Made by a program: the position numbers and the translations under genes. The notes below the pieces were generated by a model, which saw only the letters and a list, made by a program, of their open reading frames with translations, made no database searches and was not told the DNA's origin. From Caldilineaceae bacterium SB0664_bin_27 (GTDB lineage Bacteria > Chloroflexota > Anaerolineae > Caldilineales > Caldilineaceae): 56,527 nt of DNA. This document shows positions 1 through 56,527 of the stretch, piece by piece; within the stretch, counting starts at the first letter, position 1, and every line of letters begins with the position of its first letter. The stretch lies in assembly GCA_009838625.1 (NCBI GenBank), contig VXRG01000114.1:1-56527 (forward strand), read 5' to 3'.

Positions 1-875
1 GGCGCCCGAAAGGGGCCGCGAAGGTGTTGCAATTTCAGCGAAAGTGTAACATTTCTGTTTTTGGGGCTCCTGACCAGAGAGAAATTGGGGCAATAAAGGG
101 CGAAAAATGTTACAAAAAAATGTTCCAATGGGGATGTTACACTTTTGGTCAAAAATCGACGGAATTTGAGGCGTCGCGGGAGCGTGTTTTCGGGCTGATT
201 CTGGCCGCAAAAGCGGCGCGGAAATGCGGTCGTTCGCGGTTGGTGGTCTGCCGAAGACGCACAGGTTTTGTACAAGTTTTCAGCACTGAGCAGGAAGGGA
301 ACGACCCAAGCCTGGTTGCCTGCCGATGTATGTGAAATTCGTCCAATTTCGGAGGGTGCATCCCAATGTTTGTGCGAACTTTCATATATCTCCGGTAGCG
401 CAGGCTCCGCCTCAAGCCACTGCCGTTCCGCCCTTCGTCGACCCTCTGGCCAAATGCGGCTATGCCGGCAAACCGGTTTAGATGCCATTGCCCTGCGGAA
501 CCTGTTGCATCCCGGATTCTCTGCGGTAATCACACAAGAAATGGTGGTTTCAGCACAGGCAACAGTTCGGCTCCATCTGACAGAAAAAAGATATAAAATA
601 TCATACATCCCCTCTTAAAACCGGACAAAACACGACAAAACACGACAAAAGCCTCAAATCAATAACCCTTGAGCCCTTGAATCGAACGCCTCCTTGACCT
701 TGGTCAAACAAGCAATTTGCTCCCGCAAACTGCCTGCCCGCGCAACGTCGCGCAGTCTCGCCGCGCCTATCCTCAATCAATCGCCGCAGTCACTGATCAT
801 TGACCACTGGCCACTGGCCCCCAACCCCTGCCGCGCCCACCCAGATCTGGGATGCACCCCTGTTCGGTTCAGTTG
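1..875. other. Non-coding stretch upstream of the aminotransferase gene
   Basis: I see no convincing gene in this stretch; the open frames are short, lack ribosome sites and have no recognisable motif. The first 150 bases are AT-rich and carry inverted copies of a TGTAACA word (AAAGTGTAACAT at 41-52 and its exact reverse complement at 134-145, plus AAATGTTACA at 105-114). Around 626-650 is a short tandem repeat of ACAAAACACG. At 787-820 is a copy of the CCACTG-type dispersed repeat seen elsewhere in this window. Confidence 0.6.
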
Positions 876-903
876 TTGACTTGCAAACTCCGTATGCTAT
901 GAT
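876..903 (+). promoter_or_regulatory. Probable sigma70-type promoter of the DegT operon
   Basis: TTGACT at 876-881 and TATGAT at 898-903 are separated by 16 bases, a near-consensus housekeeping promoter. It would give a 5' leader of about 170 bases before the aminotransferase start. Inferred from sequence only. Confidence 0.45.
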
Positions 904-1078
904 TGACGGCACGCCCACCCAACGTCGAACACCTTTGCCCCGTATTTCGGGCATCTGCAAAGGTCCGAGAATAGATATTGTTGCGTCATACCCTGTCCAA
1001 CCACAGTGGTATCGTGGATAGTGCATTGCAGACTGAACTTGCCGCGAGCCACGAACCAATCCAGTCAGGAGCTGCACG

Positions 1079-2362
1079 ATGAGCAAGTTAGCCCTACTCG
1101 GCGGCGAGAAGGCCGTCACCACCGAGCCCCATTCCGGCGGCCACCACCGTTCACCGATGTGGGAAAGCGGTAAGGCCGCCGACTGGGAGGAGTTCTCCGA
1201 GGCCTTCGCCGCAAAGATGCAGGTCGAATACGCCCTGCCCGTCTCCTCCGGCCAGGTCGCCCTCAACTCCGCCCTCGTCGCCGCCCAGGCCGGCCCCGGT
1301 GACGAAGTCATCGTCCCCTCCTTCACTTGGATCGCCAGCGTAAGCTGCATCATGCACAACAACGCGGTGCCGATTTTCGCCGACGTCGATCCCAAAACAT
1401 ACACCGTCGACCCGGAGGACGTGCGCCGCAAGATCACCCACCGCACCAAGGCCATCATCGCCGTCGACCTCTACGGCCATCCCGCCTACCTCAAAGAGCT
1501 GCTCGCCATCGCCCGCGAACACGATATCGTCCTCATCGAAGACTCAGCCCAGGCCACCGGCGCCTACGTCGACGGCGAGATCGTCGGCGGCATCGCCGAC
1601 ATCACCTGCTTCAGCTTCGCGGGCAAGCCGATCGCCGCCACCAGCGGCGGGGTGATGACGACCAACAGCCGTGAATACTACGAGCTCGGCGCCCTGGGCG
1701 GGCAGCATCCCTCGACCCTGTCCAAGATCCTCACCAACTCCGATCTGCTCAAGTACGCCTCTACTGGCGGTTATGGCGACAACCACCGCATCGACCGCTA
1801 CGCCATGACGGTGGCCTATGAGGCGCTGGAGACCTTCGAGGAGGCCAACGACGCCCGTATCGCCAACTGCGATCTCCTCACCCAGGAGTTGAGCAAGGTC
1901 AAGGGGATCACGCCGCCCTACGTCGAGCCCGGGGTCAAGCATGTCTACCACATGTTTTCCAGCCTCTACAACGAAGAAGAACTGGGCGTGCCCAGAGAGA
2001 CGTTTGTCAAGGCCATCAACGCCGAGGGCGTAACCGCCCTCACCTACGTCAACAGCGCTAATTTCCTCTTCCATCCCGGCGGCAAGCCGATGCCGTCCGG
2101 GCCGATCCATCATCGCGCCGTTTTTCAGGAAAAGAACGTGTACGGGCACGGCTGCCCCTTTCAGTGCCCCCATTACACCGGCGAGGCCGACTACTCGATC
2201 GGCTCGCTGCCCGTCACCGAAAAACTGGTCGACCAGGAGTTCAACTTCCTGCAGCCGCATCTCTCCGCCCCCAACGGCCCCGACCAGATGGAGCAGGTCC
2301 TGGACGCCGTGACCAAGGTGGTCGACAACATCGGCGACCTCGAAGGCTACCAGGTCGACTAG
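1079..2362 (+). CDS. DegT/DnrJ/EryC1/StrS-family PLP aminotransferase
   Basis: This 427-residue protein is a fold-type I aminotransferase of the family acting on keto-sugars and keto-cyclitols. Visible marks are the SSGQVALN phosphate-cup region (about 56-63), the VLIEDSAQATGA segment with Asp155 and Gln158 for the PLP ring, and FSFAGKP with Lys183 as the likely Schiff-base lysine. Length is normal. The start has AGGAG about 8 bases upstream. It heads a co-directional set with two phytanoyl-CoA dioxygenase proteins and an inositol-dehydrogenase-like oxidoreductase. That pairing is compatible with an inosose aminotransferase making or degrading an aminocyclitol. The exact substrate is not readable; a nucleotide-sugar aminotransferase is the main alternative. 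Confidence 0.9.
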   Translation: MSKLALLGGEKAVTTEPHSGGHHRSPMWESGKAADWEEFSEAFAAKMQVEYALPVSSGQVALNSALVAAQAGPGDEVIVPSFTWIASVSCIMHNNAVPIFADVDPKTYTVDPEDVRRKITHRTKAIIAVDLYGHPAYLKELLAIAREHDIVLIEDSAQATGAYVDGEIVGGIADITCFSFAGKPIAATSGGVMTTNSREYYELGALGGQHPSTLSKILTNSDLLKYASTGGYGDNHRIDRYAMTVAYEALETFEEANDARIANCDLLTQELSKVKGITPPYVEPGVKHVYHMFSSLYNEEELGVPRETFVKAINAEGVTALTYVNSANFLFHPGGKPMPSGPIHHRAVFQEKNVYGHGCPFQCPHYTGEADYSIGSLPVTEKLVDQEFNFLQPHLSAPNGPDQMEQVLDAVTKVVDNIGDLEGYQVD

Positions 2363-2429
2363 CGTTCGGCCGCGGAGGTCAAGCGCAACCGCCGCGCTGT
2401 ATGCGCGCGCTGAAACTGGAGAAATTTCA

Positions 2430-3263
2430 ATGCTGGAAGAACTGAGCCACGCCCAGTGGCAGGAATTTGAACGGGAAGGCTACCTGCGCCTGGGGCACTG
2501 TATGACCGGCGATGAACTGGCCGCGATACAGCAGCGCATGGACGAAATCATGCTCGGTACTGCGCCGGTCGACTACAGCCGCATGATGATGCAGCTGGAC
2601 CGCATCCCCGGCAAGACCGATGCACCCGGCCCTGGGGGGAAAGGGCACAAGGGGGCGACGCTGCACTATCGCAAAATTCAGGATCTGGAGTTCGACCCGC
2701 TCTTCCTGCGCTATATGCAGAGACCGCTCTTCCGCCACATCTGCTGCATGGTATACGGCGCGGACACGCCGGTCGCCTGTATGCGCGCCATGTTCATGAA
2801 CAAGCCCGCGGCCGACCCGGCGGATGGCGGCGGCGAGCAGGCGGGGCAGTCCGTCGGCGGCACACACCTTGTCTGGCATCAGGATCGCTGGACCTATTTC
2901 GACCGCGATCCCCTGATCACCATCTGGACCGCACTCGACCCGGCCACGGTGGCCAACGGCTGCGTCCATATCGCACCCCGCCGCCATCATACTTTGATCA
3001 ACCCTTCCCACGTTTCCGGCTTTATGACCGACGATCAGGCCCATGCGCTGGTAGCGGAAGCCGAGACGGTCCCGCTCGAAATGGAGGCCGGCGAAGCGGT
3101 GCTGCTGCACAACTATCTGCCGCACAGCTCCGGCGTCAACAGCACCGCCATTGCCCGCCGCGCCTTCAGCGTCTGTTACATGGATGCTGCCACTGTAGAC
3201 ACCCAGAACCATGAGTACTCGCTGATCTTCGGCGACGGCGCGCTCGATCCGGAGCGGCTATAA
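2430..3263 (+). CDS. Phytanoyl-CoA dioxygenase (PhyH) family protein, copy 1
   Basis: This 277-residue protein is a predicted non-haem Fe(II)/2-oxoglutarate-dependent oxygenase. The facial triad is visible as WHQDRW (His150, Asp152) and the distal LPHSSG (His232), with Arg243/Arg244 placed to bind 2-oxoglutarate. A Gly/Ala/Asp-rich insertion (about 128-143) precedes the HxD motif. GGAGA lies just upstream of the ATG. It is 67 bases after the aminotransferase and likely co-transcribed. Substrates in this family range from phytanoyl-CoA to small hydroxylated or halogenated metabolites, so the substrate cannot be read here. Two further copies lie at 3405 and 10101. Confidence 0.88.
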   Translation: MLEELSHAQWQEFEREGYLRLGHCMTGDELAAIQQRMDEIMLGTAPVDYSRMMMQLDRIPGKTDAPGPGGKGHKGATLHYRKIQDLEFDPLFLRYMQRPLFRHICCMVYGADTPVACMRAMFMNKPAADPADGGGEQAGQSVGGTHLVWHQDRWTYFDRDPLITIWTALDPATVANGCVHIAPRRHHTLINPSHVSGFMTDDQAHALVAEAETVPLEMEAGEAVLLHNYLPHSSGVNSTAIARRAFSVCYMDAATVDTQNHEYSLIFGDGALDPERL

Positions 3264-3268
3264 CGGCA

Positions 3269-3307
3269 AGAAGCGAGGAGTGAGGGAAGAGGAGTGAGAA
3301 GAGAGTA
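3269..3307 (+). repeat. Purine-rich GAGGAGTGAG dispersed repeat
   Basis: A run of GAGGAGTGAGGGAAGAGGAG-like sequence sits between the first two PhyH genes. The same word family recurs at about 13244, 20603, 33786, 41027, 43758 and 43905, between genes or inside two genes. A CCAACCACTGTAG-type repeat follows at about 3355-3382. Confidence 0.6.
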
Positions 3308-3404
3308 ACCACCTTCCGCTCCTCCACCGCGGCTTTACCGGCAGGGATCAACTGGTCGCCGGCCAACTGTCACCAACCACTGTAGTTTCAGGCAGGAGAG
3401 AGAA

Positions 3405-4214
3405 ATGCAACCCGAAATCGCACTGGCAAAACGGGAACAGATGCTGCAGGACGGTTTCTGCTTCGTTGACGATATCCTCACCGAAGAGTTCCTGCAGGAG
3501 CTGCGTGAAGAGTCCGAGCGCCTCATCGCCGATCACATGCCCCCGCCCGACGTCAGGTACCAGGGCCAGCACGTCAATGTACGCGGCGAGGAGAACGACG
3601 TTATCAAGAGGCTCCTAGAATGGCAGCCGGCGCGGCAAGCGCTCGAGGAGATGGGGTTCGGCGACTTCGAGAGCACCGGCGGAATTATCATCCTGACGAA
3701 GGACCCGGGCGAACCGGCCCTCTACTGGCACCAGGACTGGGCGAGTTGGGAGGACCCCATCAGCGTCACGCCCTGGCCGCAGCAGATTTTCGTCTCCTAC
3801 TATCTGAGCGACACCAGCGTCGAGAACGGCTGTCTCAAGGTCATCCCCGGCACCCACCGCAAGCGTATCCTGCTGCATGATGAGCTGGTGCCCGCCCACG
3901 AACAGGGCGCCCGCTACATTGAAGAGGACCACCCCGTCATGTTCGGCGACCATCCCGATCAGGTCGACGTCTGCGTGCGCGCCCGCTCCTTCGTGTTGGC
4001 GGACGCCCGTCTGCTGCACTCAGCGCGGCGTAATCTGACCGATGAGCGCCGCACGCTCATCCTGGCCTGGCACCGGCGGCGCGACGAGGTCTGGGACAAG
4101 CCCCCCGCCTACTGGGAGGGCGAGATCCCCGAAGTTCTGGTCAATCGCGACGCAAAACGGGAGTACGAACGCTCGCGCATCCCCGGCGAATATCTCGAAT
4201 TCAGCGGCCAGTAG
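3405..4214 (+). CDS. Phytanoyl-CoA dioxygenase (PhyH) family protein, copy 2
   Basis: This 269-residue predicted Fe(II)/2-oxoglutarate oxygenase has the triad YWHQDWASW (His109, Asp111) and LLHSARRN (His205), and Arg215/Arg216 as the candidate 2-oxoglutarate anchor. The ENGCLKVIPGTHRK segment (about 140-153) is the typical PhyH core strand and loop. GGAGAGAG immediately precedes the ATG, supporting this start. It is clearly diverged from copy 1 (2430) rather than a recent duplicate. It sits between copy 1 and a Gfo/Idh dehydrogenase, so it probably acts on an intermediate of the same pathway. Substrate unknown. Confidence 0.88.
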   Translation: MQPEIALAKREQMLQDGFCFVDDILTEEFLQELREESERLIADHMPPPDVRYQGQHVNVRGEENDVIKRLLEWQPARQALEEMGFGDFESTGGIIILTKDPGEPALYWHQDWASWEDPISVTPWPQQIFVSYYLSDTSVENGCLKVIPGTHRKRILLHDELVPAHEQGARYIEEDHPVMFGDHPDQVDVCVRARSFVLADARLLHSARRNLTDERRTLILAWHRRRDEVWDKPPAYWEGEIPEVLVNRDAKREYERSRIPGEYLEFSGQ

Positions 4215-4243
4215 CTGATCGCAGGCAACCGGACATTGAAGTA

Positions 4244-5233
4244 ATGCGATTTGCCCTCTTCGGCGCCGGCCGCGCCGGCACGATCCACGCCCGCAACATC
4301 GCCGCCCACCCCCGCGCCGAACTCGGTTACATCTTCGACGTCGACCAGGCCGCCGCACAGCGGCTCACGGACGCCCGCGGCGGCCTGGTTCCCTCCAGCC
4401 CGCAGCAGATCTGGGAGGCGGATGACGTCGACGCGGTCCTGATCGCCTCTTCCACAGACACCCACGTCGACCTGCTGCGGCAGGCGATGCGGGCCGGTTT
4501 GCCGGCCTACTGCGAAAAGCCGATCGATCTCGACATCGAGAAGGTGAGGATGTTCGTGGACGACGCGTCCGTGAGCGACCCGCCGGTGTTTGTCGGATTC
4601 CGCCGCCGCTTCCAGCCTGAATTCAGTTCCATGCAGCGGCAGGTCCGGGACGGCGCAGTCGGACAGATCGAGTCGATCCGCATCATTGCCCGCGACTTTG
4701 CGCTGGCTCCCCTCGCCTTTCTGCAGCGTTCCGGCGGCCTGCTGCGCGACAAGATGATCCACTACTTCGACCTGGCCCCATGGCTCGCCGCGGAGAGACC
4801 GGCCGAACTGTACGCGACCGGATCCAACCTCATCGATCCCGTCGTCGGTGAGATGGGCGACGTCGACACCGCGGTGGCGGTTCTGCGGTTCCCCAGCGGC
4901 GCGCTCTGTACGATCGAGAACGGCCGGCGCGCGGTCTACGGCTTCGATGACCGGGTCGAAATCTTTGGCGCCGAAGGGATGCTGCAAGGCGGCTCGGCCC
5001 CCGCCGAAAACCTGGTCCGGTTCAACGCGACAGGCATCACGCAGAACCGCTTTCCCGACTACTACGGCGAGGAGAGCTTCGCCTACGCGCTCGATGCCTT
5101 CATCAGCGCGCTCGAGAGCGGCGCGGCCGTCTCGCCCTCGCTGCAGGACGGCTACCAGGCCCAGCTGATCGCCGAAGCCGCGATAGAGTCGATGCGCACC
5201 AACCGGCCGGTGAAACTCCAATGGACATCGTAG
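4244..5233 (+). CDS. Gfo/Idh/MocA-family oxidoreductase, inositol 2-dehydrogenase-like
   Basis: This 329-residue protein is an NAD(P)-dependent dehydrogenase with an N-terminal Rossmann fold (FGAGRAGTIHARNI, about 6-19). The CEKPID motif carries catalytic Lys92. A D-x3-H pair (Asp169, His173 in RDKMIHYFD) matches the arrangement known for Bacillus inositol dehydrogenase. The VGFRRRFQPEF strand is also typical of IolG-like members. This suggests oxidation of myo- or scyllo-inositol or a related cyclitol, cytoplasmic. It is 29 bases downstream of PhyH copy 2. The iolG symbol is not assigned because related enzymes oxidise other polyols and hexoses. Confidence 0.87.
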   Translation: MRFALFGAGRAGTIHARNIAAHPRAELGYIFDVDQAAAQRLTDARGGLVPSSPQQIWEADDVDAVLIASSTDTHVDLLRQAMRAGLPAYCEKPIDLDIEKVRMFVDDASVSDPPVFVGFRRRFQPEFSSMQRQVRDGAVGQIESIRIIARDFALAPLAFLQRSGGLLRDKMIHYFDLAPWLAAERPAELYATGSNLIDPVVGEMGDVDTAVAVLRFPSGALCTIENGRRAVYGFDDRVEIFGAEGMLQGGSAPAENLVRFNATGITQNRFPDYYGEESFAYALDAFISALESGAAVSPSLQDGYQAQLIAEAAIESMRTNRPVKLQWTS

Positions 5234-5291
5234 ATGCGCTACTGTTTCGCCCACTGCGCCCGCAGGAAATCCATTCAGCCCGCGTCTGCTT

Positions 5292-6893
5292 ATGAAAGCA
5301 AATTCTGATACTGTAGCGAACGCCTATCAACTCCGCGTCGGAGAGAGCGTCCTTCTGCTCGACGAAGCCCTGACCCAGGAGGAGGACGGCATCACCCGCG
5401 AAGTCCAGTCCTGCACCAAGACCCCGTTCGTCATGGAGCCCGACCCGGACAAGCTCTGGGAATACTGCGGCCCCGGCATGAGCAAACGCATCCATCTTTA
5501 CGGCACAGCCCTCTACGACGACCTGGCAGGCAAGTATCGCATGTGGTACTTCGGCCGCATGGGCCCGCACTGGCGCGTGCCCGACGGCAACTACCAGATC
5601 CCCGGCCTCTATGTTCCCCGCACCGACGATAGACCCTTCCACTGCAACGGCGTCACCGCCGACCGTTATGGACGTCCCTTCGTCGACAACGACCGCGGCG
5701 ACCTCACCCTGTACGCCGAGAGCGATGACGGCATCAACTGGACCAAGCCGGAGCTGGGGATCTTCACGTTCAACGGCAGCTCTGCCAACAACATCATCTG
5801 GGATCTCCACGGCGCCTCCGTCTTCATCGACCGCGATGAAGAGGACAAGGACCAACGCTATAAGGCGATCGGCTTCTGCCGCCGCTATCGCAGCATCTTC
5901 CTGCTCACGTCCCCCGACGGCATCCACTGGAATGACAACGTTACCGTAAACCTTCCTGAGCAGGGGCGCACCCATAACTGTCTCGAGCCGGTGGTGAAGC
6001 GCAGCAACGAGGGTACATTCAACGTTACCTGGGACCCGGTCGATTCCATCTACCGCGCCTACTCGCTCCAGCGCTTCGACGACAGCGAGAAGCGTCGCGT
6101 TATCTGCTACTCGGAAAGCCCCTCTCTGGCCGGCCCCTGGAAGGACTCTTACCCGATCCTGGAGCCGGGCAACTGGGACGACGAGATCGCCCGGCGCAGG
6201 TACGGCGCGCTGCGCGCCGAGTTCCACAACATGTCCGCCTTCCGTTATGGGGGTCTCCATATCGGTCTGCTGGGCGTCCTATACGTGACCGCCGAGCAGA
6301 TCCCGGGCGAAAAGAATCAGATTCCCTGCGACGGCCCCATTGACGGTCAGTTCGTCTACAGCCGCGACGGCATCAACTGGCAGCACGCCGACCGCGCCCG
6401 CACCGTCGCGCTCCCGCGCGGCGCCGGCGACGCCTTCGACCGGGGCATGATCATCGGCACGGCCAAGGAGCCGATCATCGAGGGCGATGAGATTCACTGG
6501 TACTACACCGGCTGCGAACACACGCACGGCGAGGTAGACATGGAGAAGCGCGTCAAGCGGCTGGGGCGCGCCACCTGGCAGCGGGACCGCTTCGTCGCGC
6601 TCGCCGCGGCCGGCGAAGCGATGGTCGCGACAAAACCCCTGCTCCTGCCCGCGGGGGTGAGAGCCCTCGAAGTGAACGCCGATGCCGCCGGTGGGCAACT
6701 GCACGTCGAACTGTGCCGCCCCGACGGGCGCGTTCTGGACGGCTTCGCGCGCGCCGACTGCATTCCTCTGCAGACCGACGACCTGCACTGGCAGGTCAGG
6801 TGGCAGATCCAGGAACTTCCAATCGAAGGCTCCGTCCAACTCCGCTTTTACCTCAACCGCAGCAAGCTTTACAGCTTCACATTCAGGTCCTGA
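5292..6893 (+). CDS. Beta-propeller glycosidase-like protein (GH32/43-type fold), copy 1
   Basis: This 533-residue protein has no signal peptide. It shows the repeated blade motif of five-bladed propeller glycosidases: SDDGINWTKP, SPDGIHWND and SRDGINWQH, each an aromatic-ended Asp-Gly turn. The last roughly 110 residues (from TKPLLLPAG) form a separate beta-rich module that recurs in the homologues at 25111 and 26703. The family acts on or binds sugars, but the usual catalytic Asp/Glu set cannot be assigned confidently, so activity is uncertain. It lies downstream of the dehydrogenase and probably belongs to the same catabolic unit. Lack of a signal implies an intracellular oligosaccharide or modified-sugar substrate. 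Confidence 0.72.
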   Translation: MKANSDTVANAYQLRVGESVLLLDEALTQEEDGITREVQSCTKTPFVMEPDPDKLWEYCGPGMSKRIHLYGTALYDDLAGKYRMWYFGRMGPHWRVPDGNYQIPGLYVPRTDDRPFHCNGVTADRYGRPFVDNDRGDLTLYAESDDGINWTKPELGIFTFNGSSANNIIWDLHGASVFIDRDEEDKDQRYKAIGFCRRYRSIFLLTSPDGIHWNDNVTVNLPEQGRTHNCLEPVVKRSNEGTFNVTWDPVDSIYRAYSLQRFDDSEKRRVICYSESPSLAGPWKDSYPILEPGNWDDEIARRRYGALRAEFHNMSAFRYGGLHIGLLGVLYVTAEQIPGEKNQIPCDGPIDGQFVYSRDGINWQHADRARTVALPRGAGDAFDRGMIIGTAKEPIIEGDEIHWYYTGCEHTHGEVDMEKRVKRLGRATWQRDRFVALAAAGEAMVATKPLLLPAGVRALEVNADAAGGQLHVELCRPDGRVLDGFARADCIPLQTDDLHWQVRWQIQELPIEGSVQLRFYLNRSKLYSFTFRS

Positions 6894-7133
6894 ATTCCCC
6901 GCTCTTCAACTTGACCTGCGGTTGGCATCAGCAGGATCAATACCCCAGTCGGCTCTGCCAAATTGGAGAGCCGGCTTCCAGACCGAAACTCTTCCCAACA
7001 CAATAGCAACTCCTGTCTCCGTTGCCGCGCGATTCTGTCTTTCGTCTGACATAATTGTGCAACATTTCACCGCTATCATGGCCAGGTATGAGGGATACGC
7101 CCTCAGGCAAACGAAATGTAAAGGGGTGAAACG

Positions 7134-7643
7134 ATGGCAAACAAGACAGTGAAGACGAAGTACTTCTTGCTGATGTTAATGCTGACTATCGTCATGGCGG
7201 CAATCGGCATAAGCGGCTGTGTGGTGACTGTCCCTGCGGGCGAGCATCACGGATCAGACGCTATCACGACGAGCCGGGGCGAACACGAACGTGAAGGCGC
7301 CAACGGAAGCGACGGCGAGGAATCAGGCACAACCGTGACCCTGACCGAGCAATATGATACCGTTCGCAAGGGCGCCCGGCTGATTCTTGTCTACGACGCC
7401 GATAGCAACGCCTTTACCGGCACGGTGGAAAACACCACCACCAGCACCTTGCAGCAGGTTCGGGTTGAGGTTCACCTGTCGAATGGAGTCGAACTCGGAC
7501 CGACAACGCCGGTCGACCTCGCTCCTGGTCAAATCGTGGATGTTTCTCTCACAGCAACAGACCAGGCGTTCGACGGGTGGACGCCCCACGCTGAAGTAGG
7601 GCCGGGAAGCGGCGGCGAGGGCGAACACAGTAGCGGCGGCTAA
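7134..7643 (+). CDS. Small lipoprotein with FxLYD-like beta domain
   Basis: This 169-residue protein has a charged N-terminus, a hydrophobic segment and the lipobox GISGC, so it should be a lipoprotein anchored outside the membrane. A low-complexity Gly/Glu/Ser/His linker (about 35-65) is followed by one beta-sandwich-like domain (about 75-150: FTGTVENTTTSTLQQVRVEV). That resembles the FxLYD/DUF3426-type repeats of exported proteins. A GAAACG stretch precedes the ATG. It sits directly upstream of a two-component system on the same strand and may be its partner or target. That link is only positional. Confidence 0.6.
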   Translation: MANKTVKTKYFLLMLMLTIVMAAIGISGCVVTVPAGEHHGSDAITTSRGEHEREGANGSDGEESGTTVTLTEQYDTVRKGARLILVYDADSNAFTGTVENTTTSTLQQVRVEVHLSNGVELGPTTPVDLAPGQIVDVSLTATDQAFDGWTPHAEVGPGSGGEGEHSSGG

Positions 7644-7696
7644 CGGGAGCGGCATGAAAGAAGCTGAGATTTGTTCACTGGCGGAGATGTATGATA

Positions 7697-7733
7697 TTCA
7701 GACGCGGAGGCCATACGGGCCTCCGCGTCTGAA
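7697..7733 (+). terminator. Perfect 16-bp hairpin between lipoprotein and two-component system
   Basis: Arms 7697-7712 and 7718-7733 are exact reverse complements around a 5-base loop, GC-rich, ending 22 bases before the response-regulator ATG. No U-tract follows, so it may be a Rho-assisted terminator, an mRNA-processing or stability hairpin, or a binding site. Confidence 0.6.
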
Positions 7734-7755
7734 TGGCTTCAGTTGAGAAGAGACG

Positions 7756-8433
7756 ATGAGTCACATGATTCTGATCGTTGAAGATGATACGAGGATCGCG
7801 AACTGGCTGAAGATTTTCTTTGAGGAAGCGGGTTTTACGGTCGAGGTCGCCTACGACGGCAGGGCGGGACTCAACGTCGCCCGCACCGTATCCCCCGACC
7901 TGATTGTGCTCGATCTGATGCTCCCCCACCTCGATGGGATCGAGCTCTGTCGCACTTTACGCCGCGAATCAGATGTTCCTATCATCATGCTCACCGCGAG
8001 GGAAGCCCATTCCGACCGCATTATCGGCTTGGAAAGCGGCGCAGATGATTATGTCGTCAAACCGTTCGACCCTGAGGAAGTCGTAGCACGCGCCAAAGCG
8101 GTTTTGCGTCGGGTCCACGACAAAGTTCAACAAGCATTGACATGTGGCAACATCACGATTGACGAAACGACCCGGCGTGTAACGGTTGGCGAGCGACCAG
8201 TCCACCTGAGTCAGGCGCAATTCCTCCTGCTCGCTGCTTTCATGCGTCATCCGAATCAGGTGCTCACACGCGATCAGCTAATCGCACTCGCCTTCAAAAA
8301 CGAATTTGATGGATATGATCGCGCCATTGATAACCACATCCTTCGTCTGCGCAGGCAAATTGCTGTAGATGGGCGCCAGCCGATTCAAACCGTCTACGGC
8401 GCCGGCTATAGATTTGTGACGGAGGATGTCTGA
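7756..8433 (+). CDS. OmpR/PhoB-family response regulator
   Basis: This 225-residue transcription factor has an N-terminal receiver domain: acidic Asp10/Asp11, phospho-acceptor Asp53 in VLDLMLPHLDG, Thr80 and Lys102 in KPF. A C-terminal winged helix (about 130-225) ends in QTVYGAGYRF, the family's typical wing. Length is standard. Its stop overlaps the start of the sensor kinase by one base, so the pair is translationally coupled. Target genes cannot be read; the adjacent lipoprotein gene is a reasonable candidate. Confidence 0.95.
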   Translation: MSHMILIVEDDTRIANWLKIFFEEAGFTVEVAYDGRAGLNVARTVSPDLIVLDLMLPHLDGIELCRTLRRESDVPIIMLTAREAHSDRIIGLESGADDYVVKPFDPEEVVARAKAVLRRVHDKVQQALTCGNITIDETTRRVTVGERPVHLSQAQFLLLAAFMRHPNQVLTRDQLIALAFKNEFDGYDRAIDNHILRLRRQIAVDGRQPIQTVYGAGYRFVTEDV

Positions 8434-9851
8434 TGTCGTTACGCTGGCGTTTTCTGGGCGCGTTTGTCCTGCTCATCCTTCTTGTTGTTTCGCTTAGTCT
8501 GGGCGTCGGATACTATACGACACAAGCCCAACTGGATACATTTATTGGCGAGCTCAGTAGCGACGAAGCCGATGATTTAGCTCGCAAGCTGAGCCAGGCC
8601 TACACGTCGTCAGATGGCTGGGAAACGTTAGAGGCCGCTCTCTCTGAGTCAGGATACCTCTTCGCGCGCGGCGCGGAACAAGAGCGCGCCGAAGAAGCTG
8701 AAGAAAAGTCCTCTGAATTCTTCCATCGAGAGTCTGACAGAGACCCTATACGCGTTGTCATTACCGATGTGGATGGATATGTCTTACAAGATAACTTCTC
8801 CGAACTGCGGCAGGGTGAGGCCGCGCCGGAATTGGGTGGACAGCGCGTCGATATATTCGATCTGCGCACGCGTCAGTCTGTGGGATATGCCTATGTCGAT
8901 GTAAATCGTGAATTCTGGGCAACCGAGTCGCATGGTTTTCTTCGAAACCTGCTCTACACCATCACCATTGGCGGCCTGTTGACTGTCGCCATAGCCCTCC
9001 TGCTCGCCTTCTGGCTCTCCCGACGCATCACCGCCCCTGTTACAGCGCTCACCCAAGCCGCCCAGTCTATCGCTCAACGCGACGATCCCGCGTTGCTCCC
9101 GGTCACCTCCTCCGACGAGCTTGGGCAGATGAGCGCGGCATTCAACCGGATGACAACCGACCTCCATACACAACGTGATTTACGCAAGAGACTGCTCAAC
9201 GACATCTCGCATGAGCTGAACACGCCGTTAAGCGTCATCCGTTTGGAGGCGCATGGGCTGCACCAGGGGTTGCAGACGCCCCCACGAGCAGCCGAACAGA
9301 TCATTCAAGAGGTGGAGATGCTTCGCAATCTGGCGCGCGACCTGAACTGGCTGGCCGAAACCGAAACAGACGAGCTGCGGCTCTCGATTGAACCGTACTC
9401 GATCCATCAACTGCTCACCGCCGAAGTGGAACGCTGGCAGCCGCAAGCGCAGATAGGCCAGGTCACCTTATCGCTGCAAACGCCGCCTGAACTACCGGTG
9501 CTCAATCTCGACCGGATGCGGATGAGCCAGGCGTTAGGCAACGTCATTCACAATGCGCTCCAGCATACGGAGGCGGGCGGCCGGGTTATGGTTGCGGCAA
9601 TCATCGAAGAAGGCGGGACTGTGGGAATTTCGGTAACGGATGATGGGGCAGGGATTGACGCGGCCGACTTGCCCCATGTCTTCAACCGCCTCTACCGCGC
9701 CGATCAATCTCGCAATCGCCGTACAGGTGGCATGGGGCTGGGGCTGACCATCGCTCGTGCCATCATTGAGGCGCATAATGGTATGATTGCCGTTACCAGC
9801 AACGGGCTTGGACAGGGGACGACCGTGCGGTTCGCTCTCCCACTGCCTTAA
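8433..9851 (+). CDS. Membrane sensor histidine kinase
   Basis: This 472-residue protein is the cognate kinase of the preceding regulator. Order: transmembrane helix 1 (about 8-28), an extracytoplasmic sensor (about 30-170) rich in Glu, transmembrane helix 2 (about 173-196), HAMP, HisKA with phospho-acceptor His260 in NDISHELNTPLS, and HATPase with an N-box (NVIHNALQH), DDGAGI and GLGLTIARAI. All catalytic motifs look intact. The sensor shows no recognisable ligand-binding signature, so the stimulus is unknown. Confidence 0.94.
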   Translation: MSLRWRFLGAFVLLILLVVSLSLGVGYYTTQAQLDTFIGELSSDEADDLARKLSQAYTSSDGWETLEAALSESGYLFARGAEQERAEEAEEKSSEFFHRESDRDPIRVVITDVDGYVLQDNFSELRQGEAAPELGGQRVDIFDLRTRQSVGYAYVDVNREFWATESHGFLRNLLYTITIGGLLTVAIALLLAFWLSRRITAPVTALTQAAQSIAQRDDPALLPVTSSDELGQMSAAFNRMTTDLHTQRDLRKRLLNDISHELNTPLSVIRLEAHGLHQGLQTPPRAAEQIIQEVEMLRNLARDLNWLAETETDELRLSIEPYSIHQLLTAEVERWQPQAQIGQVTLSLQTPPELPVLNLDRMRMSQALGNVIHNALQHTEAGGRVMVAAIIEEGGTVGISVTDDGAGIDAADLPHVFNRLYRADQSRNRRTGGMGLGLTIARAIIEAHNGMIAVTSNGLGQGTTVRFALPLP

Positions 9852-10100
9852 TTGAAACCAGCCAACCAGCTTTATCTTCATCACAGTCCAGCGTCCGGGG
9901 CAACCAGGCTCGTACTTTCCGGGAGCGCAATTGCCGGCTTGCATGTGTGAACAGCGATTGCTTTGATTCGCAGTCCGCTATATATTTGTAGAGAAGCGAA
10001 TACAGAGAGCTTATAAGACCCATGCCGGGCCCAGCAGTTTTGGCCGCCAGCATAGTAGTGAATTAAAGCTGAACAGGCGACCCACAGATCGAGGAATCCA

Positions 10101-10823
10101 ATGAGCCTTACTACCCAGGAAAAAGAGTCCTTTGAAGCCGACGGCTATCTGCTCAAGAAGGGCCTCGTCTCTCGGCAGGAGATCGAGCAGATCCGCCAGG
10201 AATTGCCGGACATCCACCGGCGCATGCTGGCCGATCCTCCGCCCGAAGTCCACGTCGCCTGGGAGGACGAGGACGCGCCCGATGAGAGCAAGATCATCCG
10301 CCAGCTGATGCACAGCGAGCTGGTCAGCCCCACTCTCAACAGCATCCTGCGCAGCGACACGCTCGTCGATATCGTCGCCGAGCTGATGCACCCGCAGGTC
10401 GCTCTCTACCACAGCAAGCTCCTGCCCAAAGAGGCCGGCGTCGGCGCGGCGACGCCCTGGCACCAGGACTACGCCTACTGGAAGACCGACGAAAACCAGC
10501 CGATGATGATCAACTGTCAGCTCGCCATCGATCCGATGACCCTCGAAAACGGCTGCCTGGAGTTCATCCCCGGCAGCCACCGCTGGGGATTGCAGGACCA
10601 TGAGCAGCACCAGGAGACCTTCGGCAGGTTCCTGCCCGGCCGCTACTACAAGCGCGACGAGGGCGTGACCATCCCGATGGAGCCGGGCGACGGCATCTTC
10701 TTCACCGCCCTCGTCATCCACGGCTCCGCGCCCAACACGTCGCCCCAGCCTCGTTGGGCCAACACCTTCGCCTACAACGTACCCGGCAACGGCGAGCATC
10801 AGGTTCGCGAAGTTCTGCGTTGA
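10101..10823 (+). CDS. Phytanoyl-CoA dioxygenase (PhyH) family protein, copy 3
   Basis: This 240-residue predicted Fe(II)/2-oxoglutarate oxygenase has TPWHQDYAYW (His121, Asp123), distal His207 in VIHGSAPN and Arg218. ENGCLEFIPGSHRWG (about 149-163) is the PhyH core. It is shorter than the other two copies and closest in style to the generic small bacterial PhyH group. It stands alone between the two-component system and the first ABC importer, with non-coding DNA on both sides, so it is probably transcribed separately. Substrate unknown. Confidence 0.87.
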   Translation: MSLTTQEKESFEADGYLLKKGLVSRQEIEQIRQELPDIHRRMLADPPPEVHVAWEDEDAPDESKIIRQLMHSELVSPTLNSILRSDTLVDIVAELMHPQVALYHSKLLPKEAGVGAATPWHQDYAYWKTDENQPMMINCQLAIDPMTLENGCLEFIPGSHRWGLQDHEQHQETFGRFLPGRYYKRDEGVTIPMEPGDGIFFTALVIHGSAPNTSPQPRWANTFAYNVPGNGEHQVREVLR

Positions 10824-11244
10824 CGACAGGGGCCGGTGACCGGTCTCCCATGGGAGCCGACTCTGGTCAACTGGCCTCTGCGGTTCTCCGCGCCCCGTCC
10901 CGACAAATTTGCTCTTGCCCCGCGCTGCATATACAATAGCGTACCGGCCGATTGGGCTGAAGAATCAGTAGTGGTCACAACAAACCCTATGACCCCAACG
11001 GCATCAGCCAAAACAGGTCATCGCAAAACACTCGATCCTCTCCCCCGATATCGAGGTTGTTCCGGCAGTGTTTCATTTGAGCCGGCTTGTTTGACTTCCC
11101 TGGACGGCCAACGCACTTTGTTCTGGCATCCGTCTACTGCCGTTCCGCCTTTATCTGCTGCTACAGGAATTCATCTGTGTTTTCATTCTTGTTTCATCGA
11201 CAATGAGTAGTTCGGTATACAACCAAACCATTGGAGGAGAATCC
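10824..11244. other. Leader and promoter region of ABC importer 1
   Basis: No gene is supported here. A possible promoter is TTGCTC (10910-10915), 17-base spacer, TACAAT (10933-10938), giving a leader of about 300 bases. A strong ribosome site GGAGGAGA (11233-11240) precedes the binding-protein ATG at 11245, which decides that start over the in-frame ATG at 11203. Confidence 0.5.
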
Positions 11245-13227
11245 ATGACTCAGAGGCACATTTCACGACGAAGGTTCTTGCAGGTATCTGCCTTTGCTAC
11301 CGCCGGCGCGGTGCTGGCTGCCTGCGGCGCCGGCGATGCGCCCGCCGCGGAAGCGCCCGCCGCGGAAGCGCCGGCTGCATCCGACAGCGGCGACGCAATG
11401 GCCGCATCCCAGTACAATGAAGCGCCCATGCTGGCCGAAATGGTCGCCAACGGCGAAATTCCCCCCGTGGACGAGCGGCTGCCACCCACCCCAATGGTGA
11501 TCGAACCTCTGAATGAGGTCGGTGAGTACGGCGGCACCTGGCGCCGCATCGGCGTAGGCCCCGGCGACGCCGGCATCTTCCGGTTCCGCCTCATGTACCC
11601 GCAGCTGGTGCGCTACAACATGGACGGATCCGAAATCGGCCCCAATTTGGCCGAATCCTGGGAAGTCTCCGATGACGGCACCACCTATACCTTCCACCTG
11701 CGTGAAGGCGTCAAGTGGTCGGACGGCGCGCCGCACTCCTCAGGGGACTTCATGTTCTGGTATGAGGACGTGCTGGGCGATGAAGACCTTGCCCCCAGCT
11801 TCCCCGTCTGGCTGACCGTCGGCGGCGAACCTGTCGTTATGGACGCGCCCGACGATCTCACCATCCGCTTCACCTTCCCCGGCGCGCATGGCATCTTCAT
11901 GCCCTTGATGGCCGGAGCCAACGGCGCTTCGATGACCTGGTATCCCAAGCACTACATGACCCAGTTCCATCGCAACTACGCCGACGAAGAGGAGTTGAAC
12001 GCGCAGGCGCAGGAAAACGAGTTTGAGTTCTGGCATCAGTACTTCAACAACCGGCTTACCCCCCGCCTGAACCTGGATGTGCCGGTCCTTTTCGCCTGGC
12101 GTTTCACCAAGATTACGCCCGATGTTCCGGTCGTGCTGGAACGCAACCCCTACTACTGGAAGGTGGACACCGCCGGCAACCAGCTGCCCTACATCGACCG
12201 GGTTTCCACAGACATTGTAGAGGACTCCGAGGTTCTGAATTTGCGTGCCGTGGCCGGCGATATCGACATGCAGCACCGCCATATCCTGATGGAGAACTTC
12301 TCGCTCTTCAAGGAGAATGAGGATGTCGGCAACTACGAGATCCTGCTTTGGAAGTTCGGCGAGACGAGCGATTCCGTTATCTCCTTCAATCTCTGCCATC
12401 CGGACCCGGTGATGCACGAGATTTTCAACGACAAGCGCTTCCGCTTTGCCATGTCGCACGCGATGAATCGCGATGAGGTCATTGAGGCCGTCTACCTCGG
12501 CCAGGGCGAACCGGGGCAGCCGTCGCCGCTCGCCTCCTCCCCCTTGTATGATGAGGCCCAAGCCAAGGTCGCCCTCGAGTACAACACGGACCTGGCCAAT
12601 TCTCTGCTCGACGAGATGGGCCTGGACGAAAGGAACGCTGACGGTGTGCGTCTGAAGTCGGACGGCGAGCCGCTCAGCATCATCTTCAACTATGCACCGG
12701 TCTTTGGCTCCTGGCGCAGCATCGGCGAGTTGATGCAGAAGTATATGGCCGACGTCGGCGTCCAGTTGTCGCTGAAGGAAGAAGCCCGCCCGCTCTGGAG
12801 CCAGCGCGTCCAGGCTTCCGAGCACGACATGACCGTCTGGACCGGCTCGGCCGAGTTCAACCCGCTGATCGACCCGCGGCACTTCCTGCCCTTCTCGCAG
12901 GGCAGCTCGCATCACGCCGCCTGTCATGCCCTCTGGTACACCTCCGGCGGCGCCAATGGCGTCGAGCCCACCGGCGACTTGCGCACGGTCATTGACCTTT
13001 ACGAGGCGATCAAGGGCACGCCGGACGTCGCAGAGCATAAGCGCCTCTTCCAGCAGATCCTCGACCTCAACAGGGAGAATCTGTGGACGTTCAGCATGGC
13101 GGTCGGCCTGCCTGCGCCCGTTGTCCTGAGCAAGAACATGGGCAACGTCCCGCGCGAGGGCGTTTCCTCCTGGCATCTGCAGACGCCCGGCAGCACCGTG
13201 CCGGAGCAGTACTACTTCAAGAGCTAA
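11245..13227 (+). CDS. Extracellular solute-binding protein, family 5 (ABC importer 1)
   Basis: This 660-residue lipoprotein binds substrate outside the membrane for an oligopeptide-type ABC importer. The N-terminus has a twin-arginine motif SRRRFLQ and lipobox LAAC, so it is probably exported folded through Tat and lipidated. An Ala/Glu-rich linker (about 33-55) follows. The SBP_bac_5 body includes LAESWEVSDDGTTYTFHLR and the KFRFAMSHAMNR-like segment. It is longer than ordinary DppA, as in the large binding proteins linked to glycan loci. It shares the N-terminal NEAPMLxxMV...PPVDxRLP pattern with the binding protein at 18629. Peptide or oligosaccharide ligand cannot be distinguished. Confidence 0.9.
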   Translation: MTQRHISRRRFLQVSAFATAGAVLAACGAGDAPAAEAPAAEAPAASDSGDAMAASQYNEAPMLAEMVANGEIPPVDERLPPTPMVIEPLNEVGEYGGTWRRIGVGPGDAGIFRFRLMYPQLVRYNMDGSEIGPNLAESWEVSDDGTTYTFHLREGVKWSDGAPHSSGDFMFWYEDVLGDEDLAPSFPVWLTVGGEPVVMDAPDDLTIRFTFPGAHGIFMPLMAGANGASMTWYPKHYMTQFHRNYADEEELNAQAQENEFEFWHQYFNNRLTPRLNLDVPVLFAWRFTKITPDVPVVLERNPYYWKVDTAGNQLPYIDRVSTDIVEDSEVLNLRAVAGDIDMQHRHILMENFSLFKENEDVGNYEILLWKFGETSDSVISFNLCHPDPVMHEIFNDKRFRFAMSHAMNRDEVIEAVYLGQGEPGQPSPLASSPLYDEAQAKVALEYNTDLANSLLDEMGLDERNADGVRLKSDGEPLSIIFNYAPVFGSWRSIGELMQKYMADVGVQLSLKEEARPLWSQRVQASEHDMTVWTGSAEFNPLIDPRHFLPFSQGSSHHAACHALWYTSGGANGVEPTGDLRTVIDLYEAIKGTPDVAEHKRLFQQILDLNRENLWTFSMAVGLPAPVVLSKNMGNVPREGVSSWHLQTPGSTVPEQYYFKS

Positions 13228-13243
13228 AGAAAATCCAAGAAAG

Positions 13244-13285
13244 AGGAGTGAGGAGTGAGAGAACATCTCACTCCTCACTCCTTTT
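13244..13285 (+). terminator. Repeat-derived hairpin between binding protein and permease
   Basis: A 17-bp perfect inverted repeat (13244-13260 with 13266-13282) built from the GAGGAGTGAG dispersed repeat has a 5-base loop and is followed by TTTT. This is terminator-like and would lower permease expression relative to the binding protein. Confidence 0.65.
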
Positions 13286-13307
13286 AATTCACTTCACGCC
13301 TTTCACC

Positions 13308-14294
13308 ATGTCCTCATTCATCTTGCGCCGTCTCATCCTGATGGTGCCGACGCTGTTCATGATCTCGTTGATCTCATTCGTTATCATTGAACTGCCGCCC
13401 GGCGACTACATGACATCCTATATCGCCAACCGTATGGCGATGGGTGACGACGTACGCCAGGACGAGATCGACGCGCTCATCAAGCAGTACGGCCTCGACC
13501 AGCCGGCGCCGGTACGCTATACCAAATGGCTGGGCAACGTCGTGCAGGGCAATTTCGGTTTCTCTTTCGAATGGCAGCTCCCTGTGAGCGATCTCATCTG
13601 GGAACGGCTCGGCCTGACGGTGGTGGTTGCCTTCGCCGCGTTGATATTCTCGTGGATCGTCGGCCTGGTGATCGGTATATTCTCCGCTGTCTACCAGTAT
13701 TCACTCGGGGACTACATCTTCACTTCCCTCAGTTTCATCGGCCTCGGTACGCCCAACTTCATGCTCGCCCTCATCATGATGTGGATCGCTCTTGCCTATT
13801 TCGGCACCAATATTTCAGGCCTCTTCTCACCGGAGTTTGTCGATGAGCCCTGGAGCATTGCCAAGTTTGGCGATATGCTCAAGCATCTTTGGGCGCCCGC
13901 CATCATCGTGGGGACGGCCGGGTCCGCCGGTCTTGTGCGCACCATGCGCGCCAATCTGCTCGATGAACTGAGTAAGCCCTACGTGGAAACGGGACGCGCC
14001 AAGGGCCTCAACGAGATGAGGCTCGTGTTCAAATACCCTACTCGCGTGGCCCTCAACCCGTTCGTCAGCACCATGGGCTGGGCCCTGCCGCAACTCGTCT
14101 CCGGCTCAATCATCGTCTCCGTCGTGCTCAGCCTGCCCACCACCGGTCCGCTGCTGTTGCGTGCTTTGCTGACCCAGGACATGTACCTGGCCTCAAGCTT
14201 TCTCCTCATGCTCAGCACGTTGACCATTATCGGCACGCTGATTTCGGACATAATGCTGGCGCTGCTCGATCCTCGCATCCGGATGGGAGGGTAG
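13308..14294 (+). CDS. DppB-type ABC permease (importer 1)
   Basis: This 328-residue inner-membrane permease begins MSSFILRRLIL, the usual DppB/OppB start; the longer upstream open frame only reads through the previous gene's end. About six transmembrane helices are visible. The ATPase-coupling EAA loop is YVETGRAKGLNEMRLVFKY (about 226-244). The long polar stretch after helix 1 (about 33-70) is normal for the family. It is one base from the next permease, so the two are co-translated. No ATPase genes belong to this operon; the importer may use those at 22973 and 24007. Confidence 0.92.
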   Translation: MSSFILRRLILMVPTLFMISLISFVIIELPPGDYMTSYIANRMAMGDDVRQDEIDALIKQYGLDQPAPVRYTKWLGNVVQGNFGFSFEWQLPVSDLIWERLGLTVVVAFAALIFSWIVGLVIGIFSAVYQYSLGDYIFTSLSFIGLGTPNFMLALIMMWIALAYFGTNISGLFSPEFVDEPWSIAKFGDMLKHLWAPAIIVGTAGSAGLVRTMRANLLDELSKPYVETGRAKGLNEMRLVFKYPTRVALNPFVSTMGWALPQLVSGSIIVSVVLSLPTTGPLLLRALLTQDMYLASSFLLMLSTLTIIGTLISDIMLALLDPRIRMGG

Positions 14295-14295
14295 C

Positions 14296-15549
14296 ATGAG
14301 CGCTGACCGATCATTCACCGACCAAACCACAACCCCTGCGGAGTCCTCTCCCACCGCCGCTACGGGCGATCTTGTGGGCGCCGACGTCGACGATACCGGC
14401 ACCTATCTCTCTGTCGAGGAAGACGAAGAGCGCATCTACATCGCTTCGCCGCTGCAGATGATGTGGTGGCGTTTTGTCAAGCACAAAATGGCCATCGTGG
14501 GCGGCGTAGTCGTTATACTCCTCTACCTGCTCGCTCTCTTCGCCGAAGTGCTCGCTCCCTATAATCCTGAAACCTATGAGGTCGCGCTGACCTACGCGCC
14601 GCCGCAACGGGTCCATTTCTTCCACAACGGCGAGTTCCAGGGCACACCCTTCGTTTACGGCCTCACCCAAGCCCGCAATCCCGAAACCCTGCGCATGGAG
14701 TTCCAGACTGACGAAACCGTGCGTTACCCCATTCGGTTCTGGGTCGAGGGCGATTCTTACAAGCTCTGGGGTATTTTTCGGAACAGCCGCCACCTCTTCG
14801 GCATTGGCGAACCCATATACGACGCCTCCGCCGGGGAAAGCTCAGAGGAGCCTTTCTCTACAATATTTCTGCTCGGCGCAGATAAACTCGGCCGCGACAT
14901 GTTCACCCGCATCATCTACGGCTCCCGCATCTCCCTCTCCATCGGCCTGATCGGCGTCGCGCTCAGCTTTGTTTTCGGCGTCGTCCTCGGCGGCATCTCG
15001 GGCTTCTACGGCGGCGTTATCGATGTGCTGATCCAGCGAATCATCGAGTTCATCCGCTCCGTCCCCTCCATCCCACTCTGGATGGCCCTTAGCGCCTCCC
15101 TGCCCCAGGACTGGTCCAACATCCGCGTCTATTTCGGCATCACCCTCATCCTCTCGCTGATTGGCTGGACATTCCTCGCGCGCGCCGTGCGCGGACGCTT
15201 TCTCTCCATGCGCGAGGAGGAGTTCATCCTCGCGGCCCGCTTCGCCGGCGCCGGTGAAATGCGCATCATCCTGCGCCACATGGTGCCCTCATTCTTCAGC
15301 CACCTGATCGCCTCCGCCACCCTCGCCGTTCCCGCGATGATCCTCAGCGAAACATCGCTCAGCTTTCTGGGCCTGGGGCTGCGGCCCCCGACGATCAGTT
15401 GGGGCGTCCTCCTGCAGGAATCCCAGAACCTGCGCTCGGTCGCGCTGGCGCCGTGGCTGCTGCTGCCCGGCGTCTTCGTCATCATCACCGTCCTGGCGCT
15501 CAACTTCCTCGGCGACGGTCTGCGCGACGCGGCCGATCCGTACCACTAG
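14296..15549 (+). CDS. DppC-type ABC permease with extended extracytoplasmic insert (importer 1)
   Basis: This 417-residue partner permease has a long N-terminal cytoplasmic tail (about 1-55), then helix 1. An extracytoplasmic insert of about 110 residues (about 95-200) carries PPQRVHFF and [17 protein letters not shown]. The usual DppC core with EAA loop [19 protein letters not shown] closes it. Ordinary DppC is near 300 residues, so the insert accounts for the extra length. The same insert occurs in the permease at 21752, so both importers belong to one subfamily. The insert may help dock the large binding protein. Confidence 0.9.
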
Positions 15550-15620
15550 TAGCTTTCAAATTTCTGAATCCTGGTAACTGCGCGTTCGCTCGCGCCTGTG
15601 TGCTATTGGGAATCGGAAAC

Positions 15621-15737
15621 CGGGCGCTGATGATGGCGGCGGCCACCATCATGATCGTGCCCGTCCTCATCGTTTTTTTCTTTGCCCAGCGCTTCTTCGT
15701 AAAGGGAATCGCCCTGTCCGGACTCGGCGGACGCTGA
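15621..15737 (+). pseudogene. Remnant of a CUT1 (MalG/UgpE-type) sugar ABC permease C-terminus
   Basis: The last codons before a TGA at 15735-15737 translate as [17 protein letters not shown], then [17 protein letters not shown]. This is the characteristic final helix and tail of carbohydrate ABC permeases (PVLIxFxxAQRxFxxGIxLxGLKG). No upstream part of such a gene is present; the frame runs back into the preceding unrelated permease. It is therefore a relic left by deletion or rearrangement and implies that a sugar importer once stood here. Confidence 0.65.
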
Positions 15738-15828
15738 GGAATAAGCAAGCTACGCGCATTCGGTTCTTGCTGAGACCGCGAACGCGCGCAGTCCACTAGA
15801 ACCTGAAAACTCAACAAGGCCTGCTCTC

Positions 15829-17130
15829 ATGCGCACGCAAAAACCGAACATCCTCGTCTTCATCTGCCACGATCTGGGCCGCTACCTCGGCTGCTACGGC
15901 GTTCCCGGTGTCCGCACACCGCATATCGACGCCTTCGCGGCCGCGTCACTCCAGTTCGAGAACAGCTTCTGCGTCGCGCCCCAGTGCAGCCCGTCGCGGG
16001 CCGCTCTCTGGACCGGCCGCTACCCGCACGCCAACGGCGTCGTCGGTCTGGCCCACTCCGGCTTCGCCAATGACCTGAAGCCGGGCGAGCGCCATCTGGC
16101 CCAGATGCTCTCAGCGTATGGATACGAAACCCGACTCTTCGGTACCCAACACGAGGCCAACAGCCCGGAGCGTTGCGGCTATATGCAGGCAAGTCCAAGG
16201 GGGAGCTGCGCGGAGCTGGTAACGGCCTTTTGCAGCTTCCTGACGCAGCGCGAACAGAATGCGGCCCCGTTCTTCGCCCAGATCGGCTTTACCGAGCCGC
16301 ATCGCCCCTTCCCACATGACGTAGAGAAGATTGACGCAGATACGGTCGCCATGCCGCCTTACCTGCCGGATATCCCTGAAGTGCGTGAGGATATGGTCGA
16401 TATGGAAGCCTCGGTTGCCTCGATCGACAAGGCGTTCGGCAGGGCTCTTGAGGCGCTCGAGATCGCGGGCCTGGAAGACGAAACCGTCGTTGTATTCACC
16501 GCCGATCACGGCATCCCCTTCCCGCTGGCGAAGATGAGCCTCTACGACGCCGGCATCGAGGTGCCGCTGCTTCTGCGCATTCCGGGGTTGGAGGGGGGCC
16601 GGCGCTATGCGGAGTTCGTCACCCACGTGGACTTCGTGCCCACCGTGCTTGACATGCTGGAGATAGAAAAGCCGCAGAATCTGCAGGGGCGGAGCTACTG
16701 GAGCCTGCTACGAGGAGATACATACCGGCCAAGCGAATACATATTCGCCGAAAAGACCTACCATACCTACTACGACCCCATGCGCGCCATCCGCACGGAG
16801 CGCTGGAAACTGATCGCCAACTTCGAATTCGCGCCGACGATCGAGACGCCGCCCGACTACCTCAGCAACGCAAAGGGGTACCCTGAGACCAGCATAGCCC
16901 TGGACATACCCTACACCGAGATGTACCATCCGCTCTTCGAGCTGTTCGACCTGGAGCAGGACCCACTGGAACAGAACAACCTGTCCGAAGACCCGAGCTA
17001 TGCCGGCATAAGAGACGACCTGGCGCGGCGTCTGCGCGACTGGATGGCGGAGACGTCCGACCCGCTGCTGGACGGGCCCATACCCCAGGCCGCCTACACC
17101 AATCGAATGCGGGCATTCAAGAGCATCTGA
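15829..17130 (+). CDS. Type I (formylglycine) sulfatase, copy 1
   Basis: This 433-residue sulfatase has the maturation signature CSPSR (Cys53 to become formylglycine) followed by TGRYPH. The metal-site segment FTADHG (about 222-227) is present. The N-terminal metal motif reads ICHDLGRYLG, with HD in place of the common DD, as in the heparan N-sulfatase-like group. No signal peptide is visible, so it probably works on imported sulfated sugars in the cytoplasm. It sits between the first ABC importer and an esterase-like hydrolase. No formylglycine-generating enzyme is encoded in the window, so activation must come from elsewhere. Confidence 0.93.
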   Translation: MRTQKPNILVFICHDLGRYLGCYGVPGVRTPHIDAFAAASLQFENSFCVAPQCSPSRAALWTGRYPHANGVVGLAHSGFANDLKPGERHLAQMLSAYGYETRLFGTQHEANSPERCGYMQASPRGSCAELVTAFCSFLTQREQNAAPFFAQIGFTEPHRPFPHDVEKIDADTVAMPPYLPDIPEVREDMVDMEASVASIDKAFGRALEALEIAGLEDETVVVFTADHGIPFPLAKMSLYDAGIEVPLLLRIPGLEGGRRYAEFVTHVDFVPTVLDMLEIEKPQNLQGRSYWSLLRGDTYRPSEYIFAEKTYHTYYDPMRAIRTERWKLIANFEFAPTIETPPDYLSNAKGYPETSIALDIPYTEMYHPLFELFDLEQDPLEQNNLSEDPSYAGIRDDLARRLRDWMAETSDPLLDGPIPQAAYTNRMRAFKSI

Positions 17131-17204
17131 GTGCATTTCATGCCGCCTGCACCGTCCGGCAGCAGCCCCATCGCGCCCCCGCTACATGCACCTCCCAATA
17201 CGCC

Positions 17205-18242
17205 CTAATCCGCCCCCAGCCATTCCCCAAACCACTCGCGGCTGAAGCGGTGATTGTAGGCGTGCGGTCCGGGATGCACGCCCAGCGAGCAACGTTCTCC
17301 CACCCCCAGCAACTCGTACGCCTGCGCCGCGAGGGCGAACTGCTCGCGTACCCCGTCAATCGGGAAGATGTCATCCTGCTCACCCGCGATCGCCCGCAAC
17401 GGACGCGGCGCGATCAGAGCGGCAAGGTCGCCCATCTCTGCCCATTCCAGGATGCCGGGCACGTAGTTGCATTCGCAGTGGCGCAGGTTGTAGATCGATT
17501 CGCGGAACGAACAGAGATAGCAGCCCGGCACGGCCACCGTGATCCGCTCGTCGATCGCCGACAGCCATAGCGCGGTCGTGCCCCCGCCCGAGTTGCCGGT
17601 GCAGCCCAGAACGCCCGGCACAACATCCGGGCGGTTCTGCAGAAAAGCGATGGCGCACATGCCGTCCCAGCAGCGTTCGCCGACCAGGTTACGGCCCGCC
17701 ATCTGGTAGGCGAACGCCAGGTGGCGGCAGGAGTTCTCGTGCACGCTGCCCCGCCCGTCCTCGGACTGCCGCTCGCCAAAGCCCCGCTGCTCCACCGCGC
17801 AGACCAGATAGCCGGCCTGCGCCAGTGCCTGCGCATAGTTGTTGTCCGCCTTGAGCCGGATCTCCCTCTCCTCCGCACTCGGATAGTTGCCCAGGACCCA
17901 CTGCACCGACGGGTTGTGGCCGTGGAAGACCAGCACCGGCCGGTAAGGCGGATCCGTCCTGGGGATCAGCAGATAGGCCGGGATGCTCACGCCCTCGCCC
18001 GCGTCCAGGAGATACTTCTCCTCCACATAGCCGTCCCGCTCCACCGCCTGCAGCTTCGCCGCCGTCACTGCTGCCGGCGGCGTGCGTCCGGCCAGGCCGA
18101 GCAGTTCCAGCGTCTTCCCGCGCAGCGCCGCCTGCCACGCGCCAAATTCAGCGGGGGTCCGGGCACTGAACGCCAGCCTCCGCGGCGCAGCCTCGTACAT
18201 CGCGTCTACATGCCCTTGCAACAGAAATCGGGAGTTATGCAT
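17205..18242 (-). CDS. Alpha/beta-hydrolase family protein (acetylxylan esterase/dienelactone hydrolase-like)
   Basis: This 345-residue protein is a predicted serine hydrolase. The nucleophile elbow is TGNSGGG (Ser218). An acidic residue lies in GEQDDIFPI (Asp290 or Asp291), and the His is near the C-terminus in HPGPHAYNHRF (His327 or His331). VLVFHGHNPS is the oxyanion-hole strand. No signal peptide. It resembles the large carbohydrate-esterase-like hydrolases found beside sulfatases. It is the only minus-strand gene between the two importers and would be transcribed divergently from the second. Deacetylation of an imported sugar is a reasonable inference, unproven. Confidence 0.78.
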   Translation of the reverse strand: MHNSRFLLQGHVDAMYEAAPRRLAFSARTPAEFGAWQAALRGKTLELLGLAGRTPPAAVTAAKLQAVERDGYVEEKYLLDAGEGVSIPAYLLIPRTDPPYRPVLVFHGHNPSVQWVLGNYPSAEEREIRLKADNNYAQALAQAGYLVCAVEQRGFGERQSEDGRGSVHENSCRHLAFAYQMAGRNLVGERCWDGMCAIAFLQNRPDVVPGVLGCTGNSGGGTTALWLSAIDERITVAVPGCYLCSFRESIYNLRHCECNYVPGILEWAEMGDLAALIAPRPLRAIAGEQDDIFPIDGVREQFALAAQAYELLGVGERCSLGVHPGPHAYNHRFSREWFGEWLGAD

Positions 18243-18446
18243 CGGGGAATCTCCTGTTTCAATCGTAAACTGAATGTTGCGCGGGCTCTATCAGATGCCC
18301 ACCTGTCCTGGCCTGAACAATATGCGCCCCTCGCCGAGGACTGCGCCGGCAGCACAAGGCGTGTTGCCCGTTTCGGATCATACCTGTCCCTTTTCCGGAC
18401 TGCAATCGCGTCCTCTACGTCCTGCAGCCCGGCCAATTTTTGCTGG

Positions 18447-18475
18447 TTGACAGCATATAATGGCTACAGTACAAT
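18447..18475 (+). promoter_or_regulatory. Sigma70-type promoter of ABC importer 2
   Basis: TTGACA (18447-18452), a 17-base spacer and TACAAT (18470-18475) form a near-consensus promoter about 150 bases upstream of the binding-protein start. It lies in the otherwise empty 386-base gap (18243-18628) between this operon and the divergent hydrolase gene. Confidence 0.65.
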
Positions 18476-18628
18476 GCGGCGCATTCGAGGGCATTCGCCT
18501 CAGATGAATCATTTCGATTGTTCCCCGCAGTGCCAGACGTAATGTCGTGCCTCAAACAGCGCGCAATAAGCCTTTTCATTTTGTCGAGGGACAAACCGTT
18601 CCTTGCATCAAATCTAAGGAGAAAGGTC

Positions 18629-20596
18629 ATGGCAAGACGTACGATCACCCGGCGTAAGTTTATGCAACTATCGGCGGCTATGACGGCAGGCTCACTGCTG
18701 GCTGCCTGCGGCGCAGGCGATGCTGAACCTGCCGCCGATCAACCGGCCGCGGAGGCGCCCGCCGAATCGCCGGCGCAGGCTGCAGAGTCATCGTCCCAGT
18801 ACAACGAAGCTCCGATGCTCAAAGCGATGGTGGACGCCGGCGATTTGCCCCCGGTGGATGATCGACTGCCGGTCAACCCGCGCATCGTCACCCCCATCCA
18901 TGAAGTCGGAAACTACAGTGAATCGATCCGCGGCTTCACCCTCAACGAGACCGACCGCGCCGCGCCCGGCTACATCGTCAACCGCGGTTTTATCGACATT
19001 CCTACCGACCTGGACGGATTCGGCGCCGGGTTGCCGACGGGCGGCTGGGAACCATACCTGGCCGAGAGCTTCGAGTGGAACGGTGACGCCACCCAGCTCA
19101 CGATCAATATGCGCGAGGGCATGAAATGGTCGGACGGCGAAGCGTTCACTTCCGAGGACGTTCTCTTCCTGTGGGAGGATATGTGGTTCGACGAAGAGTA
19201 CACGCCCATAGCGCCTACCCGTTGCTTTGTGGACGGCGAGCCAGTAGTCCTGGAAACGCCGGACGACTACACATTGGTCTTCAAGTTCCCGGCTCCCTAT
19301 CCCACCTTCCCCTTCCTCTTCCGCGGGCGCACACTGGCAACCAAGCCCAAGCATCACCTGATGCAGTGGCATCCCAAATACACCGATGGGGCTGAATACA
19401 AGGATCTGAGAGAGAACGACGTCTATCTCGATCCCGATTTCCCCGGCGTAACTCCTTGGATCTCGAAGGGCTATGACGAATCAGGGCTGCGGCTGGAACG
19501 CAATCCCTACTTCTGCGCCGTAGATACCGCCGGTAATCAACTCCCTTACTGCGACAACTACCTCTTCCCCTACGCCGGCACCCAGGAGAACGCCGTCCTG
19601 ATGGCAATTGCCGGCCAGATCGATGTCGGTATTCGCAACATGCAGCTGTTCGAGAGCCTGCCAACACTGCGCGAAAACGAGGAGCGAGGCGACTACCGGC
19701 TGCTCTTCTGGCCGGGTACCTCCTTCACCACCGGCAACCACATCACCATCAACTACCGCCTCCAAAACGAAAAAGACAGGGAACTCGCCGAGTTCTTCCG
19801 CAAAAAGTCTTTCCGCAATGCCTTGTCAATGGCTATCAATCGCGACGAGGTCAACGAAACGCTCTACTTCGGCGCCGGCCGGCCAGCCAGTTACGCTCTG
19901 GCCTCCTCATCTCCCTACTGGGATGATGATATGGATTCCATCACCATGACGAACGGGCAGTTCGACATGGCCCAGGTTGACAGTATCTTTGATGAACTGG
20001 GCCTGGAGAAGGGCGACGACGGTATGCGTACATTCCCCAGCGGCGAGCCGGTGACGATCATCCTGGATGCCGCGACCGAAATCACCGTGCATCAGCAGGT
20101 CGCGGAAATGGTGGTGGCCGACTGGCGCGACGCCGGCATCGACGCCCGCCTCAACGCAATCCAGCGCTCGGTCCTGTTCTCCCGCTGGCGTGCCGGCGAG
20201 TCCCATACTTACATGTGGGGCACCGATGCCAATGAAATTCCCTTGATGCGGCCCTTCCAGCCGATCTTTACCCCGAAGGGTCATGGGCTTGATATGTTGC
20301 CGGTGCACTACAATGACGACCCCGAGTGGCTGCAAGAACTCGGACCGCCGGAAGGCGGCGAAGCGATGTTCGCCCTGCAGAATGAGATCAAGAAAGAGAT
20401 CGACCCTGTGGAGAGCAAACGCCTGCACAAGGAGCTCTTCAAGTACCACGTCGACTGGCAGTTCGACATCCATATTATCGCCGACGTGCCGCTCATGGTC
20501 CTGGTCGCCAACCGCGTCGGCAACTGCCCCGAAGTAGCCAATGGTCTGCAGGACTTCACCTACGCCTATCCGGAGCAGTTCTACATAAAGTCGTAA
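18629..20596 (+). CDS. Extracellular solute-binding protein, family 5 (ABC importer 2)
   Basis: This 655-residue Tat-type lipoprotein (TRRKFMQ, lipobox LAACGAG) is paralogous to the protein at 11245. It has the same Ala/Pro/Glu linker, the same NEAPMLKAMVDAG opening and a family 5 binding-protein body. AAGGAG lies 8-13 bases before the ATG, which decides this start over the longer open frame. It is the first gene of a complete importer (binding protein, two permeases, two ATPases). With sulfatases and glycosidase-like proteins on both sides, the ligand may be a sulfated or modified oligosaccharide. A peptide cannot be excluded. Confidence 0.9.
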   Translation: MARRTITRRKFMQLSAAMTAGSLLAACGAGDAEPAADQPAAEAPAESPAQAAESSSQYNEAPMLKAMVDAGDLPPVDDRLPVNPRIVTPIHEVGNYSESIRGFTLNETDRAAPGYIVNRGFIDIPTDLDGFGAGLPTGGWEPYLAESFEWNGDATQLTINMREGMKWSDGEAFTSEDVLFLWEDMWFDEEYTPIAPTRCFVDGEPVVLETPDDYTLVFKFPAPYPTFPFLFRGRTLATKPKHHLMQWHPKYTDGAEYKDLRENDVYLDPDFPGVTPWISKGYDESGLRLERNPYFCAVDTAGNQLPYCDNYLFPYAGTQENAVLMAIAGQIDVGIRNMQLFESLPTLRENEERGDYRLLFWPGTSFTTGNHITINYRLQNEKDRELAEFFRKKSFRNALSMAINRDEVNETLYFGAGRPASYALASSSPYWDDDMDSITMTNGQFDMAQVDSIFDELGLEKGDDGMRTFPSGEPVTIILDAATEITVHQQVAEMVVADWRDAGIDARLNAIQRSVLFSRWRAGESHTYMWGTDANEIPLMRPFQPIFTPKGHGLDMLPVHYNDDPEWLQELGPPEGGEAMFALQNEIKKEIDPVESKRLHKELFKYHVDWQFDIHIIADVPLMVLVANRVGNCPEVANGLQDFTYAYPEQFYIKS

Positions 20597-20602
20597 ACGC
20601 TA

Positions 20603-20642
20603 AGGAGTGGGGAGGGAGAGGTTTCTCTCTTTTCTCACTCCT
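20603..20642 (+). terminator. Repeat-derived hairpin between binding protein and permease (importer 2)
   Basis: Arms 20603-20620 and 20625-20642 pair over 18 positions around loop GTTT. Four pairs are G.U, so the helix is better as RNA than as DNA. It comes from the same purine-rich repeat as the hairpin at 13244 and holds the same place in the operon. A CCACTGGCC/CCACTGCAG repeat follows at 20663-20685. Confidence 0.6.
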
Positions 20643-20699
20643 CTTCACTCTCTCCTCTGACGGCCACTGGCCGCGAACCACTGCAGTCCTGGGGTCCAC

Positions 20700-21698
20700 A
20701 TGCTGGATTACGTCATACGCAGAGTGTTGATAGCTATTCCCACACTTCTGCTCATCTCTTTCATCTGCTTTATCGTCATCAACCTCCCCGCCGGAGACGT
20801 TATCACCACCTATGAGCAAAACCTCGTAGGCAACCGCGGCTGGGGTGAAGAGGAAGCGAGAATAGAGGGCGATAATATCCGCCGCGAGTACGGGTTGGAC
20901 CGCCCGATACCGATACAGTACTTCTATTGGTTATTTGCCTTTCTACAGGGTGACTTCGGCGTCTCACTCGTCACCTACGATCGCGTCGCTTCCGAAGTCA
21001 TCTGGACCAACTTGGGCTATACGATGCTGATCGCGTCGCTCTCACTCGGTCTTTCCTGGGCCGTGGGCCTGCCGGTCGGCATCTATTCCGCCACGCGCCA
21101 GTACTCCGTGTCGGACAATGTCTTTACCGTCATGAGTTTCATCGGTCTTTCGATGCCCGGCTTCCTGCTGGCGCTGGCGATACTGGTCTACATGACTTTC
21201 GTTCTCGACCTGCCCTTGCTGACCGGACTCTACTCGCCCGAGTATGCCGACGCGCCCTGGAGTTTTGGAAGGGTCAAGGACCTTGCCGCCCATATCTGGC
21301 TGCCGGTGTTCGTGGGCGGCATTCCCGGCATCGCCTCCCTGATGCGTATCATGCGCGGCAATCTGCTCGATGAGTTGGGCCGTCAGTACGTCGAGACCGC
21401 CCGCGCCAAGGGGATGGCTGAAAAGATCGTCGTCATCAAACACGCAGTGCGCGTCGCCATCAACCCGCTGATCAGTCTGCTGGGCATGCAGTTTCCGGAG
21501 ATCGTCTCCGGCGGCGTCATCACCGCCATCGTGCTGGGGCTGCGCACCATTGGCCCCACGCTCAACTCTGCCCTCCAGGCCCAGGATGTCTACGTCGCTT
21601 CCGCCATCCTGATGCTCCTCAGCGTCCTGCTCGTGCTGGGCAACCTGGTCGCCGACCTGCTGCTGGCATGGGTCGACCCGCGCGTTCGCTTTGACTAG
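20700..21698 (+). CDS. DppB-type ABC permease (importer 2)
   Basis: This 332-residue inner-membrane permease begins MLDYVIRRVLIAIPTLLLI. It has about six transmembrane helices and the EAA coupling loop YVETARAKGMAEKIVVIKH. It is paralogous to the permease at 13308, sharing the NLPAGDVITTY/ELPPGDYMTSY turn after helix 1. It is separated from the binding-protein gene by a hairpin-forming repeat and is followed by its DppC-type partner after 53 bases. Confidence 0.92.
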   Translation: MLDYVIRRVLIAIPTLLLISFICFIVINLPAGDVITTYEQNLVGNRGWGEEEARIEGDNIRREYGLDRPIPIQYFYWLFAFLQGDFGVSLVTYDRVASEVIWTNLGYTMLIASLSLGLSWAVGLPVGIYSATRQYSVSDNVFTVMSFIGLSMPGFLLALAILVYMTFVLDLPLLTGLYSPEYADAPWSFGRVKDLAAHIWLPVFVGGIPGIASLMRIMRGNLLDELGRQYVETARAKGMAEKIVVIKHAVRVAINPLISLLGMQFPEIVSGGVITAIVLGLRTIGPTLNSALQAQDVYVASAILMLLSVLLVLGNLVADLLLAWVDPRVRFD

Positions 21699-21751
21699 AC
21701 TGAAACAGCCGGCGGCCTCCAAGACGGCCGGCAAAACGATAAGAGTCTTCT

Positions 21752-22918
21752 ATGAGCGTCGTTTCAGAACAGGCACAGACCCCACTGCAACCGGGCGCGC
21801 CGCGTCCTCCCGCTGCTGATGTCGATGTAACTTCCTCCGAGCAGGTTGCCTCGCGCGGTCGCATTCTCGGCGCGCGCATCATGGCCAATCGCTTGGGGAT
21901 CATCGGCATCGTCTGGTTGGTGATTACGGTCCTGATCGCGCTTTTTGCCGACTTCTTCGCGCCGTATACCGTTGACTATGTCCACGAAGAAGCGTTGCGC
22001 GCGCCGCCGCAGCGCGTGCATATCTTCCGCGATGGAAGGCTTGTAAGGCCTTTCGTCTACGGCTACAAGAGCGAGCGCGACGCGCGCACCTTTCTCACCA
22101 CCTATACCGAAGACCCGGAACTGGTCTACCCGATCCACTTTTTCGTCGAGGCGGAACCCTACAAGCTATGGGGCCTGATAGAGAGCAACCGGCGCCTTTT
22201 CGGCGTTGAAGAGGGCGGTATGGTCGCTCTCTTCGGCACGGGCAGGCTGGGCCGCGATGTCTTCTCGCGCGTCCTGACCGCCACCCGTATCTCGCTCTCA
22301 GTGCCGATAATCGGCATGCTCATCAGCGTCATCCTCGGCTCAACCATCGGCGTGGCATCCGGCTACTGGGGCGGTGTGGCCGATATTCTCATTCAACGCC
22401 TCACCGAGGTACTGATGTCCTTCCCTCGCATCCCTCTGTGGATGGCCCTGGCCGCCACCCTGCCGCCCGAGCTCTCGTCTCTCCATCGCTACTTGGGCGT
22501 CACCATCGTACTTGCCCTCATTGGCTGGGCCGGGCTTTGCCGCCAGATCCGCGGCAAAACGCTGGCGCTCAAAGAGTCGGATTTCATCATGGCCGGCCGC
22601 GCCGCCGGCTCCAGCACGCCGACCATTCTGTTCCGCCACCTCATTCCGAACTGCTTCAGCCATATCGTCGTCGTCGCCACCCTTTCCATTCCCGGTCTGA
22701 TCCTGGCCGAAAGCTCGCTCAGCTTCCTCGGCATCGGCATCACGCCCCCGCTCGTCAGCTGGGGCACCCTGCTCAAGGACGCGCAGTCTGTGCAGGTCCT
22801 CACCAAGCACCCGTGGCTGCTGGCCCCGGGCGTCTTCATGGTGCTGACCGTGCTGGCCGTCAACTTTCTCGGCGACGCGCTGCGCGACGCGCTCGACCCG
22901 TACTCTGAGATCAGATAG
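21752..22918 (+). CDS. DppC-type ABC permease with extracytoplasmic insert (importer 2)
   Basis: This 388-residue permease has a cytoplasmic N-terminal tail, helix 1 (about 47-68) and an extracytoplasmic insert (about 78-165) with PPQRVHIF, YPIHFFVEAEPYKLWGL and RRLFGVE. The DppC core has EAA loop SDFIMAGRAAGSSTPTILF. The insert matches that of the permease at 14296, so both importers come from one duplicated subfamily. It forms the heterodimeric pore with the preceding permease. Confidence 0.91.
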   Translation: MSVVSEQAQTPLQPGAPRPPAADVDVTSSEQVASRGRILGARIMANRLGIIGIVWLVITVLIALFADFFAPYTVDYVHEEALRAPPQRVHIFRDGRLVRPFVYGYKSERDARTFLTTYTEDPELVYPIHFFVEAEPYKLWGLIESNRRLFGVEEGGMVALFGTGRLGRDVFSRVLTATRISLSVPIIGMLISVILGSTIGVASGYWGGVADILIQRLTEVLMSFPRIPLWMALAATLPPELSSLHRYLGVTIVLALIGWAGLCRQIRGKTLALKESDFIMAGRAAGSSTPTILFRHLIPNCFSHIVVVATLSIPGLILAESSLSFLGIGITPPLVSWGTLLKDAQSVQVLTKHPWLLAPGVFMVLTVLAVNFLGDALRDALDPYSEIR

Positions 22919-22972
22919 TGGCGACTCTTCATTTTATGCCGGTCACTTGCCTCTGGTAACCCGTATCTGACC

Positions 22973-23968
22973 ATGCCCGATTCGCAACCGATTCTCGAAG
23001 TCCACGATCTGCACGTACATTTCAAGATGCTGGCCGGCATCGTGCGCGCGGTGGACGGCGTGGACTTTACCGTCGAACGCGGGCGCTGCCTGGGCATCGT
23101 CGGCGAGAGCGGCTGCGGCAAGAGCGTCACCGCGCGCTCGATTCTGCGCCTGCTCCCCTCCAGCGATACAAGCGGACAGATCCTCTATCACCCCGATGGC
23201 GACGATGAGCCCATCGATCTGGTGAGTCTGGACGCCAAAGGGGATGCCATCCGCGCCATACGCGGCAAAGATATCGCCATGATCTTTCAGGAGCCGATGA
23301 CATCCCTGACGCCGGTCTATACCATCGGTGAGCAGATCATGGAGAGCATCCGCAAGCACCAGGACCTGTCCGAGGAGGAGGCGCAGGCCCTGGCCATTTC
23401 CATGCTCAACAAGGTCGGCATCCCCGATGCCGAACGCCGCTTTGGCGACTATCCCCACCAGATGAGCGGCGGTATGCGCCAGCGCGTTATGATCGCCATC
23501 GCCCTCTGCTGTGAGCCGCGTGTGCTCATCGCCGACGAACCGACGACCGCTCTCGACGTGACCATCCAGGCCCAGATTCTGCGCCTCATCCGCAGCCTGC
23601 AGCAGGATCTGGACATGAGCGTGATCATGATCACGCATGACCTGTCCGTCATCGCCCAACTGGCCGACTTTGTCGTCGTCATGTACCTGGGCCAGATGGC
23701 TGAGAAGGCGCCCGTTGTCGAACTGTTTCAGGATCCCAAGCATCCCTACACCCAGGCCCTGCTGCGTTCGATCGTGCGGCCGGACACCCCGCCGCGCGAG
23801 CAACTCCACTCGATCAGCGGCTCCGTACCCGACCCGCGCAACGCGCCCAGCGGCTGCCGCTTCCGTAATCGCTGCCCATCCGTGCATGATCGCTGCGTCG
23901 AGGACCCACCGGTCGTTGAGTTCGGACCGCAGCACTCAGCAACCTGCTGGCTCTATGTCGACGAATAG
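22973..23968 (+). CDS. DppD-type ABC ATPase (importer 2)
   Basis: This 331-residue cytoplasmic ATPase has Walker A GESGCGKS (44-51), Q-loop IFQEPM, signature MSGGMRQRV (about 164-172), Walker B VLIADEP (184-190) and H-loop MITHD. The C-terminal oligopeptide-transporter extension has [14 protein letters not shown]. All catalytic motifs are intact. It pairs with the ATPase at 24007 to energise importer 2 and could also serve importer 1, which has none. Confidence 0.95.
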
Positions 23969-24006
23969 CGTCCAAAACTGTATCTGACCACTGACTACCG
24001 ATTTAT

Positions 24007-25047
24007 ATGCCTGACACACCTATCCTGCAGGTCGAAAATCTGAGTAAATTCTTTCCGGTCCAGCGCGGCCTCCTGCGGCGCACAGTGGGCCACGTCAAAG
24101 CGGTCAACGATGTAACTTTCACCGTCAACAAAGGGGAGTGTCTGGGCCTTGTCGGCGAGAGCGGCTGCGGCAAGACGACCGTCGCGCGCTGCCTCCTCCG
24201 CCTGGTCGAACCGGACCAGGGCCGCATCCTGCTGCACGGCGAACGACAGACGTTTGATATCGCCTCCGCCTCGCGCAAAGAGATGTTGGACGTCCGGCGG
24301 CAGATGCAGATCATCTTCCAGGACCCGTTCTCCTCCCTCGACCCGCGCTGGCGCGTTACGGATGTGATCGCCGAACCGCTGATGGCCCAGAAGGTGGGCC
24401 GGGGCGAAGCCGGCAGACGCGTGCTTGAAATCCTGCCGACCGTGGGGCTGGGTCCGCACTTCGCCGACCGCTTTCCCCATGAACTGAGCGGCGGTGAACG
24501 CCAGCGCGTCAGCATCGCCCGCGCCCTGATCGTCTCCCCGCCGCTCGTGGTCGCCGACGAACCCGTCTCGGCCCTGGACGTGTCCGTCCGCTCCCAGATC
24601 ATCAATCTCCTGCTCGACCTGCAAAGTCAGATGAATCTGACCTACGTCTTTATCGCTCACGACCTGAGCATCGTAAAGCACATCAGCCATCGCATTGCCG
24701 TCATGTACCTGGGGCGGCTGGTCGAGCTTGGCACAACGCAGCAGGTTTTTGAGGAGTGCAAGCACCCGTATACCAAGGCCCTGCTCGCCTCCGTCCTCAT
24801 CCCTGACCCGACACACCGCGAGCAGAGCTACGTCCTCGAAGGCGAGGTACCCAGCCCGCTCAACCCGCCCAGCGGCTGCCACTTCTCCACCCGCTGCCCC
24901 TTCGCCCAGGAGCAATGCTCAGCTGAAGAACCGGAGCTGCGTGATATGGGAGATGGGCACTGGGTCCGCTGCCACTTCGCCGAAGAGCTGGACCTGAGCG
25001 AAGAGATCTTTGCCCCGCAGTTTGACACACCGACTGCCAGCAACTGA
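24007..25047 (+). CDS. DppF-type ABC ATPase (importer 2)
   Basis: This 346-residue second ATPase has Walker A GESGCGKTT (50-58), Q-loop IFQDPFSSLDPR, signature LSGGERQRV (160-168), Walker B LVVADEP and H-loop FIAHD. The Cys-containing C-terminal tail (CHFSTRCPFAQEQC) is usual for the OppF/DppF group, where such cysteines can hold an iron-sulfur cluster. A TGACCACTGACTACCG-type repeat fills the gap before its start (23985-24000). Confidence 0.95.
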   Translation: MPDTPILQVENLSKFFPVQRGLLRRTVGHVKAVNDVTFTVNKGECLGLVGESGCGKTTVARCLLRLVEPDQGRILLHGERQTFDIASASRKEMLDVRRQMQIIFQDPFSSLDPRWRVTDVIAEPLMAQKVGRGEAGRRVLEILPTVGLGPHFADRFPHELSGGERQRVSIARALIVSPPLVVADEPVSALDVSVRSQIINLLLDLQSQMNLTYVFIAHDLSIVKHISHRIAVMYLGRLVELGTTQQVFEECKHPYTKALLASVLIPDPTHREQSYVLEGEVPSPLNPPSGCHFSTRCPFAQEQCSAEEPELRDMGDGHWVRCHFAEELDLSEEIFAPQFDTPTASN

Positions 25048-25110
25048 TGGCCTGCAGCTCCACTTGCCGCCGGCAGCCGATCAGCGCTTCCAACACCAAG
25101 GATCGTTCTC

Positions 25111-26490
25111 GTGACCCTGCGCTCCCTCTTCTTCTTTGACGACTGGTGTCTGGCCCGCCGCGACAACATCGCCCGCCGCCTGGGGCAGCCCGAATGGGTG
25201 CGGGAAGCCACCTACGCCGACCCCACCGAAAACCCGTTCAGCTATCCAACCGTGCTCTACGACGAGCAGCGCAAACTGTGGCGCATGTTTTATCTGGGCC
25301 GCGAGACGATGCCGGGGACGCTCTACCGCAAGGACGAATGGTTTCTGACCGTTGAAAGCGAGGATGGCATCCATTGGGAACGTCCGGATTTGACGTCAAC
25401 CGTCCCCCTGCCGTCGCGTATGCGGCCCCACGAAATCTTCGACCGGCAGCAGATGGCCACCGGCGGCTCGGTATTCCTCGATGAAAGTTCGCCCCAAGCC
25501 CGCTTCAAATGGCCCATCCTCGCGATCGAAGAGGACGGGCGGCGCGCGTCGCGCCTGGCTTTTTCCGCCGACGGCTACAACTGGCAGATCGATCACGCCT
25601 CGCGCTGGCATCCCGGTACGCCCGACCCCGGCTTTTTCACTTACCGCCACGCAGAACGCAACAGCCACATCACCCTGGCCCGCCCCAGCCACGGCGACCG
25701 CCGCATCGCCCTTATGGAGACGCAGGACTGGCGCACCTGGAGCGAACCGGAGGTCATCTTCCACCCCGATCCTCTCGATCCGCCCATGTGCCAGTTCTAC
25801 GGTATCGCCGTCCTTCCCTATAAGGGAATCTACGTGGGCATTCTCTGGATGTTTGAGACCGACCCGCTCGACCAGTGGCGGCAGAAGCTGGAAGGGAAGA
25901 TCTACGGTGAACTCGTCTACAGCTACGACGGGCTGCGCTTCCAGCGTTCCCTGCGCCAGCCATTTGTCGGCCTCAACGAGCCGGGCGAATATGGCGGCGG
26001 CAACATCTATCCCTGTTCGATGGCGGTCGACCACGAGGGGCAGATTCGCATCTATTCCGGCGGCACCAAAGGGGAGCATTTCCAGGCGCGCACGCTCAGC
26101 CGCGACGAGCCCGACTACGCCGCTATCCTCATGCACCGACTGCGGCAGGACGGCTTCGTCTATCTCGAATCACAAGCCGGCGCCGGCTACCTGACGACGC
26201 GCTGGGTGCGTCTCAATGACGAGCGGATGCTGCTCAACGTGCAGGCCCCCTACGGCGAGGTGCGCGTCCAGCTATCGGACCTGGAAGGTCGACCGCTGCC
26301 CGGCTACACTTTCGACCAGTGCGAACCGTTTCGCGGCGACTCGACCGCCTGGCAGCCCCAATGGCAAGACAAAGCGGGCCTGGCCGAACAGGTCGGCACA
26401 CCGCTCCGGATCGACGTACGCCTCTACCATGCCCGCCTCTACGCCATCCACGGCGACATCGAACTCGTCTACGCCAGCGACCTCAGGTGA
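25111..26490 (+). CDS. Beta-propeller glycosidase-like protein, copy 2
   Basis: This 459-residue protein, read from a GTG start, belongs to the same family as 5292 and 26703. Propeller-blade motifs are ADPTENPFSYPTVLYD, SEDGIHWERP and YSYDGLRFQRS. The C-terminal beta module starts near LTTRWVRLNDERML. No signal peptide, so an intracellular sugar substrate is likely. It follows the ABC ATPases directly and is probably expressed with them. Copy 2 and copy 3 are closer to each other (shared LTTR-x-V module opening) than to copy 1. Catalytic residues are not assignable by eye. Confidence 0.72.
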   Translation: MTLRSLFFFDDWCLARRDNIARRLGQPEWVREATYADPTENPFSYPTVLYDEQRKLWRMFYLGRETMPGTLYRKDEWFLTVESEDGIHWERPDLTSTVPLPSRMRPHEIFDRQQMATGGSVFLDESSPQARFKWPILAIEEDGRRASRLAFSADGYNWQIDHASRWHPGTPDPGFFTYRHAERNSHITLARPSHGDRRIALMETQDWRTWSEPEVIFHPDPLDPPMCQFYGIAVLPYKGIYVGILWMFETDPLDQWRQKLEGKIYGELVYSYDGLRFQRSLRQPFVGLNEPGEYGGGNIYPCSMAVDHEGQIRIYSGGTKGEHFQARTLSRDEPDYAAILMHRLRQDGFVYLESQAGAGYLTTRWVRLNDERMLLNVQAPYGEVRVQLSDLEGRPLPGYTFDQCEPFRGDSTAWQPQWQDKAGLAEQVGTPLRIDVRLYHARLYAIHGDIELVYASDLR

Positions 26491-26702
26491 ATTGGCTCGG
26501 TGTTCTCGCCCTGTCCTGCGAACATTCGCTCTGGCGGTTCCCAAAAGTCCAGGGCGAGGGGCACGGTGGCACCTCTTGTAGATACATGTCTTGCATTGGC
26601 CAATTCATGGCTTATTCATGGCTTATTCTGGCCAATTCCGGCTAATTCTCGCCACCCGCGGCGCCAACCCAACCGCAATCCACCCCTCTCGGAGATAAGG
26701 CC
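26491..26702. repeat. Short direct repeats in the gap before propeller copy 3
   Basis: The words TGGCTTATTC and TGGCCAATTC recur in series at about 26598-26640, an imperfect tandem array of about 10-12 bases. GGAGATAAGG precedes the next ATG. No gene is visible here. Confidence 0.5.
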
Positions 26703-28415
26703 ATGACCAATGAAACACTCTACAACGGCATCACCCTCCCGCAGACCTGGCCGCCGCGCAATGTGGTCGAAGGCTCGCGCGAGCCGATCCCCGTGCCCTA
26801 TCTCGCCCATCCCCCGCAGGTCATCCCCATCGACCTGGGCCGCCAGCTCTTCGTGGACGATTTCCTGATCGCCGAGACCTCCCTGACACGCGTCTACGGA
26901 AAACCGGAAGTCCACCCGCAAAGCCCGGTGCTCAGCCCCGAAACAGAGGAGGAGATGGATTCCGGCTTCTGCCCGATGGCCGCGCCCTTCAACGACGGCG
27001 CCTGGTACGACCCACAGGACAACCTGTTCAAACTCTGGTACATGCCCGGCTGGTTCCACAGCACCGCCCTCGCCACCAGTACCGACGGCATTCACTGGGA
27101 ACGCCCTCAGCTCGACGTCACGCCCGGAACCAACCTGGTGTGGCCGAACAACGATGGATCTGACCGCGACGGCTGTCTCGTCTGGCTGGACAGCGACACA
27201 CCCGACCCCGCGCAGCGCTACAAGATGTTCCAGTACTACCGCCACTACAGGTCGAAACCGGGTCAGCCCCCTATCCCACCCGGCAGCTGGCCGTCTCAAA
27301 TGGCTAAGGGGGAGATGGTCTCCGAGGGCTGGGCCCAGGTCTCGCCCGACGGCATCCACTGGAGCGATCCCGTTATCACCTCGTAGGTCGGCGACAACAC
27401 AACCTTTTTCTACAACCCCTTCCGCCGCAAATGGTGCATGAGCATCCGCCGCTCCGGCCGCATCGACGAGACCACCAGTCTGCGCGCCCGCTTCTACAGA
27501 GAATCGGACGATTTCCTGCAGGGCGCGCAGTGGGACGTGGACACCGACGAGGTCTTCTGGCAACGCATCGACCACTTCGACCTGCCCGACCCCGCCCGCC
27601 CCAACCATCGCGTCGCCCTCTACGACGTGAACGTGACCCCCTACGAAAGCCTCATGCTGGGCCTTTTCGCCATCTTCCGCGGCCCGGAAAACGACATTTG
27701 CGCCGCCGAAGGCGTTCCCAAAACCATGGACCTGGAGCTGACCTACAGCCGCGACGGCTTCCACTTCAGCCGCCCGGATCGCACGCCTTTCCTAGCCTCC
27801 AGCCGCAAGATTGGCGACTGGAATCGCGCCTATCTCCATGCCTGCGGCGGCCTCTGTCTGGTCGTCCACGACAAAATCTTTATCTACTTCTCCGGTTTTT
27901 CCGGCCTGTCGCCAAGACTGGGCTCCGCCGGCAGCGGGGATACCGGCGTTGGGGATACCGGCCTGTCGCGTCGCGTCATGTACGCCGGGGCCAGCACCGG
28001 GCTGGCAACCCTCCGTCGTGATGGCTTTGCAAGCATGGAGGCCGGCGCGGCAGGCGGTACGTTGACCACGCGGCCGGTCACCTTTAACGGGGACCGCCTC
28101 TTCGTCAACGTCAGGGCGCCGCAGGGCGAACTGAGGGTGTCGGTGCTGGACGAAAATGGGGATGCAGTCGAAGGGTTGACCGCCGCCGACTGTGCTGCGG
28201 TCAGTGAGGATAGCACCTGCGTCGAGGTGAAATGGTCGTCCGGCGGCGAGCTTTCCGCACTAGCCGGACAACCATGCAGACTGCAATTCCATCTGCAGTC
28301 GGGGGAGCTCTTCTCTTTCTGGGTAACCAATGACCCCAACGGCGCCAGCTATGGGCACATGGCCGCCGGCGGCCCCGGCTTCACAAACGGCCGCGACCTG
28401 CCTTCCTCCAAATAG
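26703..28415 (+). pseudogene. Beta-propeller glycosidase-like protein, copy 3, broken by in-frame TAG
   Basis: The frame is open from 26703 to a TAG at 27384-27386 (227 codons). It resumes in the same frame (VGDNTTFFYNPFRRKW, with an internal ATG at 27438) to 28415. Read through, it would encode about 570 residues: STDGIHWERP and SPDGIHWSDP blades before the stop, SRDGFHFSRP and the LTTRPVTFNGDRL C-terminal module after it. The residue at the stop is probably Gln (CAG to TAG, one base). Both halves look otherwise undamaged, so this is a recent nonsense mutation, a sequencing error or true readthrough. I treat it as a probable pseudogene. Confidence 0.7.
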
Positions 28416-28476
28416 TCTGCAGGCCCAGCACACAGCAGAGATTCACTACCTTTAATGACCACTGACGACTGAAGTT

Positions 28477-30195
28477 TCAATCCCGCAATCGCTCAGCGGT
28501 CAGATAGTAGGCCCCGGCCAGCGGGCTTCCCTGCTCGTCGTGCCACCAGCTCTTCACAGTGGTCGGTCCGCGTTCCACCGCCATCTCAAAGGTCTGTCCG
28601 GTCGCGTCCGGCGGCACCGGCCGCGTCTGCTCGCTGCGGCCCACCTGAAGCCAGGCTGAGGCAACCGGCAGCGCCTTGCCCGGCGGCCAGCTGCCATCCA
28701 CGCCCTGCATCACCGGCGCGGGGTCGGAGATGCCCAGGCCGGATTCCTCCGGCCAGCGGCGCAGCGTAAAACTGTAAAGACCGGCGCGCGCCGTCTCGAC
28801 GTGCCAGGTCCCGCTGTCCATCACCGGCCCGCGCATGCCCCGCTGATTATCCGCATACACCCAGGCCCAGTCGCAGCTGCACAGGCGCGCCGGGTTCTCT
28901 GCATCGGAGCCGATCGTAATGAGCTGATAGCTCGTGAGGGTATCGCTTACGCCGTCCCACCAGGCACCGTACTGCCCTCGCAGTTGCTTGACCAACTCCG
29001 GATTGGCCGCGGCTACGTCCTGCTGCTGGCCCGGGTCCTCGCCGATATTGTACAGCTCCCGTCCATCGACCAGCCGCCACGGCCCCCACATCACCGCGGC
29101 CTGTTCCCTGCCCGTGAAACCAAATTGGGCCCCTTCATTGGCGTGTCCATACTGCACGACCGACATCCGGTCTGCCACCGCTTTGTCCGGCTGCCGCATG
29201 TGCGCAGCCAGCGACAGGCCGTCGCACGTCCAGCCGTCAGGCGCATGCAGATCACACAGGTCGATCAGGGTCGGCAGGATGTCGACCCCGCGCGTCACGC
29301 CGCCCACGTCGCGGCCGCCATCGAGCCCCGCCGCCGGCCAGCGAACAAAACAGGGCACCCGGTGGCCGCCCTCGTATAGCGAAGTCTTCCTGCCGCGCAT
29401 TCCCGCATTGTAGATCCCTTCCCCCATCGCCGTGCCATTGTCGGTCATGAATATCAGGATGGTGTTGCCACGGATCTCGTTGTCCTGCAGGAATTTTTCC
29501 AACTGCGCCATATTCTCGTCAATGTTGGCGATCATGCCGAAGAAACTGGCCTCATCCCGCTTGATGCCGTCCAGATACGGACGCCGGTATTCGTCGGGAA
29601 CCCAATACGGGCCATGCGGCGCATTCGTCGCAATATAGGCAAAAAATGGCTCATTCCGATCGTGGCAGCCCTGCATCCAACGCATCGCCTCCTCGAACCA
29701 GACGTCGGTGCAGTAGCCCATGTACTGCTTGATCTCATCTTTATGGCGGTAGTGGTCATCGAAATAGTCGTTGCCATAGTAGTCGGCCGCCGAGGTGATG
29801 CCGAAGGCGGGATGATGGATCGTTTCATGGAAACCGCGGTCCTGGGGACGGTAGGGATAGTTGTCGCCCAGATGCCACTTGCCGAAATGGCCGGTGTGGT
29901 ACCCGTTCTCCGCCAGGATGTCCGCCATCGTCGGCAGGTCCGCGCGCAGGAGTGAACGCCCCATGCAGACGAACGTCGCACCGTTGCGCAGGGCATCCTG
30001 TCCCGTCATCAGCTCGCCGCGCGTGGGTGTACACATAGGAGCCACGTGAAAGTCGGTCAGACGCACACTGTCGGCGTGCAGACGGTCCAGCACAGGTGTC
30101 TTCAGAAGCGGATTGCCCAGGCAGGACAGGTCCCCGTAGCCTTGGTCGTCCGTCAGCACGAATATGATATTGGGGCGCGACTGTGTGTTCGACAT
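28477..30195 (-). CDS. Type I (formylglycine) sulfatase, copy 2
   Basis: This 572-residue arylsulfatase-like protein has metal motif VLTDDQGYGD (about 14-23), maturation signature CTPTR (Cys55) followed by TGQDALRNG, and FMTDNGTAMG as the second metal site. AAAGG seven bases before the ATG at 30195 supports that start over one five codons upstream. No signal peptide is visible. The C-terminal part (about 440-572) is a beta-rich extension. It is transcribed against the propeller genes and divergently from the nitrilase gene. It is not closely related to copy 1, so two different sulfate esters may be handled. Confidence 0.92.
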   Translation of the reverse strand: MSNTQSRPNIIFVLTDDQGYGDLSCLGNPLLKTPVLDRLHADSVRLTDFHVAPMCTPTRGELMTGQDALRNGATFVCMGRSLLRADLPTMADILAENGYHTGHFGKWHLGDNYPYRPQDRGFHETIHHPAFGITSAADYYGNDYFDDHYRHKDEIKQYMGYCTDVWFEEAMRWMQGCHDRNEPFFAYIATNAPHGPYWVPDEYRRPYLDGIKRDEASFFGMIANIDENMAQLEKFLQDNEIRGNTILIFMTDNGTAMGEGIYNAGMRGRKTSLYEGGHRVPCFVRWPAAGLDGGRDVGGVTRGVDILPTLIDLCDLHAPDGWTCDGLSLAAHMRQPDKAVADRMSVVQYGHANEGAQFGFTGREQAAVMWGPWRLVDGRELYNIGEDPGQQQDVAAANPELVKQLRGQYGAWWDGVSDTLTSYQLITIGSDAENPARLCSCDWAWVYADNQRGMRGPVMDSGTWHVETARAGLYSFTLRRWPEESGLGISDPAPVMQGVDGSWPPGKALPVASAWLQVGRSEQTRPVPPDATGQTFEMAVERGPTTVKSWWHDEQGSPLAGAYYLTAERLRD

Positions 30196-30439
30196 GGAGC
30201 GGCCTTTCAATGTAGAAACATGTGGTCAGAGAGTTCTCGCCCAATCTTACATTGGACCCGCGCCACGCTGCAATCACCGCCCGCCGACACCAACAACCAG
30301 GCAGGATATCTTCGTGCTCTTTAGGGACCAATAAGGCACGCAAAACTTCCCTTTCCCTCCGGTTGACACAGCAGCCCCTCCCGGCGAAAATGATCGCATC
30401 AAGAGCGCGACCTGCCCCATAACCGACAGGAGTCATCCC

Positions 30440-31429
30440 ATGAGCCGCTTTGCCAACATCAGCCTGGTCAACTTCCCCACCCTGCCCCCAAACGAGCCCG
30501 ACCGCTTACAGAAGACGCTGGACCGCATGTGCGGCTACGTCGCCGATGCCGCCCAGGAGCAGAGCGATATCGTCGCCTTCCCCGAAATCTGCAACATCCT
30601 CGACACCGCCGACCAATCTGACGTGGCCGAGCCCCTGGATGGGCCGACCGTGACAGCGCTTTCCCAAGTCGCCCGCCAGCATGAGCTGTACGTCGTCTGT
30701 CCGCTCGTGGTCAGCGAAGACGGGCGGCGCTACAACTGCGCCGTTCTCATCGGCCGCAAAGGTGAAATCGTCGGTGTCTACCGCAAGAACTTCCCCACCC
30801 ACCCCGAGCTGGAAGCCGGCGTCACCCCTGGCGTCGAAACACCCGTCTTCGAGACCGATTTCGGCCGTGTCGGGCTCTGCATCTGCTTCGATCTCAACTA
30901 CTGGGAGGTCGGCTCCGGCCTCTGCCGTAACCACGCCGAACTGGTGATCTGGCCCTCCATGTGGGCCGGCGGGCGCATGCTGAGCAAATGGGCGATGGAG
31001 TTCGGTTTTAATATGGCAGCCGTCTGGAAAGAACAGTCCACCTTCGTCGACGTCGCCGGCCGCGAGCTCCTCGCCGTCAAACGCGAGGCCAGAGACCGCA
31101 CCGGCCGCTCGCCCGTGGTCACCGCCCGCATCGACCTCGACCGCCGCCTGCTGCATCCCGACTATAACTTGGAAAACCTGAAGGCCCTCTTCAAACGCTA
31201 TGGGCCGACCGCAGCCTTCACCCAGTGGCTCAAACAGGACTGCCATCTGATCTTCGGTTCACAGGTGCCGGGCCTCTCCAGCGATCAGCTGATCGAGGAG
31301 TTCGGTCTCGAAACGATGCGCGACTACCTTGCACGCGTGCGCCGCGACCGCAAAGCCGCGCTGGCGGCCGTTGCCGAACCGGTCTACGCCAACGGACAAA
31401 CAGTCGCGCAGAACGGAGAGAGAATCTGA
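30440..31429 (+). CDS. Nitrilase-superfamily carbon-nitrogen hydrolase
   Basis: This 329-residue cytoplasmic amidase-type hydrolase has the Glu-Lys-Cys triad: Glu49 in FPEI, Lys116 in YRKNFP and Cys149 in GLCICFDLNYWE. The C-terminal tail (about 255-329) is longer than usual for omega-amidases. AGGAG is 8-12 bases before the ATG. It overlaps the next gene by one base (TGATG), so the two are translationally coupled. It may cleave an amide such as N-carbamoyl or N-acyl groups; specificity is not readable. Confidence 0.88.
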   Translation: MSRFANISLVNFPTLPPNEPDRLQKTLDRMCGYVADAAQEQSDIVAFPEICNILDTADQSDVAEPLDGPTVTALSQVARQHELYVVCPLVVSEDGRRYNCAVLIGRKGEIVGVYRKNFPTHPELEAGVTPGVETPVFETDFGRVGLCICFDLNYWEVGSGLCRNHAELVIWPSMWAGGRMLSKWAMEFGFNMAAVWKEQSTFVDVAGRELLAVKREARDRTGRSPVVTARIDLDRRLLHPDYNLENLKALFKRYGPTAAFTQWLKQDCHLIFGSQVPGLSSDQLIEEFGLETMRDYLARVRRDRKAALAAVAEPVYANGQTVAQNGERI

Positions 31430-32229
31430 TGCTGCTGACAGGGGAAACCGTCATTGTGACCGGCGCCGGCGGCGGCCTGGGGGCCGGCATCGCTGCCGTC
31501 TGCAGCCGCGAAGGCGCCAACGTCGTCGTGGCCGATATCCGCGGCGATGCCGCTCGCGACGTGGCCGACAGCCTGCCCGGCGATACCCTGGCCGTACACT
31601 GCGATGTAGGCGACGACGACGCCCAGGCCGAACTGGTGCAAAAAGCAGTCGACGCCTTCGGGCGGGTCGACGGCCTCGTGAACAACGCCGGCATCAACTT
31701 CGCCAAGCCGTTCCTTGAGACGACCGCCGAGGACTGGGAGCACATCATCCGCGTCGACCTGCGCGCCGTCTTCTTTCTGACACAAAAGGTCTGCCAGCAG
31801 ATGCTCACACAGTCCCCCGGCGGCGGCAGCGTTGTGAACATCGCCAGTGTCCACGCTCACGCCGCCCTGCCCGGCGCCGGCCCCTACGATGCAGCCAAGG
31901 CCGGCGTCGTGATGATGGGCAAGAGCTTCGCCCTCGAAATGGCCCCGAATAATATTCGCGTCAACGCGATCTCCCCCGGGCTGCTCGATACCCAGATCTG
32001 GCAAGACCTGCAGGACGCCGCGCCCAGCCCGGAGGAGTGCCTGGCGTTCTGGCGCACCAACATTCCCATCGGCCGCGTGATCGCCCCGGAGGAGATCGGC
32101 GAGCTGGCCGCCTTCCTGCTCAGCGACCGCAGCGCCTCCATCACCGGCGCCAACATCTACGCCGACGGCGGCATGACCGCCCAGCTCATAAGCCAGGAGC
32201 CTTACACCTCCAAGCCGATCGAGGGCTGA
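31429..32229 (+). CDS. Short-chain dehydrogenase/reductase (FabG-like)
   Basis: This 266-residue NAD(P)-dependent dehydrogenase has cofactor motif TGAGGGLGAGI (about 11-21), NNAG (85-88) and the catalytic set Ser140, Tyr153 and Lys157 (GPYDAAKA). A C-terminal YADGGM is typical of sugar- and alcohol-oxidising members. It is coupled to the nitrilase gene, so they probably act in one pathway. Oxidation of a hydroxyl on a sugar- or cyclitol-derived intermediate is more likely here than fatty-acid synthesis, given the neighbours. Confidence 0.92.
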   Translation: MLLTGETVIVTGAGGGLGAGIAAVCSREGANVVVADIRGDAARDVADSLPGDTLAVHCDVGDDDAQAELVQKAVDAFGRVDGLVNNAGINFAKPFLETTAEDWEHIIRVDLRAVFFLTQKVCQQMLTQSPGGGSVVNIASVHAHAALPGAGPYDAAKAGVVMMGKSFALEMAPNNIRVNAISPGLLDTQIWQDLQDAAPSPEECLAFWRTNIPIGRVIAPEEIGELAAFLLSDRSASITGANIYADGGMTAQLISQEPYTSKPIEG

Positions 32230-32513
32230 GCATAACCTGGGCCGTCTCCTCTGCGCCGCGCAGTGCGCGAATTCGTAGACGGATCGTACCTATATTGCCC
32301 AGGACACTACGCAAAGCAAACGCACGCTCGTTCGCCGAAAGAGACAGCTCTGAATTCCAGTGTAACTGCCCGCAGATCGGTCCGCAGAGCGTTCCATTTC
32401 AACACACAGTCCGCACCCATTTCGGGTTTCCCTTCCACCCGTTCCTGGTGTAACATACTGGTCTGACACAGACTTCTGAACCGATTCAGTTTTTCAGCCG
32501 AAACAGTACTCCC

Positions 32514-33779
32514 ATGACGAAACTCCTGTCTCTGTGGAGAGACCGCCCCCGCTTCCATCATGATGTCAATATGCTCCTGATTGTGGTCGGACTTGTGGCG
32601 GTCAGCTTTTTCGGCATCCAGACCTTTCTGAAGACCTTTTACGTCCTGCGCCTGGGTTATGGCATGGTCTTTTTTGGCGTGTTTAACTCAGCCAGCGCAT
32701 TGAGCTACATGGTGATGAGTCTGCCCGCCGGCGTCCTGGGAAGCCGGCTCGGCTTGAATTTCACCATGCGCCTCGGCATCGTCGTGACCGTCCTGGGCAT
32801 GGCGATGCTGCCGCTGACCGAATCGGTGCCGGTGATCTTCCGCTACTACTGGCCTGTCTTCTCGATGATGGTTGTCTCCGGCGGCTACGCCCTCTTCAGC
32901 ATCAACATGGTGCCTGCCCTCATGGGGCTGACCTCTGACGAAAACCGCAACAGCGCCTATGCCGCGACCGGCGTCATACGCGGCCTTGGCGCCTTCGTCG
33001 GCACCCCCTTTGCCGGCCTGCTACCGGGCCTTGTCGCATCCATGATCGGCGTCGGACTCGACAGCCCGGCGCCGTACCGACTGGCACTCTGGCTGAGTCC
33101 TGCGGTTCTGCTGCTGGCCATTATCCCCTTGTTGCGCATCGGCGACGCAGAGCGGAGCGGCAAACACGAAGAGAAACCAACTCTGGCTGGTTCCTTTCCC
33201 GTCGTTCCCGTCAGCCTGTTGATCCTGTTCGTCTGGTTCAGCCAGGCTGCCGGCGCTACCTGCTACTCCTTCTGCAACGCCTTTATGGACACAGAGTTGC
33301 GAATGTCCACCTTTACGATCGGGATCATCTCCAGCGCGGGGCAGTTCGCTTCCATCTTCGCGCCGATGCTGCTGCCGATGCTCGCCCGCCGTCGCGGCAA
33401 CGGCTGGACGCTTATGGCAACGACTGTCGGCGGCGCCGTCAGCATGATCCCGCTCATCCTCATCCCCCAGTGGTTTGCCGCCGCTATCGGCCAATTCGCC
33501 TCCATGGTCCTTTCGGCCGTGCGCATGCCCGCCCTTCAGGTCTACCAGATGGAGATGATCGAGAAGCACTGGCGATCGCTGGCCTACGGCGCGGTAAACA
33601 CGGCGATGGGCCTCAGCTTTGGGCTGGTGAGCTTCGGCGGCGGCCAGATCATTGAGAAATGGGGCTACACCAGCCTCTACGTGTTGGGCGTGTCTCTTTC
33701 CGTTGTCGGCGCCACCATCATGTGGGCGATGTTGAAGAGACCCACGCCGATGGTTGCGGCCCGAGGCGCGGTGCAATAA
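32514..33779 (+). CDS. Major facilitator superfamily transporter
   Basis: This 421-residue membrane protein has about twelve hydrophobic helices in two halves. The central cytoplasmic loop is charged (about 205-222, DAERSGKHEEKPT). The first helix starts at about residue 20 (NMLLIVVGLVAVSFFGIQTF). No family-specific motif fixes its substrate. It follows the nitrilase/SDR pair after 284 bases without a gene, so it may have its own promoter. Uptake or efflux of a metabolite of this locus is possible. Confidence 0.85.
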   Translation: MTKLLSLWRDRPRFHHDVNMLLIVVGLVAVSFFGIQTFLKTFYVLRLGYGMVFFGVFNSASALSYMVMSLPAGVLGSRLGLNFTMRLGIVVTVLGMAMLPLTESVPVIFRYYWPVFSMMVVSGGYALFSINMVPALMGLTSDENRNSAYAATGVIRGLGAFVGTPFAGLLPGLVASMIGVGLDSPAPYRLALWLSPAVLLLAIIPLLRIGDAERSGKHEEKPTLAGSFPVVPVSLLILFVWFSQAAGATCYSFCNAFMDTELRMSTFTIGIISSAGQFASIFAPMLLPMLARRRGNGWTLMATTVGGAVSMIPLILIPQWFAAAIGQFASMVLSAVRMPALQVYQMEMIEKHWRSLAYGAVNTAMGLSFGLVSFGGGQIIEKWGYTSLYVLGVSLSVVGATIMWAMLKRPTPMVAARGAVQ

Positions 33780-33860
33780 CAAACAGGGAAGAGAAAGTAA
33801 GAGGAGAGCAAACCGTGTGCCGCTCGGGTGCACGGCGCAGACTGTCGAATCCCTTTTCCT

Positions 33861-34895
33861 CTACAGCACCAACTCAGCCATCATTCGCACAGTTTCGATA
33901 CTGTCGGTCATCACGGTCAGAGTCGTGATCGGCGCCGCCTGCCAGAGCTGCAGACGGTCGGCGATGCGGGCGCGGCTGCCGCAAAGGGCGATCGCATCGA
34001 CCAGCGCATCCGGCACAGCCAGGACGGCGCCGGCCCGGTCGCCGGCCAGATAGCTCGTCTGGATCCTGTCAGCTGCCTCTTCAAAACCGTAGCGGCAGGC
34101 CAGATTGTAGTAGAAGTTCCTGCCCCTGCTGCCCATCCCGCCGATGTACAGGGCCAGCATCGGCTTGAGCTGCATCCAGCAACCCGCCAGATCATCCCCT
34201 ATCACGACCGCCGCCGACGGCGCGATGTCGAACCTGTCCGGCCTTCCCTCCTCCCCGGCCCGCGCCCGCCCGGCAGCTACCGCCCCGGCGAACGTCGCGT
34301 CGTAATGTTCCGGCGCGAAGAAGATCGGCAGCCAGCCATCAGCCAGCTCTGCGGCTAGTTGCACATTCTGCGGGCCGATGGCCGCCAGGTAGAGCGGCAG
34401 ATCCGCCCGTCCGTGCAGGATGCTTTTCAACGGTTTTCCCAGCCCCAACGAGTCAGGGCCGAGGTAGGGGAGCTGGTAAAACTCGCCCTCAAAGGACAGC
34501 GGCTCCTCACGCGCGAAAATGCGGCGCACAATCTCGATATACTCGCGCGTGCGGGTCAAGGGCCTGGCATAACCGACGCCGTGCCAGCCCTCCACCACCT
34601 GCGGGCCGGAGACGCCCAGCCCCAGGAGCATGCGCCCGCCCGACAGCTGGTCCAGCGTCATGGCGGTCATCGCCGTCATCGCCGGCGAGCGGGCCGCCAT
34701 CTGTAGGATCGCCGTGCCCAGGTGAATCCGTTCGGTCTGCGCGCCGATCCACGCCAGGGGCGTTACCGCGTCAGAACCGTAGGCCTCAGCCGTCCACACC
34801 GCGTAGTAGCCCAGCCGGTCCGCCTCGCGGATCAGATCAATCGGCAGGGCAATCTTTCCGCCGGAATAGCCTGTGTTGAGTCCCAGTCGCATCAT
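33861..34895 (-). CDS. LLM-class (luciferase-like) flavin/F420-dependent oxidoreductase
   Basis: This 344-residue TIM-barrel oxidoreductase has the family pattern throughout: GLNTGYSG near the N-terminus, [23 protein letters not shown] (split here at 29-51), [20 protein letters not shown] and [20 protein letters not shown]. These point to the F420-dependent branch rather than the FMN luciferases, though cofactor choice cannot be proved by eye. Two adjacent ATGs could start it. It is convergent with the MFS gene; between them is another purine-rich repeat (33786-33812). Confidence 0.87.
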
Positions 34896-34988
34896 AGTCT
34901 CCGAAAGCTGGGTTGAAGGGTCAGAGCCCGTCAGTTCTGCGGTTGTGCCAACTCTCTTTTGCCGTCCCGGCTGTGTTGGCTGCAGCGG

Positions 34989-35582
34989 TTATCCGGTCAG
35001 CTTTCGCAGGGTCTCTACCAGCAGCCGGTGCTCCACCGCGTGGATGCGTTCGGCCAGCGTTTCATGTGTATCGCCGGGACGGATGGGGACGGCCTGCTCC
35101 GCCAGCACGGGCCCCTCATCCACGCGTGCATCGGGAACGAGATGGACCATCACGCCGGTATGGTCGATTTCACCGCGACCAAAGGCCGCCAGCGCGTCGT
35201 CGATGGCATGCGCGCCGGGAAACTGCCCGGGCAGAGCCGGGTGCAGATTTACAACCTGGTTGGGAAAGCGGCCCAGGAATTTCACGCTGAGTATGTGCAT
35301 CCAACCGGCCAGTACCACCCAGTCCGGCGCGTAGTCGCTCACAAGCGCGGCCAGATCGGCGTCGTACTCGGCGCGGCTGCGCTGCGCGTCGCGGTAGGGT
35401 TTCAGGGGGAAGTAGCGGTCGGGGATCCGCGCCCGGCGCGCCCTTTCCAACCCGTAAGCCTGCTTGCGGTTGGAGACAACGACCGTAATCTGCGCATCCA
35501 GGCTGCCCGCCGCCACCGCGTCGATGATGGCTTGCAGATTCGATCCGTTGCCCGAAATGAGAACCGCCAGCTTGGATTTCAT
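34989..35582 (-). CDS. purN: Phosphoribosylglycinamide formyltransferase
   Basis: This 197-residue enzyme transfers the formyl group of 10-formyl-THF to GAR, the third step of de novo purine synthesis, in the cytoplasm. LISGNGSNLQAI (8-19) is the phosphate loop. The catalytic trio of the family is Asn112, His114 (VNLHPALPGQFPGAHA) and Asp151 (VHLVPDARVDEGPV). Length is standard. It is 93 bases from the LLM gene on the same strand. No other purine genes lie in the window. Confidence 0.95.
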   Translation of the reverse strand: MKSKLAVLISGNGSNLQAIIDAVAAGSLDAQITVVVSNRKQAYGLERARRARIPDRYFPLKPYRDAQRSRAEYDADLAALVSDYAPDWVVLAGWMHILSVKFLGRFPNQVVNLHPALPGQFPGAHAIDDALAAFGRGEIDHTGVMVHLVPDARVDEGPVLAEQAVPIRPGDTHETLAERIHAVEHRLLVETLRKLTG

Positions 35583-35750
35583 AGCGCCTTTGAAAGCGGG
35601 TGATATGGCTCTGTGATACTGTCTACAGTATAATCGATTCCCATACGCGGCGAACTATCCTTGCCGCCAGGGAACAGTTTCCCTGCCAGTGTCATGAGGC
35701 ACTTTTCCCCGCAGTCCGGTTTACAACGCCAGGCAGAGATTCCCCATCAT

Positions 35751-36911
35751 ATGAACGACAGCCGAATTCTGATTCTGATGAGCGATACCGGGGGCGGGCA
35801 CCGTGCCAGCGCTCAGGCCTTGCAGGCCGCCTTCGCCGCCCGCTATCCCGGACGGCTTCAGGTGGAGATCGTCGATCTGTGGACCGACTACACGCCCTGG
35901 CCCATCAACCGTATGCCCCGCCTGTACGGCCCGATCGTTGCCCGCGGCCTCTGGTTCTGGAAGCTGCTCTGGGCCGTTTTCGAAAACGAGCGGGCGTTTT
36001 CTGCTGCCCTGCGCCTGGTCTATCTGATCAGCCGCAACGAACTGCGCAAGGTCCTGCAGGCCCACCGCCCGCATCTGATCATATCCGTACACCCGTTCAT
36101 GCAGCATATCGTCTTGCGTTTGCTTGAGCAGGAGGGCGCCGCGGTCCCCTTTATGACGGTCGTCACGGATTTGGCATCGTTTCATCATGGCTGGTTTCAT
36201 GCGCGGGCCGTGCGTTGTTTTGTCGCCAGCGAGCCCGCGGCCGCGGCAGCCCGCCGGCACGACCTTGACGCCGGCCAGGTCCGTCTGCTCGGTTTGCCCG
36301 TACGGGCTCCCTTTGCCGGCGCTTTGCCGGAAAAGGAGACGGCGCGCGCCCGGTTGGGGCTGGCAGACACCGCTTTCACCGTGCTGCTGCTCGGTGGGGG
36401 CGAGGGCATGGGCCCGGTTGCGGCGACCGCGCATGCGGTAGCACGCCTTCTGGCGGAGACGGGGACGGCCGCGCAGCTGGTCGTCATTTGCGGCCGCAAC
36501 AAGCGTTTACGCCAGTCTTTGCAACGGTCAGACTGGCCGATTCCGGTGCAGGTATGCGGCTTTGTGGACAATGTGCAGGAATGGATGGTGGCCAGTGACT
36601 GCGTGATCACGAAGGCCGGGCCGGGCACAATCGCCGAAGCGCTGATCTGCGGGCTTCCCATCCTTTTTAGCGGATTTATTCCCGGGCAAGAAGAGGGCAA
36701 CGTGGCGTATGTCGTGGATAACGGCGTTGGCGCCTATTGCGATTCACCCGACGGCATCGCCGCGATTGTCAACGACTGGGCCGGCGGCAGTCAACTGGCT
36801 CAGATGTCGGCCCGCGCCCGCGAGCTGGGCCTTCCCCGCGCCGCGTATGACATTGTCGATGAGATTGTGGAGTTTATGGATGGGGAGTGTGCGGATACAA
36901 CAGATAGTTGA
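35751..36911 (+). CDS. MGDG-synthase-type diacylglycerol glycosyltransferase
   Basis: This 386-residue GT-B glycosyltransferase has the family's N-terminal SDTGGGHRASAQAL (about 11-24), LLLGGGEGMGP mid-protein and ITKAGPGTIAEALICG as the nucleotide-sugar site. Such enzymes transfer Gal or Glc to diacylglycerol at the membrane surface. The ATG at 35751 matches the family N-terminus; the longer frame is not needed. Its last roughly 75 coding bases (36812-36887) are repeated at 37712-37787, on the far side of a toxin-antitoxin pair. Confidence 0.88.
   Translation: MNDSRILILMSDTGGGHRASAQALQAAFAARYPGRLQVEIVDLWTDYTPWPINRMPRLYGPIVARGLWFWKLLWAVFENERAFSAALRLVYLISRNELRKVLQAHRPHLIISVHPFMQHIVLRLLEQEGAAVPFMTVVTDLASFHHGWFHARAVRCFVASEPAAAAARRHDLDAGQVRLLGLPVRAPFAGALPEKETARARLGLADTAFTVLLLGGGEGMGPVAATAHAVARLLAETGTAAQLVVICGRNKRLRQSLQRSDWPIPVQVCGFVDNVQEWMVASDCVITKAGPGTIAEALICGLPILFSGFIPGQEEGNVAYVVDNGVGAYCDSPDGIAAIVNDWAGGSQLAQMSARARELGLPRAAYDIVDEIVEFMDGECADTTDS
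36812..36887 (+). repeat. 76-bp direct repeat, copy A (inside glycosyltransferase 3' end)
   Basis: This copy is coding in the intact glycosyltransferase (ARARELGLPRAAYDIVDE and onward). It matches 37712-37787 at 75 of 76 positions (C at 36825, T at 37725), exactly 900 bases apart. The toxin-antitoxin pair lies between the copies. Confidence 0.95.
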
Positions 36912-36966
36912 CAGAGGGCCATGAAAAGTGCAGAATCCTGATCAAACGCAGGACTGAGAGGTGCAT

Positions 36967-37224
36967 ATGCCGCGAACAACCAAGACAATTACCTTTTCTC
37001 TTCCTCTTGAGATGGCAGACTGGGTGGAAGAAATGGTGCAGCAGGAAGGCTGTTCCCGCAGCGCGCTTCTGCGCGAAGCTTTATATCGATACAAGGAGGA
37101 GAACGAGTGGCAACAACTCCTCCGCTACGGCGAACAGCGAACACGTGAGCAGAAGATCATCCCTGAGGATGTCAACAGCTTGGTGGAAGAGTATCGGGCC
37201 GATATCGGTTCATCGCGGGCATGA
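36967..37224 (+). CDS. Ribbon-helix-helix antitoxin (CopG-type) of a PIN toxin
   Basis: This 85-residue protein starts MPRTTKTITFSLPLEMADWV, the beta strand and first helix of a ribbon-helix-helix DNA-binding fold. An acidic C-terminal tail suits toxin binding. AGAGG lies about 9 bases before the ATG at 36967. Its stop overlaps the start of the PIN toxin by four bases (ATGA), the standard arrangement in which the antitoxin is made first and represses the operon. Confidence 0.85.
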   Translation: MPRTTKTITFSLPLEMADWVEEMVQQEGCSRSALLREALYRYKEENEWQQLLRYGEQRTREQKIIPEDVNSLVEEYRADIGSSRA

Positions 37225-37625
37225 GGGTTGTTCTTGATACCAATATTTTCATCTCCGGTCTGAACTTTTCTGGAAATGAGCGGCTTGTTCTCGAACTGGC
37301 GCGCAGGGGGCGGTTCGAGTTGTATCTCTCCCCTTTTATCCTGCAGGAGACTGTTGGCGTACTAACACGTAAATTTGGCTGGTCTGAGGAACGCTCAACG
37401 CAGGCCCTCCAAATTTTGCGAGGGGCGGCTGTGGTCATTGAACCTCAACGAATCCTGTCAGTAATCGAGAACCACCAAGCCGACAATCAGATTTTGGCGT
37501 GCGCGCTTGAGGCCTCCGCCGACTACCTGATCACCGGCGACCGTCGGCATCTCTTGCCCCTTGAGACCTTCAGAAACGTGCGGATCATCAGCGCCTCTCA
37601 GTTTCTATCTCTCCTTGACGTGTGA
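37221..37625 (+). CDS. PIN-domain toxin (VapC-like ribonuclease)
   Basis: This 134-residue predicted Mg-dependent endoribonuclease has the acidic PIN residues Asp6 (VLDTNIFISGL), Glu43, Asp88 (NQILACALEA context) and Asp107 (LITGDRRHL). It matches the family annotated as toxin component, PIN family, with an RHH antitoxin. It would inhibit growth by RNA cleavage when the upstream antitoxin is lost. The pair sits inside a duplication of a neighbouring gene end, consistent with recent acquisition. Confidence 0.88.
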   Translation: MRVVLDTNIFISGLNFSGNERLVLELARRGRFELYLSPFILQETVGVLTRKFGWSEERSTQALQILRGAAVVIEPQRILSVIENHQADNQILACALEASADYLITGDRRHLLPLETFRNVRIISASQFLSLLDV

Positions 37626-37711
37626 ACGAACTGAAATAAGCTCAATTGTTGCAGCGTGTGTAACAACGATTTGTGATTGGTGCTGCCTTTGGGAAACAGC
37701 TAGACAGCAGT

Positions 37712-37787
37712 CCGCGCCCGCGAGTTGGGCCTTCCCCGCGCCGCGTATGACATTGTCGATGAGATTGTGGAGTTTATGGATGGGGAG
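37712..37787 (+). repeat. 76-bp direct repeat, copy B (non-coding relic)
   Basis: This is the second copy of the glycosyltransferase 3' end, 75 of 76 identical to 36812-36887. It has no upstream part of the gene, so it is not coding. It marks the right edge of the inserted or duplicated toxin-antitoxin segment. Confidence 0.95.
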
Positions 37788-37820
37788 GCTACACAGGTTT
37801 GAGGGGCGTCGCGATTCCTG

Positions 37821-38054
37821 TTATCCTATCTCGTTGTCGCGACGCGAGCGTTCTTCCTCGAGCAGCGCGGACACATCTGCGCCAATATCGGTCTCAGGGC
37901 GCTGAGCTAAATTTCTCTCCCACTCCCAGCGCGCCAACTCCTTTTCTATTGCATTGAGTACTGCTTCGCGCATGCTGCAGTTGCTCTCACGCGCATAGCG
38001 GCGTAGCCGCTCATGCAGTGCATCCGGCACGTTTCTGAACTGTAAATCAGCCAT
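37821..38054 (-). CDS. Orphan ribbon-helix-helix antitoxin (FitA-like)
   Basis: This 77-residue protein (MADLQFRNVPDALHERLRRY start) resembles FitA-type antitoxins that pair with VapC-like PIN toxins. The partner should lie just downstream on the minus strand, below 37821. That place is taken by copy B of the 76-bp repeat and no toxin frame is present. It is therefore an orphan, possibly left when the flanking rearrangement removed its toxin. Confidence 0.75.
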   Translation of the reverse strand: MADLQFRNVPDALHERLRRYARESNCSMREAVLNAIEKELARWEWERNLAQRPETDIGADVSALLEEERSRRDNEIG

Positions 38055-38166
38055 GGTATGACAGTATCATGACACGCCGCATCAAATCAAAGATCTGGAC
38101 TGCGAGGTATGCCTTCCATAACCATCTGTTCTTGCTGCTCGCATAGCTGGGCGCGACAATTGAACC

Positions 38167-38595
38167 ATGATTTATGCATACCCGTGTGAACTCACCACCG
38201 ATGAAGATGGGGGCGTGGTAGTCTTATTCCCTGATGTTCCAGAAGCTATCACGGGCGGCAAAGACCGGACCGAAGCGCTAACAATGGCAGAAGACGCTCT
38301 CGCTACAGCCTTGGTGGGATATGTCCACGCACAGTGGGCAATCCCCACACCTAGCCAGCCGGGCACCAGCCAAGAACTTGTCGCAGTACCAGCCGTGCTC
38401 GCGGCCAAACTTGCACTCTATTCTGCCATGCGCGAGCAGCGTATCAGCAATGGAGAGCTTGCCAGCCGATTGAAGATCAGTGAATCGGCTGTGCAGAAGC
38501 TAATTGACCCGGAGCGCAACTCCCCAATCGCTCAGGTGCAGAAGGCGCTCCAAGTCGTTGGACGCAGTATGATGGTCGAAGTGACTGCCGTCTGA
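38167..38595 (+). CDS. HicB-family antitoxin-like protein
   Basis: This 142-residue protein has an N-terminal HicB fold (DEDGGVVVLFPDVPEAITGG, about 12-31) and a C-terminal helix-turn-helix (ELASRLKISESAVQKLID, about 97-114) of the DNA-binding HicB subtype. No HicA toxin is adjacent: the 112 bases upstream are too short and downstream is non-coding to 38711. It is probably an orphan repressor or antitoxin. Confidence 0.78.
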   Translation: MIYAYPCELTTDEDGGVVVLFPDVPEAITGGKDRTEALTMAEDALATALVGYVHAQWAIPTPSQPGTSQELVAVPAVLAAKLALYSAMREQRISNGELASRLKISESAVQKLIDPERNSPIAQVQKALQVVGRSMMVEVTAV

Positions 38596-38711
38596 GTGGA
38601 AGATCCAGGAGAGGGATGTAAAGAGATGGATGCTGATATCTTCATTGCCAACTAAGTCAGCACCACAAGCAATCATCCAATTGCTGTACAGGTTTGGAGA
38701 TTCGTTAGCAG

Positions 38712-39011
38712 CTACAAAGGACTGGGTGACGCGAATCTTTCAACCTTAATCCTTTTGGTCCGTTCACGGGCCTGCCACAAATCATAGGCCGTCTGCATAC
38801 CGAGCCAGGTTTCCGGTGTAGAGCCAAACGCTTGGGACAGGCGTAAGGCCATTTCGACAGACAGGTCGGTCTTCCCGTTCACCAAGCTTGACAGTGCCTG
38901 TCGGCTTACGCCCAGCCCTTGCGCCGCTCGTGTCACGGTCAGCCCCAACGGTTCAAGGCAGTCCCACTTCACGATCTCGCCCGGGTGGGGAGGGTTGTGC
39001 ATGGGCATCAT
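38712..39011 (-). CDS. higA: HigA-type antitoxin
   Basis: This 99-residue Xre-family helix-turn-helix protein has MHNPPHPGEIVKWDCLEPLG, the characteristic HigA/VapI opening, then the TVTRAAQGLGVSRQALSSLV recognition region and MALRLSQAFGSTPETWL. GAGGGG precedes two adjacent ATGs. It is encoded nine bases after the HigB toxin on the same strand, the usual toxin-first order of this system. It should neutralise HigB and repress the operon. Confidence 0.9.
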   Translation of the reverse strand: MMPMHNPPHPGEIVKWDCLEPLGLTVTRAAQGLGVSRQALSSLVNGKTDLSVEMALRLSQAFGSTPETWLGMQTAYDLWQARERTKRIKVERFASPSPL

Positions 39012-39020
39012 TTCCCCTCT

Positions 39021-39299
39021 TTAATGATAGTCGACGTAATCAACGTCAACGGCATGACCATCCTCGAAACGGAAGGTTACTCTCCAATTGCCCGACACCG
39101 TAACGGCATAGTAACCCCGAAGCCCCCCTGCAAGTGCATGCAGCCGGAATCCCGGTATATCCATATCGCGGGGTGTCCGACTTTGGTCGAGCATGGCCAG
39201 TATCCGTCTCAGTTTTCGAACGTGGTCCGGTGCCACTCGTCGCGCCCCACGGCCATCGTAGAGTGCCTTGAGGCCTCGGTGTTTGAAAGACAAAATCAC
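39021..39299 (-). CDS. higB: HigB/RelE-type mRNA interferase toxin
   Basis: This 92-residue protein has the HigB host-killing family pattern: MILSFKHRGLKALYDGR, the DMDIPGFRLHALAGGLRGYY core and GNWRVTFRFEDGHAVDVDYVDYH. It would cleave mRNA on the ribosome. Length is normal and no lesion is visible, so the HigBA pair appears functional. A 12-bp perfect palindrome lies about 70 bases upstream. Confidence 0.9.
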   Translation of the reverse strand: MILSFKHRGLKALYDGRGARRVAPDHVRKLRRILAMLDQSRTPRDMDIPGFRLHALAGGLRGYYAVTVSGNWRVTFRFEDGHAVDVDYVDYH

Positions 39300-39366
39300 A
39301 TCGGTAGTCGGACACGGTCACGAAACAGGTGGCGGGAAGAGGAAGCCCATCGCCACGGCATGGTCA

Positions 39367-39378
39367 ATAGTATACTAT
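39367..39378. promoter_or_regulatory. Palindrome upstream of higBA, candidate HigA operator
   Basis: ATAGTATACTAT is a perfect 12-bp palindrome 68 bases upstream of higB. HigA-type repressors commonly bind short palindromes around GTATAC cores, and the site also contains -10-like TATACT on both strands. Functional assignment is inference. Confidence 0.4.
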
Positions 39379-39463
39379 GAAAATCAGTCTTCAAAGCATT
39401 TGAAGTTACGCTCAGGAGAGGTTATGGGGAATGGCGCGTCCGACCCCAAAAATACAATAACCC

Positions 39464-40354
39464 TCACCCACCCACACGCCCACAATAGTCCAACTGATGC
39501 GCCACATACACCATCTCGCCGTCGGCAAACTGCCCTCGGCGCGTGTTCAGCCACCCCCCGAATTCGCCACCGTCCAGTTCCGGATGCCCGCGTAGCGTCG
39601 ATTCCACGAAGTGCAGGATACAACCGAGAAAATAGGCCTCATCCGCCGGATAATCCCCACCCACCGCATGCACGACCCAATCCGAACTGCCGGCTGCCAG
39701 CACCTCCGCCCCGCATGCCCGCAACGCGTGGAAAAGCCTGCGACCGGTGCGGCTGTCGCCGGAGGGCTGCCCATCTGTGATACGCGTATCCATCGAGCGG
39801 TGATAGAGCGCCTCGATCCGGCCATCCAGTTCCGGGTCGACCTCCGGTAGAAAGAGCGTTGCGCCGTCGAAGTTGATGCTGAAATAGAAGAGGCCGGCGG
39901 GACGCACCATCTGCAACAGAACAGGCAGCGCCGCCGGCAGGTGGAGCAGGTCCAGCAGCGCGTGGGCGATGATCAGGTCGAAGCGCTGCCGGTTTTCCCG
40001 CCGACCCGCGAATTCATACAGATCGGCTGTCTGCAACCGGACCCGCAGCCCCGCTTCCCCGCCGGACATCAGGTGCGCCAACCGCCGCCGCGCCAAGTCG
40101 ATATTGCTCTCCTCGTTATCGATCGCAGTGTAACTGACGTCAATGCCTGAGCGAGAAAACAGCCCCCACTCCACACAGCGTTCGACCATCGTGCCGATGC
40201 CCGCGCCCACCTCCAGGACGCGCAACGGACGGTCACGCGGCAGTTCGGCAGCCACCGCATCCGCCAGAGTCTGCCAGACATGCCGGTTGAGCGCGCGGTC
40301 GTCTACGGTGCGCTTGGCGGCCAGGTAGCGAGTGAAATCGAAAGCGTCTGTCAT
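39464..40354 (-). CDS. Class I SAM-dependent methyltransferase
   Basis: This 296-residue protein has SAM motif I LEVGAGIGTMVERC (about 47-60) and a following acidic end of strand 2 (YTAIDNEES). FDLIIAHALLDLLHLP is motif II/post-II of the UbiE-like group. It is the last gene of the tight minus-strand operon with a GT4 glycosyltransferase (15 bases upstream), a PTPS-like protein, an MDR dehydrogenase and a GCH II/RibD fusion. It probably methylates the small-molecule product of that pathway. Substrate unknown. Confidence 0.85.
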   Translation of the reverse strand: MTDAFDFTRYLAAKRTVDDRALNRHVWQTLADAVAAELPRDRPLRVLEVGAGIGTMVERCVEWGLFSRSGIDVSYTAIDNEESNIDLARRRLAHLMSGGEAGLRVRLQTADLYEFAGRRENRQRFDLIIAHALLDLLHLPAALPVLLQMVRPAGLFYFSINFDGATLFLPEVDPELDGRIEALYHRSMDTRITDGQPSGDSRTGRRLFHALRACGAEVLAAGSSDWVVHAVGGDYPADEAYFLGCILHFVESTLRGHPELDGGEFGGWLNTRRGQFADGEMVYVAHQLDYCGRVGG

Positions 40355-40369
40355 GTCAGGTGTCGATGA

Positions 40370-41494
40370 TCACTGAACACAGGTTGCCAGGTACGCTCGG
40401 ACCGCCGCCGCCGAGTCCGCCCAGCTTGGGTGGGAAGCGAAGCGCTGCCGGGCGTTCCGGCCCAGGGCGGCCAGGCGCACCCTGTCCCCGGCCAGGGCGG
40501 ACAGATGCGCGGCGATGCCGTCCACGTCCGCCGGCTCGACCAGAAAGCCGTTGACGCCGGAATCGACGATTTCACCGGCGGCCCCATGAACGCCGGCCAG
40601 CACCGGCAGCCCGAAAGCCATCGCCTCGAGGTACACGATGCCGAACCCCTCATAAGACAGCACGGCCAGCAGGTGTGCGGCGCGATACCGCTGCGCCAAC
40701 TCGTCGTCCGATACGCGTCCGTACAGGCGGATGTTGCTCTTCAGCCCGGCTGCGTCGATCTGACTTCGCAGCGCAGCCGCGTACGCGTAGTCGACCGTTT
40801 CATCTCCGACAACGTCCAGCAGCCAGTCGGCTGTTGGCACACGCGAAAGCGCGGCGATCAGATGGTGCAACCCCTTGCGCGCGATCAGATTGCCGACAAA
40901 GAGAATGCGCAGCGGACCAGCATCGCTCCCTCTGCCGCGGATCATTTCTTCCACCGTGCCCCCGTCCGGCGTCGGCAGATGATCCGCGGCAGGGTACGCG
41001 ATCACGCCGCCCAGCGGCGCCAGGTTTTCTCTCTCTCCTCTCTCCTCTTCGCTCTCTCCTCGCAGTCCAGCCACCGCCTGCCGGGTCGTTCGGCTGTTGA
41101 AAATAAAGCCGTCCACCGTGCGCAGATAGGCGCGTTCCACCGCACGGTACAAGGGCAGCAGCCGGCGCGGGTGCTGTTCACTGCTGCGCAGATGGTGCAC
41201 GATGCTGATCAACGGATAGCGCGGTTGAAGCCGTCGCAGACGCCAGTTGACCAGCGCCAGCGATGGATGGTTCAACTCGTCCTGTAAGAGAATGTCCACG
41301 GGAAGGTCGCGCAAGCGCCGGAACAGGCGTAACGAGAGGTTGTCGGCCAGATGCGCCGGGTAGCTGCGCCAGGGGAGCGACACGATCTCGACGGAATCGC
41401 CGGCCTCACGCAGATGCTCGACCAGCTTGCGGTCGTAGAGATAGCCGCCGGAGAGCGTATCCAGAGAGCCGTAAATGAGCAGACCGATGCGCAT
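40370..41494 (-). CDS. Family 4 glycosyltransferase (GT-B)
   Basis: This 374-residue protein starts MRIGLLIYGSLDTLSGGYLYD, the acceptor-side strand and Gly loop of GT4 enzymes. It has LRILFVGNLIARKGLHHLI at mid-protein and the donor site YEGFGIVYLEAMAFGLPVLA with its E-x7-E pattern. Between the two lobes lies a Glu/Arg-rich insertion (GESEEERGERENLAP) encoded by the dispersed pyrimidine/purine repeat at 41027-41064. That insertion is probably tolerated in a surface loop. It sits 19 bases after the PTPS-like gene, so it likely glycosylates the product of the pterin/pyrimidine-like pathway. Confidence 0.86.
   Translation of the reverse strand: MRIGLLIYGSLDTLSGGYLYDRKLVEHLREAGDSVEIVSLPWRSYPAHLADNLSLRLFRRLRDLPVDILLQDELNHPSLALVNWRLRRLQPRYPLISIVHHLRSSEQHPRRLLPLYRAVERAYLRTVDGFIFNSRTTRQAVAGLRGESEEERGERENLAPLGGVIAYPAADHLPTPDGGTVEEMIRGRGSDAGPLRILFVGNLIARKGLHHLIAALSRVPTADWLLDVVGDETVDYAYAAALRSQIDAAGLKSNIRLYGRVSDDELAQRYRAAHLLAVLSYEGFGIVYLEAMAFGLPVLAGVHGAAGEIVDSGVNGFLVEPADVDGIAAHLSALAGDRVRLAALGRNARQRFASHPSWADSAAAVRAYLATCVQ
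41027..41064 (-). repeat. Dispersed GAGGAGAG repeat inserted in frame in the GT4 gene
   Basis: The CTCTCTCCTCTCTCCTC run on the plus strand is the complement of the purine-rich repeat found between genes elsewhere here. It encodes the Glu/Arg-rich loop of the GT4 protein without breaking the frame. Confidence 0.7.
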
Positions 41495-41513
41495 GAACTG
41501 CAGTGGCTGGCGG

Positions 41514-41903
41514 TCAGCGGCCGGCGCTGCGCTCCACCCGGTAAGAGGCCCAGGCGATTTCGTTTTCCCAGATGCGTGCGGTGACCGCGCTGATGTTGTC
41601 CGCGTTCAGCCCGTCGGAAAAGCTGTTGCCGACGATGCGGCAGAAATGCTCGATGCTCGGATTGAGGCCGTCAAATTCCGGTAGGTCATTGAGCGTTTTA
41701 TCGCGATAGCGGGCCGCCAACTCTTCCAGCAACTCTTCCACATGCACGATATCCACCAGGTAGCCGTGTTCATTCAGCTCCGCGCCCTCCAACTGGAACT
41801 CCAGCCGGTAGTGATGGGAGTGCCACTCGTTTTCCGGCCCCCAATCGCCGCCGATGAGGAAATGTTGGGCCACAAAGTCCCGCTGTACTGCCAATTTGTA
41901 CAT
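41514..41903 (-). CDS. 6-pyruvoyl-tetrahydropterin synthase/QueD-like protein lacking the catalytic Cys
   Basis: This 129-residue T-fold protein has the zinc histidines His14 (AQHF), His28 and His30 (HSHHY, equivalent to the family's HGHNY). The C-terminal ENEIAWASY supplies the substrate-anchoring Glu. The Cys normally four residues before the first His of that motif is Glu24 (PENEWHSH). Loss of this Cys, in some cases for Glu, is known from PTPS-III enzymes that give 6-hydroxymethyl-dihydropterin, so a QueD role is unlikely. Neighbours (GCH II/RibD fusion, MDR, GT4, methyltransferase) suggest a dedicated pterin- or pyrimidine-derived product. Confidence 0.82.
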   Translation of the reverse strand: MYKLAVQRDFVAQHFLIGGDWGPENEWHSHHYRLEFQLEGAELNEHGYLVDIVHVEELLEELAARYRDKTLNDLPEFDGLNPSIEHFCRIVGNSFSDGLNADNISAVTARIWENEIAWASYRVERSAGR

Positions 41904-41994
41904 CGAATCGGTCCCTCCGTTTGAGGTCCTGGTCCGTTGCGGTCAGTTTTCAGAAGTGCGGCTGCCATTGCAACTGAAAATCAAGAACCAACCA

Positions 41995-43077
41995 CTAAGA
42001 ACTGTAGTTGAGAATGACCTGCAAAGTCTGCTCCGGACAGCTGTCGATGAGCCTGTAGGCCTCAGGCGCCTGCTCCAGCGGGAACCGGTGTGAGATCAGC
42101 TCCTCTGCCGGCAGCCTCGCCAGTAGCTGCCAGGCGCTCTCCATGCGGCGGGCCTTTGTCCAGCGACTGCGCAGCCGGGGCGCGACCGTGCTGACCTGGC
42201 TGCTGATCAGACGGACGCGGTTGCGGTGAAAGGAGCCGCCCAGTTGGAGTGTCGCCGGCTTGGTCCCGTACCAGGAACCGACCACGATACGGCTGTCGAA
42301 TCCGGCCGCCGAGACTGCCGCGTCCAGGGCTGACGGCTGGCCCGAGAGTTCATAGATCAGATCGGCGCCGCGCCGCTCTCCCGCATCCGCCAGCGCCTCC
42401 TGCAGAGTTTCAGCGCCGTCAGCACCGCCGGGATCGATTGTCTGGCTTGCGCCCAGCCGTTGGGCAGTCCGCCGCCGCTGCGGCAGCGGATCGACCGCGA
42501 TCAGCGCGGCCAGCGGGAACTGCGCCAGCAGCGCGGTAGTGAGCAGCCCGACGATGCCCAGCCCCATCACCAGAATCCGCTCGCCCACCAGCGGCGCGCC
42601 GTCCATCACCAGGTTGACGGCCGTCTCGGCGTTGGGCAACAGCGCGGCCTGCGCCGGCGCCATCCCCTGGGGCACCGGCAGGAGCGCCTGCGGGCTGGCG
42701 CAGAAGTGGCTTTCGTGGGGATGGAAGGCGAAGTAGTAGCGGCTGTCCTCTTTGCCTGCTGCGTCTAACTGCCTATCCGCTTGTCGCGCCGGCGGGCGGG
42801 CAGTATCACAGATGCGGCCTACGCAGGCGTAGCCGTATTTCAGCGGGTAGCTTACCGTGTCGGTCAGACCGGCGATCGAGCTGTCGGCGGACATGCCCGC
42901 GGGAACCTGTCCGCGGTAAAGGAGCATCTCCGTGCCGGCGCTGATGGCGGAGACGGCCGTTTCGATCAGCAACTCGTCCCCTTCCGGCGGGGCCATCTCC
43001 TCCGTGCACACTTCGACCGTGCCCGGCGCCGTGAACAGCACTGCGCGCCGTTCCACACGGTTGGAAGCTGGACTCAC
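41995..43077 (-). CDS. MDR-superfamily (zinc-type alcohol dehydrogenase-like) oxidoreductase
   Basis: This 360-residue NAD(P)-dependent dehydrogenase has a GroES-like N-terminal domain (SAISAGTEMLLYRGQ) and a Rossmann domain with VMGLGIVGLLTTALLA. The usual catalytic-zinc Cys near residue 40 is absent: the position reads ISAGTE, as in the bi-domain and BchC-like MDR subgroup. Translation starts at a GTG overlapping the stop of the GCH II/RibD gene by four bases, so the two are coupled. It probably reduces or oxidises a side chain of the pathway intermediate. Confidence 0.85.
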   Translation of the reverse strand: MSPASNRVERRAVLFTAPGTVEVCTEEMAPPEGDELLIETAVSAISAGTEMLLYRGQVPAGMSADSSIAGLTDTVSYPLKYGYACVGRICDTARPPARQADRQLDAAGKEDSRYYFAFHPHESHFCASPQALLPVPQGMAPAQAALLPNAETAVNLVMDGAPLVGERILVMGLGIVGLLTTALLAQFPLAALIAVDPLPQRRRTAQRLGASQTIDPGGADGAETLQEALADAGERRGADLIYELSGQPSALDAAVSAAGFDSRIVVGSWYGTKPATLQLGGSFHRNRVRLISSQVSTVAPRLRSRWTKARRMESAWQLLARLPAEELISHRFPLEQAPEAYRLIDSCPEQTLQVILNYSS

Positions 43078-44615
43078 GCCGCCGCCCTGCCGTTACGGGC
43101 GCCTCTCTTCTCAAACTCTCCCCACAGTATCGTGTCGGTCGCCAACCGCACCTGCTCGACATTCTGCAGGCGGGGCATCACTCCTCGAAGATGGGCTCCT
43201 GCGTCCGCCGGTTGGATCATCTGATAGCCGCCCAGAAAGACCGGCGCGATCGTAATCACGGCATAGTCCGCCAAGCCCTCTTCCAGGAAGCTGGTCAGTA
43301 TACGTGCGCCCCCCTCGACCATCAGCGACCCGATGCCCTCGGTATCGAGGCAGGTGAGGAGAGCGGCCAGATCCACGCGACCTTCTTTAGCGGCAGGCAG
43401 AGTCAGGATGCGCGCCCCCGCCTCTTCCAACAGCTGCCGGCGCGGCGACTGCGCTCCCTGGGCCGTGGTCGCGATCCACGCGCTGTCGCTTCCCTGCAGA
43501 AGCCGGGCGTCCAGCGGCGTGCGCAGCTGGGAGTCTACGATCACCGGCTGCGGGTTGTCACCGGCAGCCAGCCGTACCGTCAATGCGGGGTCGTCGGCCA
43601 GCACCGTTTCGATGCCGATCAGAATCGCGCCGTGTGTCGCCCGCAGCGCGTGGGTCATCGTCATGGAGGCAGGAGCGCTGATGGGGGTAGCGGTTCCCTG
43701 TTGGGTGGTCAGGCAACCGTCGAGGCTTTGGGCATAGCTGAGGGTGACGAAAGGTCGAGGAGAGAGGAGAGAGGAGAGAGGAGCGAGAGAAGATGCGTCC
43801 TTCCCTCTTTTTCCTCTTTCCACACCTTGATTGTGGCTAAGGATACGGGCGCGCAATCCATCGATCTGTGGCCGGTACGCTTCCGTCTGGCCACGTGTGA
43901 GGTGTTCTCTCTTTTCTTCACTCTCTTCTCTTTTCTCGGTTCCGTTCAGTCCGTTAAGGCGGATGATGTGGCGCATGCGGGCGACTTTCGTCTCCAGATA
44001 GGCACGGCTTTCCGGATTCGACGGCATCTGCAAGGGGATTCGTTCTCGCACCGCGATGCCCAGCCCGGCCAACCCTTCAATCTTGGCCGGGTTGTTCGTC
44101 AGCATCCGCACCGACCGGACGCCCAACTCCTGCAGGATCAGGGCGGCGGCCGTGTAGTCCCGCTCGTCGGCCTGATGGCCCAACAGCAGGTTGGCGTCAA
44201 CCGTGTCGTAACCTTCATCCTGCAGATTGTAGGCGCGCAGCTTCTCCTCCAGGCCGATGCCCCGCCCCTCCTGCCGCAGGTAGATGAGCGCGCCCCGCCC
44301 TTCGGCGGCGATGGCCTGTATCGCCCGCGTCAGCTGTTCACCGCAGTCACAACGTTGGGAACCGAGCACGTCGCCGGTGAAACATTCCGAGTGGATGCGG
44401 ACGAGCAGATCTTCGCCCCCGGGGTCGCCGAGTACCAGGGCCAGGTGGTTCTTTCCGTCCGCAGCGCTCTTGAAATGGTGCAGGTAGAAGCCGCCGTCCG
44501 CGGTGGGGATGCGGGCGGTGACCGTGCGCTCCACTGCCGGGGGCAAGTGAAGCGGCGGGCCATTCTTCGATTCAGCGGAGCCCAGGGGATGCCCCGCGAC
44601 GGTTGTGTCCGACAT
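43074..44615 (-). CDS. GTP cyclohydrolase II - RibD reductase-domain fusion
   Basis: This 513-residue protein fuses two riboflavin-pathway activities in an unusual pair. Residues about 30-220 are GTP cyclohydrolase II (Zn cysteines Cys78, Cys89, Cys91 in SQRCDCGEQL; YLRQEGRGIGL). Residues about 288-510 are the RibD C-terminal reductase domain (FVTLSYAQSLDGCLTT, ATHGAILIGIETVLADDPALT). It has neither a RibD deaminase domain nor DHBP synthase, so it is not a complete riboflavin enzyme. The linker (about 225-285) is Glu/Lys/Ser-rich, encoded by two copies of the dispersed repeat. It heads the coupled pterin/pyrimidine-like gene set, 20 bases after the molybdoenzyme gene. Confidence 0.9.
   Translation of the reverse strand: MSDTTVAGHPLGSAESKNGPPLHLPPAVERTVTARIPTADGGFYLHHFKSAADGKNHLALVLGDPGGEDLLVRIHSECFTGDVLGSQRCDCGEQLTRAIQAIAAEGRGALIYLRQEGRGIGLEEKLRAYNLQDEGYDTVDANLLLGHQADERDYTAAALILQELGVRSVRMLTNNPAKIEGLAGLGIAVRERIPLQMPSNPESRAYLETKVARMRHIIRLNGLNGTEKREESEEKREHLTRGQTEAYRPQIDGLRARILSHNQGVERGKRGKDASSLAPLSSLLSPRPFVTLSYAQSLDGCLTTQQGTATPISAPASMTMTHALRATHGAILIGIETVLADDPALTVRLAAGDNPQPVIVDSQLRTPLDARLLQGSDSAWIATTAQGAQSPRRQLLEEAGARILTLPAAKEGRVDLAALLTCLDTEGIGSLMVEGGARILTSFLEEGLADYAVITIAPVFLGGYQMIQPADAGAHLRGVMPRLQNVEQVRLATDTILWGEFEKRGARNGRAAA
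43758..43940 (-). repeat. Two in-frame copies of the dispersed GAGGAGAG repeat in the GCH II/RibD linker
   Basis: Repeat tracts at 43758-43790 and 43905-43940 lie in opposite orientations within the linker. They encode ERGKRGKDASSLAPLSSLLS and EKREESEEKREH. The reading frame is kept through both. Confidence 0.7.
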
Positions 44616-44635
44616 CTGTCAGGGTGTACTGAAAG

Positions 44636-45262
44636 CTAGCTGAACCGCTCCTCCAGCCAGGGGTCGCCTTCCATGTGGTAACCGTAGCGTTCCCAGAAGC
44701 CGGGCCGGTCGCCGCGCATGAACTCCAACCCGCGCAGCCATTTGGCGCTCTTCCAGAAGTATTTTTTTGGCACCAGCAGCCGCAGGGGATAGCCGTGATC
44801 CGGTTCGATCGCTTTGCCCTGATAGAGGTAGGCGAGCATCGTGTCGTCGTCGTCGAGCACATCCAGAGCGATGTTTGTCGTATAGTCGCCGTCGCAGTGG
44901 GCCATCACGTGTGTGGCCGCCGGATCGACTTCGATGTGGCGCAGAAATTCACGCCAGGGCACGCCCGTCCAGGTGGTGTCCAGTTTGCTCCAGCGGGTGA
45001 CGCAGTGGATGTCAACGGTCTGGGTCTTGGACGGCAGGGCCGTCAACTCTTGCCACGAGAAATTCTTTTCCCGGGCCAGTCCGAAGACGCTCAGATCCCA
45101 ACCATCCAGGGAAGCGTAATGATACGTCGGGCCGTAGGTCAGCACGGGAAATCGTTCGGTCACGAACTGGCCCGGCGGCACCCGCTCTTCGCGGGGATTG
45201 GCAGGCAGATTTTTTACCCGCTTGAGACGTGCGACCTTACGAAAGGGATTTTCGATACGCAT
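44636..45262 (-). CDS. Sulfite-oxidase-like molybdopterin-dependent oxidoreductase (YedY/MsrP-type fold)
   Basis: This 208-residue protein is the molybdopterin-binding domain alone. Key marks are [19 protein letters not shown] with Cys87 as the Mo ligand, [12 protein letters not shown], and [20 protein letters not shown]. There is no twin-arginine signal, so unlike MsrP it should stay in the cytoplasm. The ATG at 45262 with GGAG about 12 bases upstream is preferred over the longer frame. It lies 20 bases before the GCH II/RibD gene and may be part of the same operon, supplying a redox step. No haem partner gene is nearby. Confidence 0.88.
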
Positions 45263-45335
45263 TGTTCTATCTCCATGGCGTGGATAGCAGACCTTGCCCC
45301 GCTCTTCCAAAATTGCAGATGCCGGCCACTAACCA

Positions 45336-46625
45336 CTAATCACTGTCCGCTGCTTTAAAACGCTTGAGAATCAGAGAGGCGTTCTGGCCTCCGAGGCCGA
45401 ATCCATTGCAGAGGCCGGCATCGACCTGGCAGGCGCGGCTGACGTTGGGCACATAGTCGAGGTCGCAGTCCGGGTCCCGTTCATTGTAGTTGATGGTCGG
45501 CGCAATGCGCTGCGTCTGCATCGCCTGCACGAGCGCGGCTGCGCTCTGCGCGCCGGCTGCGCCCATGGCGTGGCCGATGCTGCTCTTGAGGCTGGTGACC
45601 GGGATGTTGTAGGCGTCCTCGCCGAAGATCCGTTTGATGGCAGCGGTCTCCGACTTATCGTTCAAAACTGTGCCGGTGCCGTGGGCGACGATCCAGTCGA
45701 TTTCATTGGCGCCGAGCCCGCTCTCCTGCAGCGCGATGCGCATACATTCGGTTGCGCCATGTCCCCCCGGTTCCGGGGCCACCATGTCGAAGGCGTCTTC
45801 ACTCAGCCCGTAGCCGGCGAACTCGGCCAGGATCTGCGCACCGCGCGCCTGCGCATGTTCCAGTGTTTCCAGAACAAATGCAGCCGAACCCTCGCCCACG
45901 ACCATGCCGTCCCTGTCGCCGCTGAATGGGCGGCAGGCGGTCTCCGGTTCGTCGTTGCGCGTGCTGGCCGCGCCCAGGCGGCTGAACGTGGAGATCGCCA
46001 TCTTGGTCAGATAGCCCTCCGCCCCGCCGGTCAGCATAACATCCGCCTCCCCGCGCTGGAGACGCCGCGCAGCTTCACCGATGCTGGTGATGCCGGTCGC
46101 GCAGGCCGTCACCTGGCTGTTTGTGGGGCCGGTGATGCCGTGCTTGATGGCGATAAATGTCGGCGCGCTGCTGATCAGCGCGGCGGTCGCGCTGGCCGGA
46201 TTGAAACGCTTGGGGCCGTTTTCCTCCAGCTTGCGGCCCTCCTCCTCAACAATATCCCAGCCGCCGAATGCCAGCCCCATCTCCACGCCGACGCGGGAGC
46301 GGTCCTCCTGCGAAAGGTCCAGACCGGAGCGGTCCAACGCCTCCTGCGTCGCCTTCCACGCCAGCTGCGTGCCGCGGCTGGTGCGCCGCACGTCTTTGCG
46401 GTCCATGTAGTCGCGCGGCTCCCAATCGTTGACCCTGGCGGTGATTTGCGTGGGGAAATCGGTCGCGTCCCAGTGGGTGATAGGGCCGGTGCCCGACTTT
46501 CCCGCCATCAATCCGGCCCAGGAGCTTTCCAAATCGTGCCCCAGCGGCGTCACCATCCCAATCCCGGTGACAACCACCCGCCGGCCCGGGTCTCTCTCAT
46601 TTCCATTCATCTCAAAGTTTCTCAT
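45336..46625 (-). CDS. fabF: Beta-ketoacyl-ACP synthase II (KAS II)
   Basis: This 429-residue condensing enzyme elongates acyl-ACP with malonyl-ACP in fatty-acid synthesis. Catalytic Cys175 (TACATGITS) and the two His (IVAHGTGT and SSIGHAMGAAG) form the Cys-His-His triad. VVVTGIGMVTPLG marks the N-terminus. ATGs at 46625 and 46610 could both start it. A CCACTAACCACTAATCACTG repeat separates it from the molybdoenzyme gene (45321-45346). A similar repeat lies before its upstream neighbour (46646-46666). Confidence 0.95.
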   Translation of the reverse strand: MRNFEMNGNERDPGRRVVVTGIGMVTPLGHDLESSWAGLMAGKSGTGPITHWDATDFPTQITARVNDWEPRDYMDRKDVRRTSRGTQLAWKATQEALDRSGLDLSQEDRSRVGVEMGLAFGGWDIVEEEGRKLEENGPKRFNPASATAALISSAPTFIAIKHGITGPTNSQVTACATGITSIGEAARRLQRGEADVMLTGGAEGYLTKMAISTFSRLGAASTRNDEPETACRPFSGDRDGMVVGEGSAAFVLETLEHAQARGAQILAEFAGYGLSEDAFDMVAPEPGGHGATECMRIALQESGLGANEIDWIVAHGTGTVLNDKSETAAIKRIFGEDAYNIPVTSLKSSIGHAMGAAGAQSAAALVQAMQTQRIAPTINYNERDPDCDLDYVPNVSRACQVDAGLCNGFGLGGQNASLILKRFKAADSD

Positions 46626-46666
46626 TATCTGATTTCACGGGCTTCTGACCACTAACCGCTGCAGTT

Positions 46667-47644
46667 TTACCGCATCGTCAGTGCCATGACCGCTTTCTGA
46701 GCGTGCATGCGGTTTTCCGCCTCATCGTAGACGATCGACTGGGGCCCGTCGATGACTTCGTCTGTGACTTCGATGTTGCGGTCGGCCGGAAGGCAGTGCA
46801 TGTACATGGCATTGTCGTTGGCCAGGGCCATGCGGCGGGCGTCGGTGATCCAGTCAGTGTACTGGCTGCCGATGCGGGCGCTCTCCTCGTCGTCATCGGT
46901 CGTCAGCAGCGCGCCCCAGCTTTTGGGATAGAGGATGTCGGCGCCCTTGAACCCGGCGTCGAAATCGTCGAGAATCTCGAAGCTGCCGCCGTGCCGTCCG
47001 ACGTTGTCCTGGGCCTGCTGAATGATGTCCGGCATGAGCTTGTATTCGGGCGGATGGGTCAGCCGCACGTTCATGCCGAAGCGGGTCATCTGCAGGACCA
47101 GGCTCTGCGGCACCGAGATCGGCTTCTGGTAGCTGCTGGCATAGGCCCAGCTGACGTTGATCGTCTTGCCGCGGGGATCACCGACCTTTTCGACGATCGT
47201 CATCAGATCGGCCAGGATCTGGAACGGGTGGTAGATGTCGCACTGCATGTTGAGCACCGGCGCGCGGCTGGCGTCGGCCACGCTGTTGATGTAGCCGTTG
47301 CCGATCTCCCAGTCGCACTGGCGGATGGCGATGCCGTCATAGTAGCGTCCAAAGATTTCACCGATCTCCTTGCCGGTGTCGCCATGGCTGATCTGTGTAG
47401 TTTCGTGGTCGATGAAGGCCGCGTGCCCTCCCAGCTGGGTCATGCCGGCCTCGAAGCTGGAGCGTGTGCGCGTGCTGGTGAAGAAGAAGAGCATGGCCAG
47501 CGCTTTGTCGCGTAGGAGGGGATGACCGATTCCCAGCGCACGCTCCCGTTTGAGCGTAAGGGCAACGTCCAGGACCGTCTCGATCTCCTCCTTCGAGAAG
47601 TCCATATCACTAATGAAATCGCGACCGCGCAAATCAGTTTGCAT
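46667..47644 (-). CDS. Carbamoyltransferase, YgeW/N-acetylornithine carbamoyltransferase-like
   Basis: This 325-residue transcarbamylase has the carbamoyl-phosphate site FTSTRTRSSFE (about 55-65), QCDIYHPFQILADL and MHCLPADRN. In place of the SMG ornithine loop of classical OTC it has ADILYPKSWGALL, as in YgeW and N-acetyl/N-succinylornithine carbamoyltransferases. TWAY-like SWAYASSYQKPISVPQ and VTLAHP-like segments also match YgeW. The DEAENRMHAQKAVMA end matches the acetylornithine enzyme. The adjacent carbamate kinase suggests catabolic use of carbamoyl phosphate, for example from a ureido compound, rather than arginine synthesis. Confidence 0.85.
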   Translation of the reverse strand: MQTDLRGRDFISDMDFSKEEIETVLDVALTLKRERALGIGHPLLRDKALAMLFFFTSTRTRSSFEAGMTQLGGHAAFIDHETTQISHGDTGKEIGEIFGRYYDGIAIRQCDWEIGNGYINSVADASRAPVLNMQCDIYHPFQILADLMTIVEKVGDPRGKTINVSWAYASSYQKPISVPQSLVLQMTRFGMNVRLTHPPEYKLMPDIIQQAQDNVGRHGGSFEILDDFDAGFKGADILYPKSWGALLTTDDDEESARIGSQYTDWITDARRMALANDNAMYMHCLPADRNIEVTDEVIDGPQSIVYDEAENRMHAQKAVMALTMR

Positions 47645-47805
47645 TCAAGTCTACTCCTGACTTCATGTTAGAGAATTAATATCCAGTTTTCAGTAACTGC
47701 AACTCCACTCGTTCACGCAGCGCTTTCTCCACCGTCCACGCTCGGCGCTACGAGAACGGAAGGCCGGCTACGAAGTTCTGACAACAAAGATCTGACTACG
47801 AAAGA

Positions 47806-48807
47806 CTATAAATGTATTCTCGTTCCCGTCTCCCCTGCCAGCGCCAGGTGCAGATTCTGCGGATTGGTGATCAGGCAGTGGGCGTAGGGATTGGCGCTTT
47901 TTTCCAGGAATTCGATGCAGGCATCGATCTTGGGCTGCATACTACCGGCGGCAAAATGTCCCTTTCCCCGGTACCGTTTGGCCTCGGCAACAGTGAGCTG
48001 GTCGAGATCGATCTGTTCGGGCTTGCCAAAGTTCAGGGCCACTTTCTCCACACCGGTGCTGATCAGAAAGAGGTCGGCCCCCAAATCGACCGCCAGCAGG
48101 CAGCTTGCCATGTCCTTGTCGATCACTGCGGAGACACCTTGCAGCTGGCCACCGGCGTCACGCACAACGGGGATGCCGCCCCCGCCACAGGCCACAACCA
48201 CCCAGCCCATATCCACCGCCTGACGAACCGCCTCGATTTCGATAATCTCCACGGGCTTCGGGCTGGAAACAACCCGCCGCCAGCCGCGCCCGGCATCCTC
48301 AACAACGTGCCAGCCCCTGCTCTCAAAGCTGCGGGCCGTCTCTTCATCCAGAAAGCTGCCAACCGGCTTGGATGGATTGTCGAAGGCAGGGTCGTTCTCG
48401 TCGACGCGCGTCTGCGTGATGATGGTTGTGGTCTCGCGTGGGATGTGCCGCTGGCGGAAGTCGTTGTTGAGCGCCTGCTGCAGCATGAAGCCGATGCTGC
48501 CTTGCGTGTCGGCCACGACGAGAGTGAGAGGAATCGTGTGGACTTCGCCGAGGGCCAGTTCGTTGCGCCGGAGGATGAACCCCACTTGGGGCCCGTTGCC
48601 GTGGGTGACTACGACTCCCTGCCAGCCACTTTCGAGCATCCGGGCAATCTGTCCGGTGGTCTCATGGACCGCGTCCCACTGGTGGACGATCTCCGGCCGG
48701 CTGCTGTCGGCAATCAGGGAGTTGCCTCCGATAGCGACGACAGCCAGATTGGTTGCGGCGTGGGGCGAGCTGTCATCGGCGGTCTTATGGGAGGTTTGAT
48801 CTGTCAT
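47806..48807 (-). CDS. arcC: Carbamate kinase
   Basis: This 333-residue amino-acid-kinase-fold enzyme converts carbamoyl phosphate plus ADP to ATP, CO2 and ammonia. Marks are LAVVAIGGNSL, VVTHGNGPQVGFILRRNE, VVACGGGGIPVV and AVIDKDMASCLLAVDLGADLFLISTGVEKV. The ATG at 48807 leaves a 20-residue tail before the core; a longer frame from 48969 is unlikely. It lies 161 bases upstream of the carbamoyltransferase on the same strand, so the two probably act in series. Confidence 0.94.
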   Translation of the reverse strand: MTDQTSHKTADDSSPHAATNLAVVAIGGNSLIADSSRPEIVHQWDAVHETTGQIARMLESGWQGVVVTHGNGPQVGFILRRNELALGEVHTIPLTLVVADTQGSIGFMLQQALNNDFRQRHIPRETTTIITQTRVDENDPAFDNPSKPVGSFLDEETARSFESRGWHVVEDAGRGWRRVVSSPKPVEIIEIEAVRQAVDMGWVVVACGGGGIPVVRDAGGQLQGVSAVIDKDMASCLLAVDLGADLFLISTGVEKVALNFGKPEQIDLDQLTVAEAKRYRGKGHFAAGSMQPKIDACIEFLEKSANPYAHCLITNPQNLHLALAGETGTRIHL

Positions 48808-49228
48808 TGCCGGTTTCGGTCTGCGAAAACAAATCCGCTGTCGATCAGCGGATGCGATACCCTGATTATAAGAATCGGCAACGGAAAAGTCAATGCGGCC
48901 CCAGCCGGGGGCAGGGCAATCGCGAACTTTAAGGAGGGTTGACATAATGGGATAGGGATTTATTCTCACGTCGAATCATTAGCAAAAGGGAAGACGTGGT
49001 GAATGAATCAAGGGAGGCGTTCGACTATCACTTAAGGGGATTGGAGGATCCGCGCTCAACGGTCAAGCGGCGCCGTCGACGGGAAGAGTGTTCGTTGCTC
49101 TCATGACCGGGAAGCAGAGCGAAACCCAATCATGTTGGTGAGTGTATGGGCGACAGAGAATCGACTCTTGCTCCTTTCTCACCTATTCTGAAAGTTCACG
49201 ATTACTCTGAGTTGGCGGGGAACCGGTA
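48808..49228. other. Divergent non-coding region
   Basis: No gene is supported between carbamate kinase and the nickel/peptide-type operon (715 bases in all). The right part holds the promoter, operator and leader described separately. I see nothing definite in 48810-49210. Confidence 0.6.
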
Positions 49229-49257
49229 TTGACACCGCCGTCAGTCTATGCTATATT
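49229..49257 (+). promoter_or_regulatory. Sigma70-type promoter of the nickel/peptide-type ABC operon
   Basis: TTGACA (49229-49234), exactly 17 bases, TATATT (49252-49257). The same layout is repeated before the zinc operon at 53281-53309. Distance to the ATG is about 265 bases from the expected start of transcription. Confidence 0.8.
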
Positions 49258-49263
49258 GTGGCT

Positions 49264-49283
49264 TGTTGCAAATTTTTGCAACA
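49264..49283. promoter_or_regulatory. Palindromic operator candidate, copy 1
   Basis: TGTTGCAAA-TT-TTTGCAACA is a perfect inverted repeat with 9-base arms beginning six bases after the -10 element, so it covers the transcription start. Its place suits a repressor, plausibly a Zur/Fur-type metal regulator. A copy with one mismatch lies at the same position in the zinc operon promoter. Confidence 0.65.
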
Positions 49284-49389
49284 GATAAAATTTTTATTAA
49301 CCACAATACGGCAGAGATCGGTTGGCAGTTACGCACATCCGTCTACCGGGGACTGCACTTTCTGACAGAATAGCGCATCCTGGCGGTGG

Positions 49390-49441
49390 ATACCCAATAC
49401 GCCTTGAGTTTGGCGTAAGTCATCTCCCGTTCTTTGGGTAT
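49390..49441 (+). ncRNA. Leader RNA helix with compensatory changes, copy 1
   Basis: ATACCCAA (49390-49397) pairs with TTGGGTAT (49434-49441). In the paralogous leader before the zinc operon, both arms change together (ATTCCCAA with TTGGGAAT), which argues for a maintained RNA helix in the 5' leader. Confidence 0.5.
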
Positions 49442-49522
49442 TTCACCGACTGCCGCAGCTCTGCCGGCTACTGACGCCTATTGTGGGGCACACGCCACCA
49501 GCCTGACGAAAGGGTACCGTAG

Positions 49523-51157
49523 ATGTCTCACTCACTTCGAATTCTGTCATCTGTTCTCGCGCTGTTGTTCCTCTTGGTCGCTTGCACCCCTGCCGCGCCT
49601 GGCACAACTTCCGCCGGCGCCTCGGCAGAGTCGGCCAACCAGGGTTCGCAATCCGCTGCCGTCGCCGACGCTGCAACGGAGCGGCCCACGCTGACGGCGG
49701 GCGTCATCTGGCTGGACAGCCCCCTGGATCCCGTGGAGGGCGGCTACGTCTCCACCCAGTCGGCACTGTCGGAGACCTTGTTCCGACTCTCAGGAACCAC
49801 CCTGAGTCCCGAACCGTGGCTGGCGACGGAAGCCACACACGTAGCCCCCTTTATCTGGAGGATCGGAATCCGGGAGGGCGTCAAATTCCACAACGGGAAT
49901 GTGATGGATGCGCAAGCGGTGAAGGCCTCCCTGGAGCGGGCTATCCGATTGTCGCCGGCGGCGGCCGATACATTGTCCGTTGACACGATAACCGTCGAGG
50001 ACGAGCAAACCATCACCATCAAGACGACGGTAGAGCAGCCCACCCTGCCCGGACTGTTGATTTTACCGGCCCTCGCCATTACCGACGCGGCGGCGGCGGA
50101 CGCAGCCGGAGAGGGCAATTTCATCGCCGCCGGAGCCCTTACCGGCCCGTACATCCCCATCGAGTACACGCCAAAGGAACGACTTGACAGCGTATCCAAC
50201 GACGACTACTGGGGCGGAACGCCTCCGCTGGCCGGCATCAAGCACATCGCCATTCCCGACACCAACAGCCGGGAGTTGGCCCTGCAAGCTGGGGACATCG
50301 ACGTTGCCATCAACGTTTCCCCCAATGGCGCCCAGGCGATCAACGCACACCAAGGGACACACACCGAGACCTCCGGCATCGGCACCTCGCTGGTCCTGTG
50401 GTGGGTGAACTTCGAGCGCGGCACCCTAGCCGACCCGCTGGTGCGCCGGGCGGTGGCCCACGCCATTGACCGGGAGAGCATCGCCGGTCTGGTCGCGCCT
50501 CCCGGCTCCGGGTCCTTCGCTGAGCTCCTGCTCCCGGATGCCCTCGTGGCGTGTCCCGGCGTGAACGCGCTGGGTTACGATCCTGACGCAGCGCGCAATC
50601 TGTTGGCTCAGGCCGGCTACGCCGACAGCGACGGCGACGGAATCCTGGACAAGGACGGTCAGCCGCTGGAAATTATCATCGGCGGTTACCCCGAAAGGTT
50701 CCAGCTGCCCATTATGGCCGAGGCCGCTCAGGCCATGCTCACTGATGTGGGCATCAAGACCGAGGTGCTCATAACAGAATGGTCGGTGGTCAAGGAGCCT
50801 GCATGGGATCTCTTCGGCTGGTACAACACTGTCGTGCAAGGCGGGGGAGACCCGGTATTCAACATCAGCAAGTTCGCCGGGTTGAAGGGCGACGCTAGCG
50901 GCAGCGGGACCAACAACTATGGGCATTACGACGCTTCCCGCCTGGTGGACATAGTCGCCCCATCCACCTCCGTGTCCGACTTGGAGGGTCGAAAGGACAT
51001 AGCCTGCGAGGCCCTGGCGGTGGTCACCGAAGACGCCGCATTCTTGCCGGTGGCGCATGTGAATATGGTGTACGGCGTCAGTGACCGGGTCACCGGTTTC
51101 CAGGCCCACCCAACCTCCCACTATTTCTTCGACCACCGCGTTGGACTGAGCGAGTAA
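49523..51157 (+). CDS. Family 5 solute-binding lipoprotein (NikA-like) of a metal-regulated importer
   Basis: This 544-residue extracellular lipoprotein (lipobox LLVACTP at about 20) has the SBP_bac_5 fold: RIGIREGVKFHNGNVMDAQAVKASLERAI-type segment, RRAVAHAIDRESIAG and a D-x-D-x-D-G loop (SDGDGILDKDG). It heads an operon with two permeases. Its signal peptide is nearly the same as that of the zinc-binding protein at 53572, and the whole upstream region is duplicated. Joint metal regulation is therefore likely, and the ligand may be nickel, a metal-chelator complex or a peptide. AAAGGG lies about 10 bases before the ATG. Confidence 0.87.
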   Translation: MSHSLRILSSVLALLFLLVACTPAAPGTTSAGASAESANQGSQSAAVADAATERPTLTAGVIWLDSPLDPVEGGYVSTQSALSETLFRLSGTTLSPEPWLATEATHVAPFIWRIGIREGVKFHNGNVMDAQAVKASLERAIRLSPAAADTLSVDTITVEDEQTITIKTTVEQPTLPGLLILPALAITDAAAADAAGEGNFIAAGALTGPYIPIEYTPKERLDSVSNDDYWGGTPPLAGIKHIAIPDTNSRELALQAGDIDVAINVSPNGAQAINAHQGTHTETSGIGTSLVLWWVNFERGTLADPLVRRAVAHAIDRESIAGLVAPPGSGSFAELLLPDALVACPGVNALGYDPDAARNLLAQAGYADSDGDGILDKDGQPLEIIIGGYPERFQLPIMAEAAQAMLTDVGIKTEVLITEWSVVKEPAWDLFGWYNTVVQGGGDPVFNISKFAGLKGDASGSGTNNYGHYDASRLVDIVAPSTSVSDLEGRKDIACEALAVVTEDAAFLPVAHVNMVYGVSDRVTGFQAHPTSHYFFDHRVGLSE

Positions 51158-51198
51158 CGAGGTAGCGGGATAACGGGTACAGGTATAGGTTTCCCAGC

Positions 51199-52155
51199 AT
51201 GGGAGCGTACCTGATACGAAGGTTGGCCACGCTGCCACTGCTGCTTCTAGGCATCTCGGCCGCCAGCTTCGCGCTGCTGAATCTGGCGCCGGGAGACCCG
51301 GCAGAGATTGTATTGCGCCAGCGCAACCCGGCCCAGTTGCCCAGCTCGGCGGAGGTGGCGGCCATGCGCATCGAATTGGGCCTGGACGCCCCCCTGCCGG
51401 TGCAATACACTCGCTGGGTTTCGCGCGCGCTGGCGGGCGACCTGGGTCAGTCATACGTAACCGAACAGCCGGTGGCCGCCCAGCTGGCCCGCCGCACCGT
51501 CCCAACGGCGCTGCTCACCGCAGCCGCCCTGGCCCTGGCGCTGCTGGTCGCCGTCCCCATCGGCATACTATCGGCACGGCGGCGGGGCAGCTCCTTGGAT
51601 GCCGTCGCCCGCTTGGCGGCGCTGGTGGGCGCGGCTGCTCCATCCTACGCCCTGGCCTATGGACTAATCATCCTGTTCGCGGTGAAACTGTCGTGGCTAC
51701 CGGCTCTGGGCTATGGTTCGGCGGCGCAAATGATCCTCCCGGCCGCCGCGCTCTCTCTGGCGCCGATGGCTCAACTGATGCGGCTCATTCGCGCCAGTAT
51801 GCTGGAAACTCTGGGGCAGGACTATATTCGAACGGCGCGGGCCAAGGGGTTATCGGAACAAACCGTCGCCACTGGGCACGCTCTGCGCAACGCGCTGCTG
51901 CCGGTTATCGGGGCTATGGGTGTTCACTTGGGTTACCTGCTCAGCGGCGCCGTCATAGTGGAGACCATCTTCACCTGGCCCGGATTGGGTCAGTTGATTG
52001 TGGGGGCGGCGCTGACCCGGGACTACCCCGTAGTGCAGGGGTTCGTGACTTACATCGCGGTGGTGGTCCTGTTGGTCAACTTGGTCGCGGACGTTGCCTT
52101 GCGTGTTGCCGACCCGCGCCTGCGTTTCGGACGGGGAGAGAGGTTTCGATTTTGA
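51199..52155 (+). CDS. NikB/DppB-type ABC permease
   Basis: This 318-residue inner-membrane permease starts MGAYLIRRLATLPLLLLGIS. It has about six helices and the EAA coupling loop YIRTARAKGLSEQTVATGH. The LGLDAPLPVQYTRW segment after helix 1 is typical of the NikB/DppB group. It is 41 bases after the binding protein and overlaps the next permease. Partner ATPases are not in the window. Confidence 0.9.
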   Translation: MGAYLIRRLATLPLLLLGISAASFALLNLAPGDPAEIVLRQRNPAQLPSSAEVAAMRIELGLDAPLPVQYTRWVSRALAGDLGQSYVTEQPVAAQLARRTVPTALLTAAALALALLVAVPIGILSARRRGSSLDAVARLAALVGAAAPSYALAYGLIILFAVKLSWLPALGYGSAAQMILPAAALSLAPMAQLMRLIRASMLETLGQDYIRTARAKGLSEQTVATGHALRNALLPVIGAMGVHLGYLLSGAVIVETIFTWPGLGQLIVGAALTRDYPVVQGFVTYIAVVVLLVNLVADVALRVADPRLRFGRGERFRF

Positions 52156-53084
52156 ACGACCTCCCCAAAATGTCAACGGCACTTGGCGATGCTAGAAATG
52201 CCGGAGAACGGGTTCCCGCTCTGGCCACAGGCGGGAGGACGCGTCAGCGGCGGAGGTGGACGGTACCGTTGCGGGAACCCGGAACCATGTTGGGGTTGTT
52301 CCTGGTGGTGTCGCTGTTGCTGGGGGGATTGTTGGCGCCCTGGCTTCTGCTGGATGATCCCACCGAGATCAACTTGCCCGAACGGTTGCTCTCGCCGTCC
52401 ATGACACACCCCCTGGGCACCGACCACCTGGGGCGGGACACCTTCAGCCGAGTCATTCATGGGGGACGCATGACCCTGCTGGCTGCCATCACCACGCTGG
52501 CTCTGAGCATGACCATCGCGCTGACGGTGGGCATAGTTTCCGGATACCATGGCGGCTGGCTGGACACCGCGTTGATGGGTATCGTGGACCTGCTCCTGGC
52601 GTTTCCATCGCTGATCCTGGCGCTGGCCGTAGCGGGAGCGCTGGGACCCGGACTGTTGAACGTGCTGCTGGCAGCCGGCGCGGTCTGGTGGGTGGGGCAC
52701 GCTCGCATCATCCGCGCGGTTACCCTGGGGGCGCGGCAGATGGAGTACGTGATGTCGGCGCGCGTAACCGGTGCTGGCAACCTGCGCATAATACTGCGAC
52801 ACATTGCCCCAAACATCATCGGCCCCATCGTCGTGATCGCTTCCCTGGACGTGGGCTGGATCATCCTGGGTATTGCCGGCCTGAACTTCCTGGGACTCGG
52901 AGCGCAACCCCCCACGCCGGAATGGGGCGCTATGCTCAACGACGCCCGCCCGCACTTGCAAACCGCGCCGCGCCTACTGCTGATACCCGGCGCAGCGATC
53001 TTTCTGGCAGTGCTTGGATTCAATTTGCTCGGCGATGGTCTGAGAGACCTGCTTGATCCCCGGACGATGCAGACGCCGGGTTGA
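52152..53084 (+). CDS. NikC/DppC-type ABC permease
   Basis: This 310-residue permease has a basic N-terminal tail, then helix 1 (TMLGLFLVVSLLLGGLLA), the HPLGTDHLGRDTFSRVIHGGR signature and EAA loop MEYVMSARVTGAGNLRIIL. I take a TTG start at 52152 overlapping the previous stop (TTGA), with GGAGAG upstream; ATG at 52170 is the alternative but lacks a ribosome site. The large upstream open part of this frame only shadows the previous gene. It lacks the long extracytoplasmic insert of the permeases at 14296 and 21752. No NikD/NikE ATPases follow. Confidence 0.88.
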   Translation: MNDLPKMSTALGDARNAGERVPALATGGRTRQRRRWTVPLREPGTMLGLFLVVSLLLGGLLAPWLLLDDPTEINLPERLLSPSMTHPLGTDHLGRDTFSRVIHGGRMTLLAAITTLALSMTIALTVGIVSGYHGGWLDTALMGIVDLLLAFPSLILALAVAGALGPGLLNVLLAAGAVWWVGHARIIRAVTLGARQMEYVMSARVTGAGNLRIILRHIAPNIIGPIVVIASLDVGWIILGIAGLNFLGLGAQPPTPEWGAMLNDARPHLQTAPRLLLIPGAAIFLAVLGFNLLGDGLRDLLDPRTMQTPG

Positions 53085-53280
53085 TCTACCGCTTGCCACA
53101 GCCTGGGAAAACAATGCCGGCCCGTGCAAAAGTGTCAACGGAACTTAACAAAACGGGTGGTACAAACATCGGGGACAGGTCAAAGACCAACCGCAAGCGG
53201 GCCGGCTGGAACTGCGACTATCTTCTCAAGCTGCTTCAAGATTTAGATGCGATTGCCCTGGAGTTGACGGGAAACCGGTA
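53085..53280. other. Gap between the two metal-type operons
   Basis: This is the first part of a 487-base gene-free region; the rest is the duplicated promoter and leader. A 67-codon frame (53081-53284) has no ribosome site or recognisable motif and overlaps the preceding stop, so I do not call it. Confidence 0.5.
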
Positions 53281-53309
53281 TTGACACGGACGTCAGCCTG
53301 TGCTAGACT
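53281..53309 (+). promoter_or_regulatory. Sigma70-type promoter of the zinc-type operon
   Basis: TTGACA (53281-53286), 17 bases, TAGACT (53304-53309). It aligns base for base with the promoter at 49229, within a duplicated segment of about 380 bases. Confidence 0.75.
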
Positions 53310-53315
53310 GCGATC

Positions 53316-53335
53316 TGTTGCAAAAATTTGCAGCA
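53316..53335. promoter_or_regulatory. Palindromic operator candidate, copy 2
   Basis: TGTTGCAAA-AA-TTTGCAGCA: the same inverted repeat as at 49264, one mismatch between arms, again six bases after the -10 element. It is a candidate binding site for the same metal-responsive repressor. Confidence 0.6.
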
Positions 53336-53441
53336 GATACAATTATCGTTTCCCGCAATACGACAGAGATCGGGCGGCAGTTACGCAAATCCGTCTACCG
53401 GGTACTGCGCTTTCTGACAGAATAGCACATCCTGGCGATGG

Positions 53442-53494
53442 ATTCCCAATACGACTTTGAGATCGATGTAGATCATCTCCAGTTCTTTGGGAAT
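53442..53494 (+). ncRNA. Leader RNA helix with compensatory changes, copy 2
   Basis: ATTCCCAA (53442-53449) pairs with TTGGGAAT (53487-53494); compare ATACCCAA/TTGGGTAT at 49390-49441. A second conserved helix candidate in both leaders is GCAGT with ACTGC around the conserved ATCCGTCTACCGG. Confidence 0.5.
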
Positions 53495-53571
53495 TGCACC
53501 GACTGCCGCAGTTCTGTTGGACGCCTATTGTGGGGGCACACGTCACCAGTCTGGTGAAAGGGTACCCGCAG

Positions 53572-55920
53572 ATGCTTCACTCACTTCGAATTCTCACATC
53601 GCTTCTGGCAATTCTGTTCCTCCTCGCCGCTTGCACCCCAGTCGCGCCTTCAAGTGTCCAGCCAGACCAGGAGGCGTCACCCTCCGACACGCCGGTCCAG
53701 GTCGTGGCAACCACCAACTTTGTGGCCGATTGGGCCAGGGTGGTAGGTGGAAGCAGAGTAGAGGTCTTCGGCCTGCTTCCGGTAGGCGGCGACCCGCACA
53801 CCTTTCTGCCAGGCGCTCGCGACGTTGCCAGGGTAGCTGACGCCGATCTTGTGTTGACTGTCGGTCTCGGCCTGGAGGCCGACTGGCTGCAGGATCTGTT
53901 ACACAACGCTAGTGCAGATGAATCCAGGATCGTCGCGCTTGGTGATGGAGTCGATCCGATCGAGTTCGCCATGGCCGATATGCATGGCGACCACGACGAC
54001 CACGACGACTACGACGACCATGGCGACCATGATGACGACCATGGCGACCATGATGACGACCACGGCGACCATGACGACGACCACGGCGACCATGACGAGA
54101 TGATCAGGGGGCGCTTGCTCGTCGCGGATGCGGTAGAAGCACACCTCTCCGTCATCGATCTTTCGACCGGTGACGTTGACAGCGGAATCTTCGCGGTCGC
54201 CGCGCCCCGCGCCACCGTGCACCCCAGCCCCGCTCACCGCTACGCCATCGTCCTCGCCCGCGGGCCGGAGGACGGCGACGACCGGATCCACATCTTCGAC
54301 AGCGGCGTCTTCCTCGTCGAGCACGGCGATCACTACGACCTCGTCACCCAACCCGTCTCCCGTCACGCGTTGGAAATCGCTGACGAGCAGCCGGTCCATT
54401 ACGTCAACAGCCACGGCTGGACCGCGATCTTCGCAGACATCAACGGTCATGCCATCCTGATCAACGAGGCAGACCTGGCGAACTCACGCGGCGACTATGA
54501 GCCGGTCGTGCTTGAGGCCGGACCGCAGCATGGCGCCGCGCTTGTCATCTCCGACGAGCACGTCGTCATTACCACGAAGAATCCCGACTACCCCGAGAAT
54601 TCCGACGACAGCCTGCCTGTTGGCGTGGAAGTTCGCGACTTCAGTGATCAAGTCGTCTACGACGCCAGCAATCGCTCATGCCCGGGCATGCACGGTGAAT
54701 CCCACAATGAGCATGGCGTCGCCTTAGGATGCACCGGCGGCGTGCTCTTCCTCCACACTCACGATGGCGAGTTCGAGCACGAGTTCATCGCCAATCCGCC
54801 AGAGATGCGAGAAGACTCTCGGATCGGGGCGGTCTACGGTCACCACCACGTCGAGCATTTCTTCGGCAAGGCCTCCTACTACGACGGTCAGGGCTTCGCC
54901 GACGATGGCATTTGGCTGATCGACGTGGACCACAGCGAAATGCGCCAGGTGTTCAGCGAGCCAAGCGTTTCCACGAAGTTCTCCAGCGATGGCGAACTGC
55001 TCTACGTGCTCGGCACTGACGGCGTTCTGCACGCGCTCGACGCGCATGACGGCGAACTGCTTGAGACCATGGAGTTGGTCGGGCCTGGTGATGCCGGTCG
55101 TCCCGCCTTCATCGTTGTTGGCGAGTGGCTCTACGTCGCCGACCCCAACAGCGGCCACGTCTTCGCCGTCCACCTTGAAGAGATGGAGATCGAGGAGGAG
55201 TGGGAAGTCGGCGGCGCACCGTCGAGCCTGGCGTTCGTCGGACTCGTCGACTCGGGCGGCGCGCCCGATGAAGGCCATGACGACCATGACGACCACGGCG
55301 ATGATGACGACGACCATGGCGACCATGATGACCACGGCGATGACGACGACGACCACAGTGACCATGACGGCCATGAAGGGCACCACCACGGCCCTCTGGA
55401 TCCCCACTTCTGGTTCGATCCGATCCGGGTGAAGATCGCGGTCAACGAGATAGCCGCCCAGCTTTCGGCCATCGACCCTGAAGGCGCGGAGACCTACCTG
55501 CGGAACGCCTCTGAGTATGGGAAGCAGCTCGACGAGCTTCACGCCTGGACCCTGGAACAGATCAGTGCCGTGGCGCCGGAGCGCAGACTGCTGGTTACAT
55601 CACACGACGCCTTCTCCTACTTCGCAGAGTTGTATGGGTTCGAGGTAATTGGACTGGTTATACCCTCTCTTGCGACGCACGTGGAGCCCTCCGCGGAGCA
55701 CATGGCGGCACTGGTCGACGTGGTACGGGAACACGACTTGCCGGCCCTGTTTGGCGAGACGACAGTCAGCGAGAGGCTGGCGCAAACCATAGCAACCGAG
55801 ACTGGCGCGCAGCTGTTCCGGCTCTATTCCGGTTCGCTTGGGCCGGAGGGCAGCGGCGCTGACACCTACCTTGGCATGGTGCGTGCGAATGTGGAACGCA
55901 TCGTTGAGGCTCTGAAATGA
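53572..55920 (+). CDS. Zinc ABC solute-binding lipoprotein (AztC/ZnuA-type) with inserted AztD-like metallochaperone propeller
   Basis: This 782-residue lipoprotein (lipobox LLAAC, Cys21) is more than twice the usual ZnuA/AztC length. Residues 42-132 are the N-terminal cluster A-I lobe with GGDPHTFLP (His76). Residues 137-176 are a His/Asp repeat. Residues about 179-560 match the AztD-type zinc chaperone propeller: LLVADAVEAHLSVIDLSTG, IFDSGVFLVEHGDHYD, and Cys370/Cys387 in CPGMHGESHNEHG to LGC. A second His/Asp repeat is 568-606. The C-terminal lobe has DPHFWFDP (His612), SHDAFSYFAE (His678), and Glu729 or Asp764. All expected metal ligands survive. It should capture and deliver periplasmic-side zinc to an ABC permease and is coupled (ATGA) to the next ATPase gene. 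Confidence 0.88.
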   Translation: MLHSLRILTSLLAILFLLAACTPVAPSSVQPDQEASPSDTPVQVVATTNFVADWARVVGGSRVEVFGLLPVGGDPHTFLPGARDVARVADADLVLTVGLGLEADWLQDLLHNASADESRIVALGDGVDPIEFAMADMHGDHDDHDDYDDHGDHDDDHGDHDDDHGDHDDDHGDHDEMIRGRLLVADAVEAHLSVIDLSTGDVDSGIFAVAAPRATVHPSPAHRYAIVLARGPEDGDDRIHIFDSGVFLVEHGDHYDLVTQPVSRHALEIADEQPVHYVNSHGWTAIFADINGHAILINEADLANSRGDYEPVVLEAGPQHGAALVISDEHVVITTKNPDYPENSDDSLPVGVEVRDFSDQVVYDASNRSCPGMHGESHNEHGVALGCTGGVLFLHTHDGEFEHEFIANPPEMREDSRIGAVYGHHHVEHFFGKASYYDGQGFADDGIWLIDVDHSEMRQVFSEPSVSTKFSSDGELLYVLGTDGVLHALDAHDGELLETMELVGPGDAGRPAFIVVGEWLYVADPNSGHVFAVHLEEMEIEEEWEVGGAPSSLAFVGLVDSGGAPDEGHDDHDDHGDDDDDHGDHDDHGDDDDDHSDHDGHEGHHHGPLDPHFWFDPIRVKIAVNEIAAQLSAIDPEGAETYLRNASEYGKQLDELHAWTLEQISAVAPERRLLVTSHDAFSYFAELYGFEVIGLVIPSLATHVEPSAEHMAALVDVVREHDLPALFGETTVSERLAQTIATETGAQLFRLYSGSLGPEGSGADTYLGMVRANVERIVEALK
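53983..54099 (+). repeat. Tandem repeat encoding first His/Asp-rich tract
   Basis: Near-perfect repeats of CATGATGACGACCATGGCGAC encode HGDHDDD units (residues 138-176 of the zinc-binding protein). It is a metal-binding loop region and prone to length change. Confidence 0.85.
55273..55389 (+). repeat. Tandem repeat encoding second His/Asp-rich tract
   Basis: Repeats of GACCATGACGACCACGGCGA-type units encode HDDHGDDDDD units (residues 568-606). It lies immediately before the DPHFWFDP zinc ligand segment. Confidence 0.85.
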
Positions 55921-56527
55921 ACACTGCCCATTACCCGCACGCCGCCAGAATGTCGCTTCAGGACGTGACCGTCGAGTTCGATGGGCACAAGGCCCTGAGC
56001 GGCGTCAGCTTCGACGTAGGCGCGGGCACGCTGATGGGCGTTGTAGGACCGAACGGCGCCGGCAAAAGCACGCTGTTCAATGCGATTGCCGGGCTCCTCC
56101 CGGTCCGCCGGGGGAAGGTTACCCTTCACCGTGTGGACCAGGGAAGCGGCGCCTTGGCCTACGTGCCTCAGCGAGAGAGCGTCAACTGGCGGTTCCCCGT
56201 GACCGCCATGGACGTTGTCATGATGGGCCGCTGCTGCAGACTGGGATGGTGCCGGCGTCCCGGGAAGAGAGATCGCGAGCTTGTCGACGACTGCCTGTGC
56301 CGCGTGGGTCTGTCGGACCATCGCTCCGCTCTGATGACCGAGCTTTCGGGAGGGCAGAGGCAGAGGGTATTCGTAGCCAGGGCGCTCACCCAGGAGGCGA
56401 GTGTGCTTCTTCTGGATGAGGCCTTCAGCGGCGTTGACGCCGGCGCGCAGGAGGGCCTCGTAGAGGTCCTCCAAACGGTGCGCAATGAAGGACGCATTGT
56501 CCTGCTGGCGACCCACGACCTGACCAA
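55917..56527 (+). CDS. Zinc/manganese-type ABC ATPase (AztA/ZnuC-like), 3' end outside window
   Basis: About 203 codons are present before the window ends. The protein begins MNTAHYPHAARMSLQDVTVE and has Walker A GPNGAGKST, Q-loop YVPQRESVNW, signature LSGGQRQRV, Walker B VLLLDEAFSGVDAG and H-loop ATHD. Walker B reads DEAF instead of the usual DEPF. Its ATG overlaps the stop of the zinc-binding-protein gene by four bases, so they are translationally coupled. The permease should follow beyond the window. Confidence 0.9.
   Translation, partial: MNTAHYPHAARMSLQDVTVEFDGHKALSGVSFDVGAGTLMGVVGPNGAGKSTLFNAIAGLLPVRRGKVTLHRVDQGSGALAYVPQRESVNWRFPVTAMDVVMMGRCCRLGWCRRPGKRDRELVDDCLCRVGLSDHRSALMTELSGGQRQRVFVARALTQEASVLLLDEAFSGVDAGAQEGLVEVLQTVRNEGRIVLLATHDLT

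Follow-up and report, generated by a model that had tools for sequence, protein, structure and literature searches.

How does an AztD-type metallochaperone domain come to lie within the zinc-binding protein of an importer, and what would it do there? This question is raised by a gene on the plus strand of the window (the whole 56,527-nucleotide stretch of DNA analysed here), where positions 53572..55920 encode a nested AztC-AztD lipoprotein of 782 amino acids plus stop in one uninterrupted frame with zero internal stops (coding part 53572-55917), as indicated by its translation and profile matches. The same two families, with the same zinc ligands, disulphide, ABC operon logic and Fur/CobW neighbourhood, are found in the AztC and AztD of Paracoccus denitrificans (PMC6689063). 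However, the latter are two proteins between which transfer is bimolecular, whereas here AztD is nested in the D-loop of AztC within one chain.

The nearest precedent for a donor and an acceptor in one chain is AdcA of Streptococcus pneumoniae (AdcAN plus the ZinT-like AdcAC), which likewise fuses a zinc-binding protein with an accessory zinc domain that aids uptake, with a His-rich loop between them (PMC7858048). In AdcA the accessory domain, a ZinT-like lipocalin fold, is placed at the C-terminus via an 11-residue linker (PMC7858048), whereas here a propeller is inserted in the loop and the binding-protein fold is split. The original prediction knew of no description of this architecture, and the literature that we searched, from which subscription papers were mostly missing, likewise yielded no description of an AztC-AztD fusion or of a domain inserted in this loop; the idea of a fused chaperone-like domain is itself not new (AdcA, PMC7858048). 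Domain databases may already list the nested architecture, unnamed. The parts are known; the nesting and the exchangeable cassette proposed below are new.

The split binding protein and its insert

The frame carries the four motifs that the original prediction had named in a single 782-residue protein, with GGDPHTF at residue 72, DPHFWFDP at 610, SHDAF at 677 and FGET at 727, as borne out by translation. It opens with a lipoprotein signal recognized from the sequence (53572..53634, +; lipobox LLAAC with Cys21), and a lipobox-like motif lies ahead of the N lobe in 37 of the 40 nested homologues. The ZnuA profile PF01297 matched the protein in two stretches at 2.8e-77 with 260 bits (cut-off 29 bits), and the AztC profile NF040870 matched both lobes, also in two stretches, at 8.1e-76 with 255 bits, in agreement with the ZnuA-type assignment proposed for both. 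The latter score is below the NCBI curated cut-off of 350 bits, and on its profile matches the split binding protein is termed AztC-like rather than AztC. When the lobes were profiled separately, the N-terminal lobe (residues 41-133; 53692..53970, +) corresponded to AztC 1-106 and the C-terminal lobe (residues 607-782; 55390..55917, +) to AztC 90-277. Thus, the two lobes together cover the whole binding protein, with the break within the D-loop (residues 117-133 in Paracoccus AztC; PMC7463823), so that the insertion falls by profile position exactly in the flexible loop of AztC where it had been placed. The two widely separated cluster A-I lobes that had been anticipated are recovered at about residues 41-133 and 604-782, with about 470 residues between them.

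All four AztC zinc ligands are present, namely H76 (53797-53799) in the N-terminal lobe and H612, H678 and D764 in the C-terminal lobe, which constitute the zinc-type His, His, His, Asp set. This bears on whether the importer might serve another metal (Mn, Fe or Ni), with the propeller repurposed. Mn and Fe carriers do occur among the cluster A-I proteins, and MntC-like models also score well; however, the third ligand is His (H678) as against the Glu of Mn carriers such as PsaA, and the His-rich loop, the retained AztD ligands and the Fur and CobW neighbours likewise speak for zinc, leaving this reading very improbable in our assessment.

Between the lobes, residues 178-557 (54103..55242, +) form a predicted eight-bladed propeller of the AztD type, an assignment based on the profile NF038015, on matches to 6cmk and 6ck1 by sequence and on a Z score of 40.4 to 6ck1. 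NF038015 matched residues 184-556 over positions 1-354 of its 356 at 3.4e-41 with 141 bits; the lack of an AztD match over about residues 179-560, which would have refuted the original prediction, was thus not encountered. Its curated cut-off of 400 bits was not met, nor did any Chloroflexota match searched reach 400, and the propeller, as judged by this profile, carries the label AztD-type rather than the name AztD. In an alignment with AztD chains of solved structure, every ligand named in PMC6689063 except the last has an exact counterpart. At site 2, the transfer site, H99, H102 and D104 of Paracoccus AztD correspond to H251, H254 and D256 in the motif HGDHYD (54322..54339, +). At site 1, H124, H167 and H218 correspond to H276 (54397..54399, +), H320 (54529..54531, +) and H374, which shares the stretch 54679..54732 (+) with C370 and C387, the counterparts of the disulphide C214-C231. 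The remaining, fourth site-2 ligand in Paracoccus AztD is the C-terminal His408 (PMC6689063). Its putative counterpart, by position only and with ligation unproven, is H569 (55276-55278), 12 residues beyond the propeller end, a column that is His in all 24 nested sequences with a letter there.

Some site 1 ligands are missing in three divergent nested propellers, which read NQQ (L067), HHQ (L066) and HQQ (L108) at these positions. Site 2 is intact in L066 and L108 despite these losses, and L067, in which site 1 is gone, has in addition one site-2 substitution (H102 to D). Loss of site 1 first, with site 2 mostly kept, would fit a working-donor role for site 2, with the caveat of a small sample (n=3).

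The D-loop has retained its place and is interrupted by the propeller with a His/Asp arm on each side. The first arm (residues 135-177; 53974..54102, +), representing the first half of the interrupted loop, contains 11 His and 22 Asp among 43 residues. The second (residues 558-606, including H569; 55243..55389, +) contains 12 His and 21 Asp among 51 when counted over residues 556-606, bringing the two arms together to 23 His. The tracts at 135-177 and 556-606 match the His/Asp repeats claimed for either flank of the propeller. The arms of the 40 nested proteins are 17-70 (arm 1) and 11-85 (arm 2) residues long, and their median His+Asp+Glu contents are 0.63 and 0.71, respectively; such arms are found in nearly all of them, the exception being L096 with its short, His-poor arms.

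An AlphaFold2 model built with 25 nested sequences has a mean pLDDT of 74.5 and a pTM of 0.53, with the propeller and lobes mostly confident and both arms disordered (pLDDT under 50). Its best PDB matches are the AztD structures 6cmk, 6n01 and 6ck1 (Z 38.8-40.4). In VIA-align comparisons, 6ck1 matched model residues 137-520 (Z 40.4) and AztC (5kzj/5w57) matched model residues 1-742 (Z 32.0, 35% identity), the span of the latter indicating that the two lobes are predicted to assemble around the insert into a single binding-protein fold. For the type B protein L049 (see below for the types), a second model gave Z 38.5 to AztD and 30.2 to AztC, with a pTM of 0.52. Neither model fixes the mutual orientation of propeller and lobes: a propeller packed on the zinc cleft had been foreseen, of which the propeller is predicted with good confidence but the packing is not settled.

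Recurrence of the nested gene and its operon

All 40 distinct complete nested proteins examined are arranged as N lobe, propeller and C lobe, a recurrence that excludes a chance origin. The nesting of an AztD-type propeller in an AztC-type protein, the core of the original prediction, is upheld by the HMM matches, by the conserved zinc ligands, by the predicted structures and by about 40 distinct homologues. As the repeats coding for the His/Asp tracts around the propeller can mislead assembly, two genes could in principle have been joined there artefactually. However, the full-length architecture is present in 40 distinct proteins from many assemblies, and single-contig genomes (G012 and the OY282376.1 and OX638325.1 chromosomes) carry it too; this potential refutation of the prediction has failed, and we give an assembly join practically no credence.

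An AztD match was found in 11 of the 17 genomes of the genus; the remaining 6 lack any AztD, which indicates that it is dispensable. The matching frames in these 11 genomes are 782-851 residues long, save for two of 575 and 622 residues, in which an N lobe and propeller run into the end of the available sequence, and no standalone AztD is present among the AztD matches of the 17 genomes. A scan of genome contigs gave 28 loci, 26 of them with the nested gene (three of these cut by a contig end); the other two are L054, with a standalone AztD, and L062, with a fragment. Five strong AztD matches were recovered from 400 evenly drawn Chloroflexota genomes, each of them a nested gene (frames of 747-841 residues); a sixth match, at 1.5e-15, is weaker and lies in a frame of 507 residues that has no lobes. 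The class of G374 has 44 strong matches, of which 30 have frames of 763-971 residues and 14 have shorter ones of 372-583; both lobes are present in 23 of the 23 long frames read and absent from all 7 of the short frames read.

Two loci lie in bins of other affiliation. L055, from a bin labelled Acidimicrobiia, is a nested gene that lies near L057 and L061; its presence there may reflect a transfer across phyla or an error of binning. The short frame L062:4384-4932, from an alphaproteobacterial bin, contains parts of the propeller and of the beginning of the C lobe (74-83% identical), and is apparently a degraded copy.

The stop codon of the nested gene is overlapped by the start codon of an ABC ATPase gene of the same operon (55917..56527, +; PF00005, 4.8e-26; four-base overlap), which is cut by the contig end. 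In relatives the gene order is Fur, nested gene, ABC ATPase, ABC-3 permease, a gene without Pfam match and CobW. On contig C107 of this genome the permease comes first, and after it an unknown gene, CobW, a WD40-like gene and an intact Fur; this contig probably continues the window contig. With ATPase and ABC-3 permease genes present, the locus qualifies as an AztABCD-type operon. The gene between permease and CobW is conserved (387-392 residues; L036:9592-10767 and L111:1160-2320), and its L036 copy has no Pfam match. In the type B loci L052, L056 and L059, the downstream ATPase-permease pair is absent, and about 0.6 kb from the nested gene there is an ABC-3 permease-like gene on the other strand.

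Upstream of the nested gene is a decayed Fur-family remnant (53357..53521, +; tblastn pieces, 69-81% identity) where relatives have an intact gene. The intact copy of this genome, at G000:C107:4883-5317, is 88% identical to the Fur of L035. A second decayed Fur-family remnant, at 49302-49468, is also directly upstream of a lipoprotein gene. This gene, an SBP_bac_5 lipoprotein (49523-51157), has in common with the nested gene both the upstream Fur remnant and the leader MxHSLRIL.S.LA.LFLLAACTP.AP; these likenesses suggest that a block of upstream region and leader, common to both, was duplicated onto the operon of an unrelated transporter.

In three genomes of the genus, the binding protein of this operon is un-nested, with lobes about 80-85% identical and a 70-110 residue His/Asp/Glu tract in place of the propeller-bearing loop. 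The complete genome L035 carries the un-nested and nested forms side by side, in a tandem (L035:1286-7758) of Fur, un-nested binding protein, ATPase, permease, Fur and nested binding protein. The genus offers a natural control in that this operon occurs in it in both forms, propeller-bearing and propeller-free. Neither this second form of the operon, nor the wide distribution of the gene, nor the exchange of the propeller had been foreseen in the original prediction.

A proposed donor and its acceptor in one chain

In Paracoccus, transfer from AztD to AztC is associative, proceeds only from site 2, requires the D-loop and is limited by how slowly the two proteins meet (575-1330 per M per s); the termini of AztD lie near the transfer site, its N-terminal His motif is unnecessary for transfer, and in the docking model the intact D-loop enters the propeller pore (PMC6689063, PMC7463823). 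As the termini are close to the transfer site, splicing the propeller into the D-loop puts the donor beside the acceptor. We consider it fairly probable that the product of the nested gene is an AztABC-type importer's zinc-capturing lipoprotein, equipped with an internal metallochaperone, that zinc passes from site 2 to the protein's own cleft, and that the propeller is exchanged at the His/Asp repeats; the transfer is inferred, with no biochemical evidence in any nested protein. Under this proposal, the propeller would sit inside the D-loop, held by two His/Asp-rich arms that are both disordered and about 40-50 residues long, and the splice by its termini would hold site 2 beside the zinc cleft. 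Zinc would then move from site 2 to H76/H612/H678/D764 of the same chain, and the loaded binding protein would feed the permease. The tethered encounter would replace the slow bimolecular one and also keep the chaperone on the cell. A Gaussian-chain estimate for an arm of 43-47 residues gives an effective concentration of 2-12 mM and about 1-15 per s, a rough inference that assumes the encounter to remain rate limiting. The Paracoccus pore-threading cannot hold unchanged, since the loop is here a tether interrupted by the propeller.

The 23 His in the arms of the window protein admit another reading, namely that propeller and arms act as a surface zinc antenna or reservoir, from which zinc reaches the binding site via solution or along the arms without a docked hand-over from site 2. 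The un-nested sisters, with their tract in the same place and no propeller, and the EDTA lability of both AztD sites in Paracoccus (PMC6689063) are compatible with this. However, the sequence and length of the arms vary freely whereas the site 2 ligands are nearly invariant, and an antenna has no need for a propeller, a disulphide or a cleft-side position; we regard it as unlikely without dismissing it. Beta-propellers are also common as binding platforms, and the D-loop is a disordered place tolerant of insertion, which would allow the propeller to act in trans on other proteins or neighbouring copies, or as a recognition or adhesion domain, with the loop merely a permissive site. That the insert is always AztD, the chaperone of this very family, in backbones down to 35% identity, with conserved metal ligands and a zinc operon context, makes this quite improbable. 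The built-in chaperone has points counting against it as well, namely the site-2 substitution of L067, the short, His-poor arms of L096, the 6 of 17 genus genomes without AztD, the low confidence in how the domains are placed, the loop geometry that must differ from the Paracoccus docking model and the dispensability of the N-terminal His motif for transfer in Paracoccus. Intramolecular zinc transfer remains the best-supported function, as an inference that has not been shown.

The hand-over from AztD to AztC is one of the few direct protein-protein zinc transfers to have been measured, but for its transfer complex there is only a docking model. A naturally occurring chain with both donor and acceptor opens this complex to study, offering one protein to crystallise or image at 1:1 stoichiometry, in which transfer should be first order and concentration independent.

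Conflicting histories of propellers and backbones

Trees of the lobes resolve three well-supported and distant backbone types: A, which includes the window protein; B, comprising L046 and its relatives, about 35% identical to type A; and C, comprising L058, L089 and L103 with L096. All three carry the propeller, and close backbones with different propellers also occur. The propeller tree conflicts with the lobe tree in that type A propellers fall in several places, and its strongly supported branches force at least three switches. In AU tests, type A propellers as one clade were rejected at p ~5e-36, and at p 1e-46 when the three most divergent propellers were left out. Pairwise identities diverge correspondingly: the window protein shares 82% of its propeller but 33-41% of its lobes with the type B protein L046, 81-82% of its lobes but 63% of its propeller with L057, and 77-78% of its lobes but 34% of its propeller with L066.

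We also considered a deep duplication followed by differential loss; it is rejected by the AU tests and by the identity conflict running both ways between propeller and lobes (L046, L057).

Among the closest pairs (L036-L038, L036-L039 and L038-L039), the propeller has a dS of 0.11-0.13, as against 0.35-0.44 for the C lobe, 0.27-0.34 for the ATPase and 0.24-0.28 for CobW. This low value suggests a recent spread of the propeller between species, of which codon bias could explain part. The composition of the insert bears no clear foreign mark, either in GC (0.63 as against 0.61-0.62 in the lobes) or in GC3 (0.80 as against 0.66-0.75). In the lobe tree the un-nested sisters branch within the nested clade, for which loss of the cassette is the simplest reading. 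One family of DNA repeats, 60-76% identical, is present on both flanks of the propeller and may be a plausible recombination site.

The conflicting relationships of backbones and propellers indicate that the propeller behaves as an exchangeable cassette between the His/Asp repeats. We lean, by a small measure, toward the AztD propeller being a mobile plug-in cassette, which recombination at repeats coding for His/Asp tracts has repeatedly inserted, removed and swapped in the D-loop of distant zinc-binding proteins, making a self-loading importer subunit. Swapping of this kind points to domain exchange at low-complexity His/Asp repeats, which would act as joints, the insert coming to lie at a functional contact site.

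Separate forms of the two components are found elsewhere. On the Thermus brockianus plasmid pTB1, an SBP gene is followed after 34 nt by a separate AztD-like gene, with a GTP-binding protein gene downstream, in what looks like a split state. Standalone AztD lipoproteins of Chloroflexota (L054/L106 and L084-L098) belong to the same propeller clade and have a His/Asp tract before the propeller and a His at or near the C-terminus, with no lobes in frame. At L054, the standalone AztD lipoprotein adjoins a His-rich cation-efflux gene of the zinc exporter type (1156-2343 and 2553-4082). L030:1264-4038 encodes a 925-residue lipoprotein without binding-protein lobes, in which an AztD-like propeller (30% identity) is followed by a His/Asp tract and then by a further long region.
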